Assembly (NCBI GenBank): GCA_020161755.1
Contig: JAIUOS010000003.1
Coordinates: 62,001 to 126,000, forward strand
Reading direction: 5' to 3'
DNA from: Actinomycetota bacterium
GTDB taxonomy: Bacteria > Actinomycetota > Actinomycetes > Propionibacteriales > Propionibacteriaceae
Length of the DNA: 64,000 nt
Made by a program: the position numbers and the translations under genes. Under the pieces are notes generated by a model. The model had not been told where the DNA came from. It saw only the letters and a list, made by a program, of their open reading frames with translations, and did no database searches. Shown here piece by piece: positions 1 through 64,000 of this stretch (the stretch's first letter is position 1; every line of letters starts with the position of its first letter).

Positions 1-1292
1 AGGCCCGCGACAACGTCACCCGGCTCAGCCCGCACCCGTCGCTGGTGGTCTGGAACGGCAACAACGAGGCCACCTGGGGTCACGAGGAATGGGGCTGGCA
101 GGACCTGGTCGGCGGTGACCTCAGCTGGGGCGGCGGCTACTACGACGAGCTCTTCCCGCGGATCATGGCCGAGCTGGACCCGTCGCGTCCGTACTGGGCG
201 GGCAGCCCGTCCTCCGGTGTGCCCGGCGTCCCCGCCAACAGCCCCGACCACGGGTGCATGCACATCTGGGACGTGTGGAACGACCGCGACTACACCGGCT
301 ACGACGACTACTCGCCACGCTTCGTGTCCGAGTTCGGCTACCAGGGCCCGGCGACCTGGACGACCTGGGCCCGCACCCTGGCCCCCGACCAGCTCGCCGC
401 GGGGTCCGCGCACCTGGCGCTGCGCCAGCGGGCCGCGAACGGTGACGCGAAGCTGAACGGCGGGCTCGCCGGCCACCTCCCGGTGCCCGGCCGGGGCTTC
501 GCCGAGTTCGACGACTGGCTGTTCACCACCCAGCTCCAGCAGGCCCGCGCGATCCGGTACGGCATCGAGCGCTGGCGGTCGCTGCGCGGGCACTGCCGCG
601 GCTCGATCGTGTGGCAGCTCAACGACTGCTGGCCGTCCATCTCCTGGTCGGCGCTGGATTCCGGCACCGATGCGGCCGGCCGCCCGGTGGCCCGCCGCAA
701 ACCGCTGTGGTACGCGATCCGCAGCGCCTACGACGACCACCTGGTCACGATCCGGACCGAGGGCGACCCCCCGCGCGCGGTGCTGGTCAACGACGCGGAC
801 GCCGCCTGGGCGGCCGTGGGGCAGGTCGAGCTGCGCGACCTCTCCGGCCACCAGCTGTGGACGGTCCCGGTCGAGGCCGAGGTGCCGCCCCGGTCCACGG
901 TGTCGGTACCGCTGCCGGCGCTCCCGTCCGAGGTCGCCGGGACGGCCCTGGTGGCTACGCTGCGTGGCGCCGAGCGCTGCGTCCGGCTGCTCGCCGAGGA
1001 CGTGGCGGCCGGGTTGCCCCAGCCACGCCTCCGGGCGAGCGTCAGCACCACCGGCAACGGTGCGGAGGTGACGCTGACGGCGTCCACGTTCGTGCGCAGC
1101 CTGTGCCTGTTCGCCGACCGGGTCGCCGAGGGTGCGCAGGTCGACACCATGCTCGTCGACCTGTTCCCCGGCGAACGCCACACGTTCGTGGTGACCGGCA
1201 ACCTCGACGACGTCGACCTCGGGGCCCTCACCCGCGCGCCGGCCCTGCGCTCGTCCTTCGGCACCGTCCGCCCGACCACCGGGGAGTCCTGA
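1..1292 (+). CDS. Beta-mannosidase (GH2), 5' end outside window
   Basis: C-terminal part of a glycoside hydrolase family 2 enzyme that removes terminal beta-mannosyl residues from manno-oligosaccharides. The reading frame is open from base 3, so the start lies upstream of the window. The acid/base motif WNGNNE is near base 48 (NE is the GH2 signature) and the nucleophile motif SEFGYQ is near base 330. The WQLNDCWP segment near base 613 is typical of beta-mannosidases as opposed to beta-galactosidases. The last ~180 residues form a beta-rich C-terminal region. The stop overlaps the next start (TGATG), so it is probably co-transcribed with the esterase that follows. The family is fairly sure; the exact substrate is inferred. 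Confidence 0.88.
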   Translation, partial: ARDNVTRLSPHPSLVVWNGNNEATWGHEEWGWQDLVGGDLSWGGGYYDELFPRIMAELDPSRPYWAGSPSSGVPGVPANSPDHGCMHIWDVWNDRDYTGYDDYSPRFVSEFGYQGPATWTTWARTLAPDQLAAGSAHLALRQRAANGDAKLNGGLAGHLPVPGRGFAEFDDWLFTTQLQQARAIRYGIERWRSLRGHCRGSIVWQLNDCWPSISWSALDSGTDAAGRPVARRKPLWYAIRSAYDDHLVTIRTEGDPPRAVLVNDADAAWAAVGQVELRDLSGHQLWTVPVEAEVPPRSTVSVPLPALPSEVAGTALVATLRGAERCVRLLAEDVAAGLPQPRLRASVSTTGNGAEVTLTASTFVRSLCLFADRVAEGAQVDTMLVDLFPGERHTFVVTGNLDDVDLGALTRAPALRSSFGTVRPTTGES

Positions 1293-2272
1293 TGCCCTCG
1301 ATCGACCTGCCCCTGGCAGACCTGCGCAGCTACCGCTCCAGCGCCCCGGAGCCGGCCGACTTCGACGCGGCGTGGCAGCGGACGCTGGCCGACGCCCGGA
1401 CGGTGCCGATGCAGGCGCAGGTCACGGAGGTGCGCACCGGGCTGCGCCTGCTGCGCAGCTTCGACGTGGTGTTCCCCGGCTTCGGCGGCGACCCGATCAG
1501 GGCCTGGCTGACCGTGCCCGCCGACGCCGCCGGCCCGCTGCCGGCGATGGTGGTCTACAACGGCTACGGGGGCGGGCGGGGCCTGCCGGTCGACCACCTG
1601 TCGTGGGCGAGCGCCGGGTTCGCCGAGCTGTTCATGGACACCCGCGGCCAGGGCTCCTCCTGGGGCAGTGGCGGCGACACCCCGGACCCCCACGACGCGG
1701 GCGTCGCCGGCCCGGGCTACCTCACCCGCGGCGTGGAGAGCTTCGAGACCTGGTACTACCGGCGGCTGGTCACCGACGCGGTGCGCGCGGTCGACGCGGT
1801 CCGGTCGATCCCGCTGGTCGACCCCGCGCGGGTGCTGGTCACCGGCGGCAGCCAGGGCGGGGCGCTGGCCATCGCCACCGCCGGACTGGCGGACGGACTG
1901 CTGGCCGCCCTGCCGGACGTGCCGTTCCTGTGCGACATCGAACGCTGCGTGGGCCTGGTCGACACCGACCCGTACCGCGAGGTGTCCCGTTACCTGGCCG
2001 TGCACCGGGTCGACCCGCAGGCCGTCTTCGGCACCCTCGCCTACGCCGACGGCGTGCACCACGCCGCCCGGGCGTCCGTGCCGGCTCTGTTCTCGGTGGG
2101 GCTGTGGGACGACGTCTGCCCGCCGTCGTCGGCTTTCGCCGTGCACCACGCGTGGGGCGCGGACAGTGAAATCGAGATCTACCCGTTCAACGGCCACGAG
2201 GGTGGCGGTGGACACCAGTTCGCCCGGCAGCTCGAGTGGCTGCGGCAGCGCGATCTGCTGCCGTCGTCCTGA
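1292..2272 (+). CDS. Acetyl-xylan esterase / cephalosporin-C deacetylase family hydrolase
   Basis: A 326-residue alpha/beta hydrolase of the AXE1 family, which deacetylates xylo-oligosaccharides and other small acetylated compounds. The nucleophile elbow GGSQGG is near residue 188, the acid D is in GLWDD, and the catalytic H is in NGHEGGG close to the C-terminus. Length is normal for the family (about 320). No signal peptide is visible, so it is probably cytoplasmic and acts on imported acetylated oligosaccharides. ATG at 1292 overlaps the beta-mannosidase stop, forming a hemicellulose-use operon with it. Confidence 0.88.
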   Translation: MPSIDLPLADLRSYRSSAPEPADFDAAWQRTLADARTVPMQAQVTEVRTGLRLLRSFDVVFPGFGGDPIRAWLTVPADAAGPLPAMVVYNGYGGGRGLPVDHLSWASAGFAELFMDTRGQGSSWGSGGDTPDPHDAGVAGPGYLTRGVESFETWYYRRLVTDAVRAVDAVRSIPLVDPARVLVTGGSQGGALAIATAGLADGLLAALPDVPFLCDIERCVGLVDTDPYREVSRYLAVHRVDPQAVFGTLAYADGVHHAARASVPALFSVGLWDDVCPPSSAFAVHHAWGADSEIEIYPFNGHEGGGGHQFARQLEWLRQRDLLPSS

Positions 2273-2283
2273 ACCCGGGTGCC

Positions 2284-2487
2284 TCAGGCGTCGAGGCTCA
2301 TCGGCCCGTAGACCAGCCGGTCGCCCTCGTACAGGGAGACGTGGTGGACGCCGGCGCCCACCAGCTCCTCGTAGTTCTCGGTGAGCCAGGCCTCCGCCCG
2401 GGTCTGCTCGTCGAACTCGACCAGCAGGCCGATCTCCTCGGCGACCGCGTCGTCGGGTTCGGGCGTGCCGGCCCAGTAGTAGCCCAT
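2284..2487 (-). CDS. Small conserved-type protein, unknown function
   Basis: A 67-residue acidic soluble protein starting MGYYWAG. It has no membrane segment, Cys pair or motif I recognise. It resembles small actinobacterial proteins with an EE-rich first half and a short beta-strand end (HHVSLYEGDRLVYGP). The start codon lies 2 bases after the stop of the upstream DUF3043 gene, so the two are probably one transcript. The frame continues upstream without a stop, but that part lies inside the DUF3043 gene, so the short form is preferred. No function assigned. Confidence 0.6.
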   Translation of the reverse strand: MGYYWAGTPEPDDAVAEEIGLLVEFDEQTRAEAWLTENYEELVGAGVHHVSLYEGDRLVYGPMSLDA

Positions 2488-2489
2488 GG

Positions 2490-3068
2490 TCAGATCGTGT
2501 CGCCGGGCTTCACCCGCGGCGCGGGCAGCCGCAGCCGGCGCAGGTTGATCGCCCGGTTGATCATGTAGCCCAACAGGCCCTTCAGCGGCTCCTTGGGCAG
2601 GCGCTCGGCGGCCAGCCGCTTGTACTTGCGCCACATCATGAACAGGTCGGCGGCGATCAGGATGAACAGCGAATAGGTGAACCAGGTCACGGCCAGGGCC
2701 GCGTCCGTGCTCAGCGAACTGATCACCAGAGAGACGGCCAGCGTCACCATCAGGATCGGCATCGACCACTGCGAGATGCTCTTGCGGGAGTCGACGAAGT
2801 CGCGCATCAGCACCTTGCCGGGCGCCGACTCGGTGCGGGCGAACTGCTCGTCGCGCAGCGCGTTCTTCGCCGAGCGCTCCTTGACCCGCATCTCCTTGGC
2901 CGACAGCGTCGGGTTCAGCCGCTCCCTGCGGGCGGCCTCGGCCTCGCGGCGGGACGGGGTGGGCGCATCCTTGCGCGCCGGCTTCGCCGGGTTCTCGGTG
3001 CTCGCCGGGGTCGGCTCGGGCTCGGCCGCGTCAGACGCGGACCGTTCGTACGGGCGGAACAATCCCAC
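2490..3068 (-). CDS. DUF3043 domain membrane protein
   Basis: A 192-residue protein matching the actinobacterial DUF3043 family. It has a charged, Pro/Ala-rich N-terminal half (residues ~1-95), then two closely spaced membrane helices (about 105-155) and a basic C-terminal tail. GTG at 3068 is chosen because GAGGA lies 5-9 bases upstream and the protein then begins MGLFRPYE, typical for the family; a longer in-frame start at 3104 lacks a good ribosome site. Function unknown. It is transcribed away from the coiled-coil gene at 3146. Confidence 0.8.
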   Translation of the reverse strand: MGLFRPYERSASDAAEPEPTPASTENPAKPARKDAPTPSRREAEAARRERLNPTLSAKEMRVKERSAKNALRDEQFARTESAPGKVLMRDFVDSRKSISQWSMPILMVTLAVSLVISSLSTDAALAVTWFTYSLFILIAADLFMMWRKYKRLAAERLPKEPLKGLLGYMINRAINLRRLRLPAPRVKPGDTI

Positions 3069-3145
3069 TTCGATCCTCGCTTGGTGCGAATATGACTGCC
3101 ACATCCTAAGTCACGAACGAGCCGGGCAGCGGAGGGGAGGCGGAC

Positions 3146-3493
3146 GTGGTCGAACCCGTCGGACGGCTGGACGCCGAACTCGCCTACCAGCGTGCGCTGA
3201 GCGCCCTGCACGATGCCCGGGCGGACCTCGCCGACGTGGCCGCGGCCCGGCGGCGGCTCGCCTACGACCGGGCCCGGCTGGACCCGGCCGAGGCGCAGTC
3301 CCGGGACCGGCAGCTCACCGATCGGTTCACCGCGGTGTCGGAGCGAGCCGAGCAACTGCGGGAGGCGGCCGCCGCGCTGCGCGAGCAGTTGCGCCGGTTC
3401 AGTGTCGACGGCGCGTCCGAACCCGCCGAGATCCGCGACGACAGCCTCGGCGAGGGGTTCGAGCAGCCGCCGCACTTCGGGGACGGCCGGTGA
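3146..3493 (+). CDS. Predicted coiled-coil protein, unknown function
   Basis: A 115-residue protein with GTG start. Residues ~8-85 are almost entirely helix-forming with Ala/Leu/Arg/Glu heptads (RRLAYDRARLDPAEAQSRDR and later REAAAALREQLRR), so a coiled coil is expected. It has no signal peptide or membrane segment and no family I recognise. Its last codons overlap the next gene's GTG start (3490), so the two are probably translated together. Confidence 0.6.
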   Translation: MVEPVGRLDAELAYQRALSALHDARADLADVAAARRRLAYDRARLDPAEAQSRDRQLTDRFTAVSERAEQLREAAAALREQLRRFSVDGASEPAEIRDDSLGEGFEQPPHFGDGR

Positions 3494-4461
3494 GCCCGCT
3501 GCGGGTCGCGGTGGTGACCGGGCGGATCGGTGATCTCGCCCCGCCGGCGGCCGGGGCCGCCCTCGGGCGTGGGTTCGCCGAGACCGCGCAGGTGGCCGTG
3601 GTGCCGGTCGCGGCCGGCGGTCCCGACCTCGCGGCGGCGGTCGCCGCGCTGTGGGACGCCGAGGTCGTCGTCGACGGGCCGGCCTGGCTCGTCCGTCGGC
3701 CCGGACGCGTCCTGCTCGGCGTCCAGCAGCCCGCCGCGCCCGACTGGGCGCCGCGGGCGTCCACCACCGACGTGGGGGAGTGGGTGGCGGCGAGTGTGCG
3801 TCCGGGTGAGGACGTCGTACTCGACCTGACCGGTGTCACCGCCCACGACGGCGGCGCGGGCCTGCTCGCGGCGGCGGGTGCGAGCCTGGGCGACCGGGAC
3901 CTGATCGGGCTGGTCGACCCCGACGAGGCCGAGTTGCCGGCCACCGGGATCGGTGGCGGTCTGGCCCGGCGCGCGTTCGCCGCGCGCCTGGACGTGGCCG
4001 AACTGCTGGCCGCCGACGCGGAACGGTCCGCGTGGGCCCGGGAACTGGGCGACGGGCTGGACACCGCACCGGGCGGCGGCGCGGCCGGCGGCAGCGGCCT
4101 GGCGATCCTCGCGTCCGGTGGTCGACTCGTGTCGCCTACGCAGTTTTGCCACTCCGAAGCGGGCCTCGCGAGGACCCTCCGGGCAGCCGACCTGGTGGTC
4201 ACGGGCTGCACCGAGCTGTCCGCGCTCGACCGGGGAGGGCCGGTCGTCACGGCGGTCGCACGGTGGTCCGAGGAGGCCGAGCGTCCCTGCCTGCTGGTGA
4301 CCACGGGGGCCGGGCTGGCCCGCCGCGAGCTGCGCACCCTCGGCATCGAGGCCGCGCACCTGTTGCCCTCACCGACGGTCACCACCGACGCCCTGGCGGG
4401 CATCGCGCGCCGCATCGCGGGCGGCTGGGTAACAGGTTCAGGCGGCGCTCGCCTAGACTGA
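3490..4461 (+). CDS. Diverged glycerate-kinase-like protein
   Basis: A 323-residue protein following the glycerate kinase (GlxK/GarK type) layout. PVAAGG near residue 38 stands where glycerate kinases have PVADGGEGT. TAHDGGAGLLAAAG near 117-130 matches the SATNDGGAGML loop, and APGGGAAGGSGLA near 197 matches the PGAGAAGG loop. The catalytic region ITGEG...D.QT..GK is replaced by VTGCTELSALDRGGP, and the first DGGEG is lost. The fold is therefore recognisable but kinase activity is doubtful. GTG start overlaps the previous gene by 4 bases. It could be a paralogue with a new substrate or a regulatory protein. Confidence 0.6.
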   Translation: MSPLRVAVVTGRIGDLAPPAAGAALGRGFAETAQVAVVPVAAGGPDLAAAVAALWDAEVVVDGPAWLVRRPGRVLLGVQQPAAPDWAPRASTTDVGEWVAASVRPGEDVVLDLTGVTAHDGGAGLLAAAGASLGDRDLIGLVDPDEAELPATGIGGGLARRAFAARLDVAELLAADAERSAWARELGDGLDTAPGGGAAGGSGLAILASGGRLVSPTQFCHSEAGLARTLRAADLVVTGCTELSALDRGGPVVTAVARWSEEAERPCLLVTTGAGLARRELRTLGIEAAHLLPSPTVTTDALAGIARRIAGGWVTGSGGARLD

Positions 4462-4536
4462 CCGGGTGCGGAATATCCGCCCGACAGGGGCGGTTGCACC
4501 CCACGAACGCTCAGTCCGGAAGGATCCCAGGTAGAT

Positions 4537-4887
4537 ATGACTGTTGACTCCCAGATCACCACCGAAGGCATCGTCCTCACCGAGGTGGCCGCGCAGAAGG
4601 TCAAGGACCTGATCGCCAACGAGGACGTTGACACCCTCGCCCTGCGCATCTCGGTCGCCCCGGGCGGCTGCTCCGGTCTGCGCTACCAGCTCCAGCTCGA
4701 CGACCGCACCCTCGACGGCGACGTCGCGGCCGACTTCTACGGCGTCTCCGTCGTCACCGACCGCATGTCCGCCCCCTACCTCACCGGTGCCACGATCGAC
4801 TTCGTCGACACCATCGAGCAGCAGGGATTCACCATCGACAACCCGAACGCCACGGGTTCCTGCGCCTGCGGCGACAGCTTCCACTGA
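4537..4887 (+). CDS. erpA: Iron-sulfur cluster insertion protein ErpA (A-type carrier)
   Basis: A 116-residue HesB/IscA-type carrier that delivers Fe-S clusters to apoproteins. The three conserved cysteines are present: C45 in GGCSGL and C109/C111 in the terminal CACGDSF. Length is normal. A ribosome site (GGAAGG) lies about 14 bases before the ATG, and the 75 bases between it and the preceding gene hold a possible -10 (TAGACT near 4454). It sits directly before the cytochrome oxidase genes, as in many actinobacteria. Confidence 0.93.
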   Translation: MTVDSQITTEGIVLTEVAAQKVKDLIANEDVDTLALRISVAPGGCSGLRYQLQLDDRTLDGDVAADFYGVSVVTDRMSAPYLTGATIDFVDTIEQQGFTIDNPNATGSCACGDSFH

Positions 4888-4949
4888 GCAGTACCGGCGG
4901 CTAGGGTTTCGCCCATCGAAGTGTAGGTATCGAACCGGAAGGGCGCCTC

Positions 4950-5807
4950 GTGGGTCGACTGCTACACCCGAAGAAGCTCCTGCTCGTCGCGGCGGCCGGA
5001 ATCGGCGCGTTCTCCCTCGCGGGGTGCAGTGCCGAGACCGTCGCGCAGTGGGGCCGCTTCGGGCTTCCCGAGGCCGCGACCGACCGCGCGCCGATGATCG
5101 GCGGCCTGTGGACGGGCGCCTGGATCGCGGCGCTGGTCGTCGGCGTCTTCGTCTGGGGCCTGATGGCCTGGGTGGCGATCCGCTACCGCAAGAAGAGCGC
5201 CGATCACCTGCCCGAGCAGAAGCAGTACAACCTGCCGCTGGAACTGCTCTACACGCTGGTGCCGTTCCTGATCATCGGCGTCCTGTTCTTCTACACGATC
5301 CAGACGCAGAACGGGGTGCAGGCCAAGGCGCCGCAGGAGTCCGTCCACACCGTCAACGTCATCGGCCAGAAGTGGTCGTGGACCTTCAACTACATGGAGG
5401 CCGACAACCCGGCGGTGGGCGCGGTCGTCCACAAGGTCGGCACGATCGACAAGATCCCCGACCTGTACCTGCCCGTGAACAAGCCGGTGCGGTTCAACCT
5501 GTACTCCGCCGACGTCATCCACTCGTTCTGGGTCCCGGCGTTCTACTACAAGCTGGACGTGATCCCCGGCCGCACCAACAGCTTCGACGTGACGCCCGAC
5601 AAGCTCGGGACCTACTCGGGCAAGTGCGCGGAGCTCTGCGGCACCTACCACGCGGCGATGCTGTTCACGGTGCACGTGGTCACCGAGGAGGAGTACAACG
5701 CCTACCTGAACACGCTGAAGGCGGCGGGCGACACCGGTGAGATCAAGGCACCGACGTACCCGAACACCGTGCCCAGCGTCCCGGCGGCGGAGGGAGAGCA
5801 GAAATGA
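4950..5807 (+). CDS. ctaC: Cytochrome c oxidase subunit II
   Basis: A 285-residue subunit II of the aa3-type oxidase, which takes electrons from cytochrome c at its CuA centre. An N-terminal lipoprotein signal ends in the lipobox LAGC (Cys 26), and two membrane helices lie at about residues 50-115. The CuA ligands are visible: H191, C226, C230, H234 and M237 ([12 protein letters not shown]). The GTG start is preceded by GGAAGG. It overlaps ctaD by 4 bases. Actinobacterial oxidases accept electrons from a cytochrome bcc complex, which is not in this window. Confidence 0.96.
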
Positions 5808-7513
5808 CCGCGGTCGCGAGGGTCGGCCTGGACGAGGCTCAGGCGCGGCCGCTGGTTGAGCGTCGGCGCTGGGGCGCTATGGCGATGAAGCTGCTCACCA
5901 CCACCGATCACAAGGTGATCGGCAACATGTACTTCGTCACCGCGCTGCTGTACTTCGCGTTCGCCGGGCTGCTGGCGCTGGCGATCCGTGCCGAACTGGC
6001 CTACCCGGGGCTGCAGTTCATGCACTACGAGACGTTCAACCAGTTCTTCACCATGCACGGCACGCTGATGCTGCTGATGTTCGCGACCCCGATGTTCGTG
6101 GCGTTCGCGAACGCGATCATGCCGCTCCAGATCGGCGCCCCCGACGTGGCGTTCCCCCGGTTGAACGCGTTCAGCTACTGGCTGTACCTGTTCGGCTCGA
6201 TCACCGCCTGCGCCGGCTTCCTCACCCCAGGCGGCGCGGCGTCCTTCGGCTGGTTCGCCTACGTGCCGCTGTCGGACGCGGTGAACTCGCCCGGTATCGG
6301 CGGTGACCTGTGGATCATGGGCCTGTACGTGATGGGCCTGTCGACGATCCTCGGTGCGGTCAACTTCACTGCCACGATCGTCACGCTCCGCGCGCCCGGC
6401 ATGACGATGTTCCGGATGCCCATCTTCACCTGGAACATCCTGGTCACCTCGATCATGATCCTGATCTGCTTCCCGGTGCTGGCTGCCGGCCTGCTCGTGC
6501 TGGAGGCCGACCGTCGGCTGGGGACGCACATCCTCGACCCCGCCACCGGCGGCGCGATCCTGTGGCAACACCTGTTCTGGTTCTTCGGGCATCCCGAGGT
6601 CTACATCATCGCGTTGCCGTTCTTCGGCATCATCACCGAGATCCTGCCGGTGTTCAGCCGCAAGCCGATCTTCGGCTACGTCGGCCTGGTCGCCGCCACC
6701 CTCTCGATCGGCGCCCTGTCGATCGCGGTGTGGGCGCACCACATGTTCGTCACCGGTGCGGTCAACCTGCCGTTCTTCTCTTTCATGACGTTCCTGATCG
6801 CCGTCCCGACGGGCGTGAAGTTCTTCAACTGGATCGGCACGATGTGGGGCGGGGCGATCAGCTTCGACACACCCATGGTCTGGGCGCTCGGCTTCCTCAC
6901 CACCTTCCTGTTCGGTGGCCTCACCGGCATCATGCTGGCCTCGCCGCCGCTGGACTTCCCGGTGTCCGACACCTACTTCGTGGTCGCGCACTTCCACTAC
7001 GTCCTGTTCGGCACGGTGGTGTTCGCCATGTTCGGCGGCTTCTACTACTGGTGGCCGAAGCTCACCGGACGGATGCTCGACGAGCGTCTCGGCAAGCTGC
7101 ACTTCTGGCTGCTGTTCATCGGCTTCCACACCACGTTCCTGGTGCAGCACTGGCTGGGCGTGGAGGGCATGCAGCGGCGCATCGCCGACTACCTGCCGGG
7201 CGAGGGCTTCACGTTCCTGAACCAGGTGTCGACGGTCGGCGCGTTCCTGCTGGGCGTCTCGATGCTGCCGTTCCTGTGGAACGTCTGGATCAGCCGCAAG
7301 GCGCCGCTGGTCAAGGTCAACGATCCGTGGGGCTGGGGTCGGTCGCTGGAGTGGGCCACCTCGTGCCCGCCGCCGCGGTTCAACTTCGAAAGGGTGCCCC
7401 GGATCCGTTCGATCTCGCCGGCGTTCGACGTCATGCACCCGGCGAACCCGGAGCCGATCAACCCGGCCCGCGAAGTCATCGAGTCGGCGACCACGGGTGA
7501 GGTGGGCAAGTGA
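5804..7513 (+). CDS. ctaD: Cytochrome c oxidase subunit I
   Basis: A 569-residue catalytic subunit with about 12 membrane helices that reduces O2 at the heme a3-CuB site and pumps protons. Heme and copper ligands are in place: H of QFFTMHGTL, the CuB region GHPEVY with its cross-linked His/Tyr and channel Glu, the HH pair in VWAHHMF, and the helix X motif [10 protein letters not shown]. Length is normal. ATG overlaps the ctaC stop; the gene ends overlapping ctaF. A soluble C-terminal tail (residues ~525-569) is usual for actinobacteria. Confidence 0.97.
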
Positions 7514-7905
7514 AGTCCGAACGGTTCATCTTCATCGTCGTCGCGATCTTCTTCCTGGCGGTCGCCCCGATCTACTGGTTCGTCAGCCACGAGATCATCG
7601 GCACGGTGGCGCTGCTGCTGACGCTGGCGTTCTTCGGCATGCTGGCGGTCTTCTTCACCATCCAGTCGAACAAGATCGACCCGCGTCCCGAGGACCGCAA
7701 GGACGGCGAGATCATCGAGGGCGCCGGCGAGGTCGGCTTCTTCCCCTCGAGCAGCATCTGGCCGTTCTGGGCCGCCCTGACCGTGATGGTGATGGCGCTG
7801 GGCCCGGTGTTCGGCTGGTGGATCACCCTGCTGGGCGTCGGCCTGGGCATCTGGTCGGTGACCGGGTGGTGCTACCAGTACTACCGCCGCGAGTACGTGC
7901 ACTGA
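7510..7905 (+). CDS. ctaF: Cytochrome c oxidase subunit IV (actinobacterial CtaF)
   Basis: A 131-residue membrane protein with four predicted helices (two at ~5-50, two at ~84-125) and a charged loop [20 protein letters not shown] in the middle, typical of actinobacterial subunit IV. The GTG start overlaps the ctaD stop (GTGA), so it is the third gene of the ctaC-ctaD-ctaF operon. It is a structural subunit of the oxidase without its own redox cofactor. Confidence 0.93.
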
Positions 7906-7994
7906 GTCTTTCCGCCGCGCTGAGTCTTCCGCCGCACCGCGTCCGGCGCCGTTAGGCTGTCCCCGCCCCGACCCGGGGCCGGGGGGAGGAAGAC

Positions 7995-9875
7995 ATGTCC
8001 ACGCCGACGCTGGCCGAACGGTTCCGGTACTGGTTCGACAACTGGATGTCGCGCGGCACGATCGCGCTGATGGGGCTGCTGGCGCTGGCGACCGTGGCCC
8101 TGGTGGTCGTGGTGACGCTTCTCGTCTGGGTGTTCCGCGCCTTCCCCGACGATGCCGCCGAGGGCGATTTCGTCGACATCCTGTGGGGTTCGCTGATGCG
8201 CACCCTCGACCCCGGCACGATGGGCGGGGACTCGGGCTGGGGCTTCCGGCTGCTGATGCTGGTGATCACCATCGGCGGCCTGATCATCGTGGCGAGCCTG
8301 ATCGGCATCGTCTCCAGCGCGTTCGACAGCAAGGTCGACGAGCTGCGCAAGGGCCGCTCCACGGTTCTGGAGGATGACCACACCCTGATCCTCGGCTGGA
8401 ACGCCAAGATCCACTCGATCGTGCACGAGCTCGCCATCGCCAACGAGTCCCGCGGCCGCGCGAGCATCGTGGTTCTCGCTGACCGGGACAAGGTCGAGAT
8501 GGAGGACGAGATCCGGGCCACGGCCGGCGCGCTCGGCAAGACCGCGGTGATCTGCCGCACCGGCGATCCCAAGAACCTCACCGACCTGGCGATGGTGCGT
8601 CCGTCGGGCGCCCGGAGCATCATCCTGCTCGCACCGGACGGCTCCGCCGACCCCGACGCCGAGGTGATCAAGACCGCGCTGGCGCTGACCAACAACCCCG
8701 CCCGTAAGGCCGAGCCGCACCACATCGTCGGGGAGCTCAGCGACCCGGACAACTTCGAGGTCGCCCGGCTGGTCGGCAAGGACGAGGCCCATTGGGTGCT
8801 CGGCCCCGACCTGATCGGACGCATCACCGTGCAGAGCTGCCGGCAGTCCGGCCTCTCGGTGGTGTACGGGGAACTGCTCGACTTCGACGGCGACGAGATC
8901 TACTTCACCGAGCAGCCGTCGCTGGTCGGACGCACGTACTTCGACGCGCAACTGGCTTTCGCCGACGCGACCGCGATCGGGCTGGTGAAGTCCGGGGCGG
9001 TACTCATCAACCCACCCGCAGACACCTCGATCGCCGACGGCGACCAGGTGATCGTGATCGCGGCCGACGACAGCGAGATCACGCTCGGTGAGCCCGGCGT
9101 CCCGTCGACCGTGGCGATCTCCGACACCGTTCCGGCACCGTTGGGGCCCGAGCAGACCCTGGTGCTGGGCGTGAACGCCGGCCTCGCCGCGATGCTGCGC
9201 GAGCTGGACGAGTACGTCGCGCCGGGCTCGCTGGTGCGCATCGTCTCCGGTGGCGAGCCGCCCGAGCTGCCGGCGTTCGCGAACCTGACCGTCACCCACG
9301 TCCACGGCGACCCGACCAAGCGGGCGGTCCTGGACGGACTGGGCGTGGCCGGGTTCGACCACATCATCGTGCTGGCGGACAAGGACGAGCCCGACCTGCA
9401 GCGGGCTGACAGCCGCACCCTGGTGACGCTGCTCCAGCTCCGCGACCTGTCCGAGACCGGCGGCTTCGACCTGAACATCGTCAGCGAGATGCTCGACGAC
9501 ACCAACCGGGAGCTGGCGGAGGTCACCGAGGCCGACGACTTCATCGTCAGCGACAAGCTGATCGCGCTGCTGCTCTCCCAGGTCTCGGAGAACCGGAAGC
9601 TCACCGAGGTGTTCGACACGCTGTTCTCGAGCGCGGGCAGTGAGGTCTACCTCAACCCGGCGGCCGACTACATCACGCCGGGCGCCACCGTCGACTTCTT
9701 CGCTGTGCTGGAGGCCGCGCGCCGCCGGGGCGAGACCGCGATCGGCTACCGGGTGGCCGCGCAGGCGCACGTCGCGGCGGCCGGCTACGGGGTGCGCCTC
9801 AACCCGACGAAGACGGACCCGATCACCTTCGTCCGCGGCGACCGGGTGATCGTGCTCGCCGAGGGCAAGGACTGA
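7995..9875 (+). CDS. CASTOR/POLLUX-like ion channel with NAD-binding RCK-type domains
   Basis: A 626-residue protein with two membrane helices (about 20-50 and 82-108) flanking a short pore-like loop, followed by ~500 cytoplasmic residues. The cytoplasmic part contains two TrkA/RCK-type Rossmann segments (HTLILGWNAKIHSIVHELA near 130; TLVLGVNAGLAAMLREL near 388), the layout of plant CASTOR/POLLUX channels and their bacterial relatives. ATG follows GGGGGGAGGAAG. The 89-base gap before it has a tandem CTGAGTCTTnCCGCCGC repeat. Ion selectivity cannot be read from the sequence; K+ or Ca2+ is possible. Confidence 0.82.
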   Translation: MSTPTLAERFRYWFDNWMSRGTIALMGLLALATVALVVVVTLLVWVFRAFPDDAAEGDFVDILWGSLMRTLDPGTMGGDSGWGFRLLMLVITIGGLIIVASLIGIVSSAFDSKVDELRKGRSTVLEDDHTLILGWNAKIHSIVHELAIANESRGRASIVVLADRDKVEMEDEIRATAGALGKTAVICRTGDPKNLTDLAMVRPSGARSIILLAPDGSADPDAEVIKTALALTNNPARKAEPHHIVGELSDPDNFEVARLVGKDEAHWVLGPDLIGRITVQSCRQSGLSVVYGELLDFDGDEIYFTEQPSLVGRTYFDAQLAFADATAIGLVKSGAVLINPPADTSIADGDQVIVIAADDSEITLGEPGVPSTVAISDTVPAPLGPEQTLVLGVNAGLAAMLRELDEYVAPGSLVRIVSGGEPPELPAFANLTVTHVHGDPTKRAVLDGLGVAGFDHIIVLADKDEPDLQRADSRTLVTLLQLRDLSETGGFDLNIVSEMLDDTNRELAEVTEADDFIVSDKLIALLLSQVSENRKLTEVFDTLFSSAGSEVYLNPAADYITPGATVDFFAVLEAARRRGETAIGYRVAAQAHVAAAGYGVRLNPTKTDPITFVRGDRVIVLAEGKD

Positions 9876-9888
9876 CGCCACCGGGATC

Positions 9889-11244
9889 TCAGGGCGCGGG
9901 GTCGTCGCTGTCTGGCGGCGGGGGTTGGTGTTTGTGGTCGGTGTCCCATTGGATCTGGTCGCCGTGCTGGAATCGTTCGTGTCGGAACATGGGGGTGGTG
10001 CCGTGTGGTCCGACGCGGTAGCGATAACCGGCGGGGCTGGTCCACCAGAAGATGCCGGGTCGGGGTTGTTCCAACTGCCAGTTGCCGTGGGTCTTGCCGC
10101 GGTGCGGCCGGGTGGACAGTGGTCCGAGGTTGTTGGCGCGGGTTTGGTTCTTCACACCGGGCCGCCACGGGCGGGTGTGGTCGAGTTGTGCGGTGCGGGG
10201 GCTGCGGGACGACCACGGGAACACCTCGACGGTGTCGCGGAGCAGGATTTGGCGGCGGATCCGGTCGGGGATCTCGTAGCTGTCCACGCTGATCTGGGCG
10301 TAGGGGCGGATGACCGGGGCCAGGGTGATGCGGTCGTGGCCGAGCAGGACACTGAGCAGGGTGGCGGACAGCGGCCCCACACCCTCGACCCGGCACGTGC
10401 CCCGTCCGGTGAGCAGGGTTTCCTCGGCGACGTGCACGTACACGGTGGCGGCGGGCACCAGCCGGGGGTCGGTCGCACGGATCGTGCCGATGACGCCGGC
10501 GGCTTCTTGGAGCATGAGTTGGGCGCGGGCGGGGGTGGCGAGGATCCCGACCGCTTTCGCGCGGAGGATGTCTTTGGGGTCGGTGTCGCCGTGGGCGGCG
10601 AGGAGGTCGGCGATCCGGTCGACCTGGGCGTCGAAGTAGATCGCGTCCCGGGTGTCCACCCGGCACGACAGGTACGCGACCAGCGGGTCGTCGGTCGGGA
10701 GCTTGCGCACGAACCGGGCGGCACGGGCCTGCGCGGCTTTGGCTTCGACCTGGGGTGCGGCGATCTCGACGATCAGGCCGCGGGCCAGCTTGAGCAGCCG
10801 GCCCCACGCCAGGCCGGGCAGTTTCGGGGCGAGCAGCGCGTCGAGGTGGTGGGCCTGGTCGAGGGTGAGGTCAAAGGTGTCGATCTCCTGCACCAGCTGA
10901 CGGGCCCGGAACACCGGCAACAGCCCCTGCTTCACCTGGAACCAGACCAGCGGGAACCGGCCGGCCAGGTTCACGATGTCACGGATCAACCAGGTCGCGG
11001 CCGACACCGAGACCCCCTGCAACGCCGCCACTTCCAGCGGCAGGAACTCATCCACCAGCGCAGTGCCATCGCCGCCGATCCGCACCGCCCGCTTCCCGAC
11101 CACATCGATCCGGGCATCCGCGGCCCATTCGTGCTCGGCGGCCAGGTCGGCGATCGCGACCGCTTCGGCGATCTCGGCCTCGACCCGGGCCTGCACAGCA
11201 GCGCGGAGCCGTTCCGCCGCACCCGCCCGCACCGTTCCGCTCAT
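9889..11244 (-). CDS. DUF222 / 13E12-family HNH endonuclease-like protein
   Basis: A 451-residue protein of the multicopy DUF222 (13E12) family found across actinobacteria. A long helical DUF222 region (residues ~20-300) is followed by an HNH-type segment: LDHTRPW (first H), ANNLGPL (N) and RPHRGKTHG (last H). The zinc-binding Cys pairs seen in many HNH nucleases are absent. ATG at 11244 is used because the next in-frame start (11280) has no ribosome site. The gene lies next to a long imperfect palindrome and has no operon partner, as expected of a family that scatters through genomes. Confidence 0.85.
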   Translation of the reverse strand: MSGTVRAGAAERLRAAVQARVEAEIAEAVAIADLAAEHEWAADARIDVVGKRAVRIGGDGTALVDEFLPLEVAALQGVSVSAATWLIRDIVNLAGRFPLVWFQVKQGLLPVFRARQLVQEIDTFDLTLDQAHHLDALLAPKLPGLAWGRLLKLARGLIVEIAAPQVEAKAAQARAARFVRKLPTDDPLVAYLSCRVDTRDAIYFDAQVDRIADLLAAHGDTDPKDILRAKAVGILATPARAQLMLQEAAGVIGTIRATDPRLVPAATVYVHVAEETLLTGRGTCRVEGVGPLSATLLSVLLGHDRITLAPVIRPYAQISVDSYEIPDRIRRQILLRDTVEVFPWSSRSPRTAQLDHTRPWRPGVKNQTRANNLGPLSTRPHRGKTHGNWQLEQPRPGIFWWTSPAGYRYRVGPHGTTPMFRHERFQHGDQIQWDTDHKHQPPPPDSDDPAP

Positions 11245-11320
11245 GTGTTCGATTATACGCGCGCAATCCGGCATCCACAAGGCATTACAGCCCCAATTCG
11301 AACACTCGTCCGCTCCCGGA

Positions 11321-11396
11321 CCGAAACGGGGACGGTTCCGAGAATCGCAACCCGCACCCCGCCAGACAACGAATCTCGGAACCGTCCCCCTTTCCG
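11321..11396. repeat. Imperfect palindrome, REP-like
   Basis: Two 27-base arms (11321-11347 and 11370-11396) pair at 24 of 27 positions around a 22-base loop. The core GGGACGGTTCCGAGA resembles the GGGGACGGTTC palindromes that recur in bacterial genomes next to RAYT-type transposases, though no transposase is present here. It lies in the 268-base gap between the DUF222 gene and the methyltransferase gene; the rest of that gap shows nothing I recognise. Confidence 0.75.
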
Positions 11397-11512
11397 TTCA
11401 TCCCGGGGGAGTGGGGGCGTCGAGGGCTACCCGCACGAGATCGGTGAGAAGCGGACGATGGACGAGGACACAGGCTTCGAGTTCGTCCGCCCCAAAGGGC
11501 TCAAGAACACCG

Positions 11513-12400
11513 TCATGCATCGCACGATTGAGCCGGCCGGACGCCTCTGACGACCGCGAGCGCGACATGCTCGACGTCGCGGAGCTCGAGGTGACGACCG
11601 AGCGGTTCGGCATACCGGGTCCGCAACTCAGCAGAGCCGACGTCGTCGACCAGGGTGAGTCCGTACGCGTCCAGGAAGCCGGGGAGCTCGCGGGGTGACA
11701 GGCCGAAGATCCAGGGCTCTGACGCGTCCATCAGTGGCCGCTGCCCCTCGTCCCATGCCGAGCCGTCGATGACTCCGCGCCGCACGTAGGTGAACACCAC
11801 GGCGCTGCCCGGGGCGGAGGCTCCGATGCACGCCAGCGTCGCGCGGACGGCGGCCTCCGGCAGGTACTGCGTGACGCCCTCCCAGACGAAGAGGACGGGC
11901 CGCGTGCGGTCCAGGCCTGCGTCGTCGAGCACCGTTCCGAGCGGTTCCGACGTGAAGTCCGTCGCGATGAGCTCCAGCCCCACAGCGAGCACCGGGACGC
12001 CACCCAGCCGCTCCACCTTGACCTGCTGGGTCGCCTGCAGGTCGAGCTCGAGGACGGAGGCGGCCGCCAGCACCGGCAGACGATACGCGCGGGTGTCGAA
12101 GCCCGCCCCGAGGATCACCACCTGGCTCGTCCCGCCTTCGACCATCCCGGTCACCACGTCGTCGATGTAGCGGGTGCGCAGGACCTGCGCTCCGTAGGTG
12201 CCCGACCCGAGCTCGGTGAGGTACAACTCGCGCAGCGGTCCGGCGGCCAAGGTAACCGTCATCGGGTCGAGCAGGTTCGCCACGACCGGATCGGTGAACA
12301 ACCGTGTGGACGGTGGCTCCTGCTGCTCGATGAGCCGGCAGAGCGCCGCGCCCCACGCCGTCCTGCTGGGACGTGCCTTGTGGTGGGGCTTCTGGCCCAC
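11513..12400 (-). CDS. Class I SAM-dependent methyltransferase (PPM/leucine carboxyl methyltransferase family)
   Basis: A ~295-residue methyltransferase of the PPM family common in actinobacteria. KARPSRTAWGAA lies near the start. The SAM loop VVILGAGFDTRAYRLP is near residue 105, ELDLQATQQVK near 128, and the later motif FVWEGVTQYLPEAA near 185. The acceptor substrate is unknown. GTG at 12400 is chosen so the protein begins MGQKPHHKAR; GTG at 12415 is an alternative. It is divergent from the DHFR-like gene, with about 120 bases between them for both promoters. Confidence 0.82.
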   Translation of the reverse strand: MGQKPHHKARPSRTAWGAALCRLIEQQEPPSTRLFTDPVVANLLDPMTVTLAAGPLRELYLTELGSGTYGAQVLRTRYIDDVVTGMVEGGTSQVVILGAGFDTRAYRLPVLAAASVLELDLQATQQVKVERLGGVPVLAVGLELIATDFTSEPLGTVLDDAGLDRTRPVLFVWEGVTQYLPEAAVRATLACIGASAPGSAVVFTYVRRGVIDGSAWDEGQRPLMDASEPWIFGLSPRELPGFLDAYGLTLVDDVGSAELRTRYAEPLGRHLELRDVEHVALAVVRGVRPAQSCDA

Positions 12401-12519
12401 CCGTGCGCCTGCCACCTTCCCATTCAAGCACCGGGGAGGTTGTGGCCCGGCGAAATGCCCGCTCTTGCTGGTCCCGGCAGAAGATTGCAGGCTGTAAGCC
12501 CTCAACGCGGGAGGTTTCC

Positions 12520-13083
12520 ATGGGCAAGCTGATCTACGCGGCGAACACTTCGCTCGACGGTTTCCTCGAGGACGAGACCGGCTCGTTCGACTGGTCTGTG
12601 CCGGACGAGGAGGTGCACGCGTTCTGGAACGAGCACGAGCGCCACATCGGCACGTCGCTCTACGGGCGCCGCATGTACGAGACCATGCGGGTGTGGGAAC
12701 TCGACGACTGGCTGGCGGACGAGCCACCGGTGGTCCGTGACTACGCCGGCATCTGGCGTGACGCCGACAAGATCGTCTACTCGTCGTCCCTCACCGAGGT
12801 CTCGACGGCGCGTACCAGGATCGAGCGCACGTTCGATCCGGACGCGGTGCGACGGCTCACGGAGGCCTCTGAGGCGGACCTGAGCATCGGAGGCGCGACG
12901 ATCGCCGCCGAGGCCTTCCGGCACGGGCTCGTCGACGAGTGCGTGCTGCTGCTGTGCCCGGTCGTCGTGGGCGGCGGCAAGCCCGCGCTGCCCCGCGGCG
13001 TGCGCCTCGACCTCGAACTCCTGGACCACCGACGGTTCGACAACGGCGTGATCTACGTCCGCCACGCCGTCCGTCGGGTGTGA
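12520..13083 (+). CDS. Dihydrofolate-reductase-like (RibD C-terminal family) protein
   Basis: A 187-residue protein of the RibD_C/DHFR-like superfamily, a group of NADPH-dependent reductases. The N-terminal MGKLIYAANTSLDGFLED is the family hallmark, GTSLYGRRMYETM near residue 45 fits the cofactor-binding helix, and IGGATIAAEAFRHGLVDE near 125 is the GG nucleotide motif. A strong ribosome site (GGGAGGT) lies 5 bases before the ATG. Real substrate unknown; such genes are often stand-alone in actinobacteria. Confidence 0.85.
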   Translation: MGKLIYAANTSLDGFLEDETGSFDWSVPDEEVHAFWNEHERHIGTSLYGRRMYETMRVWELDDWLADEPPVVRDYAGIWRDADKIVYSSSLTEVSTARTRIERTFDPDAVRRLTEASEADLSIGGATIAAEAFRHGLVDECVLLLCPVVVGGGKPALPRGVRLDLELLDHRRFDNGVIYVRHAVRRV

Positions 13084-13107
13084 AGAGGGTCGACCGTCGC
13101 CCCAGGG

Positions 13108-14028
13108 CTAGCGCCGCGCCAGCGCGGCGAGGATGCGGTCGCCGCTGCCGCCCAGGCCCAGGACCTCGGCGAGGGCGGCGAACTCCTCGGGGTCGGGGGG
13201 AACGGACGGGAGGGTGAGATCCAGGTCGGGCAGCGGCACGTCCCGCCGCACCGCCACCACCTCGCGCGCCGGGCCGAGGTACTCGACGGCCGCGCCGAGC
13301 TTCGCCGTGAGCGTCGGGGACAGCCGACCCTCGGTCGCCGCCGCCATGATCCCGTCGAGGTCGCCGTACTTCGTGACCAGGGACGCCGCGGTCTTCTCAC
13401 CGACCCCGGCCACGCCGGGGAGCCCGTCGGACGGGTCGCCGCGCAGCACCGCGAAGTCGACGTAGCCGGCGCCGTCGATGCCGTACTTGGCCCGCAGCCA
13501 GGCCGCGTCCACACGGTCGTGCTTCGCCACACCGCGTCCGCAGTACAGCACGCGCACCGCACGCTCATCGTCGACGAGCTGGAACAGGTCGCGGTCACCG
13601 GTCACCACGTCGGTCGGCACCGTCGACCGCGTGGCCAGCGTGCCGATCACGTCATCGGCCTCGCAGTCGGCGGCGCCCACCACCGGCAGGCCCAGCACCC
13701 GCAGCACCTCCCGGACCAGCGGCACCTGCGGCACCAGTTCGTCCGGCACCTGCTCCACCGTGCCGTACGCCACCCGGTGCGCCTTGTAGGACGGCACCAG
13801 CGCGACCCGCCACGCCGGACGCCAGGCGTCGTCCCAGCAGCAGGCCACCTGCGTCGGGGAGTAGTCGGTGATGAAGCGGGCCAGGAAGTCGAGCAGCCCG
13901 CGCACCGCGTTCACCGGACGCCCGTCCGGCGCCTGGAGGGAGGTCGGCATCCCGTGGAACGCACGGAAGTACAGCGACGCGGTGTCGAACAGCATCAGCC
14001 GGGGCTGTGTGGGCGAGGAGGGAGCCAT
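13108..14028 (-). CDS. 5'-3' exonuclease (Pol I-like N-terminal domain / FEN family)
   Basis: A 306-residue stand-alone 5'-3' exonuclease that trims RNA primers and flap structures. It begins MAPSSPTQPRLMLFDTASLYFRAFHGMP, the usual metal-binding start of the family. The acidic centre ADCEADDVIGTLA is near residue 118 and GDRDLFQLV near 140. The helix-hairpin-helix region GDPSDGLPGVAGVGEKTA is near 200. Length fits actinobacterial stand-alone forms. It is convergent with the DHFR-like gene and divergent from lnt. Confidence 0.9.
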   Translation of the reverse strand: MAPSSPTQPRLMLFDTASLYFRAFHGMPTSLQAPDGRPVNAVRGLLDFLARFITDYSPTQVACCWDDAWRPAWRVALVPSYKAHRVAYGTVEQVPDELVPQVPLVREVLRVLGLPVVGAADCEADDVIGTLATRSTVPTDVVTGDRDLFQLVDDERAVRVLYCGRGVAKHDRVDAAWLRAKYGIDGAGYVDFAVLRGDPSDGLPGVAGVGEKTAASLVTKYGDLDGIMAAATEGRLSPTLTAKLGAAVEYLGPAREVVAVRRDVPLPDLDLTLPSVPPDPEEFAALAEVLGLGGSGDRILAALARR

Positions 14029-14084
14029 CGCCCCATGCTGCCATCCCGGACGGACACACAGGCAGTGCCCACTACGCTTCACCC

Positions 14085-15641
14085 GTGATCGAGTGGCTGG
14101 CCGCCAGGCCCTGGGGCCTGCGGGTGGCGCTCGCCGTCGTGTCCGGCATCCTCACCGCCCTCGGCTACCAGCCGTACGGCTGGTGGCCGCTGACCCCGCT
14201 CGGCGTCGCCGGGCTGACGATCGCCGTGCTCGCCGCGCGACGCGTCCGTGGGGCGACCGGTCTCGGTCTCGCCTGGGGCATCGGCTTCCTGCTGCTCGGC
14301 ATCGGCTGGATGAAGGTGATCTTCGTCGAGGCGATGGTCGGCCTGGTGCTGGTCGAGGCGGTCTTCTACGCCGTGCTCGGCGCGCTGATCAAGGTCGCCG
14401 CGCGCACCCGCTGGTGGCCGCTGCTGGCCGCCGCCTCCTGGACCGCCATCGAGTTCACCTACGCCCGCTTCCCGTTCAACGGCTTCGGCTGGATGCGCCT
14501 CGGCTTCGCGATGGTCGCGTCCCCGCTGGCCTGGGTACTGCCCCTGGTCGGGGTCGCCGGCCTCGGCTTCGTGACCGCCCTGGTCGCCCAGGGTGCGGTC
14601 TGGCTGGCCGCCGCCCCGTCCCGGGCGCGCACGCTGGTCGCCGCCGCGACGGCCGCCGGCATCGCACTGCTGGCCGGCGGGGGAGCGCTGGTCCCGGTCG
14701 GCACCCAGACCGGGTCGGTCAACGTCGGCTGGGTGCAGGGCGGCGCCCCCGGCGGGGGCGTGTACGGCCTGGGCGAGCCCCGCACGATCACCCGCAACCA
14801 CGTCGCCGAGGCCGGCCGGTTGGCCGACAAGGTCGCCGCCGGCGAGGTCGCCACGCCCGACTTCGTGGTGTTCCCGGAGAACACCACCGACATGGACCCG
14901 CACACCGACGCCCAGACCGGCCTGCTGATGCGCTCGGCGCTCGCGCGGCTCGGCGTCCCGATCCTGTTCGGCGTGATCCTGGACGGCCCCGGCGCCGACG
15001 AGCGGCAGACCGCGTCCCTGTGGTGGGACCCGGCCAGTGGCGAGGTCTCCCGCTACGTCAAGCGCGGCATCGTGCCGTTCGGCGAGTGGGTGCCGCTGCG
15101 CTCGCTGCTGTTGCCGCTGATCCCCGAACTGATCTACGTGGGCGCGCAGTCGATCCCCGGCGACGAGCCGGGCGCGATGCCGGTGACACTGCCGGACGGA
15201 CGCACGCTGACCCTCGGCATCATGGTCTGCTACGACCTCGTCTACGACGACTTCGCCTACGACACCGTCCGTTACGGCGCCCAGGTGTCGCTCGTGCAGT
15301 CCAGCAACGCCATGTACCAGGGCACCGGCCAGATCGAGCAGCAGTTCGGGATCACCCGCGCCCGCGCGATGGAACTGCGTCGCGAGATGCTCGTCGTCAC
15401 CACCAGCGGGGTCTCCGGACTGATCGAACCGGACGGGTCGGTGTCGTTCACCGCGCCCGAGCACGACGGCGCGTCCGGCGTCGTCACGCTGCCGGAGCGC
15501 TCCGGCGCCACGCCCGCCACCTGGCTGGCTTCGCCCCTCGAACTCGCGATCACCGTGCTCGCCGGGCTCGGGCTCGTCGCGTCGCTGGCATGGGGCAGAA
15601 TGAACAGGTCCGCCTCGGCAACTGGAGCTAAGAATGACTGA
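14085..15641 (+). CDS. lnt: Apolipoprotein N-acyltransferase
   Basis: A 518-residue membrane enzyme that N-acylates the lipid-modified cysteine of lipoproteins. About six helices span residues 1-190, followed by a nitrilase-like domain and one C-terminal helix. The catalytic triad E265 (FPENTTD), K326 (YVKRGIVPFGEW) and C382 (MVCYD) is intact. GTG at 14085 places the first helix at the N-terminus; no better start is near. Its end overlaps ppm1 by 8 bases, an arrangement known from actinobacteria in which Lnt and Ppm1 are adjacent or fused. Confidence 0.93.
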   Translation: MIEWLAARPWGLRVALAVVSGILTALGYQPYGWWPLTPLGVAGLTIAVLAARRVRGATGLGLAWGIGFLLLGIGWMKVIFVEAMVGLVLVEAVFYAVLGALIKVAARTRWWPLLAAASWTAIEFTYARFPFNGFGWMRLGFAMVASPLAWVLPLVGVAGLGFVTALVAQGAVWLAAAPSRARTLVAAATAAGIALLAGGGALVPVGTQTGSVNVGWVQGGAPGGGVYGLGEPRTITRNHVAEAGRLADKVAAGEVATPDFVVFPENTTDMDPHTDAQTGLLMRSALARLGVPILFGVILDGPGADERQTASLWWDPASGEVSRYVKRGIVPFGEWVPLRSLLLPLIPELIYVGAQSIPGDEPGAMPVTLPDGRTLTLGIMVCYDLVYDDFAYDTVRYGAQVSLVQSSNAMYQGTGQIEQQFGITRARAMELRREMLVVTTSGVSGLIEPDGSVSFTAPEHDGASGVVTLPERSGATPATWLASPLELAITVLAGLGLVASLAWGRMNRSASATGAKND

Positions 15642-16434
15642 CTCGACAGCGTCGCTCGAACGCGTGCTCGTCATCATCCCCACGTACAACGAGTCGGAGA
15701 ACATCACTCCGATCACGGCAAGGATCCGGAAGGCGGTACCGTCCGCGCACATCCTGGTCGCGGACGACAACTCCCCGGACGGCACCGGCGCGATCGCGGA
15801 CGACCTCGCGAAGGCCGACGACCACATCCACGTCCTGCACCGCAAGGGCAAGGAGGGCCTCGGCGCGGCCTACATCGCCGGCTTCCGGTGGGGACTGGCC
15901 GAGGGCTTCGACGTCCTCGTCGAGCACGACGCGGACGGCTCGCACCAGCCCGAGCACCTGCCCGCCATGCTCCAGCGGCTGCGCACCGCGGACGCCGTGA
16001 AGGGCTCCCGCTACGTGAAGGGCGGCGCCACCAAGGGCTGGCCGCTGCAGCGCGAGCTGCTGTCCCGCGGCGGCAACCTGTGGACGCGGATGATGCTCGG
16101 CCTGAAGGTCAAGGACGCCACCGGCGGCTTCACCGCGTGGCGCGCGAACACGCTGCGCAACATCGACCTCGACGGGGTCGAGGCGGCCGGCTACGGCTTC
16201 CAGGTCGACCTGGTCTGGCGTGCGCTCCGCAACGGGTTCACCGTCGCCGAGGTGCCGATCACCTTCATCGAGCGCGAGTACGGCGATTCGAAGATGAGCT
16301 CCGCGATCGTCGCGGAGGCCATGCTGCTCACCACCCGCTGGGGCGTGAAGTACCGCCTGGGGCAGGCCGAGCAGGCCATCGGTTCCGTCAGTCGCCGCCT
16401 CGGACGGCGGAAAGCGGGAAGCGGACAGTCGTGA
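15634..16434 (+). CDS. ppm1: Polyprenol monophosphomannose synthase
   Basis: A 266-residue GT2-family enzyme that moves mannose from GDP-mannose to polyprenyl phosphate, supplying mannosylated lipids and glycoproteins at the membrane. IIPTYNESENI and ADDNSPDG lie near the N-terminus, the catalytic VEHDADGSHQPEHL near residue 93, and REYGDSKMSSAIV near 214 is the family's acceptor-site segment. It lacks membrane helices, as expected of the Ppm1 catalytic domain that teams with Lnt. It overlaps lnt and fxsA. Confidence 0.93.
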   Translation: MTDSTASLERVLVIIPTYNESENITPITARIRKAVPSAHILVADDNSPDGTGAIADDLAKADDHIHVLHRKGKEGLGAAYIAGFRWGLAEGFDVLVEHDADGSHQPEHLPAMLQRLRTADAVKGSRYVKGGATKGWPLQRELLSRGGNLWTRMMLGLKVKDATGGFTAWRANTLRNIDLDGVEAAGYGFQVDLVWRALRNGFTVAEVPITFIEREYGDSKMSSAIVAEAMLLTTRWGVKYRLGQAEQAIGSVSRRLGRRKAGSGQS

Positions 16435-16976
16435 CCGGGGCGACCCCCGGACGGCAGCGGCGCTGGCTGTTGCCGGTGCTGGTGACCCTGTTCATCGCGA
16501 TCTCGGTGCTGGAGGTCTGGCTGCTCACCGCGGTGGGCTCCCGGATCGGCGTGCTGCCGACGCTGGGCATCCTGATCGCCGAGGCGTTCCTCGGCGCCTG
16601 GTTGATGCGACGCGAGGGCAGCAAGGCGTGGACGGCGCTCGTGGACGCCTACAGCACCGGACGGATGCCCACCGGCCAACTGGCCGACGCCGCCCTGGTG
16701 CTGGTGGGCGGCATCATGCTGATCCTGCCGGGCTTCTTCACCGACCTGATCGGCCTGGTCTGCCTGCTGCCGTGGACGCGGCCCGCCGCTCGCCGGCTGA
16801 TCGGCTTCCTGCTGGCCCGCCACGTCGCCCGAACCGGCCTCGACCTGGGCAGCCTGCGCACCGGCTTCGCCCCCGGCACGGTGATCCCCGGCGAGACCGT
16901 CGAGGACGCCCCCGGCACCGCCGCGCCGAAGCCGGCGTCCGACGACCGGGTGATCCAGGGAGAGATCGAGGAGTGA
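16431..16976 (+). CDS. fxsA: FxsA family membrane protein
   Basis: A 181-residue protein with three or four membrane helices in residues ~12-125. EAFLGAWLMRREGSKAW, GQLADAALVLVGGIMLILPG and LIGLVCLLPWTRPAARRLI follow the FxsA pattern, and the soluble tail ends in VIQGEIEE, common in actinobacterial members. GTG start overlaps ppm1 by 4 bases and its stop overlaps the MFS start. E. coli FxsA is known for relieving F-plasmid exclusion of phage T7; the role here is unknown. Confidence 0.88.
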   Translation: MTGATPGRQRRWLLPVLVTLFIAISVLEVWLLTAVGSRIGVLPTLGILIAEAFLGAWLMRREGSKAWTALVDAYSTGRMPTGQLADAALVLVGGIMLILPGFFTDLIGLVCLLPWTRPAARRLIGFLLARHVARTGLDLGSLRTGFAPGTVIPGETVEDAPGTAAPKPASDDRVIQGEIEE

Positions 16977-18277
16977 GCGCCCGCGCGAGGGTCCACTACG
17001 CCTGGGTGGTCGCCGCGGTCGCGTTCGTCGCGCTGGTCGGGGCCGCCGCGTTCCGGGCCGCGCCCGGCCCGCTCATGGTGCCGCTCCACGAGGAGCTGGG
17101 CTGGTCGCTGACGACGATGTCGGCGGCGGTCAGCGTGAACCTCGTCCTGTACGGGCTGACCGCGCCGTTCGCCGCGGCCCTGATGGAACGCTTCGGGCTG
17201 CGCCGGGTGACGACCGTCGCGCTGGTCCTCATCGCCTCTGGCGCCGGCCTGTCGGTGTTCGCACAGGCTGCCTGGCAGCTCACGCTCACCTGGGGCGTGC
17301 TGATCGGGCTGGGCACCGGTTCGATGGCGCTGGTGTTCGCCGCGACCGTCGCCAACGCCTGGTTCGTGAAGCGGCGCGGGCTGGTGCTCGGCATCCTCAC
17401 CGCCGGCGGCGCGGCCGGGCAACTGGTGTTCCTGCCACTGGTCGCCTACCTGTCCGAGCACACCGGCTGGCAGGTCGCCTCGCTCCTGGTGGCCGCGGCG
17501 GCGCTGGCGGTGCTGCCGATGGTGCTGGTGTTCCTGCGTGACCGGCCCTCCGACCTGGGGCTCCCGCCGTACGGCGCCACCGAGATCGTGCCGCGCCCCG
17601 CCCCGAGCGGCAACGCGGTGGCCGTCGCCCTCGGCGCGCTGGCGACGGCCGTCCGGACCCGGGCCTTCTGGGCGCTGGCCGCGGCGTTCGCGATCTGCGG
17701 GGCGACCACCAACGGGCTGGTCGGCATCCACTTCATCCCGTCCGCGCATGACCACGGCATGGCCACCACCACCGCGGCCGGCCTGCTGGCCGTCGTCGGC
17801 ATCTTCGACATCGCGGGCACCGTCGCGTCCGGCTGGCTCACCGACCGGGTCGACCCGCGGCTGCTGCTGCTGGCCTACTACGGGCTGCGCGGCGTCGGGC
17901 TGCTGGTGCTGCCGTGGCTGCTGTCGGCGACCGTCCAGCCCAGCATGGTGCTGTTCATCGTGGTCTACGGCCTGGACTGGGTGGCGACCGTGCCGCCGAC
18001 CGTCACGCTGTGCCGCCGCATCTTCGGCGCCGACGGGACGGTGGTCTTCGGCTGGGTGTTCGCCTCCCACCAGCTCGGGGCGGCCGGCGCGGCCCTGGCC
18101 GCCGGGGCCGTCCGGGAGTCCCTCGGCTCCTACACCTACGCGTGGCTGGGCGGGGCGGCGTTGTGCGCGATCGCTGCGGTGCTGTCGATCGGCCTGGGAC
18201 GCCGGCCCGAACCCGCGCAGGTGCGTCCGCCCGACCACGACCTCGATGCCGAGGCCGCGCTCGACCTCACGCCCTGA
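16973..18277 (+). CDS. MFS transporter
   Basis: A 434-residue major facilitator with 12 predicted helices. The loop 2-3 motif is recognisable as ALMERFGLRRVTTVALVL, with a second copy (TDRVDPRLLLLAYYGLRG) after the central loop near 285-300. It resembles the oxalate/formate-antiporter-like and monocarboxylate-transporter-like branch (HYAWVVAAVAF start). Substrate unknown. GTG overlaps the fxsA stop by 4 bases, so it is the last gene of the lnt-ppm1-fxsA operon. It ends 3 bases from the convergent gene at 18281 with no terminator visible between them. Confidence 0.85.
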   Translation: MSARARVHYAWVVAAVAFVALVGAAAFRAAPGPLMVPLHEELGWSLTTMSAAVSVNLVLYGLTAPFAAALMERFGLRRVTTVALVLIASGAGLSVFAQAAWQLTLTWGVLIGLGTGSMALVFAATVANAWFVKRRGLVLGILTAGGAAGQLVFLPLVAYLSEHTGWQVASLLVAAAALAVLPMVLVFLRDRPSDLGLPPYGATEIVPRPAPSGNAVAVALGALATAVRTRAFWALAAAFAICGATTNGLVGIHFIPSAHDHGMATTTAAGLLAVVGIFDIAGTVASGWLTDRVDPRLLLLAYYGLRGVGLLVLPWLLSATVQPSMVLFIVVYGLDWVATVPPTVTLCRRIFGADGTVVFGWVFASHQLGAAGAALAAGAVRESLGSYTYAWLGGAALCAIAAVLSIGLGRRPEPAQVRPPDHDLDAEAALDLTP

Positions 18278-18280
18278 GAA

Positions 18281-18532
18281 TCAGGGGTGGGTGCGCTTGA
18301 CCTCGGCCGCCCACTCGGCGTCGAACGCCAGGTCGAGCTTCTCCAGGCGCGCGATGTCGGCAGCGACCTCGTCGCACAACCTGCGCACGTCGGGCCGGCC
18401 CTTGGCCAGCTCGTTCAGCTCACGCCAGATGGCGGAGAGTTCCTCGATCAGGATCTTGTTGGCGTCGATGGCGCGGATCCGCACCGAGGACACCTGTTCC
18501 CGAAGCTCTTCGACACGGCTCGCTTCATCCAT
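18281..18532 (-). CDS. Small helical protein, unknown function
   Basis: An 83-residue, charged, mostly helical protein (MDEASRVEELREQ...) with likely coiled-coil character through residues 5-70 and no Cys or membrane segment. It follows rbpA by 16 bases on the same strand, so co-transcription is likely. I do not recognise the family. Confidence 0.55.
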   Translation of the reverse strand: MDEASRVEELREQVSSVRIRAIDANKILIEELSAIWRELNELAKGRPDVRRLCDEVAADIARLEKLDLAFDAEWAAEVKRTHP

Positions 18533-18548
18533 GCCCTCATGCTAGGAC

Positions 18549-18884
18549 TCAGTGGCCCTCGCCGCGGATCTCGTCGAGACGTTCGGCCAGCAGGTCCTCG
18601 AGCTCCTCGATCGAACGACGCTCCCGCAGCATGTCCCAGTGGGTGCGCGGGGCCTTGGTCTCCTTCACCTCGGGCTCGGCACCGTCCGAGCGGCGCGCGG
18701 TCTCGCCGCAGCGCGGGCACTCCCACGTCGTCGGCAGCTCGGCCTCCTCGGAGAACACCACCGTGAAGTGGTGGTCCTTCGGGCAGTCGAACCCGATCTC
18801 CTGGCGCGGAGCCAGCTCGACACCACTGGCGTCGGCATGGCTCTTCGAACCCAGTCCGGAACCCCTCAGTGCACGATCAGCCAT
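18549..18884 (-). CDS. rbpA: RNA polymerase-binding protein RbpA
   Basis: A 111-residue actinobacterial transcription factor that binds RNA polymerase with the principal sigma factors and stabilises the open complex. The N-terminal MADRALRGSGLGSKS start, the core FDCPKDHHFTVVF...WECPRCG (two Cys positions) and the C-terminal sigma-binding region TKAPRTHWDMLRERRSIEEL are all present and the length is normal. It is transcribed in the same direction as the MFS gene above it, separated by 48 bases with a short hairpin. Confidence 0.96.
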   Translation of the reverse strand: MADRALRGSGLGSKSHADASGVELAPRQEIGFDCPKDHHFTVVFSEEAELPTTWECPRCGETARRSDGAEPEVKETKAPRTHWDMLRERRSIEELEDLLAERLDEIRGEGH

Positions 18885-18913
18885 CCCATTTACCTCCGCT
18901 CCAAAGCTAGCCA

Positions 18914-18930
18914 GCCGCGCAAGGCGCGGC
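18914..18930 (-). terminator. Short GC hairpin between MFS gene and rbpA
   Basis: GCCGCGC and GCGCGGC pair around AAG directly after the MFS stop codon at 18933 (minus strand). No run of T follows, so it may be a weak terminator or only an mRNA 3' hairpin. Confidence 0.4.
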
Positions 18931-18932
18931 GG

Positions 18933-20264
18933 TCACAGCACTTTGGGTAACACGTTCCCGGCGTCGATGATTCCCTTGCGCATGTCGACCCGGGCCAGCA
19001 GCGCCCCGCCGACAAGGAAGAACACCACCAGCCCGACGAGGGCCAGCCGGTAGGACTGGGTGAACTGGAACACCAGCCCGAACGCGAGCGTGCCCAGCCA
19101 GCTCGTGCCCCGTTCCATGGCCTGGTAGAAGCTGAAGTACTCCGACTCGCGGCCCTTCGGGATCAGCTGGCTGTACATCGAGCGGGACAGCGCCTGCGTG
19201 CCGCCCATCACCAGCCCGATCGCCGCGCCGAGGCCGAACAGCGCCCCGACCACCCCGGACGGGATGGCGTACGCGACCAGGACGACGACCAGCCAGATCC
19301 CGATGCCGATCATCACCGTCTTCTTCGCCCCGATCCGCCCGGCCAGCCGCCCGAAGCCCAGCGCGCCGATGATCGCCACGAACTGGGTGAGCAGGAACGT
19401 CGCCAGCACCAGGCTCTCCTCGATGCCCAACTCGCGCTGCGCGTAGACGCTGGCCGACACGATCACCGTCTGGATGCCGTCGTTGTAGAACAGGAACGCC
19501 AGCAGGAACGCCAGCGTCTGCGGGTAGTGCCGCATCTCGGCGAACGTTGTCGCGAGCTGCCGGAACGGGTTGCGTCCGGCCACCTCGGCGGGCACCTCCC
19601 GGGGGACGTTGCGCAGGCCCAGCACCGGGATCAGCGTGAACCCCGCCCACCACAACCCGGCCGACAGCAGGCTGATCCGCACCGCCATGCCCCGGTCGAT
19701 CCCGAGCATCGGGTACAGGCTGAGCAGGCCGAAGTTGAGCGCGAGCAGCAGGCCGCCGCCGACGTAGCCCCAGGCCCAGCCGCGGCTGGAGACCCGGTCC
19801 CGCTCGTCCGGCCCGGCGATGCGCACCAGCAACGAGTCGTAGACCACGACCGAGGCGCCGAACGCGATCAGGCTGATCACCATCAGCCACGCGCCCAACT
19901 GCCAGTTCGAGCCCATCAGGAAGAACATCAGCGACCCGGCCAGCGCGCCGATCCACGCGGTCACCCCCAGCCAGCGGTGCGGGTGCGCGGAGCGGTCGGC
20001 CGCGGCGCCCACGAACAGCAGGACGACCGCCGAGACCAGCGTGCTGATCGTGGCCAGCAGGGACGGCAGCGCACCGGGCAGCACCGGGAACAGCCCGAGC
20101 AGCAGGACGGTGCGCGTGCACTCGCCCGTGCCGTCCGGGCAGGCGGCCCGGCTGGCCAGGCTGACCAGGTACGGGCTGATCAGGACGGTGGCGGTGGTGG
20201 TGTAGAACGCCGAGTTGGCCCAGTCGTACCAGTACCAGGCGCGCTGCTCACGGGTGCTTCTCAT
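18933..20264 (-). CDS. MFS transporter, UMF1 / Vps22 (Atg22-like) family
   Basis: A 443-residue permease with about 12 helices. The start MRSTREQRAWYWYDWANSAF is the hallmark of the UMF1/BtlA-type branch, and GGTQALSRSMYSQLIPKG near residue 365 with EYFSFYQ just after is the family's second signature. Substrate unknown. ATG at 20264 overlaps the stop of the upstream glycerophosphodiesterase by 4 bases, suggesting that the two work on products of the same pathway (perhaps export or import of small polar compounds); this link is inference. Confidence 0.87.
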   Translation of the reverse strand: MRSTREQRAWYWYDWANSAFYTTTATVLISPYLVSLASRAACPDGTGECTRTVLLLGLFPVLPGALPSLLATISTLVSAVVLLFVGAAADRSAHPHRWLGVTAWIGALAGSLMFFLMGSNWQLGAWLMVISLIAFGASVVVYDSLLVRIAGPDERDRVSSRGWAWGYVGGGLLLALNFGLLSLYPMLGIDRGMAVRISLLSAGLWWAGFTLIPVLGLRNVPREVPAEVAGRNPFRQLATTFAEMRHYPQTLAFLLAFLFYNDGIQTVIVSASVYAQRELGIEESLVLATFLLTQFVAIIGALGFGRLAGRIGAKKTVMIGIGIWLVVVLVAYAIPSGVVGALFGLGAAIGLVMGGTQALSRSMYSQLIPKGRESEYFSFYQAMERGTSWLGTLAFGLVFQFTQSYRLALVGLVVFFLVGGALLARVDMRKGIIDAGNVLPKVL

Positions 20265-21043
20265 CGTTCGTCCTCCCAGAGTCCGCGGTTCAGCAGTACC
20301 CGCCTCAACGTCGTCAGGTCGTCGCTGACCAGGCCGTCCACACCGAGATCGATCAGCCGGTTCATCTCGGCCTCGTCGTTCACCGTCCACACGTGTACCA
20401 CCCGGCCGGTGTCGTGGGCCAGCCTCACCACGTCCGGACGGACGAGGCGCAGGGGAGTCCGGGGGTCCCGGACGGGGATCTGCAGCGCGATGCCGGGGTC
20501 GCGCGCCAGCCGGCGCAGCCCGAACCCGTGGGTGGCCAGCGCCACCGCGCGCGGGGACGCCGAGGTGGCCACGCCGGGAGCGAGCCGGCGGAACTCCGCC
20601 AGCCGGGCGTCCGAGAACGACCCCACGCACAGCCGTTCGGCGACCCCCGGACGGTCGGCCAGGCGCGCCAGCGGAGCCACCGCCGCCGGGTCCTTGATGT
20701 CCACGTTGAAGCAGGCCGAGCCGAACTCGTCCAGCAGGTCGGCGAGCCGGGGCAGCGGGTCGATCCCGCCGACCCGGACGCGAGCCAGGTCGGCCCAGCG
20801 CCGGTCACCGATCCGGCCGCTGCCGTCGCTGACCCGGTCGAGGGCTTCGTCATGGAAGGCGACCAGCTCGCCGTCCGCGGTCGCCCAGACGTCGGTCTCC
20901 AGGTAGTGGAAGCCCAGCGCGACCGCCCGTCCGAACGCGTACGCGGTGTTCTCCCTGGGCGCGTCGGCGGGCTCGACCCAGCCGCCGCGATGGGCGATCG
21001 CGGCGAAGCGTCCGCTCAGGTAGGGGTGGGCCGGCCGCTGCAC
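20261..21043 (-). CDS. Glycerophosphodiester phosphodiesterase
   Basis: A 260-residue GDPD-family TIM-barrel that splits glycerophosphodiesters into sn-glycerol 3-phosphate and an alcohol. IAHRGGWVEPADAPRENTAYAF carries the HRG and NT motifs, and YLETDVWATADGELVAFHDEALDR carries the metal-binding E-D and H. GLVSDDLTTL closes the barrel. No signal peptide, so intracellular. It is upstream of the UMF1 transporter and divergent from the pyridoxal kinase gene with 75 bases between. Confidence 0.92.
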   Translation of the reverse strand: MQRPAHPYLSGRFAAIAHRGGWVEPADAPRENTAYAFGRAVALGFHYLETDVWATADGELVAFHDEALDRVSDGSGRIGDRRWADLARVRVGGIDPLPRLADLLDEFGSACFNVDIKDPAAVAPLARLADRPGVAERLCVGSFSDARLAEFRRLAPGVATSASPRAVALATHGFGLRRLARDPGIALQIPVRDPRTPLRLVRPDVVRLAHDTGRVVHVWTVNDEAEMNRLIDLGVDGLVSDDLTTLRRVLLNRGLWEDER

Positions 21044-21118
21044 GCCTGCACTCTAGGGCCCCGGTCAACCACGGCCCGGGAGTCGCCGATCCGCCGCGCG
21101 GGCGTGTTAGATGAGGCC

Positions 21119-21973
21119 GTGACAACGATCCTCTCCATCCAGTCCTCGGTCGCGTACGGCCACGTCGGCAACAGCGCGGCGACCTTCCCGCTGATGCGCA
21201 TCGGGGTCGAGGTGTGGCCGGTGATCACCGTCCACTTCTCCAACCACACCGGGTACGGCGCGTGGCGCGGGCCGTTGCTGGCCGCGAGCGACATCGCGGA
21301 AGTGGTGCACGGCATCGACGAGCGTGGCGTGCTGGGCCGGGTGGACGCCGTCCTTTCGGGGTACCAGGGGGCCGAGGAGGTGGGGGCGGAGGTGCTGCGG
21401 GCGGTCGAGCTGGTGCGCCAGCGCAACCCGAAGGCGGTCTACTGCTGCGACCCGGTGATCGGCGACATCGGGCGCGGCATCTACGTGCGTCCCGGCATCC
21501 CGGAGTTCATGCGCGAGCAGGTGGTGCCGGCCGCCCAGATCGTCACCCCCAACCACTTCGAGCTCGACTACCTGACCGGACGCACCACCACCACGGTCAC
21601 CGAGGTCCTCGACGCGGCGGACGCGCTGCGCGCCACCGGCCCGGACGTCGTGCTGGTCACCTCCACGGTGCTGGAGGGCGACCACCCCGAGGAGATCCGG
21701 ATGCTGGCCGTCACCGACAGCGGCGCCTGGCAGGTCACCACGCCGGGGCTCGAGCGCAACTTCACCGGGTCCGGCGACCTGACCGCGGCCCTGTTCCTCG
21801 CCCACTACCTGGAGGGCGACGACGTGGGCAAGGCGATGGGACGCACGGCCGACTCGGTCTACTCCCTGCTCAAGGCCACCACCGACGCCGGGTCGACCGA
21901 GCTGCTGCTCGTGGCCGCCCAGCACCAGCTGGTGAGCCCCACCTACCACTTCGACGTGCAGCGGCTGCGGTAG
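21119..21973 (+). CDS. pdxY: Pyridoxal kinase
   Basis: A 284-residue ribokinase-superfamily enzyme making pyridoxal 5'-phosphate in the B6 salvage route. TTILSIQSSVAYGHVGNSAA at the N-terminus is diagnostic, HFSNHTGYGAWRG near residue 41 binds the substrate, and the catalytic loop NFTGSGDLTAALFL near 217 carries the general-base Asp. GTG start at 21119; ATG is not available nearby. The stop is 3 bases from the next gene, so an operon with the carrier and USP-like gene is likely. Confidence 0.93.
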   Translation: MTTILSIQSSVAYGHVGNSAATFPLMRIGVEVWPVITVHFSNHTGYGAWRGPLLAASDIAEVVHGIDERGVLGRVDAVLSGYQGAEEVGAEVLRAVELVRQRNPKAVYCCDPVIGDIGRGIYVRPGIPEFMREQVVPAAQIVTPNHFELDYLTGRTTTTVTEVLDAADALRATGPDVVLVTSTVLEGDHPEEIRMLAVTDSGAWQVTTPGLERNFTGSGDLTAALFLAHYLEGDDVGKAMGRTADSVYSLLKATTDAGSTELLLVAAQHQLVSPTYHFDVQRLR

Positions 21974-21976
21974 CCG

Positions 21977-23239
21977 GTGTCCATCACGGGCGAGGTCGTC
22001 GCGGCGGTGCTGCTGCTGGCCGTCCTCGCCTTCGCCGTGATCCGTCCGGCCGGCCTGCCGGAGGCCGTGGTGGCCGTGCCGGCCGCGGTGATCGTGGTGG
22101 CCAGCGGCGGGATCGGCCTGGACGAGGCCGTCGCGGAGAGCTCCCAGCTGCTGCCGGTGGTCGGCTTCCTCGCCGCGGTGCTGGTGCTCAGCGAGCTCTG
22201 TGCGCGCGACGGGCTGTTCGAGTGGGCCGGGCAGTTCATGGCCCGACGCAGCCATGGCGAGCCGCACCGGCTGCTGGTGCTGGTGTTCGCGGTGGCCGCG
22301 ACCACGACGGCCGTCCTGAGCCTGGACGCGACGGTTGTGCTGCTCACCCCGGTGGTGTTCGCCACCGCCGCGCGGGTCGGCGTCCGGCCGCGTCCGCACG
22401 TGTACGCCTGCACGCACCTCGCCAACGCCGGGTCGCTGCTGCTGCCGGTCTCGAACCTGACCAACCTGCTGGCGATGACCGCGCTCGGCATCGGGTTCGC
22501 CCAATTCGGCCTGGTGATGGCGCTGCCGTGGCTGGTGGTGCTCGTGGTGGAGTACCTCGCGTTCCGCTGGTACTTCGCGGGTGACCTGAGCGTGGGCTCC
22601 GGCGCGGGCGAGGCCGACGGGGACGCGGTGCCGCTGCCGGTGTTCAGCGCGTCCGTACTCGCGCTGACCCTGGTGGGGTTCGTGGCCGCGTCGTTCGTGC
22701 ACGTCGAGGTCGCCTGGGTGGCCGCCGCGGGGGCCCTGGTGCTGGCCGTCCGCGCACTCCGGCAGCGGCGGATCACGCCGGCCGAGGTGGGCACAGCGAT
22801 CAACCTGCCGTTCCTCGCGTTCGTGATCTCGCTGGGCATCGTGGTCCGGGCGGTCGTCGACAACGGCCTGGCCGACGCGATGACGCACGTGGTGCCCTCC
22901 GGCGACTCGCTGGTTGCGCTGCTGGCCTGGGCGGGCATCGCCGCTGTGCTCGCCAACGTGGTGAACAACCTGCCGGCGGTGCTGATCCTGCTGCCGCTGG
23001 CCGTCGGCGGGGGAGTGGGGCCGGCCCTGGCGGTGCTGATCGGGGTCAACGTCGGCCCCAACCTCACCTACGTGGGGTCGCTGGCCACCCTGCTGTGGCG
23101 CCGGATCGTGCACGCGCACGACCACGAAGCTCCGCTGGGCGAGTTCACCTGGCTCGGCCTGTTGTCCACGCCGCTGGCGATCGTCGCGGCCGTCCTGGCG
23201 CTGTGGGCGTCGCTGTCACTGTTCGGAGGTGCACTGTGA
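21977..23239 (+). CDS. ArsB/NhaD/SLC13-type ion transporter
   Basis: A 420-residue membrane protein with 10-12 helices of the ion-transporter (IT) superfamily. The two repeat motifs are visible: LSLDATVVLLTPVVFATA near 110 and NVVNNLPAVLILLPLAVG near 333, together with the cation-type signature HLANAGSLLLPVSNLTNLLA near 148. Arsenite export is possible, but there is no arsR or arsC nearby, so an organic anion or Na+/H+ role is equally open. GTG start; it overlaps the next gene by 4 bases. Confidence 0.82.
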   Translation: MSITGEVVAAVLLLAVLAFAVIRPAGLPEAVVAVPAAVIVVASGGIGLDEAVAESSQLLPVVGFLAAVLVLSELCARDGLFEWAGQFMARRSHGEPHRLLVLVFAVAATTTAVLSLDATVVLLTPVVFATAARVGVRPRPHVYACTHLANAGSLLLPVSNLTNLLAMTALGIGFAQFGLVMALPWLVVLVVEYLAFRWYFAGDLSVGSGAGEADGDAVPLPVFSASVLALTLVGFVAASFVHVEVAWVAAAGALVLAVRALRQRRITPAEVGTAINLPFLAFVISLGIVVRAVVDNGLADAMTHVVPSGDSLVALLAWAGIAAVLANVVNNLPAVLILLPLAVGGGVGPALAVLIGVNVGPNLTYVGSLATLLWRRIVHAHDHEAPLGEFTWLGLLSTPLAIVAAVLALWASLSLFGGAL

Positions 23240-23715
23240 AGGTTCTGGTCTGGGTCGCCGAAGCCACCTGGCCCGCGTGCGTGGACGCGGTCAACGAGCT
23301 GTTCGCCGATGCCGAGGTGACGCTGCTCGTCGCCCTGCCCGGCGACCTGGCCGCGCGGGCGTCCGGCGCCCGTTCGGGCTTGTGGGGACGGGGGAGCGGG
23401 CGCGACCCGTCCGCGCTGATGGGGGAGCTCGCCACGGAGGCCGGAGCCGCGCTGCTGGCTGCGGCGACAGCCCGGCTGGGCCGTCCGGCGGCCACCGAGC
23501 TGCGCGAGGGTCGGGTCGAGCGCGAGGTCAGCGCGGCGGCCGCGGAGGCCGACCTGCTCGTCCTGGCCAGGGACGGCGACCTGTCCCGACTGGGACCGCA
23601 CAGCCTCGACAAGCACACCCGCTTCGTGGTCGACCACGCCCCCTGCCGCGTGCTGCTGGTCTGGCCCGGACGCGCGCCCGCCCTGGCGTCCATCCCCCCT
23701 CCGCCCCCGAGGTGA
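23236..23715 (+). CDS. Universal-stress-protein-like protein
   Basis: A 159-residue protein with the alpha/beta layout of UspA: an N-terminal strand KVLVWVAEATWPACVDAV, a central helix, EREVSAAAAEADLLVLARDG near residue 95, and the closing PCRVLLVWPG strand. The G-x2-G-x9-G(S/T) ATP loop of UspA is not intact, so it may belong to the non-ATP-binding kind. GTG start overlaps the carrier gene by 4 bases; a role linked to that transporter is suggested but not shown. Confidence 0.7.
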   Translation: MKVLVWVAEATWPACVDAVNELFADAEVTLLVALPGDLAARASGARSGLWGRGSGRDPSALMGELATEAGAALLAAATARLGRPAATELREGRVEREVSAAAAEADLLVLARDGDLSRLGPHSLDKHTRFVVDHAPCRVLLVWPGRAPALASIPPPPPR

Positions 23716-23731
23716 CCCGTGACCCCACCTG

Positions 23732-23785
23732 CCGAGTTGTCAGAATCTCAGGTCGCTCGAGCGACCTGAGATTCTGACAACTCGG
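23732..23785. repeat. 54-base perfect palindrome between convergent genes
   Basis: Two 27-base arms with no loop are exact inverse complements, with CTCGAG at the centre. The element fills most of the gap between the convergent genes ending at 23715 and 23804. As RNA it would form a very stable hairpin and could end transcription from both sides, but there is no T-run. It could instead be a repeated palindromic element. Confidence 0.85.
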
Positions 23786-23803
23786 AGGCCGGGGCAGGTC
23801 AGG

Positions 23804-24688
23804 TCAGGGGTGCGCGGGCGGGATGATGTAGTTCCAGAGCTCGACGGTCTGCACCACCCAGTAGGCGACGAACATCGTGAGCAGCACGGCCTCGATCCAG
23901 AAGACGACCGGGAACGGCGTCCCGCCGCTGCTCACCACCGCGTTCTGGTTACCGGTGGCCAGGAAGATCGCCACGCCGCCGACCACGGCCACGAGCATCG
24001 CGGTGGCGATCGTCCGGTAGACCCCGCGGTACCAGGCGGCCGGGACGTTCGCGGGGTCGACGGTGCCCACCGTCCGGCGGCCGTTGATCCACACCACCAC
24101 GACGAGCAGCAGGAAGAAGCTGATCGCGGACGTGTAGTGGGCGAACTGGATGAACGTCGTGCGGGCGGTCAGGTAGGCGATGCCGAAGGCCACCAGGATC
24201 AGCGCGGGCGGGATCAGTCCGCGACGGCTGGACAGCGTCCACGGCGTCGGGGTGCGGGCCGCGACGGTCATCCGGACCCAGGCGACGACCAGCGCGACCA
24301 GGCCGACGATCAGGTAGCTGCGGATGTTGATGTCGACCGCCGGGTAGAGCGAGGGCGGCACGCAGTCGTGGGCCGGGTCGGGGCACTCGGTGGAGAACAC
24401 CGGGGTCGGCACGAACGCCACCACCGGGATCAGCGCGCCGGCCACGTCCAGCAGGGTGTTCTCCAGGCCGAGGCGTCCCTTCACCGCGATCAGCGCCAGC
24501 CCGACCGCCAGCAGCGTGGCGACGAAGATCGTGGACAGCGGTGAGTAGAAGGTGGCGCTGATCGACGCCGGGATGCCGCCGCCGGGCCGGATGATCAGGA
24601 ACACCAGCCCGAACGCGAGCAACAGGCCGGCGCCCACCATTCCTGCGCGCAACGACCGGTAGGTGTCCAGCGAAGCCTGCGTCTCCAT
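23804..24688 (-). CDS. Integral membrane protein, unknown function
   Basis: A 294-residue protein with about eight predicted helices, starting METQASLDTYRSLRAGMVGAG. The loop between the helices ending near residue 91 and beginning near 120 is extracytoplasmic by the positive-inside rule and carries two Cys (TECPDPAHDC) that could form a disulfide. A strong ribosome site (GGAGG) precedes ATG 24688. I recognise no family. It follows the two-component genes on the same strand with 51 bases between, so it may be part of that regulon. Confidence 0.7.
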   Translation of the reverse strand: METQASLDTYRSLRAGMVGAGLLLAFGLVFLIIRPGGGIPASISATFYSPLSTIFVATLLAVGLALIAVKGRLGLENTLLDVAGALIPVVAFVPTPVFSTECPDPAHDCVPPSLYPAVDINIRSYLIVGLVALVVAWVRMTVAARTPTPWTLSSRRGLIPPALILVAFGIAYLTARTTFIQFAHYTSAISFFLLLVVVVWINGRRTVGTVDPANVPAAWYRGVYRTIATAMLVAVVGGVAIFLATGNQNAVVSSGGTPFPVVFWIEAVLLTMFVAYWVVQTVELWNYIIPPAHP

Positions 24689-24739
24689 CGTCCGACCTCC
24701 TCGCTCCATTGGAGCGCGCGGACGCCGGTCGCGGACCAC

Positions 24740-26869
24740 TCACGGACTACGCATTCCTACGTGGGACAGGAAGCGGACATGGACGACGTCGGCGTTGGCG
24801 AGCACCTCGGTGTCCGGTGGGGTGGCGACGCCGTTGGGCCGGCGCGCGGGGCGGGTGATGGTCAGGGTGGCGAAGCAGGCCGAGTCGTTGACCGTCCAAT
24901 GGACGGTGACCCTGCTCGACGACCGGGCAATCGGCGCGAGGTCGCTGAGGCAGGCGCGGACAGCCCGTAGCTGGGCGGTCGGCGTCCGCGGGCCGCCGTC
25001 CGACAACGACACGTAGGCGCCCCGCTCGCGCATCGAACGGATCGGGACGGCCAGCTGCGGGTTCACGAGCAGGGAGGCGGTGAGGTGGTCACGGGTGGCG
25101 GCCTCGGCGAGCGCGCACCGGCGGGCGAGGTCGGCGTCCATGCCAGCCGTCGTCGCGAGCTCCTCGAGCAGTGGTATCACCTCGGACGGCATCCCCGCGA
25201 GCCAGCGCTCGCTCTCGTCCCGCTCGGCACGCCCGGTGATCACAGCCTCCTCGAGGGCGACCGCCCGTCGGCTCGCCTCCTGGTAGCGGCGGAAGAGTTG
25301 CTCGAAACGGGTGATGCCCAGCCAGGCCAGCGCGGCGTAGATCGGCGGCTGGATCCAGTACGCGATGCCGGCCACGAGGTCCTGTGGGCGCATCGTGGCC
25401 CCCAGGACCAGGTTCACCAGCAGGGCGGCCAACGCGAAGGCAAGTCCCAGCCGCTCCCGCCGGACCCGGGCGACAGCGATGTACACGACGGCCGACCCCA
25501 CCGCGAACCAATTGCGGCTCTCCCGATCGGCCGTCTCCGGCACCCACGCGGCCAGGCATGCTTCCGCCACCAGCCAGCTCGCCAGCGCGAACGCGGCGGT
25601 GCGCGGACACACCGAGGTGACCACGGTGAGGGTGATCACGATGGCGAAGCCCGCCAGCACCCAGACGTCGGCGTCAGGACCGAGCGCCAGCCAGGCCCGA
25701 GCGGCGCTGAGCGCACTCACGCCTGCGGCCGCGACCACCAGCCAGCCCAATGGAAACTCGGGCGCGACGTCCGGTTCGATCGCCGGCTCCCACGACAGAC
25801 GCACCTGCGTCCCGGCGCCCGGTTCGGAGAGCACCTGGGCCCGGCCCCCGACCGCCCCGAGCTGCGCAACGATCGACGTGGGGATGCCCATCCGGCCGGT
25901 CGGGGGAGCGGTGGCGTCGAAGCCGGAGCCGGCATCGGTCACCGTCACGTGGCAGCGGACCGGGCCGACCTCCCCGCTCACCGTGACCAGCGTGGCGCCG
26001 GAGTGGCGGGCGGCGTTCCGGATCGCCTCTCCGACCGCACTCTCCAGTGCCTGGTTGACCGTCGCGGGCGGCGGACCCTCGCTGAGCACGTCCCAGCGAA
26101 GGCGCACCCCCTGGCCCGCGGCCACGTCGAACGCCGCCCGACGAAGGTCGGACGCCTCCACCCCCGGTCGGCTGAGCCCGGTGTCGAGCAGTTCCCTGGC
26201 GAGCTCGCCGGCCGCTGAGGAGCGTTGCGATCCCAGCCGGAACACGACCAGGAGGTGGTCGTGCACCCAGGCGGTCCACTGGTCGTGGGCCGCCTGCACC
26301 GCCGTCGCCCGTGTGCGTTCGACCGATGCAGCGGCGGCGCGTTCGTTGGCCTCCCGGGTGGCGACCGTCAGCCGCACCACCTGGCTCTTGATGAATCCGG
26401 CGGACGCGACACCGAGAGCGACGATCAGAAGCAGCGAGTCCGACCTTGGTGAGGGTGGGGTCAGGCGCCACTGGCTGGCGAGGATCAGCACGCAGAAGCC
26501 GGCGAACCACGGCCCGCGCAGGCTGATGGCCCCTGCGATCATGCCGACGAACCCGAGGTGCAGGATCCAGGGCACGCCCGAGCGCACCACGACATCGCCG
26601 GGGAACACGGCGGCGAGGACCGACGCCGCGAGCGCGGTGAGGGCGACGCCGCGGACGCACGCGACGCGCCAGGCCGGGTGCAGGGCGGCGACCGCGAACC
26701 CGGCGCCGACGATTGCCACGCAGAACGCCAGGGCGGTCAGCGGATGGGTCCGCAGGTCGACTCCGGAGAGGTCGCGGACGGTGAGGATACCGGCGTTCAC
26801 CGTCATCGCCAGCAGGATGCCGGCGACGATCCCGAGGAACCCCGGCGGGTGGTCGTCGTCCCAGATCAT
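24740..26869 (-). CDS. Two-component sensor histidine kinase with duplicated membrane/cytoplasmic halves
   Basis: A 709-residue kinase. First half: about five helices (residues 10-165), a coiled segment, a phospho-acceptor-like VHDHLL (H203), then HATPase_c with N-box EAIRNAARHS (N285), DAGSGFD (312-318) and a G2 box GRMGIP. Second half: a further five or so helices (374-545), then a ~160-residue cytoplasmic part that looks like a degenerate kinase core lacking the N and G boxes (ARSSSRVTVHWTVND near 650). ATG overlaps the stop of the response regulator by 4 bases. The signal is unknown. Confidence 0.85.
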   Translation of the reverse strand: MIWDDDHPPGFLGIVAGILLAMTVNAGILTVRDLSGVDLRTHPLTALAFCVAIVGAGFAVAALHPAWRVACVRGVALTALAASVLAAVFPGDVVVRSGVPWILHLGFVGMIAGAISLRGPWFAGFCVLILASQWRLTPPSPRSDSLLLIVALGVASAGFIKSQVVRLTVATREANERAAAASVERTRATAVQAAHDQWTAWVHDHLLVVFRLGSQRSSAAGELARELLDTGLSRPGVEASDLRRAAFDVAAGQGVRLRWDVLSEGPPPATVNQALESAVGEAIRNAARHSGATLVTVSGEVGPVRCHVTVTDAGSGFDATAPPTGRMGIPTSIVAQLGAVGGRAQVLSEPGAGTQVRLSWEPAIEPDVAPEFPLGWLVVAAAGVSALSAARAWLALGPDADVWVLAGFAIVITLTVVTSVCPRTAAFALASWLVAEACLAAWVPETADRESRNWFAVGSAVVYIAVARVRRERLGLAFALAALLVNLVLGATMRPQDLVAGIAYWIQPPIYAALAWLGITRFEQLFRRYQEASRRAVALEEAVITGRAERDESERWLAGMPSEVIPLLEELATTAGMDADLARRCALAEAATRDHLTASLLVNPQLAVPIRSMRERGAYVSLSDGGPRTPTAQLRAVRACLSDLAPIARSSSRVTVHWTVNDSACFATLTITRPARRPNGVATPPDTEVLANADVVHVRFLSHVGMRSP

Positions 26870-27525
26870 GCCTGGCCGGGGGCGGGCAGGTGGCCGTCCT
26901 CGACGGCGCGGATGTAGTAGTCGGTGCGTGAGGCCAGGCCGCGTCCGATCTGGCCGTATTTCGACCGGACGCGCAGCAGGTACATGCGGGCGGTGTCCTG
27001 GGTGATGCCCATGATCCGGGCGACCGACTTCAGCGGCATTCCCGTCGCGTACAACTGGAGCGCCTCCAGCTCGCGCGGCGACAGCAGCGGAGCGTCCGCC
27101 CATGCCTCCGACTCCAGCGCGGCCGCCCACTCCGCGCTCAGGTAGGGCTCGCCGCGTGCGACCTGGCGGATGGCAGCGGCCAAGTCGCTGATCGGCTGGT
27201 TCTTCAGCACCACCCCCGACGCGCCGGCGAGCAGGCCGCGGGCGACCGGACGCTTCTGGTGCTCCTGGGTGTACAGCAGCACCGGGTAGCCGGCGGCGAC
27301 GAGGCGGCGCACGTTGTCCGGCGGGCTCGACCCGTCGCCGAGGGACAGGTCGAGTAGGACGACATCGCAGTGCTGCCGGCGGCCGAGGAAGTCCGGCACC
27401 GTGGCGGCGGGGACGAAATCGAGGCAGACCCCCAGCGCGTCGCGCAGTACTGCCTCGAGCCCCATCAGGAGCGCCGGGTGGTCGTCGATCGCGCCGACGA
27501 CGGTGCACGTGTCCGTCTCACCCAT
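26866..27525 (-). CDS. NarL/LuxR-type response regulator
   Basis: A 219-residue regulator with an N-terminal receiver domain (acidic pocket AIDDHPALL, phospho-Asp in VVLLDLSLGDG, Lys in GVVLKNQPI) and a C-terminal GerE-type HTH (LSPRELEALQLYATGMPLKSVARIMGIT). ATG at 27525 has AAGGGA 7 bases upstream. It overlaps the kinase gene, so the pair is co-translated. The 354-base region upstream is shared with the divergent secreted-protein gene, which makes that gene a candidate target. Confidence 0.9.
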   Translation of the reverse strand: MGETDTCTVVGAIDDHPALLMGLEAVLRDALGVCLDFVPAATVPDFLGRRQHCDVVLLDLSLGDGSSPPDNVRRLVAAGYPVLLYTQEHQKRPVARGLLAGASGVVLKNQPISDLAAAIRQVARGEPYLSAEWAAALESEAWADAPLLSPRELEALQLYATGMPLKSVARIMGITQDTARMYLLRVRSKYGQIGRGLASRTDYYIRAVEDGHLPAPGQA

Positions 27526-27879
27526 CGTGATCCCTTTCCTCGCGCTCATCTCACCACAACCGGCGCCTCCGCGGACGCCGTATGCGGGATTTGTCCCCAT
27601 AAACGATGACACCGCTCCGGATCCGCTCGAAAAGGTGTCAACAGCAAGATTGTCGCCGGTTCTGGGGACACACAAATCCGGACTTGACGTCGCCCATTCC
27701 GCTCCGCTCGCGACGGCATCATTCCTAGCCAACTGCAGTTCTGGAAACCGCGGGATTCGACACTTGGCGCACCGCCGTTCCTTCGAGTTTCGTGGACCAC
27801 GGATTGTCGCGAGATGTGGCTATACGTTTCCCTCGTCGGCCATTCCCGGCCGCACACATCTATCCAAGGAGAATCGACC
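27526..27879. promoter_or_regulatory. Intergenic region with nested inverted repeats, between response regulator and secreted protein
   Basis: A 354-base gap that is clearly less GC-rich than the rest of the window. It contains an outer imperfect inverted repeat (27587-27599 with 27663-27679), an inner perfect one (TGACACC 27607-27613 with GGTGTCA 27634-27640) and a central palindrome CGGATCCG (27618-27625). A TTGACA-like -35 for the minus strand lies in the inner arm, but no clear -10 follows. TATACG at 27821-27826 could be a -10 for the secreted-protein gene, with no good -35. Confidence 0.45.
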
Positions 27880-28704
27880 ATGAAGCTCAAGGCAATCGTG
27901 AACCTGGCGATCGGCGTTGCACTGGCTGCCGGGGTCGGCACGCTGGCCGCACCGCCGGCGCAGGCGGTAGCGCGCGACGGCGTCTGTGAGGCGGGGGAGT
28001 TCTGCTACTACTACAACACCGGGCCGGCTGGATCGGTGTCCGATTTCACCACCTCGGTGTCGGATTACGGCACCAACACCGCGACCTGCTACGTCTTCAA
28101 GGGCGCCGGTGCGGGCCAGGGCCAGTGCATCAAGAACAACGCGGCCGCCGTGAAGAACCTCAGCGGCCAGACTGTCCGGATCTACTACAACAGCGGCTAC
28201 AACGCCAGCTACGCCTCGCTCGACATCGCCCCCGGCGAGACCCGGAACCTGCAGGGCACGGCGTTGTACAACAACAATGCCTCCCATCAGTTCCTGGGCT
28301 CGACCCCGCCGGCGGTCGCCGATGCCGTCACCCGGGCAAAGTCCTGGACCGCAGTCAAGGTGCCTTACAGCATGACGAGCTGGTACGCGAACCAGTACGG
28401 CAGCTACCGGCAGGACTGCTCCGGATACGTCTCGATGATCTGGAACCTGGGCTACAGCACGACCACGGATCAGATGCCCAAGATCGCGCATCCCATCGCC
28501 AAGTCCGACCTGCGTGCGGGCGACGTCCTGCTCAACACCGCTGCCGGTGCTAGCGGCCACGTGCTGATGTTCGACTCGTGGGCGGACGCTGCGCACACCA
28601 AGTACAACGCGTACGAGCAGCACAAGCCGTCCACCATCTACCGGGTCGTTCCTTACCCCTACTACTCGGGCTACGGGACGTTCACGCCGTACCGCAAGAA
28701 CTGA
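27880..28704 (+). CDS. Secreted protein: I36-like (beta/gamma-crystallin-type) domain plus NlpC/P60-type domain
   Basis: A 274-residue exported protein. The signal peptide runs to about residue 29 (MKLKAIVNLAIGVALAAG...PPAQA). Residues ~34-130 look like a peptidase-inhibitor I36 domain (GVCEAGEFCYYYN, with later Cys). Residues ~150-260 look like an NlpC/P60 or amidase-type hydrolase, with C180 in DCSGYVSM and H227 in SGHVLMF. It probably cuts a peptide or amide bond in the cell wall. AAGGAGA precedes the ATG. It may be controlled by the divergent two-component genes. Confidence 0.72.
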   Translation: MKLKAIVNLAIGVALAAGVGTLAAPPAQAVARDGVCEAGEFCYYYNTGPAGSVSDFTTSVSDYGTNTATCYVFKGAGAGQGQCIKNNAAAVKNLSGQTVRIYYNSGYNASYASLDIAPGETRNLQGTALYNNNASHQFLGSTPPAVADAVTRAKSWTAVKVPYSMTSWYANQYGSYRQDCSGYVSMIWNLGYSTTTDQMPKIAHPIAKSDLRAGDVLLNTAAGASGHVLMFDSWADAAHTKYNAYEQHKPSTIYRVVPYPYYSGYGTFTPYRKN

Positions 28705-28709
28705 CCTGA

Positions 28710-28742
28710 ATGCCGGTGGTGCGAGTCCCGCACCACCGGCAT
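28710..28742. terminator. Bidirectional hairpin terminator
   Basis: Perfect 14-base arms (28710-28723 and 28729-28742; ATGCCGGTGGTGCG) around AGTCC, in the 47-base gap between the convergent secreted-protein and XRE-MurA genes. Its placement and stability suggest it ends both transcripts, although a long T-run is lacking. Confidence 0.75.
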
Positions 28743-28751
28743 CGTCGTGTC

Positions 28752-30278
28752 TCAGTCGCGAAAGACGTCGATCCGGGCGCCGAGGGCGTTCAGCCGGTTG
28801 GGCAGGTCCTCGTAGCCGCGGTTGATCACGTAGACGTCCCGCAGCACGCTGGTGCCGCGCGCGGCGAGGGCCGCGAGCAGCAGGCAGACCGCCGGACGCA
28901 GCGCCTGCGGGCAGATCAGCTCCTGGCCACGCCAGCGGGTGGGCCCGGTGACCACGATCCGGTGCGGATCGAGCAGCTGGACGTCCGCGCCGAGCTTGTT
29001 CAACTCGACCAGGTGGATGGCCCGGTTCTCGTACACCCAGTCGTGGATCATCGTCCGGCCCTCGGCCACCGCGGCGATCACGGCGAAAAACGGGAGGTTG
29101 TCGATGTTCAGGCCGGGGAACGGCATCGGGTGGATCTTGTCGGCCGCGGCGTGCAGCACCGACGGCTGCACGGTGATGTCCACCAGCCGGGTCTGCCCGT
29201 TGCAGGACCGGTACTCCGGGCTGAGCGAGTACTGGAGTCCCATCTCGGACAGGATCGCCAGCTCGATGTCGAGGAACTCGATCGGCGCCCGCTGGACGGT
29301 CAGCTCCGAGCTGGTCACGATCGCGGCGGTGATCAGGCTCATCGCCTCGATCGGGTCCTCCGAGGGGGAGAACTCGACGTCGGCCTCGATCCGCTCCAAC
29401 CCGTGGACGGTGAGCGTCGTGGTGCCGATGCCCTCGATCTGCACGCCCAGCTGCTCCAGGAAGAAGCAGACGTCCTGCACCATGTAGTTGCTGGACGCGT
29501 TGCGGATCTCGGTGCGCCCGGGGAACTGCGCGGCGGCCATCAGCACGTTCTCGGTGACCGTGTCGCCACGCTCGGTGAGGGTGATCCGGCGATCCGCCTC
29601 GGCGGTGGGGTGCACCTCGGCATGGTAGAGACCCTGCGTGGTGCGGACGGTGAGCCCGAAGTGACGCAGCGCCTGCAGGTGCGGGGTGACGGTGCGGGCG
29701 CCGAGGTTGCAGCCGCCGGCGTACGGCAGGTCGAAGGCGTCCTCCGAGTGCAGCAGCGGGCCGAGGAACATGATGATCGAACGGGTGCGGCGGGCCGCGT
29801 CCACGTCCATCTCCGGCAGGTCGAGCCGCGCCGGACGGATCAGTTCGAGCTCGGTCTTGTCCTGCGACCAGGTGGCGCGCACGCCCACGCTGGTCAGCAC
29901 CTCGAGGATCCGGTTGACCTCCTCGATCTGCGCGATGCCGCGCAGCACCGTCCGGCCGTGGTTGATCAGGGACGCGCACAGCAGCGCCACCGCGGCGTTC
30001 TTCGACGACCGCACCGCGATCGACCCGTGCAGCTGCACCGGGCCGTGGATGCGCAGGTGCGTCGGCCCGCCGGGGCCGGCGGTGATCAGCGGGGAGTCCA
30101 GCGCGCCGGCGATCCGGTTGATCATCTCCAGGCTCAGGTTCTGCCCGCCGGACTCGATCCGGTGCACCGCGCTCTGCGAGGTGCCCAGGACGTCCGCGAG
30201 CTCCTGCTGGGTGAGGCCCCGCTGCTTGCGCGCATCGCGGATCAGGGTGCCGATGCTGCTCGGAAGTAGGTCTGCCAC
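28752..30278 (-). CDS. XRE-type HTH fused to UDP-N-acetylglucosamine 1-carboxyvinyltransferase (MurA-like)
   Basis: A 508-residue fusion. Residues ~8-63 form an XRE-type helix-turn-helix ([20 protein letters not shown], then [16 protein letters not shown]). Residues 75-508 follow EPSP-synthase/MurA, which adds enolpyruvate to UDP-GlcNAc in peptidoglycan synthesis. Catalytic Cys is kept as C190 in AGGCNLGAR, and [20 protein letters not shown] ends the protein in MurA fashion. Such fusions occur in other actinobacteria; whether this is the main MurA or a regulatory paralogue cannot be told here. GTG start, divergent from lpd. Confidence 0.85.
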
Positions 30279-30344
30279 CCGTGCACCTTATCTCACATGG
30301 GATATGAGCTCGAACCGGCGTCGGCGTCGGTTAAGGTGACCACC

Positions 30345-31742
30345 ATGACCCAACACTTCGATGTCGTCGTTCTCGGAGCCGGTCCAGGGGGGTACGTCGC
30401 GGCGATTCGCGCGGCCCAGCTGGGCAAGAGTGTCGCTGTCATCGAGAAGCAGTGGTGGGGCGGTGTGTGCCTCAACGTCGGGTGCATCCCGACCAAGGCC
30501 CTGCTGCGCAACGCCGAGCTCGCGCACATCTTCCACGCCGAGGCCTCGACGTTCGGCATCGAGGGGGAGGTGCGGTTCAACTTCAAGACCGCGTTCGACC
30601 GCAGCCGCTCGGTCTCCGACCGCATGGTGAAGGGCGTCCACTTCCTGATGCGCAAGAACAAGATCACCGAGCTCAACGGCTGGGGCACGTTCGTGGACGC
30701 GAAGACGATCTCGCTCGAGACCGACAACGGCACCGAGATGATCACCTTCGACAACTGCATCATCGCGGTGGGCGCCACCACCAAGATGCTGCCGGGCACG
30801 TCGCGTTCCGAGCGGGTGTTCACCTACGAGGAGCAGATCCTCTCCGACCAGCTGCCGAGCTCGATCGTGATCTGCGGCGCGGGCGCCATCGGCACGGAGT
30901 TCGCCTACGTCCTGGCCAACTACGGCGTGGACGTGACCATCGTGGAGTACTTCGACCGGATGGTCCCGAACGAGGATCCCGAGGTCGCCGCCGAGTTGGC
31001 GAAGGCGTACAAGAAGCTCGGCGTGAAGGTGCTCACCTCCACCAAGGTCGACGGCATCGAGGAGCACTCCGACGGCGTCCGGGTGCGGGTCAGCCCGGCC
31101 GGTGGGGGAGAGGGGCAGGTGCTCGAGGCCGAGCGCGTCCTCCAGTCGCTCGGGTTCGCGCCCCGCACCACCGGCTACGGCCTGGAGAACACCGGCGTCG
31201 CGCTGACCGACCGCGGCGCGATCGCGATCGACGACTACATGCGCACCAACGTGCCCGGCATCTACGCGATCGGCGACGTCACCATGAAGCTGATGCTCGC
31301 CCACACCGCCGAGGCGCAGGGTGTGGTGGCCGCCGAGACCATCGCCGGGGCCGAGACCATGCCGATCAACTACGACATGGTCCCGCGCGCCACGTACTGC
31401 CAGCCGCAGATCGGCTCGTTCGGGTACACCGAGGCGCAGGCGAAGGAGAAGGGCCACGAGGTCAAGGTGGCCAAGTTCCCGTTCAGCGCCAACGGCAAGG
31501 CCCACGGGCTGGGCGACGCCACCGGCTTCGTCAAGGTCGTGGCGGACGCGCAGTACAACGAGATCCTCGGCGCCCACATGATCGGCCCGGACGTGTCCGA
31601 GCTGCTGCCCGAGCTCACGCTCGCCCAGCAGTGGGACCTGACCGCCGATGAGGTCGGACGCAACATCCACGCCCACCCGAGCCTGTCGGAGGCCCTCAAG
31701 GAGGCCGTCGAGGGTATCGCCGGCCACATGATCAACCTCTGA
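30345..31742 (+). CDS. lpd: Dihydrolipoyl dehydrogenase (E3)
   Basis: A 465-residue flavoprotein that reoxidises lipoamide in the 2-oxoacid dehydrogenase and glycine cleavage complexes. FAD motif [18 protein letters not shown], redox pair C42/C47 in [16 protein letters not shown] motif [11 protein letters not shown] and the terminal active-site His-Glu ([12 protein letters not shown]) are all present. ATG at 30345 is preceded by AAGGTG. gcvP and gcvH of the glycine cleavage system, which use the same E3, lie elsewhere in the window. Confidence 0.95.
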
Positions 31743-33496
31743 CAACCTTCACCGCACTGGGCGAGGAGGCCGCCCGCCTGGTCAGCGCCACCGCGTCGGT
31801 CTGGCTGCGCCTGCTGGCGAGGCTGGTCGCGCTGTGCCTGCTGGGCTGGGTCGCCTACCACGGCTCGGTGTTCCTGGCCGTCGAGGTCAGCCGGTTCTCT
31901 GCGTGGCTGCTGATCCCGGTCCTCGCGCTCGGGGTCGTGGCCCGGCTGGCCACGGTGGTGCTGGCCCTGCGGGCGGTCGCCACCGAACTCGGCGCACCGG
32001 ACCTGCTGCGACGGGTGGCGCCGGCCGAGGCCGTCGACGACGACCGGGACGCGGGGCTCGCCCGGCTGATGACGCTCACCCTGCTGCCGTTCCTCGGCAT
32101 CTACGCCGCCTTCGGGTACGTGAACGTCTTCGCCCGGGACGTGGTGATCCTGGCCACCTACTCCTACGGGCCCTTCGGCGACACGCTGCTCAGCCGGCTC
32201 AACCCGCTGGAGTCGGGCACCACCGCGGCGATCACCGTCGCGCTGGCGATCGGGCTCTTCGTCTCACGCCGCCTGCTGGACCGGTGGCACGAGCGCACGG
32301 GACGGGCCTGGATCGGGCTGCTGGCGGTGCTGGTGGAGGCCAGCGGTCTGTTCGTGGTGCTGCTCAGCGGCTTCCGGCTGTGGGAGCAGGCCCAACTGTG
32401 GCTGGGGGAGCGGCGGCTCGCGCAGTGGGTGCCCCGCATCGACCTCCCCGACCTGCTGGACCAGGCGTGGGCGTTCGTCGCCGGCACGGTCTGGCCGGTG
32501 TTCTGGGACCTGGTCAGCCAGCCGATCGCCTGGCTCGCGCTGGCCGCGCTGGTGTTCGGGTCCCGGATCCTGTCGCTGGACCAGCTGTGGCACACCGGCG
32601 GACGCACCCGTCGGGTCGTGCTCCAGGCCCAGGAGGTGGTGCTGGGCGACGTCAACGACAAATACCTGCCGGCGTGGGTGGCGCTGCGACTGGTGCTGCG
32701 GGCGGGCGTCCCGTTCCTGGGAGCCTTCGTGCTGTTGTTCAGCACGCTCCGGTTGGCCGGTGAGTGGACGACACGCGCCATCGTGGCGGCCATCGGCGGG
32801 GCCCCGGCGGGCACCTGGATCCGGCTCGACCCGTTCCTCGACCTGGTGCCCGACGTGGTCGTGTTCAGCCTCCAACTCGCGCTGCTGGGTGCCGCGTACG
32901 TCCGGATCCTCACGCTGCGCGCCCAGCCCGCGCCGGCGGGCCCGCCCGCCCCTCGGCGACGGATGGCCGACGTCGGGGTGGTCGGGGCGCTGCTGGTGGC
33001 GATCACCGCGCTGGTCCTGCTCAACCCGGGCGAGCGGACGGCGGTGCGCACCTCCGCGGTCGGCCAGTCCGCCCCGCTGCTCGGCGGCCGGGTGGTCGTG
33101 GACGGCGTGCGCCTCGGCTCGAGCCTCGCCCTCACCCCCGGATCCTCGACCGCGACCACGCCGCTGGTGTTCGTGGTGGTCGAGGCCACCGCCGTGCGTC
33201 CGGGCGCCGCGCCGATCCTTGTGGGCGCCGACCTGGTCAACGGCGCGCACACCTACCACGCGGGCGGCTGGGCCAGCTCGACGCTCACCGCCGAGCCGGG
33301 GTTCACCCAGACCGGACAGCTGGTGTTCGAGGTGCAACCGGCGGACATCGGCCCGGGCCTGGAGCTTCACCTCAGCGGCCTGGGCTTCCTCACCTCCTAC
33401 GACGAGGTGGTTCGGGTGCCCCTCGGCCTCGCGACGGACGCACCCGTCACCACGGCGCTGCCCGTCGACCCGACCACGCGGAAGGCCGTGGCATGA
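31739..33496 (+). CDS. Multi-pass membrane protein, unknown function (possible CTG start)
   Basis: A protein of up to 585 residues with several membrane helices in two groups (residues ~20-215 and ~245-430), then an extracytoplasmic beta-rich tail (~430-585). The first ATG/GTG/TTG codon is GTG 31868, but that would cut through the first helix. The frame is open back to the lpd stop, where CTG 31739 overlaps TGA in the same way ATGA junctions do, so a CTG start is proposed. The 3' end overlaps the next gene by 4 bases. No family recognised. Confidence 0.65.
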
Positions 33497-33987
33497 CCTC
33501 ACGCCGGATCCTGGTGATCGCGCTCGCCGTCGCGGTGCTGTTCTCCCTCGGCTGGGTGTGGCGCTCGGCGGCGGAGGAGGCGCCGGGCTACCGGCGCGTC
33601 CCGGAGGGCTCGACCGCGCTCGTCGGGGACATCGCCGTCAGGCTGTTGTCGTTGCGGCTGACCACCTCGGTGACCGGACGCTTCGACGACCACCTCGCGC
33701 CGGTCGCCGGGGCCGTGCTGGTGCTCGCGCGGGTGGACTACGACGCCACCGCGCACACCGGTGAGCTGTACTGCCAGCTGCGGCTCGTCGCCGGCGACGC
33801 GTCCTGGGACGCCGAGTTCGCCTATTCGCCACCCGAGCCGGACGCCTCGAGCTGCGAGGCCGGGTCGCGGGGCACGGTGACGGTGCTGTTCGAGGTGCCC
33901 GAGTCGTTCGTCGGCCGGCTCGAGGGCGTTGCGGTCGCTGTCGGCGCCGACGGTGGGTCCACGCTGCTCGAGGGACGGCCCACCTAG
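33493..33987 (+). CDS. Membrane-anchored extracytoplasmic protein, unknown function
   Basis: A 164-residue protein with one N-terminal helix (residues ~6-23, [20 protein letters not shown]) and a soluble beta-rich domain. Two Cys (in LYCQLRL and SSCEAGS) lie where a disulfide could form. It overlaps the larger membrane protein before it and faces the convergent gene at 33989, which has the same one-helix-plus-beta-domain plan. The three are likely to form one surface system. Function unknown. Confidence 0.7.
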   Translation: MTSRRILVIALAVAVLFSLGWVWRSAAEEAPGYRRVPEGSTALVGDIAVRLLSLRLTTSVTGRFDDHLAPVAGAVLVLARVDYDATAHTGELYCQLRLVAGDASWDAEFAYSPPEPDASSCEAGSRGTVTVLFEVPESFVGRLEGVAVAVGADGGSTLLEGRPT

Positions 33988-33988
33988 C

Positions 33989-34588
33989 TCAGCCCTCGCG
34001 GTCCGGCAGCCGGGTCAGCGGGAGCGGCACCACGGTGGCCGGGGCGTGGGAGTCGACGTTCCACTCCGCCTGGCCACCGCCGAGCCCGAGGATCGCATTG
34101 TCGGTGTACTCCATCGGCACCAGGCCCAGGTCGATGGTGTCCCCGGGCTCGAAGGTGTCCGGCAGTTCGAAGGTCACGGCCACCGCCAGGTCGGTGCCGC
34201 CGGGCGGCACGTAAAGACGCGCCAGGGAATCACCCACGGTCACGTATTGCGGATTCACCACCAGCCTTGAGCGTGGGTCGCGCAAGGCGAAGTTCCCGTA
34301 ATCACCGGTGAGCGGGGTCAGCGCCTCGTCGTGGGGATTACGGACGGCGCCACTGGTCACGACCTCCCAGGTCTGCTTTCCCACGAAATCGGTGACCCGC
34401 TGCGCGGTCGCGCTACGGAATGCGAACACGAGGTTGCGGCAGTCGACCTCGGTGCCGGGCTGCGCGGTCTTCAGCGCGTCCGTGCGCCGCTCGAACGCAC
34501 CCGTGGCTACCAGGATCCCGGCGGCGACGACCACGGCCAGCACGGGCCACAGGCGTGCCAGGCGGCGGGGGAGAGGGGTACCGGGCAC
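33989..34588 (-). CDS. Membrane-anchored extracytoplasmic protein, unknown function
   Basis: A 199-residue protein with one N-terminal helix (about 14-31) and a beta-rich outer domain; its tail LGGGQAEWNVDSHAPATVVPLPL reads like a small adhesion or Ig-like fold. It is convergent with the gene at 33493, only one base apart, and is probably its functional relative. No family recognised with confidence. Confidence 0.7.
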   Translation of the reverse strand: MPGTPLPRRLARLWPVLAVVVAAGILVATGAFERRTDALKTAQPGTEVDCRNLVFAFRSATAQRVTDFVGKQTWEVVTSGAVRNPHDEALTPLTGDYGNFALRDPRSRLVVNPQYVTVGDSLARLYVPPGGTDLAVAVTFELPDTFEPGDTIDLGLVPMEYTDNAILGLGGGQAEWNVDSHAPATVVPLPLTRLPDREG

Positions 34589-34615
34589 GGGGCCAATCTA
34601 CCGGCCTGCCCCGGA

Positions 34616-34659
34616 GTCCTCCGAACGGGTGACAAATGTCCTCCGCACGGGTGACAAAT
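34616..34659. repeat. Tandem pair of 22-base direct repeats
   Basis: GTCCTCCG(A/C)ACGGGTGACAAAT occurs twice head to tail (34616-34637 and 34638-34659) with one difference. The pair lies in the 178-base gap between the minus-strand membrane-anchored protein and the Flp pilin gene. It could be a protein-binding site for either gene. The rest of the gap has a small CCCCT...AGGGG hairpin near 34673 and nothing else I recognise. Confidence 0.75.
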
Positions 34660-34766
34660 TCACCGCCAAGTACCCCTAAAGGGGGACTACGAAAGCAGAA
34701 ATTGAGCCTCCGATCAGGCAATTTGCGGCTTTTCAATCCTGCCGTCGAAGGATTACCATCAACCCT

Positions 34767-34928
34767 GTGAGGAAATGGAACTCCGAGCGGGGCGCGACCG
34801 CAGTCGAATACGGACTCTTCGTCGCGTTCGTCGCGGCGGTCATCATCGTGAGCGTCTCGGCCCTGGGCGCGGGTACCACCGGGCTCTTCACGCCGGTCAC
34901 CACGTTCTTCTCGACCTTCATGCCGTAA
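34767..34928 (+). CDS. Flp/Fap-type pilin, small
   Basis: A 53-residue pilin. GTG start, short leader RKWNSERG, then ATAVEYGLFVAFVAAVIIV, which matches the Flp prepilin cleavage rule (Gly followed by a hydrophobic segment with Glu at +5 and Tyr at +6). The single hydrophobic helix ends near residue 32. The Tad assembly genes are not in this window; a TadE-like gene lies 19 kb away at 53910. A possible ribosome site AAGGA is somewhat far (about 13 bases). Confidence 0.8.
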   Translation: MRKWNSERGATAVEYGLFVAFVAAVIIVSVSALGAGTTGLFTPVTTFFSTFMP

Positions 34929-35092
34929 CACCCGCAGGAACCGCCTCACCGGACCCGTCCCCACCTGTCCGATAAGGTACATTATGACACTTTCATGAGC
35001 CGGATCCCCCCAGGAACCGTCCCCCGCACGTCCCGCAGCACCCCCGAATCCCCCCGTGGTTCCCCCGAACCAGAACTGATCGGACGCACGAC

Positions 35093-35380
35093 ATGAGCAG
35101 CATCACCCAACGGATGGTCGCCCGGTTCGACCGTTGGCTCGATCGCGTGGTTCTCGCCGATGATCGCTACATCTGCGCAGCCTGCGACGACCGGTTCCAC
35201 AGCCGCATCCAGGGCGTGGAGCACATGCTCCACTGCCATCCGGAATACACCGGCGTCGTCGTCTACGAGAGCGCCGTTCCGGCAGCCCGTCCGGCCGCCG
35301 CCGCGACGCCCACCCGTCCGGCCTGGGCCCCGATCCCGTCCCCACTGAAGCCGGTCCCGGTCCACGCCCGCTCGTTCTGA
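35093..35380 (+). CDS. Small C2H2-type zinc-finger-like protein
   Basis: A 95-residue protein. Residues ~27-50 (YICAACDDRFHSRIQGVEHM followed by LHCH) place two Cys and two or three His in a C2H2-like spacing, so a zinc-binding finger is plausible. The last third is Pro/Ala-rich and disordered. It begins 5 bases before the YbaK gene and is probably in its operon. The 164 bases upstream include an AT-rich stretch (about 34970-35000) that may hold the promoter. Function unknown. Confidence 0.65.
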   Translation: MSSITQRMVARFDRWLDRVVLADDRYICAACDDRFHSRIQGVEHMLHCHPEYTGVVVYESAVPAARPAAAATPTRPAWAPIPSPLKPVPVHARSF

Positions 35381-35384
35381 GGCC

Positions 35385-35867
35385 GTGAGTTCTCCGACCC
35401 CGCTCGCCGCCGCCGTGCTCGTCGCGGCCGGCGTCCCACACCGCCTGCACCACCACCCGCCCGCCCGGACCGAGGCCGAACTCCACCTCACCGGTCTGGA
35501 CGTCGACACCTCCGCCAAGACCCTGGCCTTCTCGCTGCCCGAGGGACGCTTCGTGCTCGCTGCGATCCCCGGACGCGGCCGCCTGCGCTACGGCAACCTC
35601 GCGCGCGCCCTCGGCGTGCCCCGCTCGGCCCTGCGTCCCATGCAGCCCGAGGAACTGCGCGAGCTGGGCATGGAACCGGGCGGTGTCACACCCATCTGCG
35701 TCGACCCGCGGGTCACCCGGGTCCTGGACCGCAGCCTGCTCGCCCACGACGTCCTCTACTGCGGTAGCGGCTCCCCCGAGATCTCCGTGGAGGTGTCCGC
35801 CGCCGACCTCGCGTCCCTGTCGCCGGCGACGACCGTGCTGGGTGACCTGTGCGGCGATTCTGAGTAA
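35385..35867 (+). CDS. YbaK/EbsC-family aminoacyl-tRNA deacylase
   Basis: A 160-residue protein of the YbaK/ProX family, which hydrolyses mischarged tRNAs such as Cys-tRNA(Pro) or Ala-tRNA(Pro). TAKTLAFSL-like SAKTLAFSLPEGRFVLAAIPG carries the conserved Lys near residue 45; GMEPGGVTPICVD near 99 and SGSPEISVEVSAADL near 130 are family signatures. GTG start is 4 bases after the zinc-finger gene stop. Confidence 0.87.
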   Translation: MSSPTPLAAAVLVAAGVPHRLHHHPPARTEAELHLTGLDVDTSAKTLAFSLPEGRFVLAAIPGRGRLRYGNLARALGVPRSALRPMQPEELRELGMEPGGVTPICVDPRVTRVLDRSLLAHDVLYCGSGSPEISVEVSAADLASLSPATTVLGDLCGDSE

Positions 35868-35891
35868 AGCCGTTCGCCTTAATCAGCTGGC

Positions 35892-35908
35892 CTGAAGGCA
35901 ACAGGCTT
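35892..35908. promoter_or_regulatory. Operator-like motif, first copy
   Basis: CTGAAGGCAACAGGCTT matches the sequence at 36730-36746 at 15 of 17 bases and has an inner palindrome (CTG...CAG). It lies in the 156-base gap between the YbaK gene and the CPBP protease gene, about 115 bases before that gene's start. No convincing -10/-35 is visible beside it. Confidence 0.5.
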
Positions 35909-36023
35909 CACCCAACCCGGACGCGCCGCGCACAGTTCCCCCCGCGGGACGCCGAGTGGTGCACGATTAGCCTTGACCGGCACGGGCGCAGCGCCGCGCC
36001 CCGACCAGTGAAGGAGCAACTCA

Positions 36024-36716
36024 GTGATCAACCCTGTCACCGAGCTGCGCGCCTTCTTCGAGGCTGCCCTGGTCAACCCCGTCGAGAACGAGCCCACCGA
36101 GAGCGCCGAGGCGCTGGTCCAGCGGCGCTGGAGCTCGTCGGTGGCGCTGGCCGTCGGGTCGTTCATGCTGGCCTGGAGCCTCCGGGTGCCCTCCGGTGAC
36201 CCGACCTACTACGCGGCCGTCGTCGCGGTCACCGCCACCTGGATCGTCGGCGGGCTGGTGTCCGGACGGGTCTACCTCGGCCCACGCCGCGGCATTGTGC
36301 AGGCGATCGTCGTCGGCGCCCTGCTGCTCGCGGTGTTCCTCGGCCTCGCTGCACTCCTCTCCCCCGTCCCGGTCCTCCACGACTCGCTGCTGCTGCTCCT
36401 CGGCCACTTCCGCTGGGGCATCCTGCCGATCACCGCCGCCCTGGCCCTTCTCAACAGCGTCGGCGAGGAGCTGTTCTTCCGCGGCTCGCTGTTCGCTGCC
36501 GTCGGCGGACGCCAGGCGCTGCTCGTGACCACCCTGGTCTACGCCGTGGCCACGATCCCGACCGGTATCCCGATGCTCGTGCTGGCCGCGGGCCTGCTCG
36601 GCTTCGTCACCGGACTCCAGCGACGCGCGACCGGCGGCGTGCTCGCGCCGATGATCACCCACGTGATCTGGACGCTGGGCATGATCTTCCTGCTCCCCCT
36701 CGTGCTCGGCGCCTGA
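36024..36716 (+). CDS. CPBP family intramembrane protease (Abi/CAAX-like)
   Basis: A 230-residue membrane protein with about six helices. The catalytic motif of CPBP/Abi proteases is visible as NSVGEELFFRGSLFA near residue 148 (EExxxR), and the second His is in MITHVIWTLG near 211. A third motif (His in the F-x3-H box) is weak. GTG start with AAGGAG 9 bases before it. Located just upstream of the SatD-like gene with 41 bases between; the pair share an upstream motif (see 35892 and 36722). Confidence 0.82.
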   Translation: MINPVTELRAFFEAALVNPVENEPTESAEALVQRRWSSSVALAVGSFMLAWSLRVPSGDPTYYAAVVAVTATWIVGGLVSGRVYLGPRRGIVQAIVVGALLLAVFLGLAALLSPVPVLHDSLLLLLGHFRWGILPITAALALLNSVGEELFFRGSLFAAVGGRQALLVTTLVYAVATIPTGIPMLVLAAGLLGFVTGLQRRATGGVLAPMITHVIWTLGMIFLLPLVLGA

Positions 36717-36721
36717 CCCTC

Positions 36722-36777
36722 TTGTCAATCTGAAGGCATCAGACTTAATATGTTCAAATGAAGCCTGAAACCTTCAG
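36722..36777 (+). promoter_or_regulatory. Strong, probably leaderless promoter with operator of the SatD-like gene
   Basis: TTGTCA (36722-36727), an 18-base spacer and TAATAT (36746-36751) form a near-consensus sigma70-type promoter. The -10 ends 6 bases before ATG 36758, so transcription would start at or near the A of the ATG. The spacer holds the second copy of the 17-base motif (36730-36746), and CTGAAGG (36730-36736) has its inverse CCTTCAG at 36771-36777. Confidence 0.7.
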
Positions 36778-37414
36778 CTTTGTGGTGGTGGCCGACCAGG
36801 TGGGCAGCCGCTCGTCCGCCGACCGGGTGCCGCTCGCGCTGGACGCACTGTCCGGGCTCGGCCTGGTGCTGCCGTTCGAGCGCACCGCCGGCGACGAGGT
36901 CCAGGGGCTGGCCGACGACCCGGCGAGCGTCGTGGCGGCCGTGGCCCGGCTCACCCGGCTCGAGGACTGGCGCATCGGCATCGGTGCCGGGGCCGTCGAC
37001 GCCCCCCTGCCCGAGACCACGCGCGCGGCCCGGGGCGGTGCCTACCTCGCGGCCCGGACGGCCATCGCGGAGGCCCGTCACTCCCCCACTTCGCTCGCCC
37101 TCAGCCTCGGCGCCGGTGTCGGGGGCGAGCGGTACGGTGAACTCGAAGAGCTGGCCAGGGACGCGGAGTCCGCGCTCTGGCTGCTGCGATCGGTGCTCGC
37201 GCGCCGCAGCCGGGAAGGGTGGGAGTTGATGGACCTCCTCGATCGCGGCCTGTCCAACACCCGGGCGGCCGCAGACCTGGGCATCAGCCCGTCCGCGGTC
37301 AGCCAGCGCCTCAACCGCGCCGCCCGGCAGGAGGAGCTGCGCGGCACCGAACTCGCCACCCGCCTGCTGGCCCGGCTGCGTACGGCCGTCGCCGACGCCG
37401 GGGACGTCGCATGA
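36758..37414 (+). CDS. SatD-like protein with C-terminal HTH
   Basis: A 218-residue protein resembling the SatD family: N-terminal FVVVADQVGSRSSADR, a central region with ERTAGDEVQGL and RIGIGAGAVD, and a C-terminal helix-turn-helix (DRGLSNTRAAADLGISPSAV, then SQRLNRAA) near residues 165-195. It is probably DNA-binding and may control its own promoter through the palindrome there. Its stop overlaps the next gene by 4 bases. In other bacteria satD is often next to a DUF3307 gene, which fits the next gene here. Confidence 0.75.
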   Translation: MKPETFSFVVVADQVGSRSSADRVPLALDALSGLGLVLPFERTAGDEVQGLADDPASVVAAVARLTRLEDWRIGIGAGAVDAPLPETTRAARGGAYLAARTAIAEARHSPTSLALSLGAGVGGERYGELEELARDAESALWLLRSVLARRSREGWELMDLLDRGLSNTRAAADLGISPSAVSQRLNRAARQEELRGTELATRLLARLRTAVADAGDVA

Positions 37415-37836
37415 ACCCGGTGCTCGCCGACGTCCTGCGGATCGCCGTGGTGGCGGTGCTCGGGCTGGTCGCCACCTTCGTCGGCAGTCCGGTCGTGCGC
37501 CTGGTCTTCCGGATCGCGGACTCGCCACGTCCGTCGAAGGCCGCGGCGGCCGACGGCGAACCGCCCCAGTCCCCCGGCATCCGCGCCGCGTCCGCCCAGT
37601 TGCGGGGCGGCCACTGGATCGGACTGCTCGAACGGCTCTCGATCTTCGTCAGCATCCTGGCCGGGTTCGGCGAGGGCATCGCGGTGGTCCTCGCCATCAA
37701 GGGCCTCGCCCGCTACCCCGACCTCAAGGCGACCACCAGCGGCGCGGCCGAGCGCTTCATCATCGGCACGTTCGCCAGCGTGCTCTTCGCCGCCGCCTGC
37801 TCGGGCCTGGCGTGGTGGCTGATCAGGCTCTGGTGA
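37411..37836 (+). CDS. Short DUF3307-like membrane protein
   Basis: A 141-residue membrane protein with about four helices. The region GGHWIGLLERLSIFVSILAG near residue 67 and AAERFIIGTFASVLFAAACS near 113 match the C-terminal half of DUF3307 proteins; the longer N-terminal half found in typical members is missing. It is translationally coupled to the SatD-like gene. Its last 14 bases overlap the convergent GH13 gene. Confidence 0.7.
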   Translation: MNPVLADVLRIAVVAVLGLVATFVGSPVVRLVFRIADSPRPSKAAAADGEPPQSPGIRAASAQLRGGHWIGLLERLSIFVSILAGFGEGIAVVLAIKGLARYPDLKATTSGAAERFIIGTFASVLFAAACSGLAWWLIRLW

Positions 37837-39766
37837 GCCGCCAGACCCCGACCGCCGGACCGTCACCGGAAACCAGCAGCCGATCACCGTCCAGCCGGAG
37901 TTCGGGCGTCCCGGCCGCGCTGCCGCCGTACAGCAGTTCGGGCCGCTCCCCCGCCCCCACGAGCCGGCCCGGCAGCGCCGCGCCCTCCCACGGGGCGCGT
38001 GCCAGTACCACCAGCACCCGCTCGTCCGCCGTCTCGCGCAGGTACGCGATCGCGTCCGCGGCGACCACCGCCCAGCGCAGGCCGCCGTCCGTCAGCGCCG
38101 CGCTCCCCCGTCGCAGCGCGATCAGGCTGCGGTAGCGCTCGAAGGTGGCGGCGTCCCAACGGTCACCGCCGCCGGCCGCGATCTGGTCCCACGGCATCGA
38201 GCTCCGCGAGTGCTCGCCGTTCGTGCCCAGCGCACCGCCCTCGTCGCCGGCGAACACCGCCGGGATCCCCGGGTAGGTGAACAGCCAGGCGGCACCCACC
38301 TCGACCAGTCGCGGGTCGCCGGTGATGGTCGCGATCCGGGCCGTGTCGTGGGAGCCGAGCATGTTCCACTGGCGGGAGTGCAGGCTCCAGGGCACCGAGC
38401 CGTCGAAGTCGCGCATCGTCGCCACCACCGCCGGAGCGGGGCGCCGCGGAATGGGCAGTGGCAGGTCGGCGAACCGCAGGTCGGTGTCGGGCCTGGTGAG
38501 CCATGACCACAGGGGCTTGATGAAGCCCTGGTAGTTCATCACCGACTGCCAGCCGTCGCCGAGCTGGTCGTTGTACAGGTCGTAGAAGTGTTCGCCGACG
38601 AGCAGGCCGTCCACCGCGTCGACGGTCGCCCGGGCCGCCCGGGCCACCTCCGCGTAGTAGTCGTCCGCGGCATAGCGTCCGGTCATGTGCGCGACGTCGA
38701 TCCGCCAGCCGTCCATCCCGAACGGTTCGCGCAGGTAGCGCCCCATCACCGAGTCCGGGCCGGTCACCATGCGGGCCTGCAGCTCGGCCGAACCCCAGTT
38801 GAGCTTGGGCAGCGACGCGACGCCCAGCCAGGACACGTAGTCGAAGGGCAGGCCGTCGACGACGGTCTCCACCGCCGCGCCCCACTGGTCGGCCTGCGAC
38901 CGCTGCCAGCGGGCGAAGTCGATCGGGGCGTCCTGCGCCCAGTAGTAGAAGCCGCCCTCGACCGAGTCCCGGTCGGCGAGCGCGGCCCGGAACCACTCGT
39001 GCCGGTCGCCGGTGTGGTTGGTGGTGAGGTCGCCGATCAGGTGCATGCCACGCTCGTGGACGGCCTGTGCCAGGCGGGCCAGCGCCTCGTCCCCACCCAG
39101 GGCCGGGTCGACGTGCCCGAAGGTGGACGCGTCGTAGCGGTGGGCGCTGCGCGACGGGAAGAACGGCGTCAGGTAGAGCAGGTTCACCCCGAGCGACTGG
39201 AGGTGGTCGAGCTTGGCGGCGATCCCGTCGAGGTCGCCCCCGAAGAACTGCCGGACGGCGGCGTCGCCCTCGGGGGCCGGTTCGTCGTCCCAGCCGGCCG
39301 GCACGGCCCACTCCGGGGCCGGCCGGGTGTCAGCGCCGGCCGAGCGGGCGAACCGGTCGGGGAAGATCTGGTAGCCGATGGCGTCGCGCGCCCACTCCGG
39401 CGCGCCGGCGAACACCGTCATCCGGAAGTCGCCGACGTCGGAGACGTCCCGGTCGAACAGCCCGCGGTTGGTGAGCCACAGGTAGTCCCGGCCCCGGCGC
39501 AGGAGCCAGCGGTAGCTCACCACCGGGTTGTCCACCGGCATGTCCACCGCGTACCAGCGCTCGCCGTCGTCCTCCCGCACCAGACGTGCCGGGAGCTTCA
39601 GCGGGTCGCCGTCGCGGGAGACCCGCAGCAGCACCCCGGTCTCGCCGAAGGTGCGCGGCACCCGCAGCCGCACGGTCACGACCTCACCGAGGGTGAACTC
39701 GCGGTCGCTGACGTACAGGCCCGAACCGTCGTGGTGCGGCAGGTCGAGCAGGTGCGGCGCCACCAC
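37823..39766 (-). CDS. Alpha-amylase family enzyme (GH13, cyclomaltodextrinase/neopullulanase type)
   Basis: A 647-residue cytoplasmic enzyme (no signal peptide) that cleaves imported maltodextrins. An N-terminal beta-sandwich (residues ~1-125) precedes a (beta/alpha)8 barrel. The four GH13 regions are intact: DLTTNH, GWRIDVAH (nucleophile D357), VGEHFYDL (acid E392) and LGSHDT (D474). GTG start at 39766 directly after the MalG-like gene. It is the last gene of the maltodextrin operon and overlaps the convergent DUF3307-like gene by 14 bases. Confidence 0.9.
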   Translation of the reverse strand: MVAPHLLDLPHHDGSGLYVSDREFTLGEVVTVRLRVPRTFGETGVLLRVSRDGDPLKLPARLVREDDGERWYAVDMPVDNPVVSYRWLLRRGRDYLWLTNRGLFDRDVSDVGDFRMTVFAGAPEWARDAIGYQIFPDRFARSAGADTRPAPEWAVPAGWDDEPAPEGDAAVRQFFGGDLDGIAAKLDHLQSLGVNLLYLTPFFPSRSAHRYDASTFGHVDPALGGDEALARLAQAVHERGMHLIGDLTTNHTGDRHEWFRAALADRDSVEGGFYYWAQDAPIDFARWQRSQADQWGAAVETVVDGLPFDYVSWLGVASLPKLNWGSAELQARMVTGPDSVMGRYLREPFGMDGWRIDVAHMTGRYAADDYYAEVARAARATVDAVDGLLVGEHFYDLYNDQLGDGWQSVMNYQGFIKPLWSWLTRPDTDLRFADLPLPIPRRPAPAVVATMRDFDGSVPWSLHSRQWNMLGSHDTARIATITGDPRLVEVGAAWLFTYPGIPAVFAGDEGGALGTNGEHSRSSMPWDQIAAGGGDRWDAATFERYRSLIALRRGSAALTDGGLRWAVVAADAIAYLRETADERVLVVLARAPWEGAALPGRLVGAGERPELLYGGSAAGTPELRLDGDRLLVSGDGPAVGVWRLTRA

Positions 39767-39771
39767 CGGCC

Positions 39772-40725
39772 TCAGCCCTTCACGGCGCCGCCGGTGAGAC
39801 CGGAGACGATGTATCGCTGGAGGAAGAGGAAGAGCAGGAGCACGGGCAGCGCGGCCACGGCGGCGCCCGCCGAGAACAGCGTGAGTTCCGGTGCCCGGCT
39901 GTCGCCCACCAGCAGGTACAGGCCCATGGGCAGGGTCCAGCTTGTCTGCGCCCCGCTGCCGAGCACGACGCTGGCCAGGATGTACTCGCCGAAGGTGCCG
40001 ATGAAGCTCAGCAGCGCGGTCACCGCGAGGATCGGGATGACCAGCGGCACGATGATCGTCCAGTAGGTCTGGGCGTGGCTCGCGCCGTCGATCTTCGCGG
40101 CCTCGTCCAGCGACTGCGGGATCGAGTTGAAGAAGCCGTACATCAGGAAGGTGTTGGCCCCCAGTGCTCCACCGAGGTACACCGCGACCAGCGCCACCGC
40201 CGAACCGGTGCCCAGGATCGGCACCACCTCGCCCAGCGCGGTCATCAGGATCAGAATGGCGACGAAGGCCAGCATCTGCGGGAACATCTGGATGACGAGC
40301 AGCGCGTTCAGGCCGAACCGGCGACCGGTGAAGCGGAACCGCGAGAACGCGTAGGCGGCCGCCGCCCCCATCAGGACGGTGCCCACCGCGGTGACCGTCG
40401 AGATCCCCAGCGAGTTCACCAGCCACTGCCAGAAGTACTGGACCTTCGCGCACTTGTTGGCGTCGGCCGCGAGGTCGGGGTTGCACCCGAGCATCGCGTA
40501 GTTCTCCCACGTGAAGGTCGCGAACAGCTTGTTCGCGTCCGCCATGGTGTTCTTCGTCGACACCGAGGCCGAGATCACGTAGACGATCGGGAACGCAGCG
40601 AACACCACGGCCACCAGGCCCACGACGTGGCGCAGGCCGACCGCACCGAACCAGCGCCCGAAGCTCATACGGTTCTGCTTCTGCGCCGGGACGCTTGTCG
40701 GGCCGGACAGGGTCTGCGTGGACAT
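39772..40725 (-). CDS. Maltodextrin ABC transporter permease, MalG-like
   Basis: A 317-residue inner-membrane permease with about six helices. The ABC-contact loop is EAAKIDGASHAQTYWTIIVPLVIPI near residue 218 (EAA motif). The C-terminal KGPTGGAVKG end is typical for MalG-type proteins. ATG follows directly after the MalF-like stop (TAGATG), so the two are translated together. No ATPase gene is present in the cluster. Confidence 0.92.
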   Translation of the reverse strand: MSTQTLSGPTSVPAQKQNRMSFGRWFGAVGLRHVVGLVAVVFAAFPIVYVISASVSTKNTMADANKLFATFTWENYAMLGCNPDLAADANKCAKVQYFWQWLVNSLGISTVTAVGTVLMGAAAAYAFSRFRFTGRRFGLNALLVIQMFPQMLAFVAILILMTALGEVVPILGTGSAVALVAVYLGGALGANTFLMYGFFNSIPQSLDEAAKIDGASHAQTYWTIIVPLVIPILAVTALLSFIGTFGEYILASVVLGSGAQTSWTLPMGLYLLVGDSRAPELTLFSAGAAVAALPVLLLFLFLQRYIVSGLTGGAVKG

Positions 40726-42342
40726 CTAGACCATCTCCTCGAGCTTGCGGGTCTGCCGGAAGCCCAGGATGGCGATCACGGCGACGATGATGAAGATGAT
40801 GATCGACAGTGCTGCGGCCAGGCCGAGGTCGGCCCTCGCCGCACCACCACCGACCCCCGAGATCCGGTAGACCATGGAGATCAGGATGTCGGTGGCGCCG
40901 ACCGGTTCGGTGGCCCCGAAGGACGGTCCGCCCTTCGTCAGCATGTAGATCAGGGTGAAGTTGTTGAAGTTGAAGGCGAAGGACGCCACCAGCACCGGAG
41001 CCGTCGCGATCAGCAGCAGCGGCCCGGTCACGTGCAACCACATCTTGGCGGGGCTGGCACCGTCCACCCGGGCGGCCTCCTTCAGGTCGCTCGGCAGCGA
41101 CTGCAACGCGCCGGTCGAGATCAGGAACATGTAGGGGAAGCCGAGCCACAGCTGCACCAGGAGCAGGGCGCCCCGGGCCAGCCAGTAGCCGCTCTCGGTC
41201 TGTGTCTGCAACCAGTCGATGTGCAACCCGCCGAGCACCTCGTTGACGAAGCCGTCGACGTTCAGCATGTTGCGCCACACCAGGGCACCCAGGAACGAGG
41301 GGAAGGCGTACGGCAGCAGCAGCAGCGTCCTGTACAGCTTGCGGCCCTTCACGCGTTCGTCGTTCAGGACGATCGCCAGGAAGGTGCCGAAGATGAAGGT
41401 GAGGAACACCGAGAGGAAGGCGAAGGCGAACGTCCATACGGTCACGGACAGGAAGTACTGCCCGTACTCGGAGTCGGAGAAGAAGGCGCTGGTGAAGTTG
41501 TCCAGACCGACGTACACCTGCCAGCCGGTGCGGAAGCGGTGGGAGCCGGCGCTCTCGCCGTCGGCGAGGAAGAAGCCCTGGTCGGTCGCGTGGTAGACGG
41601 CGGACGTGCTCGAGTCGGTGATGGTCTGTGCGACCGGGTCCCAGACCAGCGAGGACGCGGCGTCGCACGCCATCACGCCGGCGGCCTGGATCACCCGTCC
41701 CGGCTGGTCGGCGATCGGCGCCTTCAGGCCCTGCAGCTTCTGCCCGATCTCGGCCGTGGGCACGACCTCGTAGCCGGGGACGGCGGCGATCCGGCCACCG
41801 GCGGCGACCTGCGCACCCGGGACCGCGGTCATCGCGTGCGTCTCGTTGCCGACCCACACGGTGGCGTCGGGCTTGGCGATCGCGATGAAGATCTCACCGT
41901 CCTGGCGGACGGCGGCCATCGGGTAGTAGGCGCCGCCGGGGACGCACTTGGTGTCCTGGAGCAGGGCGAAGGACGCGGCTTCCTGCGCGGAGCCGAGCCG
42001 GTGTCCGTCCCCGTAGTTGGTGAAGGCGATGTAGCCGTTGAAGAAGACCGCGAAGACCTGGAACACCAGCAGGAAGATCACGCCCGGGAGCATGTACTTC
42101 GCCGGCAGGGTGTGGCGGTTGGTGAAGTAGGTGTAGTTGAGCGCCAGGAGGATGACCACCATCCCGGCGAGGATCCACCACGACTCGTTCGCGAAGGCCG
42201 CGTAGACGATGTAGATACCGAAGGCGTTGACCAGGCACATCAGCAGGAGCTTCACCACGAAGCCGACGCTGAACGTCTTCGAGTTCCACGCCTTCGCCGA
42301 AGGCGCGGGTCCAGGGGGTTGGGTCAGCTCTGACGCGGCCAC
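40726..42342 (-). CDS. Maltodextrin ABC transporter permease, MalF-like
   Basis: A 538-residue permease with an N-terminal group of helices, a large extracytoplasmic domain (residues ~120-270, the P2 loop of MalF), then six helices. The EAA loop is LKEAARVDGASPAKMWLHVTGP near residue 425. GTG at 42342 is preferred over 42360 because GAGGAAA lies at the right distance. It follows malE by about 90 bases that hold a strong hairpin. Confidence 0.9.
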   Translation of the reverse strand: MAASELTQPPGPAPSAKAWNSKTFSVGFVVKLLLMCLVNAFGIYIVYAAFANESWWILAGMVVILLALNYTYFTNRHTLPAKYMLPGVIFLLVFQVFAVFFNGYIAFTNYGDGHRLGSAQEAASFALLQDTKCVPGGAYYPMAAVRQDGEIFIAIAKPDATVWVGNETHAMTAVPGAQVAAGGRIAAVPGYEVVPTAEIGQKLQGLKAPIADQPGRVIQAAGVMACDAASSLVWDPVAQTITDSSTSAVYHATDQGFFLADGESAGSHRFRTGWQVYVGLDNFTSAFFSDSEYGQYFLSVTVWTFAFAFLSVFLTFIFGTFLAIVLNDERVKGRKLYRTLLLLPYAFPSFLGALVWRNMLNVDGFVNEVLGGLHIDWLQTQTESGYWLARGALLLVQLWLGFPYMFLISTGALQSLPSDLKEAARVDGASPAKMWLHVTGPLLLIATAPVLVASFAFNFNNFTLIYMLTKGGPSFGATEPVGATDILISMVYRISGVGGGAARADLGLAAALSIIIFIIVAVIAILGFRQTRKLEEMV

Positions 42343-42378
42343 CGAATCGTTTCCTCTCACGCAGTTGGGGTAGCGACC

Positions 42379-42413
42379 GGCGTTGCGGGAGCCGTGGGGG
42401 CTCCCGCAACGCC
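42379..42413 (-). terminator. Strong hairpin between malE-like and malF-like genes
   Basis: Perfect 15-base arms (42379-42393 and 42399-42413, GGCGTTGCGGGAGCC) around GTGGG, with no T-run. In E. coli the malE-malF gap also holds a hairpin (REP) that raises the binding-protein level by protecting its mRNA; the same partial-terminator/stabiliser role is likely here. Confidence 0.75.
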
Positions 42414-42435
42414 GCTCGGACGATCCGGGTCGGAC

Positions 42436-43686
42436 CTACTTCTTGAGGTCCTTCTCGATGGCGGCGATCATGTCATCCCACGCCTTGGCCGGGTCGGTGG
42501 CCTTGCCGGAGATGATCTCGACCTGGGTCTTGCCCCAGTAGGTCCACACCGCGTTCATCTCGGGGATGGACGGCATCGGCACGGCCTGCGCCGCCACGGC
42601 CGCGAAGCCCTTGGTGATGGGGTCGTCGGCGAGGGCCTTCTCGGCGGCCGAGGTGAGCGCCGGGGTGCGGTTGCCGACCTTGTAGAGCTGGGTCTGGACC
42701 TCGTCGGTCGCGATGTAGTTCAGCAGGAAGTCGGCCGCCACGATCGGGTTCGCGCTCTTGGCGGAGATGTAGAAGCCCTGGACGCCCGAGAACGGGGCCG
42801 CGGTCTCGCCGCCGGCCGACGGGATCGGGTCGACCGAGATGTCGAGGCCGGCCTTCTTGATGTCGGCGATGCTCCACGGGCCGGTGATGTAGAACGGGGT
42901 CTGGCCGTTCAGGAAGGCGGACTTGGCCTTGTCACCGTCCATGGAGACGCTGATGTTCCTGGCCTTGCCCTGCGCGCCCAGCCACTCGGCGAACTTGTGG
43001 CCGGGGTCGCCGCCCATCGCGATGTCGCTGGTGTAGGAGCCGGACGCGTCCTGGGCGAACACCTTCGCGCCGAACGAGGTCTGCATCGGGTACATGTGGT
43101 AGGCGTCGCCGTTCTCGCTGACCTGGAGCGCCACCGGCACCTTCGAGTCCTTGGACGCGGCGATCATGTCGTCCCACGTGGCCGGGGCCGAGGAGGCGAG
43201 CTTGGTGTTGCGGATCAGTGCGATGTTCTCGATCGCGTACGGCACGCCGTAGGTCTGGCCGCCATAGGTGAACGCGTCGACCGCGACCTTGGCGAACGCG
43301 GAGGCCTTGTCGCCGAGCGGGACGGGGCTCACCGAGCCGTTCTGGAGCAGGCCGCCCAGCCAGTCGTGGGCGCCCAGCAGGATGTCGGGGGCGGTGCCGG
43401 CGTCGGAGGCGGCGGTGAACTCGTCGCGCATCTTGCCCGCGTCCTTGGTGACGAGGGTGACCTTGGCGTGGGTGGCCTCGGTGAACTGCTTCGCGGCGGC
43501 GTCGACGGCCTTGAAGCGGTCCTGGTCCACCCACATCGTCAGGGTGATACCGGTGTAGTCGGCGGCGGTGCTCGTCGCGGCGGCGGTGCTCGTCGCGCCA
43601 CTGGTCGGTGCTGCCGGGGTGGATGTACATGCACTGAGCGCCACGACCGCGGCGGCGACTCCCAGACTGACGATGCTCCTGCGCAT
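42436..43686 (-). CDS. Maltodextrin-binding lipoprotein, MalE-like
   Basis: A 416-residue extracellular solute-binding protein (family 1). Signal peptide with lipobox SAC (Cys near 20: SLGVAAAVVALSACTS) anchors it outside the membrane. The body follows MalE-type proteins: LTMWVDQDRFKAVD near residue 49 and GKTQVEIISGKATDPAKAWD near the end. The second of two adjacent ATGs (43686) has GAGGAG at the better distance. It is divergent from the LacI regulator with an operator-like palindrome between. Confidence 0.91.
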   Translation of the reverse strand: MRRSIVSLGVAAAVVALSACTSTPAAPTSGATSTAAATSTAADYTGITLTMWVDQDRFKAVDAAAKQFTEATHAKVTLVTKDAGKMRDEFTAASDAGTAPDILLGAHDWLGGLLQNGSVSPVPLGDKASAFAKVAVDAFTYGGQTYGVPYAIENIALIRNTKLASSAPATWDDMIAASKDSKVPVALQVSENGDAYHMYPMQTSFGAKVFAQDASGSYTSDIAMGGDPGHKFAEWLGAQGKARNISVSMDGDKAKSAFLNGQTPFYITGPWSIADIKKAGLDISVDPIPSAGGETAAPFSGVQGFYISAKSANPIVAADFLLNYIATDEVQTQLYKVGNRTPALTSAAEKALADDPITKGFAAVAAQAVPMPSIPEMNAVWTYWGKTQVEIISGKATDPAKAWDDMIAAIEKDLKK

Positions 43687-43770
43687 CATGCTCCTCTTCG
43701 TTGAATGGGCTGCGTCATTGGCCTCCAGGGCCGATCGCTGAGCCAGACCTTAGTACACCGTTGCAGGATT

Positions 43771-43788
43771 CGCGCAAGTTCTTGCGCG
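43771..43788. promoter_or_regulatory. LacI-type operator between malE-like and lacI-like genes
   Basis: CGCGCAAG-TT-CTTGCGCG is a perfect 8-base inverted repeat with the shape of LacI/GalR-family sites. A second weaker pair, TTGCG (43802-43806) and CGCAA (43819-43823), follows. Both lie in the 193-base divergent region and probably bind the LacI-type protein encoded at 43880. Confidence 0.7.
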
Positions 43789-43879
43789 ATTCGTTATCTG
43801 TTTGCGATCATCGGGATACGCAAGAGCTGCCCGGATCGGGTAGCTTCATCCCGCGACGCCGACGTCGATAGGAGGGGAC

Positions 43880-44917
43880 ATGGCCAAGAAGGGCGCTGAC
43901 AGCGCGGGGAAACCGCGCCTGTTGGACATCGCCGAGCTCTCCGGCGTCAGCACGGCAACGGTCTCCCGCGTGCTCAACGGCAAGCCCGGCGTGGGCGAGG
44001 AGGTGCGCAACTCCGTGTTGGCTGCTCTCGACATGCTCGGCTACGCGCGCCCGGCCGCGCTGCGGCGCAAGACCAGCGGCCTGGTCGGCATCGTCGTCCC
44101 CGAGCTGAACAACCCGATCTTCCCGGCGTTCGTGCAGGGGCTGGAGTCCCGGCTCGCCCAGCACGGCTACACGCCGCTGCTGTGCAGCCAGTCCCCCGGC
44201 GGCAGCACCGAGGACGAGGCCATCGAACTGCTGATGGGCCAGGGCGTGTCGGGGATCATCTTCGTCTCCGGCCTGCACGCCGACTCCTCGGCGGACCTGA
44301 GCCGGTACACCGACCTGCGCAGCCGGGGCATCCCGCTGGCGTTCATCAACGGCTGGGCGGACGGTGTCGACGGCGCCTTCGTGGCCACCGACGACGCGGC
44401 GGGCATGGACGGTGCCGTCCGGCACCTGGCCTCGCTCGGGCACACGGCCATCGGCCTGGTCGTCGGTCCGGACCGGTTCGTGCCCGCGCAACGCAAGGTC
44501 GCCTCGTTCCGCAGCGCGCTGGCTGAGCACCTGGGCATCACGGACGCCGAGCCGCACATCTTCCGCACGCTGTACACCCTCGAAGGCGGGCACGCCGCTG
44601 CCGAACGGATGCTCGACACCGGGCACACCGCGCTGATCTGCGGTTCGGACCTGATGGCTCTCGGCGCGATCCGTGGCGTCCGCGGGAGGGGCCTGCGGGT
44701 GCCGGCCGACGTCTCGGTGATCGGCTACGACGACTCCCCGCTGATCGCTTTCGTCGACCCGCCGCTGACCACGGTGCACCAGCCCGTCGGTGCCCTGTGC
44801 CAGGCGGTCACCACCGCGCTGCTCGGCGAGATCGACGGCAGCCCTGCGCCGCGTACCGAACTCGTCTTCCGGCCCGAGCTCATCGTGCGGGCATCCACGG
44901 GGGCTGCCCCGCGCTGA
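43880..44917 (+). CDS. LacI-family regulator of the maltodextrin genes
   Basis: A 345-residue repressor: N-terminal HTH RLLDIAELSGVSTATVSRVLNG (residues ~13-34) with the hinge-helix region, then a periplasmic-binding-like sensor domain (SGLVGIVVPELNNPIFPAF near 68). ATG is preceded by AGGAGGGG. It is divergent from the MalE-like gene, so control of malEFG and GH13 is likely; a maltodextrin or its product is the probable effector. Confidence 0.92.
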   Translation: MAKKGADSAGKPRLLDIAELSGVSTATVSRVLNGKPGVGEEVRNSVLAALDMLGYARPAALRRKTSGLVGIVVPELNNPIFPAFVQGLESRLAQHGYTPLLCSQSPGGSTEDEAIELLMGQGVSGIIFVSGLHADSSADLSRYTDLRSRGIPLAFINGWADGVDGAFVATDDAAGMDGAVRHLASLGHTAIGLVVGPDRFVPAQRKVASFRSALAEHLGITDAEPHIFRTLYTLEGGHAAAERMLDTGHTALICGSDLMALGAIRGVRGRGLRVPADVSVIGYDDSPLIAFVDPPLTTVHQPVGALCQAVTTALLGEIDGSPAPRTELVFRPELIVRASTGAAPR

Positions 44918-45004
44918 GACCGGCGCAATGGGCGACGGGCGATGCGCAACAGTGCCACCCGCGCCGGACCGGTCGCTGCCCGGCCTGCGACGAATACTGG
45001 CGGG

Positions 45005-46516
45005 GTGACCCGCACCGAGAGCGCCCTCGCCGGTGTGGCCGCCGCCGGGCTCGGGATCGCGGCCGGGCAACTCCTGGGCACTCTGGTCGACCCGGCGTCG
45101 GCGCCGCTGGTGGCCGTCGGGTCGGCCCTGATCGACCTCGCTCCGACGCCGGTGAAGGAATGGGCGGTGTCCACGGTCGGCACTGCGGACAAACCGCTCC
45201 TCATCGCCGGGATCGCCGTGGTCGCCGGTCTGGTCGCCGCACTGGCCGGGATCGCCGCGCGAAAGCGGCGCTGGGTCGGCGACCTGGCCTGCGCCGTGTT
45301 CGGCCTGGCGGGTGTCGTGGCCGCCCTGACCCGCGCGTCCGCCGGACCGCTGGACGCCGTGCCGAGCCTGCTCGCCGCCGCCGTCGCCGCGGTGGTGCTG
45401 CGCCTGCTCCTCGGCCGGCTCGAGCGCCGCGATCAGACTGCCGAACGCCCGCAGGCGCGCACGAAGGCGGGCCTCGACCGCCGCGTCCTGCTGGCCGGCG
45501 GCGCCGGCGTGCTGGCGACCGCCGCCACCGCGACCCTTCCCGGGGTGTCCCGCCCGCAGCCGACGGAATCGGCCGTCACCCTGCCGGCGCCCGCGGAGAC
45601 CGCGTCCGCCCTCCCCACCGGGCTCGACGCAACCGTCGCCGGCATCAGTCCCCTGCGCACCCCGGTCGCCGACTTCTACCGCATCGACACCGCCCTGTTC
45701 GTGCCCCAGCTCGGCACCGCCGACTGGACGCTGTCGGTGAACGGGCTGGTCGCGCGGCCGTTCGAACTCTCCTGGACCGAACTGCTCGCCCTGCCGATGA
45801 TCGAACGCGACATCACCCTCACCTGCGTCTCCAACGAGATCGGCGGACCCTACTGCGGCAGCACGCGCTGGCAGGGTGTGCGCGTCGCCGACCTGCTCGA
45901 GCGGGCGCAGCCTGCCGCCGGCGCCGACATGGTGCTCAGCACGTCCTCCGACGGGTTCACCGCGAGCACCCCGCTCGCGGTCCTCCTCGACGGCCGGGAC
46001 GCGATGGTCGCGGTCGCGATGGACGGCCGGCCGCTGCCCCGCGAGCACGGCTTCCCCGCCCGGCTGCTGACCCCCGGGCTGTACGGCTACGTGGGCGCCA
46101 CCAAGTGGCTGACGTCGCTGCGGGTGACCACCTTCGCGGCCGACCAGGCCTACTGGACCGTGCGGGGCTGGGGCGAGCGCGGACCGGTCAAGACCGCCAC
46201 CCGCATCGACACCCCCAGCGGTCGGGCGGCGGCCGGCGACACCGTCGTGGCGGGCGTTGCGTGGGCCACGCACCGCGGCATCAGCGCGGTCGAGGTGCAG
46301 GTGGACGGCGGCGACTGGCAGCAGGCCACCCTCGGGCCCGACGTCGGCCTTGACTACTGGCGACAGTGGTACCTGCCGTGGACCGCGACCCCCGGCTCGC
46401 ACCGCCTGGCGGCCCGCGCCCGCGACGGCGACGGCGTCGTCCAGACCGCCCAGGTGCAGGGCGTGCTACCCGACGGCCCGACCGGATACCACGTCGTGAC
46501 CGTCCAGGTGGGCTGA
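45005..46516 (+). CDS. Membrane molybdopterin-dependent oxidoreductase (sulfite-oxidase family)
   Basis: A 503-residue protein. About four helices in residues 1-145, then a twin-Arg pair R159-R160 (GLDRRVLLAGGAGV), an oxidoreductase molybdopterin-binding domain with Mo-ligand C274 in LTCVSNEIGG, and a C-terminal Mo-co dimerisation domain (AGVAWATHRGISAVEVQVDG). The catalytic part is predicted outside the membrane. GTG at 45005 is chosen over the ATG at 44942 since that would add 21 residues without a signal. The substrate cannot be told; the family includes sulfite oxidases and related enzymes. Confidence 0.83.
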   Translation: MTRTESALAGVAAAGLGIAAGQLLGTLVDPASAPLVAVGSALIDLAPTPVKEWAVSTVGTADKPLLIAGIAVVAGLVAALAGIAARKRRWVGDLACAVFGLAGVVAALTRASAGPLDAVPSLLAAAVAAVVLRLLLGRLERRDQTAERPQARTKAGLDRRVLLAGGAGVLATAATATLPGVSRPQPTESAVTLPAPAETASALPTGLDATVAGISPLRTPVADFYRIDTALFVPQLGTADWTLSVNGLVARPFELSWTELLALPMIERDITLTCVSNEIGGPYCGSTRWQGVRVADLLERAQPAAGADMVLSTSSDGFTASTPLAVLLDGRDAMVAVAMDGRPLPREHGFPARLLTPGLYGYVGATKWLTSLRVTTFAADQAYWTVRGWGERGPVKTATRIDTPSGRAAAGDTVVAGVAWATHRGISAVEVQVDGGDWQQATLGPDVGLDYWRQWYLPWTATPGSHRLAARARDGDGVVQTAQVQGVLPDGPTGYHVVTVQVG

Positions 46517-46570
46517 CCGCTCTGCGGCAACCGGCCCGTGCAGCCTCCGTTCATACGGCACGATGAGCAC

Positions 46571-49500
46571 ATGGCGCCGCTCGCACTGGGCCTGGACATC
46601 GGCTCGACCACGGTCAAGGCCGTCGTGCTGCGCGGGCGCACGGTGGTCTTCAGCGACTACCGGCGGCACAACGCCGACGTGCGCGGCGAGCTCCGCAACC
46701 TGCTCCGCACCATCGAGGGCCAGTTCCCGGACGTGGCCTTCGAAGCGGCCGTGACCGGGTCCGGCGGCCTCCAGGTCGCGCAGCTGATGGGCCTGGGGTT
46801 CGTGCAGGAGGTGATCGCCAGCACCGAGGCCGTGCAGCAGCTCCTCCCGGAGGCCGACGTGGTGATCGAGCTCGGCGGCGAGGACGCCAAGATCACGTAT
46901 CTGCGGCCGGTCCCCGAGCAGCGCATGAACGGCACCTGCGCGGGCGGCACCGGGGCGTTCATCGACCAGATGGCCAGCCTGCTCCAGACCGACGCCTCCG
47001 GCCTGGACGACCTCGCCGCCCGGTACCAGAACCTCTACCCGATCGCGTCCCGGTGCGGGGTGTTCGCGAAGTCCGACCTCCAGCCGCTGCTCAACCAGGG
47101 CGCCGCCCACACCGACCTGGCCGCGTCGGTGTTCCAGGCGGTCGCGCTGCAGACGATCTCCGGGCTGGCCGCCGGCAACCCGATCCGCGGCAACCTGGTG
47201 TTCCTCGGCGGACCGCTGCACTTCCTGCCGCAGCTCCGCGAGGCCTACCGGCGCGCGCTGGACGGCCACGTGGACAGCTACACCACCCCGGCCGACGCGC
47301 AGCTGTTCGTGGCGATGGGCGCCGCCCTGCTCGCCGAAGGCGCCCCGCGGACGGCCGCGCAGATGCTGGCCGGGCTGGGCACACCGGTCGGGTTGTCGCT
47401 GGCGCGCACCACGCTGCGTCCACTGTTCGCCAGCACCGACGAGGCGCAGGAGTTCCAGGCCCGCCACGCGGCGGCCAGCGTGCCGCGGGCCGACCTCGCC
47501 GGTGCCCGCGGCGCCTGCTTCCTCGGCATCGACGCCGGCTCCACCACGATCAAGGCCGTGCTGATCGACGCCGACGAGAACCTGCGCTTCTCCCACTACG
47601 CATCCAACCGGGGCGACCCGGTCACCGCGGCGGTGGAGATCGTCCACGAGGTGCGCGCCGGCCTGCCCGAGGGAGCCTGGCTCGGGCGCTCGTGCGTCAC
47701 CGGCTACGGCGAGGGCCTGATCCGGGCGGCGCTGAGGGTGGACGACGGCGAGGTCGAGACGATGGCCCACTACCGGGCGGCCGAGCACGTGTGCCCCGGG
47801 GTCAACTCGGTCATCGACATCGGCGGCCAGGACATGAAGTACCTGAAGATCCGCAACGGCGCGGTCGACTCGATCGCGGTCAACGAGGCCTGTTCCTCGG
47901 GCTGCGGCTCGTTCCTGCAGACGTTCGCCGAGACGATGGGCACCGACGTCGGCAGCTTCGCGCGGGCCGCGGTGGCCGCCGAGCGCCCGGTCGACCTCGG
48001 CAGCCGGTGCACGGTCTTCATGAACTCCTCGGTGAAGCAGGCCCAGAAGGAGGGCGCCGAGGTCGGCGACATCTCCGCCGGTTTGTCCTACTCCGTAGTA
48101 CGAAACGCGCTCTACAAGGTGATCAAGCTCAAGGACGCCAGCCAGCTCGGCGAGAAGGTCGTGGTGCAGGGCGGCACCTTCCTCAACGACGCGGTGCTGC
48201 GGGCGTTCGAGCTGCTCACCAAGACCACCGTGGTGCGTCCGGACATCGCCGGCCTGATGGGGGCGTTCGGGGCGGCGCTCACCGCGAAGGGTTACTACTC
48301 CCCCGGCGCGCACTCCGAGATCATGAGCCTGGCCGAGCTCGACGAGTTCAGCATCGACTCCGCGCTCGACACCTGCCGGCTGTGCCAGAACCACTGCCAG
48401 CTCACCATCTCCACCTTCGGCGACGGCACCCGGCACGTCTCCGGCAACCGGTGCGAACGCGGCGCGAGCACGGAGAAGGCGCCGCGCAAGTCCGAGCTGC
48501 CGAACCTCTACGACTACAAGTACCGCCGCATCTTCGGCTACCGGCGGCTCACCGAGGCCGCGACCACCCGTGGGGACATCGGCATCCCGCGGGTGCTGAA
48601 CATGTACGAGAACTACCCGTTCTGGTTCACCGCGCTGTCCTCGCTCGGCTTCCGGGTGATCCTGTCGGGCCGATCCAGCCACGACTCCCTCGCCCAGGGC
48701 GCGGAGTCGATCCCGTCCGAGAACGTCTGCTACCCGGCGAAGCTCGCGCACGGCCACCTGGAGGACCTGCTCGACCGGGGGGTGCGGACGATCTTCTACC
48801 CGTGCGTCCCGTTCGAGCAGCAGCAGTTCACCGAGGCCGACAACCACTTCAACTGCCCGATCGTCGCGTTCTACCCGCAGGTCCTGGAGAAGAACGTGCC
48901 GCGGCTGCGCGAGGCCGGCATCCGCTACCTCGACCCCTTCCTCAACCTCAACGAGCCCGAGCACCTCGCCCAGCGGCTGGTGGAAGTGTTCGAGGACTAC
49001 GACGTCACGCTGGCCGAGGCCCAGGCGGCGGTCACCGCGGCGTACGCCGAGGACGCGAAGGTGAAGGCCGACATCAAGGCCGAGGGACGCCGGGCGCTGG
49101 CCTGGCTGGCCGCCCACGACGCCCGCGGCATCGTGCTGGCCGGACGCCCGTACCACGTCGACCCGGAGATCAACCACGGCATCCCCGAGCTCATCACCGG
49201 CCTCGGCATGGCGGTGCTCACCGAGGACGCCGTCATCGACCTGCCGCAACTGAAGCGTCCGCTACGCGTGCGCGACCAGTGGGCGTACCACACCCGCCTG
49301 TACGAGGCGGCGACCACCAGCGCCGGCAACCCGCGGCTCGAACTGGTGCAGCTCAACTCCTTCGGGTGCGGCGTGGACGCCATCACCACCGACCAGGTGC
49401 AGGAGATCCTCGAGGCCGCCGACAACGTCTACACCGTGCTCAAGATCGACGAGGTGTCCAACCTCGGCGCGGCCCGGATCCGGCTGCGCTCGCTGAAGGC

Positions 49501-50926
49501 CGCCACCGAGGGACGGCGTCCGCGCGCCGACCTGCACAGTGCGGAGGTCGTCACCTATGCCGGCGACGCCGAGCGTGCGCCGCGTCCGGTGTTCACGAAA
49601 GCCGCGCGGCGCACCCACACCATATACGCGCCGCAGATGGCGCCGATCCACTTCCGGCTGGTGGTGGCGGTGCTGCGCCGGCTCGGCTACCGGGTCGAAC
49701 TGCTTGAGCACACCAGCCCCGACGACGTCGAGGTCGGCCTGAAGTACGTGAACAACGACGCCTGCTACCCGGCGATCATGGTGGTCGGGCAGCTCGTCAA
49801 CAAGTTCCTCACCGGCGGCGCCGACCCCGACAACGCCAGCGTCGCGATCACCCAGACCGGCGGCATGTGCCGCGCGACGAACTACGCGGGGATGCTGCGC
49901 AAGGGCCTCGCCGACGCCGGATTCCCGCAGGTGCCGGTGGTGGCGGTCAGCGCGCAGGGGTTCGAGGAGAACCCCGGGTTCAAGGTGAGCCCCGCGCTCG
50001 TGCACCGCGGCGTCCAGGCGCTGGTGCTGGGCGACCTGCTGCAGAACATGCTGTTGCGGCTGCGTCCCTACGAGGCGACGCCGGGCAGCGCGCAGGAGCT
50101 GTACCGCCGCTGGGACGCGGTCTGCCAGGAGTTCTTCACCTCCGGCGGCCACTCCCCCAGCCTCGGCCGGCGGGTCGGCTACGGGTGGATCATCGACCAC
50201 ATGGTCGCCGAGTTCGACGCCCTGCCGTTGCGCGACATCCCGCGCAAGCCGCGGGTCGGCCTGGTCGGCGAGATCCTGGTCAAGTTCCACCCGGACGCCA
50301 ACAACCACGCCGTCCAGGTGATCGAGGACGAGGGCTGCGAGGCGGTGCTCCCCGGCCTGCTGGAGTTCTTCGGCCAGGCGCTCTACACCGGCGACTGGAA
50401 GTGGCAGCACCTGGGGATCGGCGAGAAGTCGCGGCACGCGAAGAAGATCGGGCTGTGGCTGGTCGAGCAGTACCAGGAGCCGGCGAACCGGGCCCTGGCG
50501 CGGTGCGGCGGCAAGTTCACCGTGCAGGCACCGCTGGACACGATGGCGCAACGCGCACAGAACGTGGTCTCGCTGGGCACCACCGCCGGCGAGGGCTGGC
50601 TGCTGACCGCCGAGATGATGGAGCTGATCGAGTCCGGGACGCCGAACATCATCTGCGTCCAGCCGTTCGCCTGCCTGCCGAACCACGTGGTCGGCAAGGG
50701 CATGTTCCGCGAGCTGCGCCGGCTCTACCCGCACGCCAACATCGCCTCGATCGACTACGACCCGGGCGCCAGCGAGGTGAACCAGCTGAACCGCATCAAG
50801 CTGGTGCTGGCCAGCGCCCACAAGGCCGCGCGCGGCGAGTCGCCGCCGGTGCGCGACCTGGCCACGGTGGTGCCGCTGGAGATCACTCCTCGAACGGTGT
50901 CGGGTCTCCCGCCCCGTACCGGGTGA
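46571..50926 (+). CDS. Double acyl-CoA-dehydratase-activase-like protein (BadF/BcrA ATPase x2, DUF2229, HgdB-like)
   Basis: A 1451-residue protein with two ASKHA ATPase halves: GLDIGSTTVKAVVL with CAGGTGAF (C123), and FLGIDAGSTTIKAVL (~316) with CSSGCGSFLQTF (~440), the Fe-S pattern of 2-hydroxyacyl-CoA dehydratase activators. A Cys cluster CRLCQNHC and NRCERG follows at ~600-627, then a DUF2229-like and an HgdB-like region with NDACYPAIM (~1060), GGMCRATNY (~1095) and EDEGCEA (~1250). The family is broad but uncharacterised; no partner dehydratase is seen. It probably uses a low-potential Fe-S cluster and ATP. Start at ATG 46571 lacks a strong ribosome site. Confidence 0.85.
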   Translation: MAPLALGLDIGSTTVKAVVLRGRTVVFSDYRRHNADVRGELRNLLRTIEGQFPDVAFEAAVTGSGGLQVAQLMGLGFVQEVIASTEAVQQLLPEADVVIELGGEDAKITYLRPVPEQRMNGTCAGGTGAFIDQMASLLQTDASGLDDLAARYQNLYPIASRCGVFAKSDLQPLLNQGAAHTDLAASVFQAVALQTISGLAAGNPIRGNLVFLGGPLHFLPQLREAYRRALDGHVDSYTTPADAQLFVAMGAALLAEGAPRTAAQMLAGLGTPVGLSLARTTLRPLFASTDEAQEFQARHAAASVPRADLAGARGACFLGIDAGSTTIKAVLIDADENLRFSHYASNRGDPVTAAVEIVHEVRAGLPEGAWLGRSCVTGYGEGLIRAALRVDDGEVETMAHYRAAEHVCPGVNSVIDIGGQDMKYLKIRNGAVDSIAVNEACSSGCGSFLQTFAETMGTDVGSFARAAVAAERPVDLGSRCTVFMNSSVKQAQKEGAEVGDISAGLSYSVVRNALYKVIKLKDASQLGEKVVVQGGTFLNDAVLRAFELLTKTTVVRPDIAGLMGAFGAALTAKGYYSPGAHSEIMSLAELDEFSIDSALDTCRLCQNHCQLTISTFGDGTRHVSGNRCERGASTEKAPRKSELPNLYDYKYRRIFGYRRLTEAATTRGDIGIPRVLNMYENYPFWFTALSSLGFRVILSGRSSHDSLAQGAESIPSENVCYPAKLAHGHLEDLLDRGVRTIFYPCVPFEQQQFTEADNHFNCPIVAFYPQVLEKNVPRLREAGIRYLDPFLNLNEPEHLAQRLVEVFEDYDVTLAEAQAAVTAAYAEDAKVKADIKAEGRRALAWLAAHDARGIVLAGRPYHVDPEINHGIPELITGLGMAVLTEDAVIDLPQLKRPLRVRDQWAYHTRLYEAATTSAGNPRLELVQLNSFGCGVDAITTDQVQEILEAADNVYTVLKIDEVSNLGAARIRLRSLKAATEGRRPRADLHSAEVVTYAGDAERAPRPVFTKAARRTHTIYAPQMAPIHFRLVVAVLRRLGYRVELLEHTSPDDVEVGLKYVNNDACYPAIMVVGQLVNKFLTGGADPDNASVAITQTGGMCRATNYAGMLRKGLADAGFPQVPVVAVSAQGFEENPGFKVSPALVHRGVQALVLGDLLQNMLLRLRPYEATPGSAQELYRRWDAVCQEFFTSGGHSPSLGRRVGYGWIIDHMVAEFDALPLRDIPRKPRVGLVGEILVKFHPDANNHAVQVIEDEGCEAVLPGLLEFFGQALYTGDWKWQHLGIGEKSRHAKKIGLWLVEQYQEPANRALARCGGKFTVQAPLDTMAQRAQNVVSLGTTAGEGWLLTAEMMELIESGTPNIICVQPFACLPNHVVGKGMFRELRRLYPHANIASIDYDPGASEVNQLNRIKLVLASAHKAARGESPPVRDLATVVPLEITPRTVSGLPPRTG

Positions 50927-51506
50927 TCTCGACCTCGTCCTCGGACAGGTCGACGATCGTGGTGGGCTCCAGCCCGCAGTCGCCCGAGTCCAGGACGGCG
51001 TCCAGCAGCGTGCCGAGTTCGTCGTTGACCTGCCAGCCGTCGGTCATCGGGTCGTCGGTGCCCGGCAGGATCAGGGTGGAGGACATCAGCGGTTCGCCCA
51101 GGGTGCGCAGGAGGGCCAGCGCGGTCGTGTGCTGGGGCACCCGGACGCCGACGGTCTTCTTCTTGGGCTGCAGCATCACCTTCGGCGCCTCGCGGGTGGC
51201 CTTGAGGATGAACGTGTAGGCGCCCGGCGTGGCCGCCTTGACCGCCCGGAACACGTCGTTGTCCATCTGCACGTACTGGCCGAGCTGGGCGAACTCGCTG
51301 CACACGAGCGTGAAGTGGTGCTTGTCGTCGAGGTGGCGCAGGGTGCGGATGCGCTCGAGGCCGTCCCGGTTGCCGAGCCGGCACCCCAGCGCGTACCCGG
51401 AGTCGGTCGGGTACGCCACCAGGCCGCCGTCGCGCACGATGTCGGCCACCTGCGCGAGGGCGCGGGGCTGCGGGTTGTCGGGATGGACGTCGAAGTAGCG
51501 GGCCAC
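50883..51506 (-). CDS. yciO: YciO-type Sua5/YrdC family protein
   Basis: A 207-residue protein of the YrdC/YciO/Sua5 family. It starts ARYFDVHPDNPQPRAL like E. coli YciO, followed by PTDSGYALGCRLGNRDGLERI, the YciO hallmark, and SSTLILPG near residue 140. Sua5/TsaC proteins make threonylcarbamoyl-AMP for tRNA t6A; YciO proteins are less active and their role is unclear. GTG at 51506. The gene overlaps the 3' end of the activase gene by 44 bases on the opposite strand. Confidence 0.87.
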   Translation of the reverse strand: MARYFDVHPDNPQPRALAQVADIVRDGGLVAYPTDSGYALGCRLGNRDGLERIRTLRHLDDKHHFTLVCSEFAQLGQYVQMDNDVFRAVKAATPGAYTFILKATREAPKVMLQPKKKTVGVRVPQHTTALALLRTLGEPLMSSTLILPGTDDPMTDGWQVNDELGTLLDAVLDSGDCGLEPTTIVDLSEDEVEITRYGAGDPTPFEE

Positions 51507-51544
51507 GCCTGAGAGTAGCGCGCCGGGCGGATAGGGTGCGGAGC

Positions 51545-52675
51545 ATGCCGCTGTTGTCCGTGCCCCTCGACGACCTCCGTTCCCGTACCAGCCTGAAGTG
51601 GCGCACCTACGACCCGGACGTGCTGCCAATGTGGGTGGCCGAGATGGACGTGGCGATCCACCCCGCGGTCGCGGAGACCGTGACGGCGGCGATCGCGCGC
51701 AACGACACCGGCTACCCCTGGGGCACCGGCTACCCGGAGGCGTTCGCCGCGATGGCGTCCGCGCGCTGGGGATGGCAGATCGGCGTCCCGGGCCAGGCGC
51801 GCCGGGCCGGCGACGTGATGAACTCGATGCTGGCGGTGCTCGAGACCTGCACCGCGCCCGGCGACGCGGTCGTGATCAACCCGCCGGTGTACCCACCGTT
51901 CCGCCAGGTCATCACCGGCTACCGGCGGCACATCACCGAAGCCCCCCTCACCGCGGACGGACGGCTCGACCTGGCCACGCTGGAGGCAGCCTTCGTCGGG
52001 CCCGACCGACCGACGGCGTACCTGCTGTGCTCCCCGCACAACCCGACGGGGGTGGTCCACACCGCCGAGGAGTTGGCCGGGGTGATGGAGCTGGCCAACC
52101 GGTACGGCGTCCGGGTGATCGTGGACGAGATCCACGAGTGCCTGGTCGACCCGGGCACCACCTTCGTGCCGCTGCTCACCGTGCCGGGTGGGGAGCAGGC
52201 GGTGTCGGTCACCAGCGCGGGCAAGACCTGGAACCTCGCGGCGTTCAAGGCCGGGATCATCGTCGCCGGTACCGCGGCCACCCACCTGCTGCACGACCTG
52301 CCACCGCTCGCGCAGCAGTCGACCGGCCACCTGGCCAACCTCGCGCACACGGCCGCGCTGACCCACGCGCAGGACTGGGTGGACGAGCTGATGGTCGAGA
52401 TCGCCGCGAACAAGCGGCTGCTCGCCGCCGAACTGGCCGCGAAGGTGCCCGACGTCTGCTACACCCCGGCCGAGGGCACCTACCTCGCCTGGGTCGACTG
52501 CTCGGCGCTCGGGCTGAGGGATCCGGCGCGGCACTTCCTCGAGAACGGCCGGGTGGCCTTCTCCCCCGGCGTGAACTTCGCCCGCAGCCACCACCAGTGG
52601 GTGCGCGTCAACCTCGCCTGCTCCCCCGACCTGGTGGTCGAGGGAGTCGACCGGATGGCCGCGAGCCTCGCCTGA
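51545..52675 (+). CDS. PLP-dependent beta-lyase/aminotransferase (MalY/PatB type)
   Basis: A 376-residue class I/II aminotransferase-fold enzyme closest to MalY/PatB C-S lyases, which split cystathionine or cysteine. LKWRTYDPDVLPMWVAEMD at the N-terminus is a MalY/PatB signature, LLCSPHNPTGVVH near 160 the family motif, and PLP-binding K227 lies in SAGKTWNLAAFK. Start codon ATG at 51545, divergent from yciO. Aminotransferase activity is an alternative. Confidence 0.88.
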   Translation: MPLLSVPLDDLRSRTSLKWRTYDPDVLPMWVAEMDVAIHPAVAETVTAAIARNDTGYPWGTGYPEAFAAMASARWGWQIGVPGQARRAGDVMNSMLAVLETCTAPGDAVVINPPVYPPFRQVITGYRRHITEAPLTADGRLDLATLEAAFVGPDRPTAYLLCSPHNPTGVVHTAEELAGVMELANRYGVRVIVDEIHECLVDPGTTFVPLLTVPGGEQAVSVTSAGKTWNLAAFKAGIIVAGTAATHLLHDLPPLAQQSTGHLANLAHTAALTHAQDWVDELMVEIAANKRLLAAELAAKVPDVCYTPAEGTYLAWVDCSALGLRDPARHFLENGRVAFSPGVNFARSHHQWVRVNLACSPDLVVEGVDRMAASLA

Positions 52676-52721
52676 CACGCGACGACCGTCGTCTCGGCGC
52701 GGGCCGGTGCCTGCTCCCGCA

Positions 52722-52789
52722 CAAACGCCCCCGAAGTTGACAAACGCCCCCGAAACTTCGGGGGCGTTTGTGAGCTTCGGGGGCGTTTG
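52722..52789. repeat. Nested double inverted repeat between convergent genes
   Basis: CAAACGCCCCCGAA(G) occurs four times: twice on the plus strand (from 52722 and 52741) and twice inverted (ending at 52770 and 52789), giving an inner hairpin of 14-base arms inside an outer one of 15-base arms. It lies in the 150-base gap between the MalY-type gene and the convergent monooxygenase gene. A two-way terminator is possible; the repeated unit suggests a REP/BIME-like element. Confidence 0.8.
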
Positions 52790-52825
52790 CGGACGGAGGC
52801 CGGCGCAGGCGGGGGTCCGCCGGCG

Positions 52826-53845
52826 TCAGCGCCAGCCCAGCGCCGGCGCCACGTGGGTGAGCACCGACTCGATGACGTGGGCGTTGTAGTCCACGCCGAG
52901 CTGGTTCGGCACGGTCAACAGCAGGGTGTCGGCCGCCTCGACCGCGGAGTCCTCGCGCAACTGCTCGATCAGCTCGTCCGGCTCGGCGGCGAAGCTGCGG
53001 CCGAAGATCGCCCGGGTGTCGCTGTCGATCCAGCCGACCTGGTCGGAGGAGGAGTCGCCGCCGAAGTACATCGCGTCGCGTTCGTCCACGATCGGGAAGA
53101 TGCTGCGGCTGACCGAGACCCGCGCCTCCCGCTGGTGGCCGGCGGCCGTCCAGGCTTCGCGGAACAGCCGGATCTGCTCGGCCTGCTGGGCGTGGAACGG
53201 CTCGTCCGACTCGTGGGTCTTCAGCGTCGAACTCATCAGGTGCATCCCCTGCTCGGCCGCCCAGACGGCGGTCGCGTTCGACGAGGCGCCCCACCAGATC
53301 CGGTCCCGCAGGCCCGGCGAGTGCGGCTCGATCCGCAGCAGCCCCGGCGGGTTCGGGAACATCGGACGCGGGTTAGGCTGCGCGAACCCTTCACCGGCCA
53401 GCACCTGGAGGAACACCTCCGCGTGGCCGCGCGCCATGTCGGCGTCGGTCTCACCGTCAGCCGGGACGTAGCCGAAGTAGCGGTAGCCGTCGATCACCTG
53501 CTCGGGCGATCCCCGGCTGATGCCGAGCTGGAGTCTCCCGGACGAGATCAGGTCGGCCGCACCGGCGTCCTCGGCCATGTAGAGCGGGTTCTCGTACCGC
53601 ATGTCGATCACGGCGGTGCCGATCTCGATGCGTTCGGTGCGAGCGCCGACGGCGGCCAGCAGCGGGAACGGCGAACCCAGCTGCCGGGCGAAGTGGTGTA
53701 CGCGGAAGTAGGCGCCGTCCGCGCCGAGTTCCTCGGCGGCGACGGCGAGATCGATGGACTGGAGCAGGGTGTCGGCGGCGGTACGGGTCTGGGAGCCGGG
53801 CGAACCCGACCAGTGCCCGAACGACAGGAATCCAATTCGCTTCAC
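52826..53845 (-). CDS. Luciferase-like (LLM) flavin-dependent monooxygenase
   Basis: A 339-residue enzyme of the bacterial-luciferase-like family, using F420 or FMN. The start KRIGFLSFGHWSGSPGSQT and the GADGAYFRVHHFARQL segment near residue 45 fit the family barrel, and QLGISRGSPEQVIDGYRYFG near 105 is the flavin-phosphate region. GTG at 53845 begins the protein directly at the first strand. Substrate unknown. Confidence 0.83.
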   Translation of the reverse strand: MKRIGFLSFGHWSGSPGSQTRTAADTLLQSIDLAVAAEELGADGAYFRVHHFARQLGSPFPLLAAVGARTERIEIGTAVIDMRYENPLYMAEDAGAADLISSGRLQLGISRGSPEQVIDGYRYFGYVPADGETDADMARGHAEVFLQVLAGEGFAQPNPRPMFPNPPGLLRIEPHSPGLRDRIWWGASSNATAVWAAEQGMHLMSSTLKTHESDEPFHAQQAEQIRLFREAWTAAGHQREARVSVSRSIFPIVDERDAMYFGGDSSSDQVGWIDSDTRAIFGRSFAAEPDELIEQLREDSAVEAADTLLLTVPNQLGVDYNAHVIESVLTHVAPALGWR

Positions 53846-53909
53846 ATCAGAATTACAACGCACGACGGGGCGAATTCCATGCACCGCGCGCCGGGGGATT
53901 TCGCGCGGA

Positions 53910-54302
53910 CTAGCGGTTCGACACCAGGTCGGCCTCCGCTGAGCCGTGCGCGGCGAGCCGTCCGATGCCGATCAGGCTGAGGAACACGGTGTCCGCACCG
54001 CTGGTGGTCGTGACCCGGACGCGGCCCGCGACCAGCTGCACCTCCCCGGTCACGTCCCCGCTGGCGGACAGCACCCGCCGGGCCGCAGCGATCGCCGCCC
54101 CCGCGTCCGGCGTCCGCCCGGCCAGCCGTGCGGCCGCGGTCTCGTCGGCCGCCGCCCTGGCCGCCGCCGAGGCCACGAGTTCGGCTCGTCGGGCCGCCAC
54201 GGCCTGGGCCCCGCCGTCCACCACGAGACCGGCCACCAGCAGCAGCGCGAGCACCACGACCGCCACGAAGGTCGACATCGACAGCCCCCGCTGGTCACGC
54301 AT
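53910..54302 (-). CDS. TadE/pilus-assembly-like secreted membrane protein
   Basis: A 130-residue protein with MRDQRGLSMSTFVAVVVLAL at the start, the short basic leader plus helix of TadE-like pseudopilins found in actinobacterial tad clusters. The rest is Ala-rich helical with a beta end. It resembles the last TadE-like gene of a tad cluster, but no tad genes lie beside it here. The Flp-type pilin at 34767 could be a partner. Confidence 0.7.
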   Translation of the reverse strand: MRDQRGLSMSTFVAVVVLALLLVAGLVVDGGAQAVAARRAELVASAAARAAADETAAARLAGRTPDAGAAIAAARRVLSASGDVTGEVQLVAGRVRVTTTSGADTVFLSLIGIGRLAAHGSAEADLVSNR

Positions 54303-54443
54303 CGCCACCCCCGATCGCAGGCCCACCATTCTGCCCCTGTCGGCGGCGTTCCACGCCGGTTGTGCACAGGCTGGGTGGGTGGTAGGAGTCGGTAGGCTGA
54401 GGCCCGTTCACGTCCTGCCCCGCTCACGATGGGAAGCCAACGA

Positions 54444-55670
54444 ATGGTTCAGAAAGTCGCTCTGCTCACCGCCGGGGGTTTCGCACCCTGCCTTTCCTCC
54501 GCCATCGGCGGTCTGATCGAGCGGTACACCGAGGTGGCGCCGGAGATCGAGATCATCGCCTACAAGAACGGCTACCAGGGCCTGCTGAGCGGTGACTTCC
54601 TCACGGTGACGCCGGAGGTGCGTGCCAAGGCGGCGCTGCTGCACTCCTACGGCGGCTCGCCGATCGGCAACTCCCGGGTGAAGCTCACCAACGCCAAGGA
54701 CCTGGTGAAGCGCGGCCTGGTGGCCGAGGGCCAGGACCCGCTCAAGGTCGCCGCCGACCGGCTGGTCGCCGACGGGGTCGACGTCCTGCACACCATCGGT
54801 GGCGACGACACCAACACCACCGCCGCCGACCTCGCCGCGTACCTGGCCGCGAACAACTACGACCTGACCGTCGTGGGCCTGCCGAAGACCATCGACAACG
54901 ACGTGGTGCCGATCCGGCAGAGCCTCGGTGCCGACACCGCCGCCGAGATGGGCGCCCGGTTCTCCAAGAACGTCCTGGCCGAGCACAACGCCGGGACGCG
55001 GATCCTGCTGATCCACGAGGTCATGGGACGCAACTGCGGCTGGCTGACCGCCGCGACCGCCCGCAAGTACCACGAGTGGGTCGAGAGCGTGGAGTGGCTG
55101 CCGGAGATCGGCCTGAGCAAGCAGGCGTGGGACGTCCACGCGATCTTCGTGCCGGAGGCCGTCATCGACATCGAGGAGGAGGCCGAGCGCCTCATCAAGG
55201 TGATGGACGAGGTCGGCTGCGTGAACATCTTCCTCTCCGAGGGCGCCGGCATCGCCGACATCGTCGCCGAGATGGAGAAGGCCGGCCAGGAGGTCGCCCG
55301 TGACGCCTTCGGCCACATCCGGCTGGAGCGCATCAACCCGGGCCAGTGGTTCGGCAAGCAGTTCTCGAAGATGCTCCACGCCGAGAAGGTGCTGGTGCAG
55401 AAGTCGGGCTACTACTCCCGCTCGGCCGCGGCCAACGCGTTCGACCTGGCCCTGATCCACTCGATGACCGACCTGGCCGTCGACTCCGCGCTCGCCGGGA
55501 ACCCCGGCGTGATCGGCCACGACGAGGAGAACGGCGACGTGCTCAGCGTCATCGCCTTCGACCGCATCAAGGGCGGCAAGCCGTTCGACATCTCCCAGCA
55601 GTGGTACCGGGACCTGCTCGCCGAGATCGGCCAGCCCGCCCCGATCGCCGCGGAGCCCGCCGAGCACTAG
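54444..55670 (+). CDS. pfp: Pyrophosphate-dependent 6-phosphofructokinase
   Basis: A 408-residue PFK that uses PPi to phosphorylate fructose 6-phosphate reversibly. The start MVQKVALLTAGGFAPCLSSA closely follows the Propionibacterium freudenreichii enzyme. GGDDTNTTAADLA (~119-131) has Asp where ATP-enzymes have Gly, the mark of PPi use. PKTIDNDVVPI carries the catalytic TIDND and MGRNCGWLTA the substrate Arg. ATG 54444 with GGGAAG upstream is preferred over 54429. Confidence 0.93.
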   Translation: MVQKVALLTAGGFAPCLSSAIGGLIERYTEVAPEIEIIAYKNGYQGLLSGDFLTVTPEVRAKAALLHSYGGSPIGNSRVKLTNAKDLVKRGLVAEGQDPLKVAADRLVADGVDVLHTIGGDDTNTTAADLAAYLAANNYDLTVVGLPKTIDNDVVPIRQSLGADTAAEMGARFSKNVLAEHNAGTRILLIHEVMGRNCGWLTAATARKYHEWVESVEWLPEIGLSKQAWDVHAIFVPEAVIDIEEEAERLIKVMDEVGCVNIFLSEGAGIADIVAEMEKAGQEVARDAFGHIRLERINPGQWFGKQFSKMLHAEKVLVQKSGYYSRSAAANAFDLALIHSMTDLAVDSALAGNPGVIGHDEENGDVLSVIAFDRIKGGKPFDISQQWYRDLLAEIGQPAPIAAEPAEH

Positions 55671-56815
55671 AGGTACGCGACCAGCCGGTCGAGCGCCTCG
55701 TCGAGCTCGGCCGTCTGGCCGCAGAAGCTGAGCCGCATCATCTCGCCGCCGTCGATCGGGTCGAAGTCGATGCCCGGCGCCAGCGCGACCCCGGTCGCGT
55801 CCAGCACGTCCGCGCACCACTGGCGGCTGTCCGCGGTGAGGTGGCTGACGTCGCACCAGGCGTAGAAGGCGCCGTCGGGCGGGGCGAAGCTGGTGATCCC
55901 GAGTTCGGGGAGGCGTCGCAGCAGCAGTTCGCGGTTGCGCGCGTACCGCGCGACGTGGTCGTAGAGCTCGGCGCGCGCGTCCGGGCCGAACGCGGCCAGC
56001 GCGGCGGCCTGCGAGACGGCCGGCGCGCAGATCGCCAGGTTCGACTGCAACAGTTCGGCCGGACGCCGCAGCGCCTCAGGGAGCAGCAGCCAGCCCAGCC
56101 GCCAGCCGGTCATCGAGTGGTACTTGCTCACCGAACCGACCACGACCGCGTCCGCCCCGGCCTCGCGTGCGCTCGCGCACCGGCGTCCGTAGGAGATGCC
56201 GTGGTAGATCTCGTCGCTGATCAGCAGGCAACCGTGCGCGCGGCACCACCGGGCCAGCGCGGCCAGCTCGTCGGGATCGATGATCGTGCCGGTCGGGTTG
56301 GACGGCGACGCCACCACCAGTCCCGCGGGCACCTCGGGCAGCGCGTCCATCATGGCGACGGTCGGCTGGTAGCGGGTGTCGGGGCCGACCTCGAGGTCGA
56401 GCACCCGGCAGCCCAGGGTGTGCAGGGTGTTGCGGTACGCCGGGTACCCCGGACGCGTCATCGCGACCGTGTCGCCGGCCTCGAACGCGGCCAGGATCGC
56501 CAACTGGAAGCCGGCGGACGACCCGGTGGTGACCAGCACCTCGCCGGGGTCGACGTCGACGTCGTAGCGCCGCGCGTACTCGGCGGCGATCGCCGCACGC
56601 AGCTCGGGGATGCCACTCGACACGGTGTAGCCGAGCACCTCCGCCCCGATCGCGGCCGTGGCGGCCTCCCGGACGACCTGCGGCGCGGGCGTGGCCGGCT
56701 GGCCGACGCACAGCAGGATCGCGTCGCCGTGGCTGCGCTGGCGCAGGCTGGCGGCCTTGGCCACCTCCATGACGTGGAACGGTTCCACCTGTCCGCGCCG
56801 GGACGGGTAGGTCAC
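55667..56815 (-). CDS. Class I/II aminotransferase
   Basis: A 382-residue PLP enzyme. VASPSNPTGTIID near residue 170, PLP Lys K231 in VVVGSVSKYHSMTGWRLGWLL, and the final Arg region GEMMRLSFCG are all present. Close in type to aspartate-family aminotransferases. Its stop overlaps the pfp stop from the other strand by 4 bases, and its start overlaps the YihY gene by 4 bases. Amino acid substrate unknown. Confidence 0.9.
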   Translation of the reverse strand: MTYPSRRGQVEPFHVMEVAKAASLRQRSHGDAILLCVGQPATPAPQVVREAATAAIGAEVLGYTVSSGIPELRAAIAAEYARRYDVDVDPGEVLVTTGSSAGFQLAILAAFEAGDTVAMTRPGYPAYRNTLHTLGCRVLDLEVGPDTRYQPTVAMMDALPEVPAGLVVASPSNPTGTIIDPDELAALARWCRAHGCLLISDEIYHGISYGRRCASAREAGADAVVVGSVSKYHSMTGWRLGWLLLPEALRRPAELLQSNLAICAPAVSQAAALAAFGPDARAELYDHVARYARNRELLLRRLPELGITSFAPPDGAFYAWCDVSHLTADSRQWCADVLDATGVALAPGIDFDPIDGGEMMRLSFCGQTAELDEALDRLVAYL

Positions 56816-57897
56816 GTGCGACGCCCGAACAGGCCGGAGAGCAGCGAGGTCAGGACGGCCCCGATGCCGAGCCCGGTGGCGGCGCCGATGACGTAGCCCG
56901 TGCCCAGGCCGATGCCGAGCGTCCGCTTGGCGACGTCGCTGGACACGTACAGCTCACCGGGGCGGCTCCCGATCGGCATGCTCGGCCCGGGCGGCTCGAT
57001 CGCCGGGATCGCGACCGGTTCGGGCACCGGGGCGACCGACGTGGCCAGCCAGGCCGCGATGTACAGGATCAGGGTGGCGAAGAGGTTCAGGAAGATCATC
57101 AGCACGATCGTCGAGCCGAAGACCGCGGCGCCGAGGTTGTTCGAGAACGACCGCCACAACAGCCCGGCGAACGCCTGGAGCACCAGCAGGCTCGCCGAGC
57201 CGAGCCCGGCCCCGACCCAGGCCAGGTGGCTCGGCACGTAGGTGGGGCTGAACCAGGCGAACAGCAGCCGGAACCCCACCGCGCCGATCGCCAACGCGAC
57301 CAGGAAACCGACCAGCCGGATCAACAGGGTCCAGCCGAGGCTCTGCCCCACTCCCAGCCAGGACCCCACCGTGTCGCCCAGGGTGGTGGCCACCAGCGAC
57401 GAGGCGAAGGTCAGCGCGACCCCGACGAGGATGCCGAGCAGGCCGCCGAAGTTGGCCAGGACGTCGAGCGGCATCGGTGCCTGCTTGCCGGGGTTGTCGG
57501 CGTCCTCGCGCATCAGCTGCCGCACCGCGCGCTTGAGGTTGCCGACCCACCCCGAGGACACCCAGATGATGATCAGGACGCCGAAGCCCAGGACCGAGGC
57601 CCAGTTGTTGAGCGCGTTGGCGATGACCTCGTAGAGGCTCTTGCTCATGGTGGAGTCGTCCGGCAGCTGGGCCTTGATGTAGGCCTCGATCTGGGCGAGC
57701 GAACCGGGCTGCATCACGGTGAGGAACAGGCCCAGGCCCGCGAACGCCAGCATCAGGATCGGCACCAGTGACAGCACCGAGAAGTAGGTGATGGCCGCGG
57801 CCAGCTGCGCGCCGCCGCGCAGGTTGAACCGTTCGACCGCACGCAGCAGGTGCGCGACGAACGGCCGCTTGGAGAACGTCGCCCACCACTGAAGCAT
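56812..57897 (-). CDS. YihY/BrkB family membrane protein
   Basis: A 361-residue protein with six or so helices matching the YihY/virulence-factor BrkB family: RFNLRGGAQLAAAITYFSVLSLVPI near the N-terminus and GFRLLFAWFSPTYVPSHLAWVGAGL near 230. It has a Pro-rich tail that then ends in another helix pair. Despite the old 'ribonuclease BN' name it is not a nuclease. ATG 57897 has GGAAGGGC upstream. Co-directional with gcvP, 13 bases apart. Confidence 0.9.
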   Translation of the reverse strand: MLQWWATFSKRPFVAHLLRAVERFNLRGGAQLAAAITYFSVLSLVPILMLAFAGLGLFLTVMQPGSLAQIEAYIKAQLPDDSTMSKSLYEVIANALNNWASVLGFGVLIIIWVSSGWVGNLKRAVRQLMREDADNPGKQAPMPLDVLANFGGLLGILVGVALTFASSLVATTLGDTVGSWLGVGQSLGWTLLIRLVGFLVALAIGAVGFRLLFAWFSPTYVPSHLAWVGAGLGSASLLVLQAFAGLLWRSFSNNLGAAVFGSTIVLMIFLNLFATLILYIAAWLATSVAPVPEPVAIPAIEPPGPSMPIGSRPGELYVSSDVAKRTLGIGLGTGYVIGAATGLGIGAVLTSLLSGLFGRRT

Positions 57898-57910
57898 CGA
57901 ACCGCCCTTC

Positions 57911-60763
57911 CTACTCCTCGTACGACGCCACCGGCGGGCAGGTGCAGACCAGGTTCCGGTCGCCGAAGGCCTGGTCGATCCGGGCCACCGCCGGCCAGTA
58001 CTTGTCCCGTGCCCCCGAACCGATCGGCCCCGTCCGCACACCGGCCGGGAACGCCGCCACCTCGCGACTGTAGGGGTGTACCCATTCGCCGGTCACGATG
58101 CGCGCGATCGGGTGCGGCGCGTGGTGCAGCGGGTTGTCCTCGGCCGGCCACTCCCCTGCCGCGACCCGGTCCATCTCGCCGCGGATCGCGATCATCGCGT
58201 CGCAGAACCGGTCGAGCTCGGCCTTCGACTCCGACTCGGTGGGCTCGATCATCAGCGTCCCGGAGACCGGGAAGCTCATCGTCGGGGCGTGGAACCCGTA
58301 GTCGACGAGGCGCTTGGCGACGTCGTCCACGCTGATCCCGGTCTGCCGGGTCAGCTCGCGCAGGTCGACGATGCACTCGTGGGCGACCAGCCCGTTGGCG
58401 CCGGTGTACAGCACCGGGAACGCGCCGTCGAGCCGGCGGGCCACGTAGTTGGCGGCGAGGATGGCCGACTGGGACGCGAGCCGCAGCCCGTCCGCCCCCA
58501 TCAGCGCGATGAACGCCCAGCTGATCGGCAGCACCCCGGCCGAGCCGAACGGCGCCGAGCTGACCGGCCCGTAGCTGCTCGCCGGACCGGCGGACGCCAC
58601 CAGCGGGTGGTTGGGCAGGTACGGCGCGAGGTGCGCGCGCACGGCCACTGGACCCACCCCCGGACCGCCGCCGCCGTGCGGAATTGCGAACGTCTTGTGG
58701 AGGTTGAGGTGGCTGACGTCGGCGCCGAACCGTCCCGCACGGGCCAGCCCGAGCATCGCGTTGAGGTTCGCGCCGTCGACGTAGACCTGTCCGCCGGCGT
58801 CGTGCACCAGCGCGCAGATCTCGGTGATCGTCTCCTCGAACACCCCGTGGGTGGACGGGTAGGTGACCATGACGGCGGCCAGTTCGTCCGCGTGCTGGCT
58901 GACCTTCGCGCGCAGGTCGTCGAGGTCCACCGAACCGTCGGACGCGGTCGCGACCACCACGACCCGCATACCGGCCATCACCGCGGACGCCGCGTTGGTG
59001 CCGTGCGCGGACGCCGGGATCAGGCACACGGTGCGCTCCGCATCCCCACCGGCCAGGTGGTAGGACCGGATCGCCATCAGCCCGGCGAACTCGCCCTGGC
59101 TGCCCGCGTTGGGCTGCAGGCTGACCCGGTCGTAGCCGGTGATCTCGGCCAGCCAGTCGCACAGCTGGCCGACCAGCTCGGCGTAGCCGGACGCGTCGGC
59201 CTCCGGTACGAACGGGTGCAGGCCGGCGAAGCCCGGGTAGCTGATCGGCTCCATCGCGGCAGCCGGGTTCAGCTTCAGCGTGCACGAACCGAGCGGGATC
59301 ATGCCGCGGTCGAGCGCGAAGTCGCGGTCCGACAGCGCGCGCAGGTACCGCATGAGTTCGGTCTCGCTGCGGTAGGCGGAGAACACCGGGTGGGTGAGGT
59401 AGTCGCCGTCGCGGGTGTGATCGCCGAGACCGCCGGTGACCGCGTCGGTCAGGGTCACGCCGAACGCGGCGCAGACCGCCGCCAGCACGTCCTCGCCCGC
59501 GTCCTCGCCGACGCTGATGCCGACGTGGTCGGCGTCGACCAGTCGCAGGTGCACGTCGGACGCCCGGGCGGCGGCGACCACCTCGGCCGCGCGGCCCGGC
59601 ACGGCGACGGTGAGGGTGTCGAAGAACGACTCCCCCGCCAGTTCGAAGCCGCCCGCGCGCACGGCAGCGGCCAGACGCCGGGTGCGCTCGTGGATCGTGC
59701 GCGCGATGCCGGCCAGCCCCTCGGGGCCGTGGTGGACGGCGTAGCAGCTGGCCGCCACCGCCAGCAGCACCTGCGCGGTGCAGATGTTGGACGTCGCCTT
59801 CTCCCGGCGGATGTGCTGCTCGCGGGTCTGCAGGGCGAGCCGGAACGCGGCGACGCCGTCGGCGTCCTTGCTGACCCCGACGATCCGTCCGGGGAACTGC
59901 CGCTCCAGGCCGGACCGCACCGCGATGTAGCCGGCGTGCGGGCCGCCGTAGAACAGCGGGACGCCCAGGCGCTGCGCGGACCCGACGGCGATGTCGGCGC
60001 CCCAGGACGCCGCCGAACCGATCAGGGTGAGCGCGAGCAGGTCGCAGGCCACGACGAACTGGGCACCGTTGTCATGGGCCAGCGCGGCCAACTCGGTGAG
60101 CTCGGCGGCGGCGGGCAGCCGTCCGTCCGCGCCGGGCACCTGCGCCACGACGGCGAACGCCTGGTTCGCGCGCACCGCGTCGGCGAGGGACGACTCCGCC
60201 ACCACGATCTCGATGCCGGTGGCCAGGCAACGCGTCCGCAGCACGGCGAGGCTCTGCGGCAGCAGGTTCGGGTCGACGACCACCACGCCGCCCTTGCGGG
60301 AGACCCGGTGCGCGACGGCGACCGCCTCGGCCACCGCGGTGCCCTCGTCGAGCAGGCTGGCGCCCGCGACCGGCAGCCCGGTCAGGTCGGCGACGACCGT
60401 CTGGAAGTTCGCAAGCGCCTCGAGCCGGCCCTGGCTGATCTCGGGCTGGTAGGGCGTGTAGGCGGTGTACCAGGCCGGGTTCTCCAGCACCATCCGGCGT
60501 ACCACCGGTGGCGTGATCGTGCCGGAGTAGCCGAGCCCGATCATCGCGGTGCCGGGCACGTTGCGGGCGGCGAGGCCGGCCAGCCGGCGCTGCACGTCGA
60601 ACTCGCTGAGCGCGGGCGGCAGCTGCAGGGGTTCGTCGAGCCGGATCGCGGCGGGCACGATCGCGTCGGTCAGCTCATCCAGGCTCGCGAAACCGAGGAG
60701 GGAGAGCATCTGCTGCTGGTCGGGCGTTGACGCGCCGAGATGGCGCTGCGTGAAGTCGTCCAT
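57911..60763 (-). CDS. gcvP: Glycine dehydrogenase (decarboxylating), P protein
   Basis: A 950-residue PLP enzyme that decarboxylates glycine and passes the aminomethyl group to the lipoyl arm of Gcv[10 protein letters not shown] starts the protein, [18 protein letters not shown] is the family motif near 95, and PLP-binding Lys K690 lies in [18 protein letters not shown]. It is a single-chain P protein of normal length. It follows the MerR gene by 34 bases, so no room for a glycine riboswitch. gcvH is nearby; gcvT is not in the window. Confidence 0.96.
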
Positions 60764-60797
60764 GGCGGGACAAATCTATCCCGCGCGGAGGCCCTGC

Positions 60798-61349
60798 TCA
60801 GCCGGCGGCGCGGGAACGGCGGCGGCGGGACAGCTCGTCGTCGTGGTGGACGGTGTCCTCGGCGCGTTCGGCCGGCAGCGCCTGGATGGTGCCCTCGATG
60901 TCGCGCCACACCCCGCCGAGCGCGATGCCGAACATGCCCTGGCCGCCGCGCAACAGGTCGACGACCTGGTCGTCGGAGGTGCACTCGTAGACCGAGACCC
61001 CGTCGCTCATCAGCGTGACCTCGGTGAGGTCCTCCACGCCGCGCGCCCGGAGGTGGTCGATCGCGGTGCGGATCTGCTGCAGCGAGATGCCGGCGTCGAT
61101 GAGCCGCTTGATGACCTTCAGGATCAGCAGGTCGCGGAAGCTGTAGAGCCGCTGGGTGCCCGAGCCGCCGGCGGCACGGATCTCCGGCACCACGAGACCG
61201 GTGCGTGCCCAGTAGTCGAGCTGGCGGTAGGTGATGTCGGCGGCGCGGCAGGCCACCGGCCCACGGAAGCCCAGGTCGTCGGGCAGCGGCGAGAAGTCGC
61301 CGTCGAACAGCAGGTCCTGGGCCGGGGGCACCTGGAGTTGCGCGTCCAT
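60798..61349 (-). CDS. MerR-family regulator (Rv1830-like)
   Basis: A 183-residue MerR protein with the winged HTH ADITYRQLDYWARTGLVVPE near residue 37 and a dimerising helix RRLIDAGISLQQIRTAIDHL near 80. It is in the position of mycobacterial Rv1830 between the bifunctional nuclease and gcvP. ATG 61349 is preferred over GTG 61352 because GAGG sits 5 bases before it. An inverted repeat overlaps its predicted -10, so it may regulate itself. Confidence 0.9.
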   Translation of the reverse strand: MDAQLQVPPAQDLLFDGDFSPLPDDLGFRGPVACRAADITYRQLDYWARTGLVVPEIRAAGGSGTQRLYSFRDLLILKVIKRLIDAGISLQQIRTAIDHLRARGVEDLTEVTLMSDGVSVYECTSDDQVVDLLRGGQGMFGIALGGVWRDIEGTIQALPAERAEDTVHHDDELSRRRRSRAAG

Positions 61350-61387
61350 CACTGCCTCGTTTCGGGTTCGGGAATCACCTCGTTGGA

Positions 61388-61423
61388 ATTACGACGGTAA
61401 TCTTCCGCGTTCACGGGGGTCAA
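61388..61423 (-). promoter_or_regulatory. Promoter and inverted repeat upstream of the MerR-type gene
   Basis: On the minus strand TTGACC (61423-61418) and TACCGT (61399-61394) are 18 bases apart. ATTAC-GACG-GTAAT (61388-61101 in plus order: 61388-61392, 61397-61401) is a perfect 5-base inverted repeat overlapping the -10. This fits an autoregulatory MerR site. The start codon follows 45 bases after the -10. Confidence 0.55.
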
Positions 61424-61472
61424 CGACACGCCGGTGACGTTTCGTGGCGACGCCGTACTCTGAACCCCTACC

Positions 61473-61973
61473 TCAGGGTTGGTTCTCGTCGCCGGTGAAG
61501 TCCTCGGGCGTGACGCTGTCGAGGAACTCCCGGAAGCGCTCGACCTCCTCCTCCGCCTGCTCGGGAGCACCGATCTCGCTGTCGCCGGGGAGGACGCCGG
61601 CCTCGTCCAGCACCGCGTCCACGCACTCGATCGGGCAGCCCAGTCGCAACGCGAGCGCGATCGCGTCGCTGGCCCGGGCCGGGATGCCGTGGCCACCGCA
61701 GACCAGCTCGGCGAAGTACTGGCCGTCGTCGTAGGCCGTGATCCGCACCGACTCGACCGGCTCGCTGGCCGCCTCGGCCAGCTTCCAGGCCAGGTCGTGG
61801 ATGTTCGGACGGTCGGGGTCGGGGTCCTCCGTGGCGCTGAAGATGGCGGACGCGCCCCCGTGGCTCATCCAGATCGGGAGCAGCCGCTCCTGGCCGCCGT
61901 TCTCGGCGAGCACGACCAGCGGCGGGGCGTCACCGGTGGACACCCGGATCTCGATGACCCTGACCTCGCGCAC
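61473..61973 (-). CDS. Bifunctional nuclease family protein (DUF151)
   Basis: A 166-residue protein of the DUF151 bifunctional (RNase/DNase) nuclease family, equivalent in position to mycobacterial Rv1829. VRVIEIRVSTGDAPPLVVLAE opens the domain, LPIWMSHGGASAI near 32 and DAIALALRLGCPIECVDAVL near 103 are the family core, and the acidic tail is variable. Found between ftsR and the MerR gene. Enzyme activity has been shown only for some homologues. Confidence 0.9.
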   Translation of the reverse strand: MREVRVIEIRVSTGDAPPLVVLAENGGQERLLPIWMSHGGASAIFSATEDPDPDRPNIHDLAWKLAEAASEPVESVRITAYDDGQYFAELVCGGHGIPARASDAIALALRLGCPIECVDAVLDEAGVLPGDSEIGAPEQAEEEVERFREFLDSVTPEDFTGDENQP

Positions 61974-61985
61974 CCCTCCACCCTC

Positions 61986-62675
61986 TCACTGCGGAAGCTG
62001 GGAACGCATCACCGCGGCGTGGGCGTGCAGTACCAGCTGCATCACCTCGGCCGGCAGGGTGCGGCTGGCGGGGTTGCGGCGCAGATGCGGGGCGATCGCC
62101 TGCTCGATCAGGCCCACCTCCCGCTCGGCGGACTGCTTGACCACCCGCAGGTGTCGTGCGTCCATGCCGAAGGCGGCGAGCTTGCGCGACACCACCGCCA
62201 CGGTGAGCGCGTCGCGCCCGTAGTAGATGGTGCCGCGGCGCGGCACGACCAGCTGGTGCTTCTCCAGTTCGGCGAGCGCCGGCTCGCTGAGGCCGCTGAG
62301 TTCGAGGAGCTCGCGCCGGGTGATCCGGATCGCCCGCTTGGGCGGACGCGCGGGCGGCAGGCCCGCGGCCGGCTCACCGGCGTCCATCGTGGCGCTGCCC
62401 GCCGCACCGAGCGGCGGCGGTTCCTGCCCGCGGTCCATCGCGTCGAGGTGCTCGCGGATGACCTTCAGCGGCAGGTAGTGGTTCTTCTGGACGTCGAGGA
62501 TGTAGCGCAACCGCTCGATGTCGGACTCGGCGTAGCGGCGGTAGCCGGACGGCGCCCGCTCCGGAGAGATCAGGCCCTCGGATTCCAGGAACCGGATCTT
62601 CGAGATCGAGACGTCGTCGAAGTCCGGTTTGAGGATGGCCAGTACCTGGCCGATGCTCCTCAGGCCGAGCGCCAT
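61986..62675 (-). CDS. ftsR: MerR-family regulator FtsR
   Basis: A 229-residue MerR protein equivalent to mycobacterial Rv1828 and corynebacterial FtsR, which activates ftsZ. The HTH is ISKIRFLESEGLISPERAPS and GYRRYAESDIERLRYIL (residues ~24-63). A Pro-rich linker leads to a second helical domain (PKRAIRITRRELLELSGLSE), typical of this family. ATG overlaps the garA stop (TGATG). Confidence 0.9.
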   Translation of the reverse strand: MALGLRSIGQVLAILKPDFDDVSISKIRFLESEGLISPERAPSGYRRYAESDIERLRYILDVQKNHYLPLKVIREHLDAMDRGQEPPPLGAAGSATMDAGEPAAGLPPARPPKRAIRITRRELLELSGLSEPALAELEKHQLVVPRRGTIYYGRDALTVAVVSRKLAAFGMDARHLRVVKQSAEREVGLIEQAIAPHLRRNPASRTLPAEVMQLVLHAHAAVMRSQLPQ

Positions 62676-63157
62676 CAGTCCTGCCCGGCGAAGAACACCA
62701 TGCGGAACTTGCCGATCTGCACCTCGTCCCCGCGGCGGAGCGCGACCTCTCCGTCGATCAGGGTCTTGTTGACGTAGGTGCCGTTCAGGCTGTTCTCGTC
62801 GCTGATCCACACCTGGCCGTCGCGGCGCGCGAACCGGGCGTGGTGGCGGGACACGGTGATGTCGTCGAGGAAGATGTCGCAGCGCGGGTGCCGGCCGGCG
62901 GTGATCACGTCGGCATCGATCAGGTAGCGGGCACCCGCCTGGGTGCCGCGCAGGACCAGCAGCAGCGCCGAGCCGACCGGCAGCGCGTCGATCGCGGCCG
63001 CGTCGTCGGCGTCGAGCTCGTCGAGCTGGAACTCCTCGATGACCGGCGGGATCACCCGCGTGGTGTCACCGGACAGCTTGGCGAGGCTCGCACCGCAGTG
63101 CGGGCAGAAGTTCACGGACTCGGTGAGCTCGTGACCGCAGGCGGGGCAATTCATCAT
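62675..63157 (-). CDS. garA: FHA-domain regulator GarA/OdhI with N-terminal zinc ribbon
   Basis: A 160-residue FHA protein equivalent to GarA/OdhI, which binds and inhibits 2-oxoglutarate dehydrogenase unless phosphorylated. FHA core: TAGRHPRCDIFLDDITVSRHH and ENSLNGTYVN (residues ~83-135). The GarA Thr-Thr target is kept as DTTRV (T32-T33). Unlike characterised GarA, the N-terminus is a zinc ribbon (NCPACG...NFCPHCG, residues 3-22). First ATG (63157) has AAGGTGG upstream. Confidence 0.9.
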   Translation of the reverse strand: MMNCPACGHELTESVNFCPHCGASLAKLSGDTTRVIPPVIEEFQLDELDADDAAAIDALPVGSALLLVLRGTQAGARYLIDADVITAGRHPRCDIFLDDITVSRHHARFARRDGQVWISDENSLNGTYVNKTLIDGEVALRRGDEVQIGKFRMVFFAGQD

Positions 63158-63232
63158 GGTCGGCCACCTTCCGTGCCTTGACTGGACGAGTCCTCCCCGG
63201 ACTCGAGGCTCAAGGACAGGTTGACCTTCAGC

Positions 63233-63613
63233 CTAGCCCGCGACGAGCTCGCTGTACGCGTCCGCATCGAGAAGATCTTCGACTTCCCCCGCCTCCGACA
63301 GCTCGAGCTCGAAGATCCAACCGTCACCGTAAGGGTCAGAGTTGATGGTCTCCGGGGAGTCGTTGAGCAATTCGTTGACCACGGTGACCACACCGCTGGC
63401 CGGCGAGTAGACGTCGGAGACGCTCTTGGTCGACTCGACCTCAGCGCACGCGTCGTCGAGGGCGACTTCCTCGCCCACCTGCGGCAATGAGACGTACACC
63501 ACGTCACCGAGTGCCTCGGCCGCATAGTCGGTGATGCCGACCCGGACGGTGTTGCCGGCACCCTGGCGCACCCACTCGTGCTTGCTGGTGTATCGAAGGT
63601 CATCGGGGAACAC
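63233..63613 (-). CDS. gcvH: Glycine cleavage system H protein
   Basis: A 126-residue lipoyl carrier that shuttles the aminomethyl group between GcvP, GcvT and Lpd. LRYTSKHEWVR opens the domain and the lipoylated Lys lies in VESTKSVSDVYSP. GTG at 63613 has AGGAG 8 bases upstream and gives the usual length; a longer in-frame start at 63658 does not. It is 75 bases from garA on the same strand. Confidence 0.94.
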   Translation of the reverse strand: MFPDDLRYTSKHEWVRQGAGNTVRVGITDYAAEALGDVVYVSLPQVGEEVALDDACAEVESTKSVSDVYSPASGVVTVVNELLNDSPETINSDPYGDGWIFELELSEAGEVEDLLDADAYSELVAG

Positions 63614-63661
63614 GCACGAACTCCTTCTGGCAGCCGGGCTGCCCGTTCCGTTGAGCAAACA

Positions 63662-64000
63662 CTATCGTTGCGAAGCCAGCGGGAACCGACGGATCACGTC
63701 GATCCCCTGCCCGATGTAGAGCAGGCCGGACCACCAGTACAGGGCGGCGCCCCAGATCACGAACGCCCAGCCGACCACCCGCGCCACGGTGTGCCACAGC
63801 TCGTCGCCGACACCGAGCAACACCAGCGGGAAGGCGTAGAGCAGGGCGAAGGTGGCTGCCTTGCCGAGGAAGTGCACCGGCAGGCTGGTGAACCCCCGCC
63901 GGCGCAGGGACGGCCAGATCGCGGTGAACATCAGCACATCGCGCGCGGCGAGCAGGACGACCAGCCACCACGGCACGATGCCGCGCATGGCGAAGCCGAC
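63662..64000 (-). CDS. CDP-alcohol phosphatidyltransferase family protein, C-terminal part (5' end outside window)
   Basis: The frame is open to the window edge, so at least 112 residues are seen of a longer protein. IVPWWLVVLLAARDVLM, FLGKAATFALLYAFPLVLLG and LYWWSGLLYIGQGIDVIRR match the last three helices of PgsA-type proteins (the GKxxT motif). Its position before gcvH fits pgsA2 (Rv1822). The CDP-binding motif DGxxAR would lie beyond the window, so the assignment is by the end and by synteny. Confidence 0.75.
   Translation of the reverse strand, partial: VGFAMRGIVPWWLVVLLAARDVLMFTAIWPSLRRRGFTSLPVHFLGKAATFALLYAFPLVLLGVGDELWHTVARVVGWAFVIWGAALYWWSGLLYIGQGIDVIRRFPLASQR

Follow-up and report, generated by a model that had tools for sequence, protein, structure and literature searches.

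We describe a MurA-type enzyme from a member of the Propionibacteriaceae that, in our judgement, quite likely serves both as the housekeeping MurA of the cell and as the repressor of its own gene, acting through one operator. The enzyme domain would convert PEP and UDP-GlcNAc into enolpyruvyl-UDP-GlcNAc. The fused XRE domain, probably as a dimer, would bind a single operator, which reads TATCTCA-N4-TGAGATA in most relatives and has N2 spacing in the clade of the window (the whole stretch of 64,000 nucleotides that was analysed). As this operator covers the spacer and the -10 box of the fusion's own, probably leaderless, promoter, the bound protein would block RNA polymerase, and the MurA level would thereby set the rate of its own synthesis; binding of substrate or product may tune the repression. 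The features of the window are as follows.

28752..30278, minus strand: gene of the XRE-MurA fusion, 508 aa, GTG start
30087..30257, minus strand: XRE helix-turn-helix (HTH) domain, residues ~8-64, from the HTH_3 match and the helices in the model
30138..30179, minus strand: recognition-helix region, residues 34-47, with Q35, R40, Q46 and N47 kept in 200/200 loci with an operator near the start
28755..30065, minus strand: MurA-type enolpyruvyl transferase domain, residues 72-508, from profile and structure matches
29709..29711, minus strand: codon of Cys190, equivalent to E. coli Cys115 by alignment
30289..30304, no strand: putative operator palindrome TATCTCACATGGGATA, 13 of 14 scored bases fitting TATCTCA-N2-TGAGATA
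30285..30290, minus strand: putative -10 box of the fusion gene (TAAGGT, type TANNNT), which shares 2 bases with the operator and lies 6 nt upstream of the start codon
30345..31742, plus strand: divergent dihydrolipoamide-dehydrogenase-like gene lpd, 465 aa, a neighbour that we regard as lying outside the system

The earlier note had described a MurA-type enzyme with a catalytic Cys190 and an XRE HTH, and both parts of this description were borne out. In Pfam searches, HTH_3 matched residues 13-64 with 55.3 bits (cut-off 23) and EPSP_synthase matched residues 79-496 with 165.9 bits (cut-off 22.8), and Cys190 aligned with E. coli Cys115. The AlphaFold2 model of the fusion has a mean pLDDT of 88.7 and places the HTH helices at residues 6-19, 24-31, 35-42 and 50-60. 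MurA structures fit the model over residues 72-508 with Z scores of up to 46.6, the value obtained for 1eyn (rmsd 2.0, 413 residues); NikO (Z 41.3) and EPSP synthases (Z ~36) also matched the enzyme part.

When the upstream sequences of the fusion genes were placed side by side, the palindrome just 5' of the start codon was kept and the flanks differed. At least 11 of the 14 bases of TATCTCA-N2/4-TGAGATA were present within -60 to +12 in 138 of 149 fusion loci, compared to 8 of 2919 windows placed at random in these loci as a control, and the best match upstream of seven canonical murA genes did not exceed 8/14. The N4 spacing occurs in 156 loci and the N2 spacing in 44; the clades differ in this respect, that of the window having the 16-bp N2 form, and a rigid dimer does not predict such a difference. 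Within the N4 set, 13 of the 14 half-site positions carry 1.1-2.0 bits and the first one 0.5, as against 0.0-0.4 bits at 20 upstream flank positions. In 130 of the 138 loci, 10-12 nt separate the end of the palindrome from the fusion start, and in 133 the final TA of the palindrome opens a TANNNT box. Both TANNNT -10 boxes and leaderless transcripts are habitual in actinobacteria. The spacing of palindrome and box to the start codon suggests a leaderless transcript; a protein sitting on the site would cover the -10 region and hence would be expected to repress.

The palindrome lies exactly at 30289-30304, about where the earlier note had placed it; the note had assigned it to the lpd promoter region, and the spacing in 130 of 138 loci attributes it to the fusion's own promoter instead. 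A related reading has the HTH sitting on the site as an activator, or acting mainly on the divergent lpd. In the window, the two divergent starts are indeed only 66 nt apart with the operator between them, and 121 of 229 loci have a divergent lpd, a lower bound, as 82 of the 229 have less than 1000 nt of upstream sequence. We nevertheless regard this reading as very unlikely, because the distance to the fusion start and the overlap with the -10 box are those of a repressor site, lpd was not found in the other 108 loci (with the same reservation about upstream sequence), and loci without the operator retain the -10 box. In the 50 loci listed, the distance of lpd varies between 53 and 1081 nt. 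Since the operator stays with murA, an effect on lpd, if any, is probably secondary. By its look, the lpd start is also of the leaderless type, with a TAAGGT box 7 nt before the ATG (window 30332-30347).

No conserved neighbour emerged from a scan of eight flanking ORFs from one Streptomyces and one Nocardioides locus. Four of them matched families (NaeI, TrkH, zinc ribbon, Atg22/MFS), none of which is shared with the window, and four matched no family; the NaeI-type restriction endonuclease gene lies near the fusion in Streptomyces griseofuscus (L157:7762-9345). In the window, the ORF at 27814-28704, convergent with the fusion gene, encodes a protein with a peptidase-inhibitor I36 domain and no NCBIfam match, whose C-terminal part resembles a wall amidase by eye.

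Preferring repression of the fusion's own promoter, we turn to the link between the palindrome and the HTH. Judged by comparative genomics, the fused HTH very probably binds DNA, and the palindrome at 30289-30304 is very probably its site, in line with the binding that the earlier note had suggested. Among 229 loci (215 distinct proteins), 200 have an operator near the start and all of Q35, R40, Q46 and N47, 25 have lost the operator together with three or four of these residues, and 4 have no site near the start, keep the four residues and carry an 11/14 site ending at -52 to -89. An operator kept with the residues lost occurs in none of the 229. Counted as distinct proteins (n = 215), 190 keep both, 21 have lost both, 4 have the upstream site, and none has a site with lost residues. 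The threshold for a site near the start was 11/14 in the scan of 149 loci and 10/14 in the count of 229, which adds L032 and L191. L087, with a frame broken near the start, is not counted; on inspection by eye, it retains an intact HTH and part of the palindrome. For L022 and L030, the entries L084 and L083 of the same genes were used instead.

In the lineages that lack the site, the recognition helix has changed, for example from QSAVNRIE-G-QN to SEIVNDLE-G-RE in a Micropruina, and the enzyme has lost only 0-3% of 215 strongly conserved positions, the frame-broken L074 apart. All 25 decayed loci, and 184 of 204 intact ones, have a TANNNT box at a distance of 5-9 nt from the start (background 9/5000); thus, the promoter stays while the operator goes. 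A further 80 loci of the family, 72 of which add new proteins, agree with the co-loss. At 25 HTH positions that had been fixed before these loci were added (the four key residues were picked after the decayed loci had been seen), the new proteins show 0-6 losses if the site lies near the start (57 proteins), 8-11 if it is gone (12), and none if it lies upstream (3).

The loci are related by descent, and on a tree of 181 rows parsimony gave only seven operator changes and four HTH changes. In four well-supported operator contrasts, the HTH changed in the same direction in two and showed no difference in two; a sign test on four contrasts cannot reach 0.05. The tree includes four of the named Streptomyces and is without L028, L096, L085 and those enzyme rows that are short or identical; a tree of 113 rows is additionally without L074. 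The agreement between operator and HTH is strong, if no proof, and about four independent HTH losses appear to lie behind it.

Two further observations concern the unusual loci. In the genera g4 and g79, an operator-like site lies further upstream (best ends -32 to -98; L083, L177, L178, L179, L185, L195, L200, L202, L204), with a leader that contains a ribosome-site-like GAAAGGA. The decayed loci (e.g., L088, L089, L093, L136, L226) keep the changed HTH at approximately full length and without deletion, which hints at a second, structural role of the domain.

The site is nearly unique in the genomes. In the own genome of the window, a scan with up to two mismatches returned the fusion-promoter site and one other, so no wide regulon was seen at this level. 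With up to one mismatch to the N4 form, a scan of 148 genomes of the class located the site at the fusion promoter in 42 of the 49 that carry the fusion. Three further sites lie elsewhere in fusion genomes, and seven occur in 6 of the 99 genomes without the fusion; a backward control pattern occurred once. These counts were tallied by hand against the presence of the fusion. Six of the seven fusion genomes missed by the N4 scan, including the own N2 genome, score 11 to 13/14 at the promoter, and the seventh, G112, has lost the site.

These data also bear on the possibility that the palindrome belongs to another regulator and that the fused HTH is only structural. The near full-length HTH of the 25 decayed loci would be compatible with it, and other regulators have been reported or predicted for a gene of Streptomyces coelicolor. 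SCO5998 (MurA2), one of two MurA enzymes of S. coelicolor, is a neighbour of acnA, and an iron box for DmdR1 is predicted between the two genes (PMC12161575); its promoter is reported to be SigB-dependent (PMC8346170). SCO5998 probably falls into the same orthologous group as the fusion, the fusions of named Streptomyces showing 66-68% identity. The SigB dependence and the predicted DmdR1 site at this probable orthologue thus suggest that other regulators may act there. However, the site tracks the fusion gene, being nearly absent from genomes without it, and it is missing where the recognition residues of the fused domain have changed, which makes a foreign regulator with a purely structural HTH very unlikely.

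We therefore retain the fused HTH as the candidate repressor and consider the enzyme to which it is joined. The fusion has the fold and the catalytic residues of E. coli-type MurA, with 25-29% identity to the listed MurA chains, and differs by the N-terminal XRE domain and by another loop in place of KVSVGAT. K22, N23, R91, R120, D231, D305, R331, R371 and R397 (E. coli numbering) are all kept in the fusion of the window. K22, R91, C115, R120, D305 and R397, which we take to have catalytic roles in MurA, are invariant in 226 of 226 aligned fusions; L028, L096 and L074, being truncated or broken, were left out of this alignment. Since the fusion misses the cut-off of the MurA equivalog TIGR01072 (308 vs. 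392.7 bits) and reaches that of the subfamily NF006873 (327.1 bits, cut-off 297), it is filed, on profile scores, as a divergent MurA-type subfamily.

P121, L124, K160, V163 and G164 of E. coli MurA, loop residues with presumed contacts on the uridine side, are replaced in all 226 fusions, with P121, L124 and K160 also variable among the seven canonical MurAs compared. V161, V163/G164, E188, E190 and Q307 separate the fusions from most of the seven. At the equivalents of E. coli 161-164, 188, 190 and 307 (residues 236-241, encoded at 29556-29573, 264, 266 and 395 of the fusion described here), the fusions have another set of residues, which hardly varies among them. At the catalytic position (window 29709-29711), all 226 fusions have Cys, and five of the seven canonical actinobacterial MurAs (set L076-L082) have Asp. 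The Cys of MurA is the target of fosfomycin; thus, lineages that have the fusion as their only MurA would possess a Cys-type enzyme.

A second, canonical murA, for which the earlier note had proposed to look, was not found in the own genome with PF00275 or TIGR01072. The PF00275 search returned two genes, the fusion and one gene on contig C7, which score 308 and 31 bits, respectively, with TIGR01072. The C7 gene adjoins an RsgA gene and encodes AroA (TIGR01356, 335.8 bits, cut-off 287.25). As the assembly is 95.9% complete, absence there is no proof by itself, and the family-wide searches agree with it. The fusion is present in 136 of 137 sampled Propionibacteriaceae genomes, the exception being 88% complete and in 320 contigs. 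Four of the 137, all of one genus (G278, G284, G293, G297), have a canonical-type MurA as well; that of G278 (G278:C1:1028665-1029976) is in two pieces with a stop, and an intact fusion lies elsewhere in the genome. We considered the fusion as a spare MurA copy and rejected this idea, as it is the only MurA-type enzyme found in most Propionibacteriaceae genomes.

The same holds for another family of this order, which clusters with named Nocardioides and Aeromicrobium in the tree and in which all 14 genomes of the class sample have the fusion alone. The class sample as a whole contains the fusion in 49 of 148 genomes, 18 times alone and 31 times with a further MurA-like gene (hand count); a second MurA-like gene is present in all 14 genomes of one family (f18), whose rows group with named Streptomyces. 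Named carriers among the best 80 of at least 587 are Microlunatus, Propioniciclava, Acidipropionibacterium, Streptomyces, Kitasatospora, Nonomuraea, Jiangella, Actinopolymorpha and Brachybacterium. A search of 296 genomes of the phylum, covering matches at the E 1e-55 level, revealed no close relative without the HTH: all 16 enzyme-domain matches include it.

MurB is present in 41 of 42 good relatives and in 54 of 60 relatives overall. Because the fusion is the only MurA found in the fusion-only lineages while MurB is present, it should make the substrate of MurB there, and as the sole candidate found we infer that it catalyses the transfer of enolpyruvyl from PEP to UDP-GlcNAc. An enolpyruvyl transferase for another substrate, with a canonical MurA missed, might be read from the residues peculiar to the fusions (E. 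coli 161, 163, 164, 188, 190 and 307), from the score below the TIGR01072 cut-off and from the further MurA-like gene in 31 of 49 fusion genomes. This reading is very unlikely, as complete genomes of the two families revealed no other MurA-like protein at E 1e-10, canonical MurAs in other genomes are detected mostly at 1e-30 to 1e-53, and MurB is present.

A housekeeping MurA with its own repressor domain resembles two groups of known proteins. With XRE-type repressors and antitoxins such as C.AhdI, C.BclI and HipB, which autoregulate, it shares the HTH type and the predicted operator over its own promoter, and differs in that the XRE domain is joined to a complete metabolic enzyme. Like trigger enzymes (PutA, BirA, NadR), it unites a metabolic enzyme and a predicted DNA-binding domain in one protein, as judged from the sequence and the model, and a candidate DNA site in the target promoter emerged from comparative genomics. 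In contrast to these enzymes, the fusion would act in peptidoglycan precursor synthesis and has an XRE domain. In E. coli, PutA regulates a single target (PMC8249747). Trigger enzymes (PMC8249747) and MurA2 of S. coelicolor (PMC12161575) are thus known, and the parts of PMC12161575 and PMC8346170 available to us mention neither an HTH nor autoregulation of SCO5998. Open-licence articles of PubMed Central, as far as accessible, yielded nothing on an HTH-bearing MurA or on MurA autoregulation, which is weak evidence of absence.

The earlier note had suggested that DNA binding could respond to UDP-GlcNAc or PEP. The linker between the domains is poorly conserved (majority residue 69%, vs. 81% for the enzyme and 83% for the HTH), and its variability, together with a pLDDT below 50 at residues 66-69, does not favour a tight relay from the active site to the HTH. 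The variable linker speaks for plain concentration-dependent autorepression rather than a finely coupled sensor. A complex with UDP-MurNAc and PEP is known for other MurAs, and along with UDP-GlcNAc/PEP it is a candidate occupant of the active site. It is conceivable, if rather doubtful, that the sole essential MurA of a large actinobacterial clade is a metabolite-sensing repressor in which active-site occupancy changes HTH binding at one operator. If so, one self-reporting protein would set the entry into peptidoglycan synthesis without a separate regulator.

Work on how MurA supply is matched to wall demand has mostly dealt with protein turnover and sigma factors. In many actinobacterial families, the enzyme of the first committed step of wall synthesis appears to be equipped with a repressor domain of its own and with a cognate operator that is almost unique in the genome. 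The data also indicate that the sole MurA of two families departs from the textbook MurA in a loop close to the nucleotide, which matters for inhibitors of this drug target.
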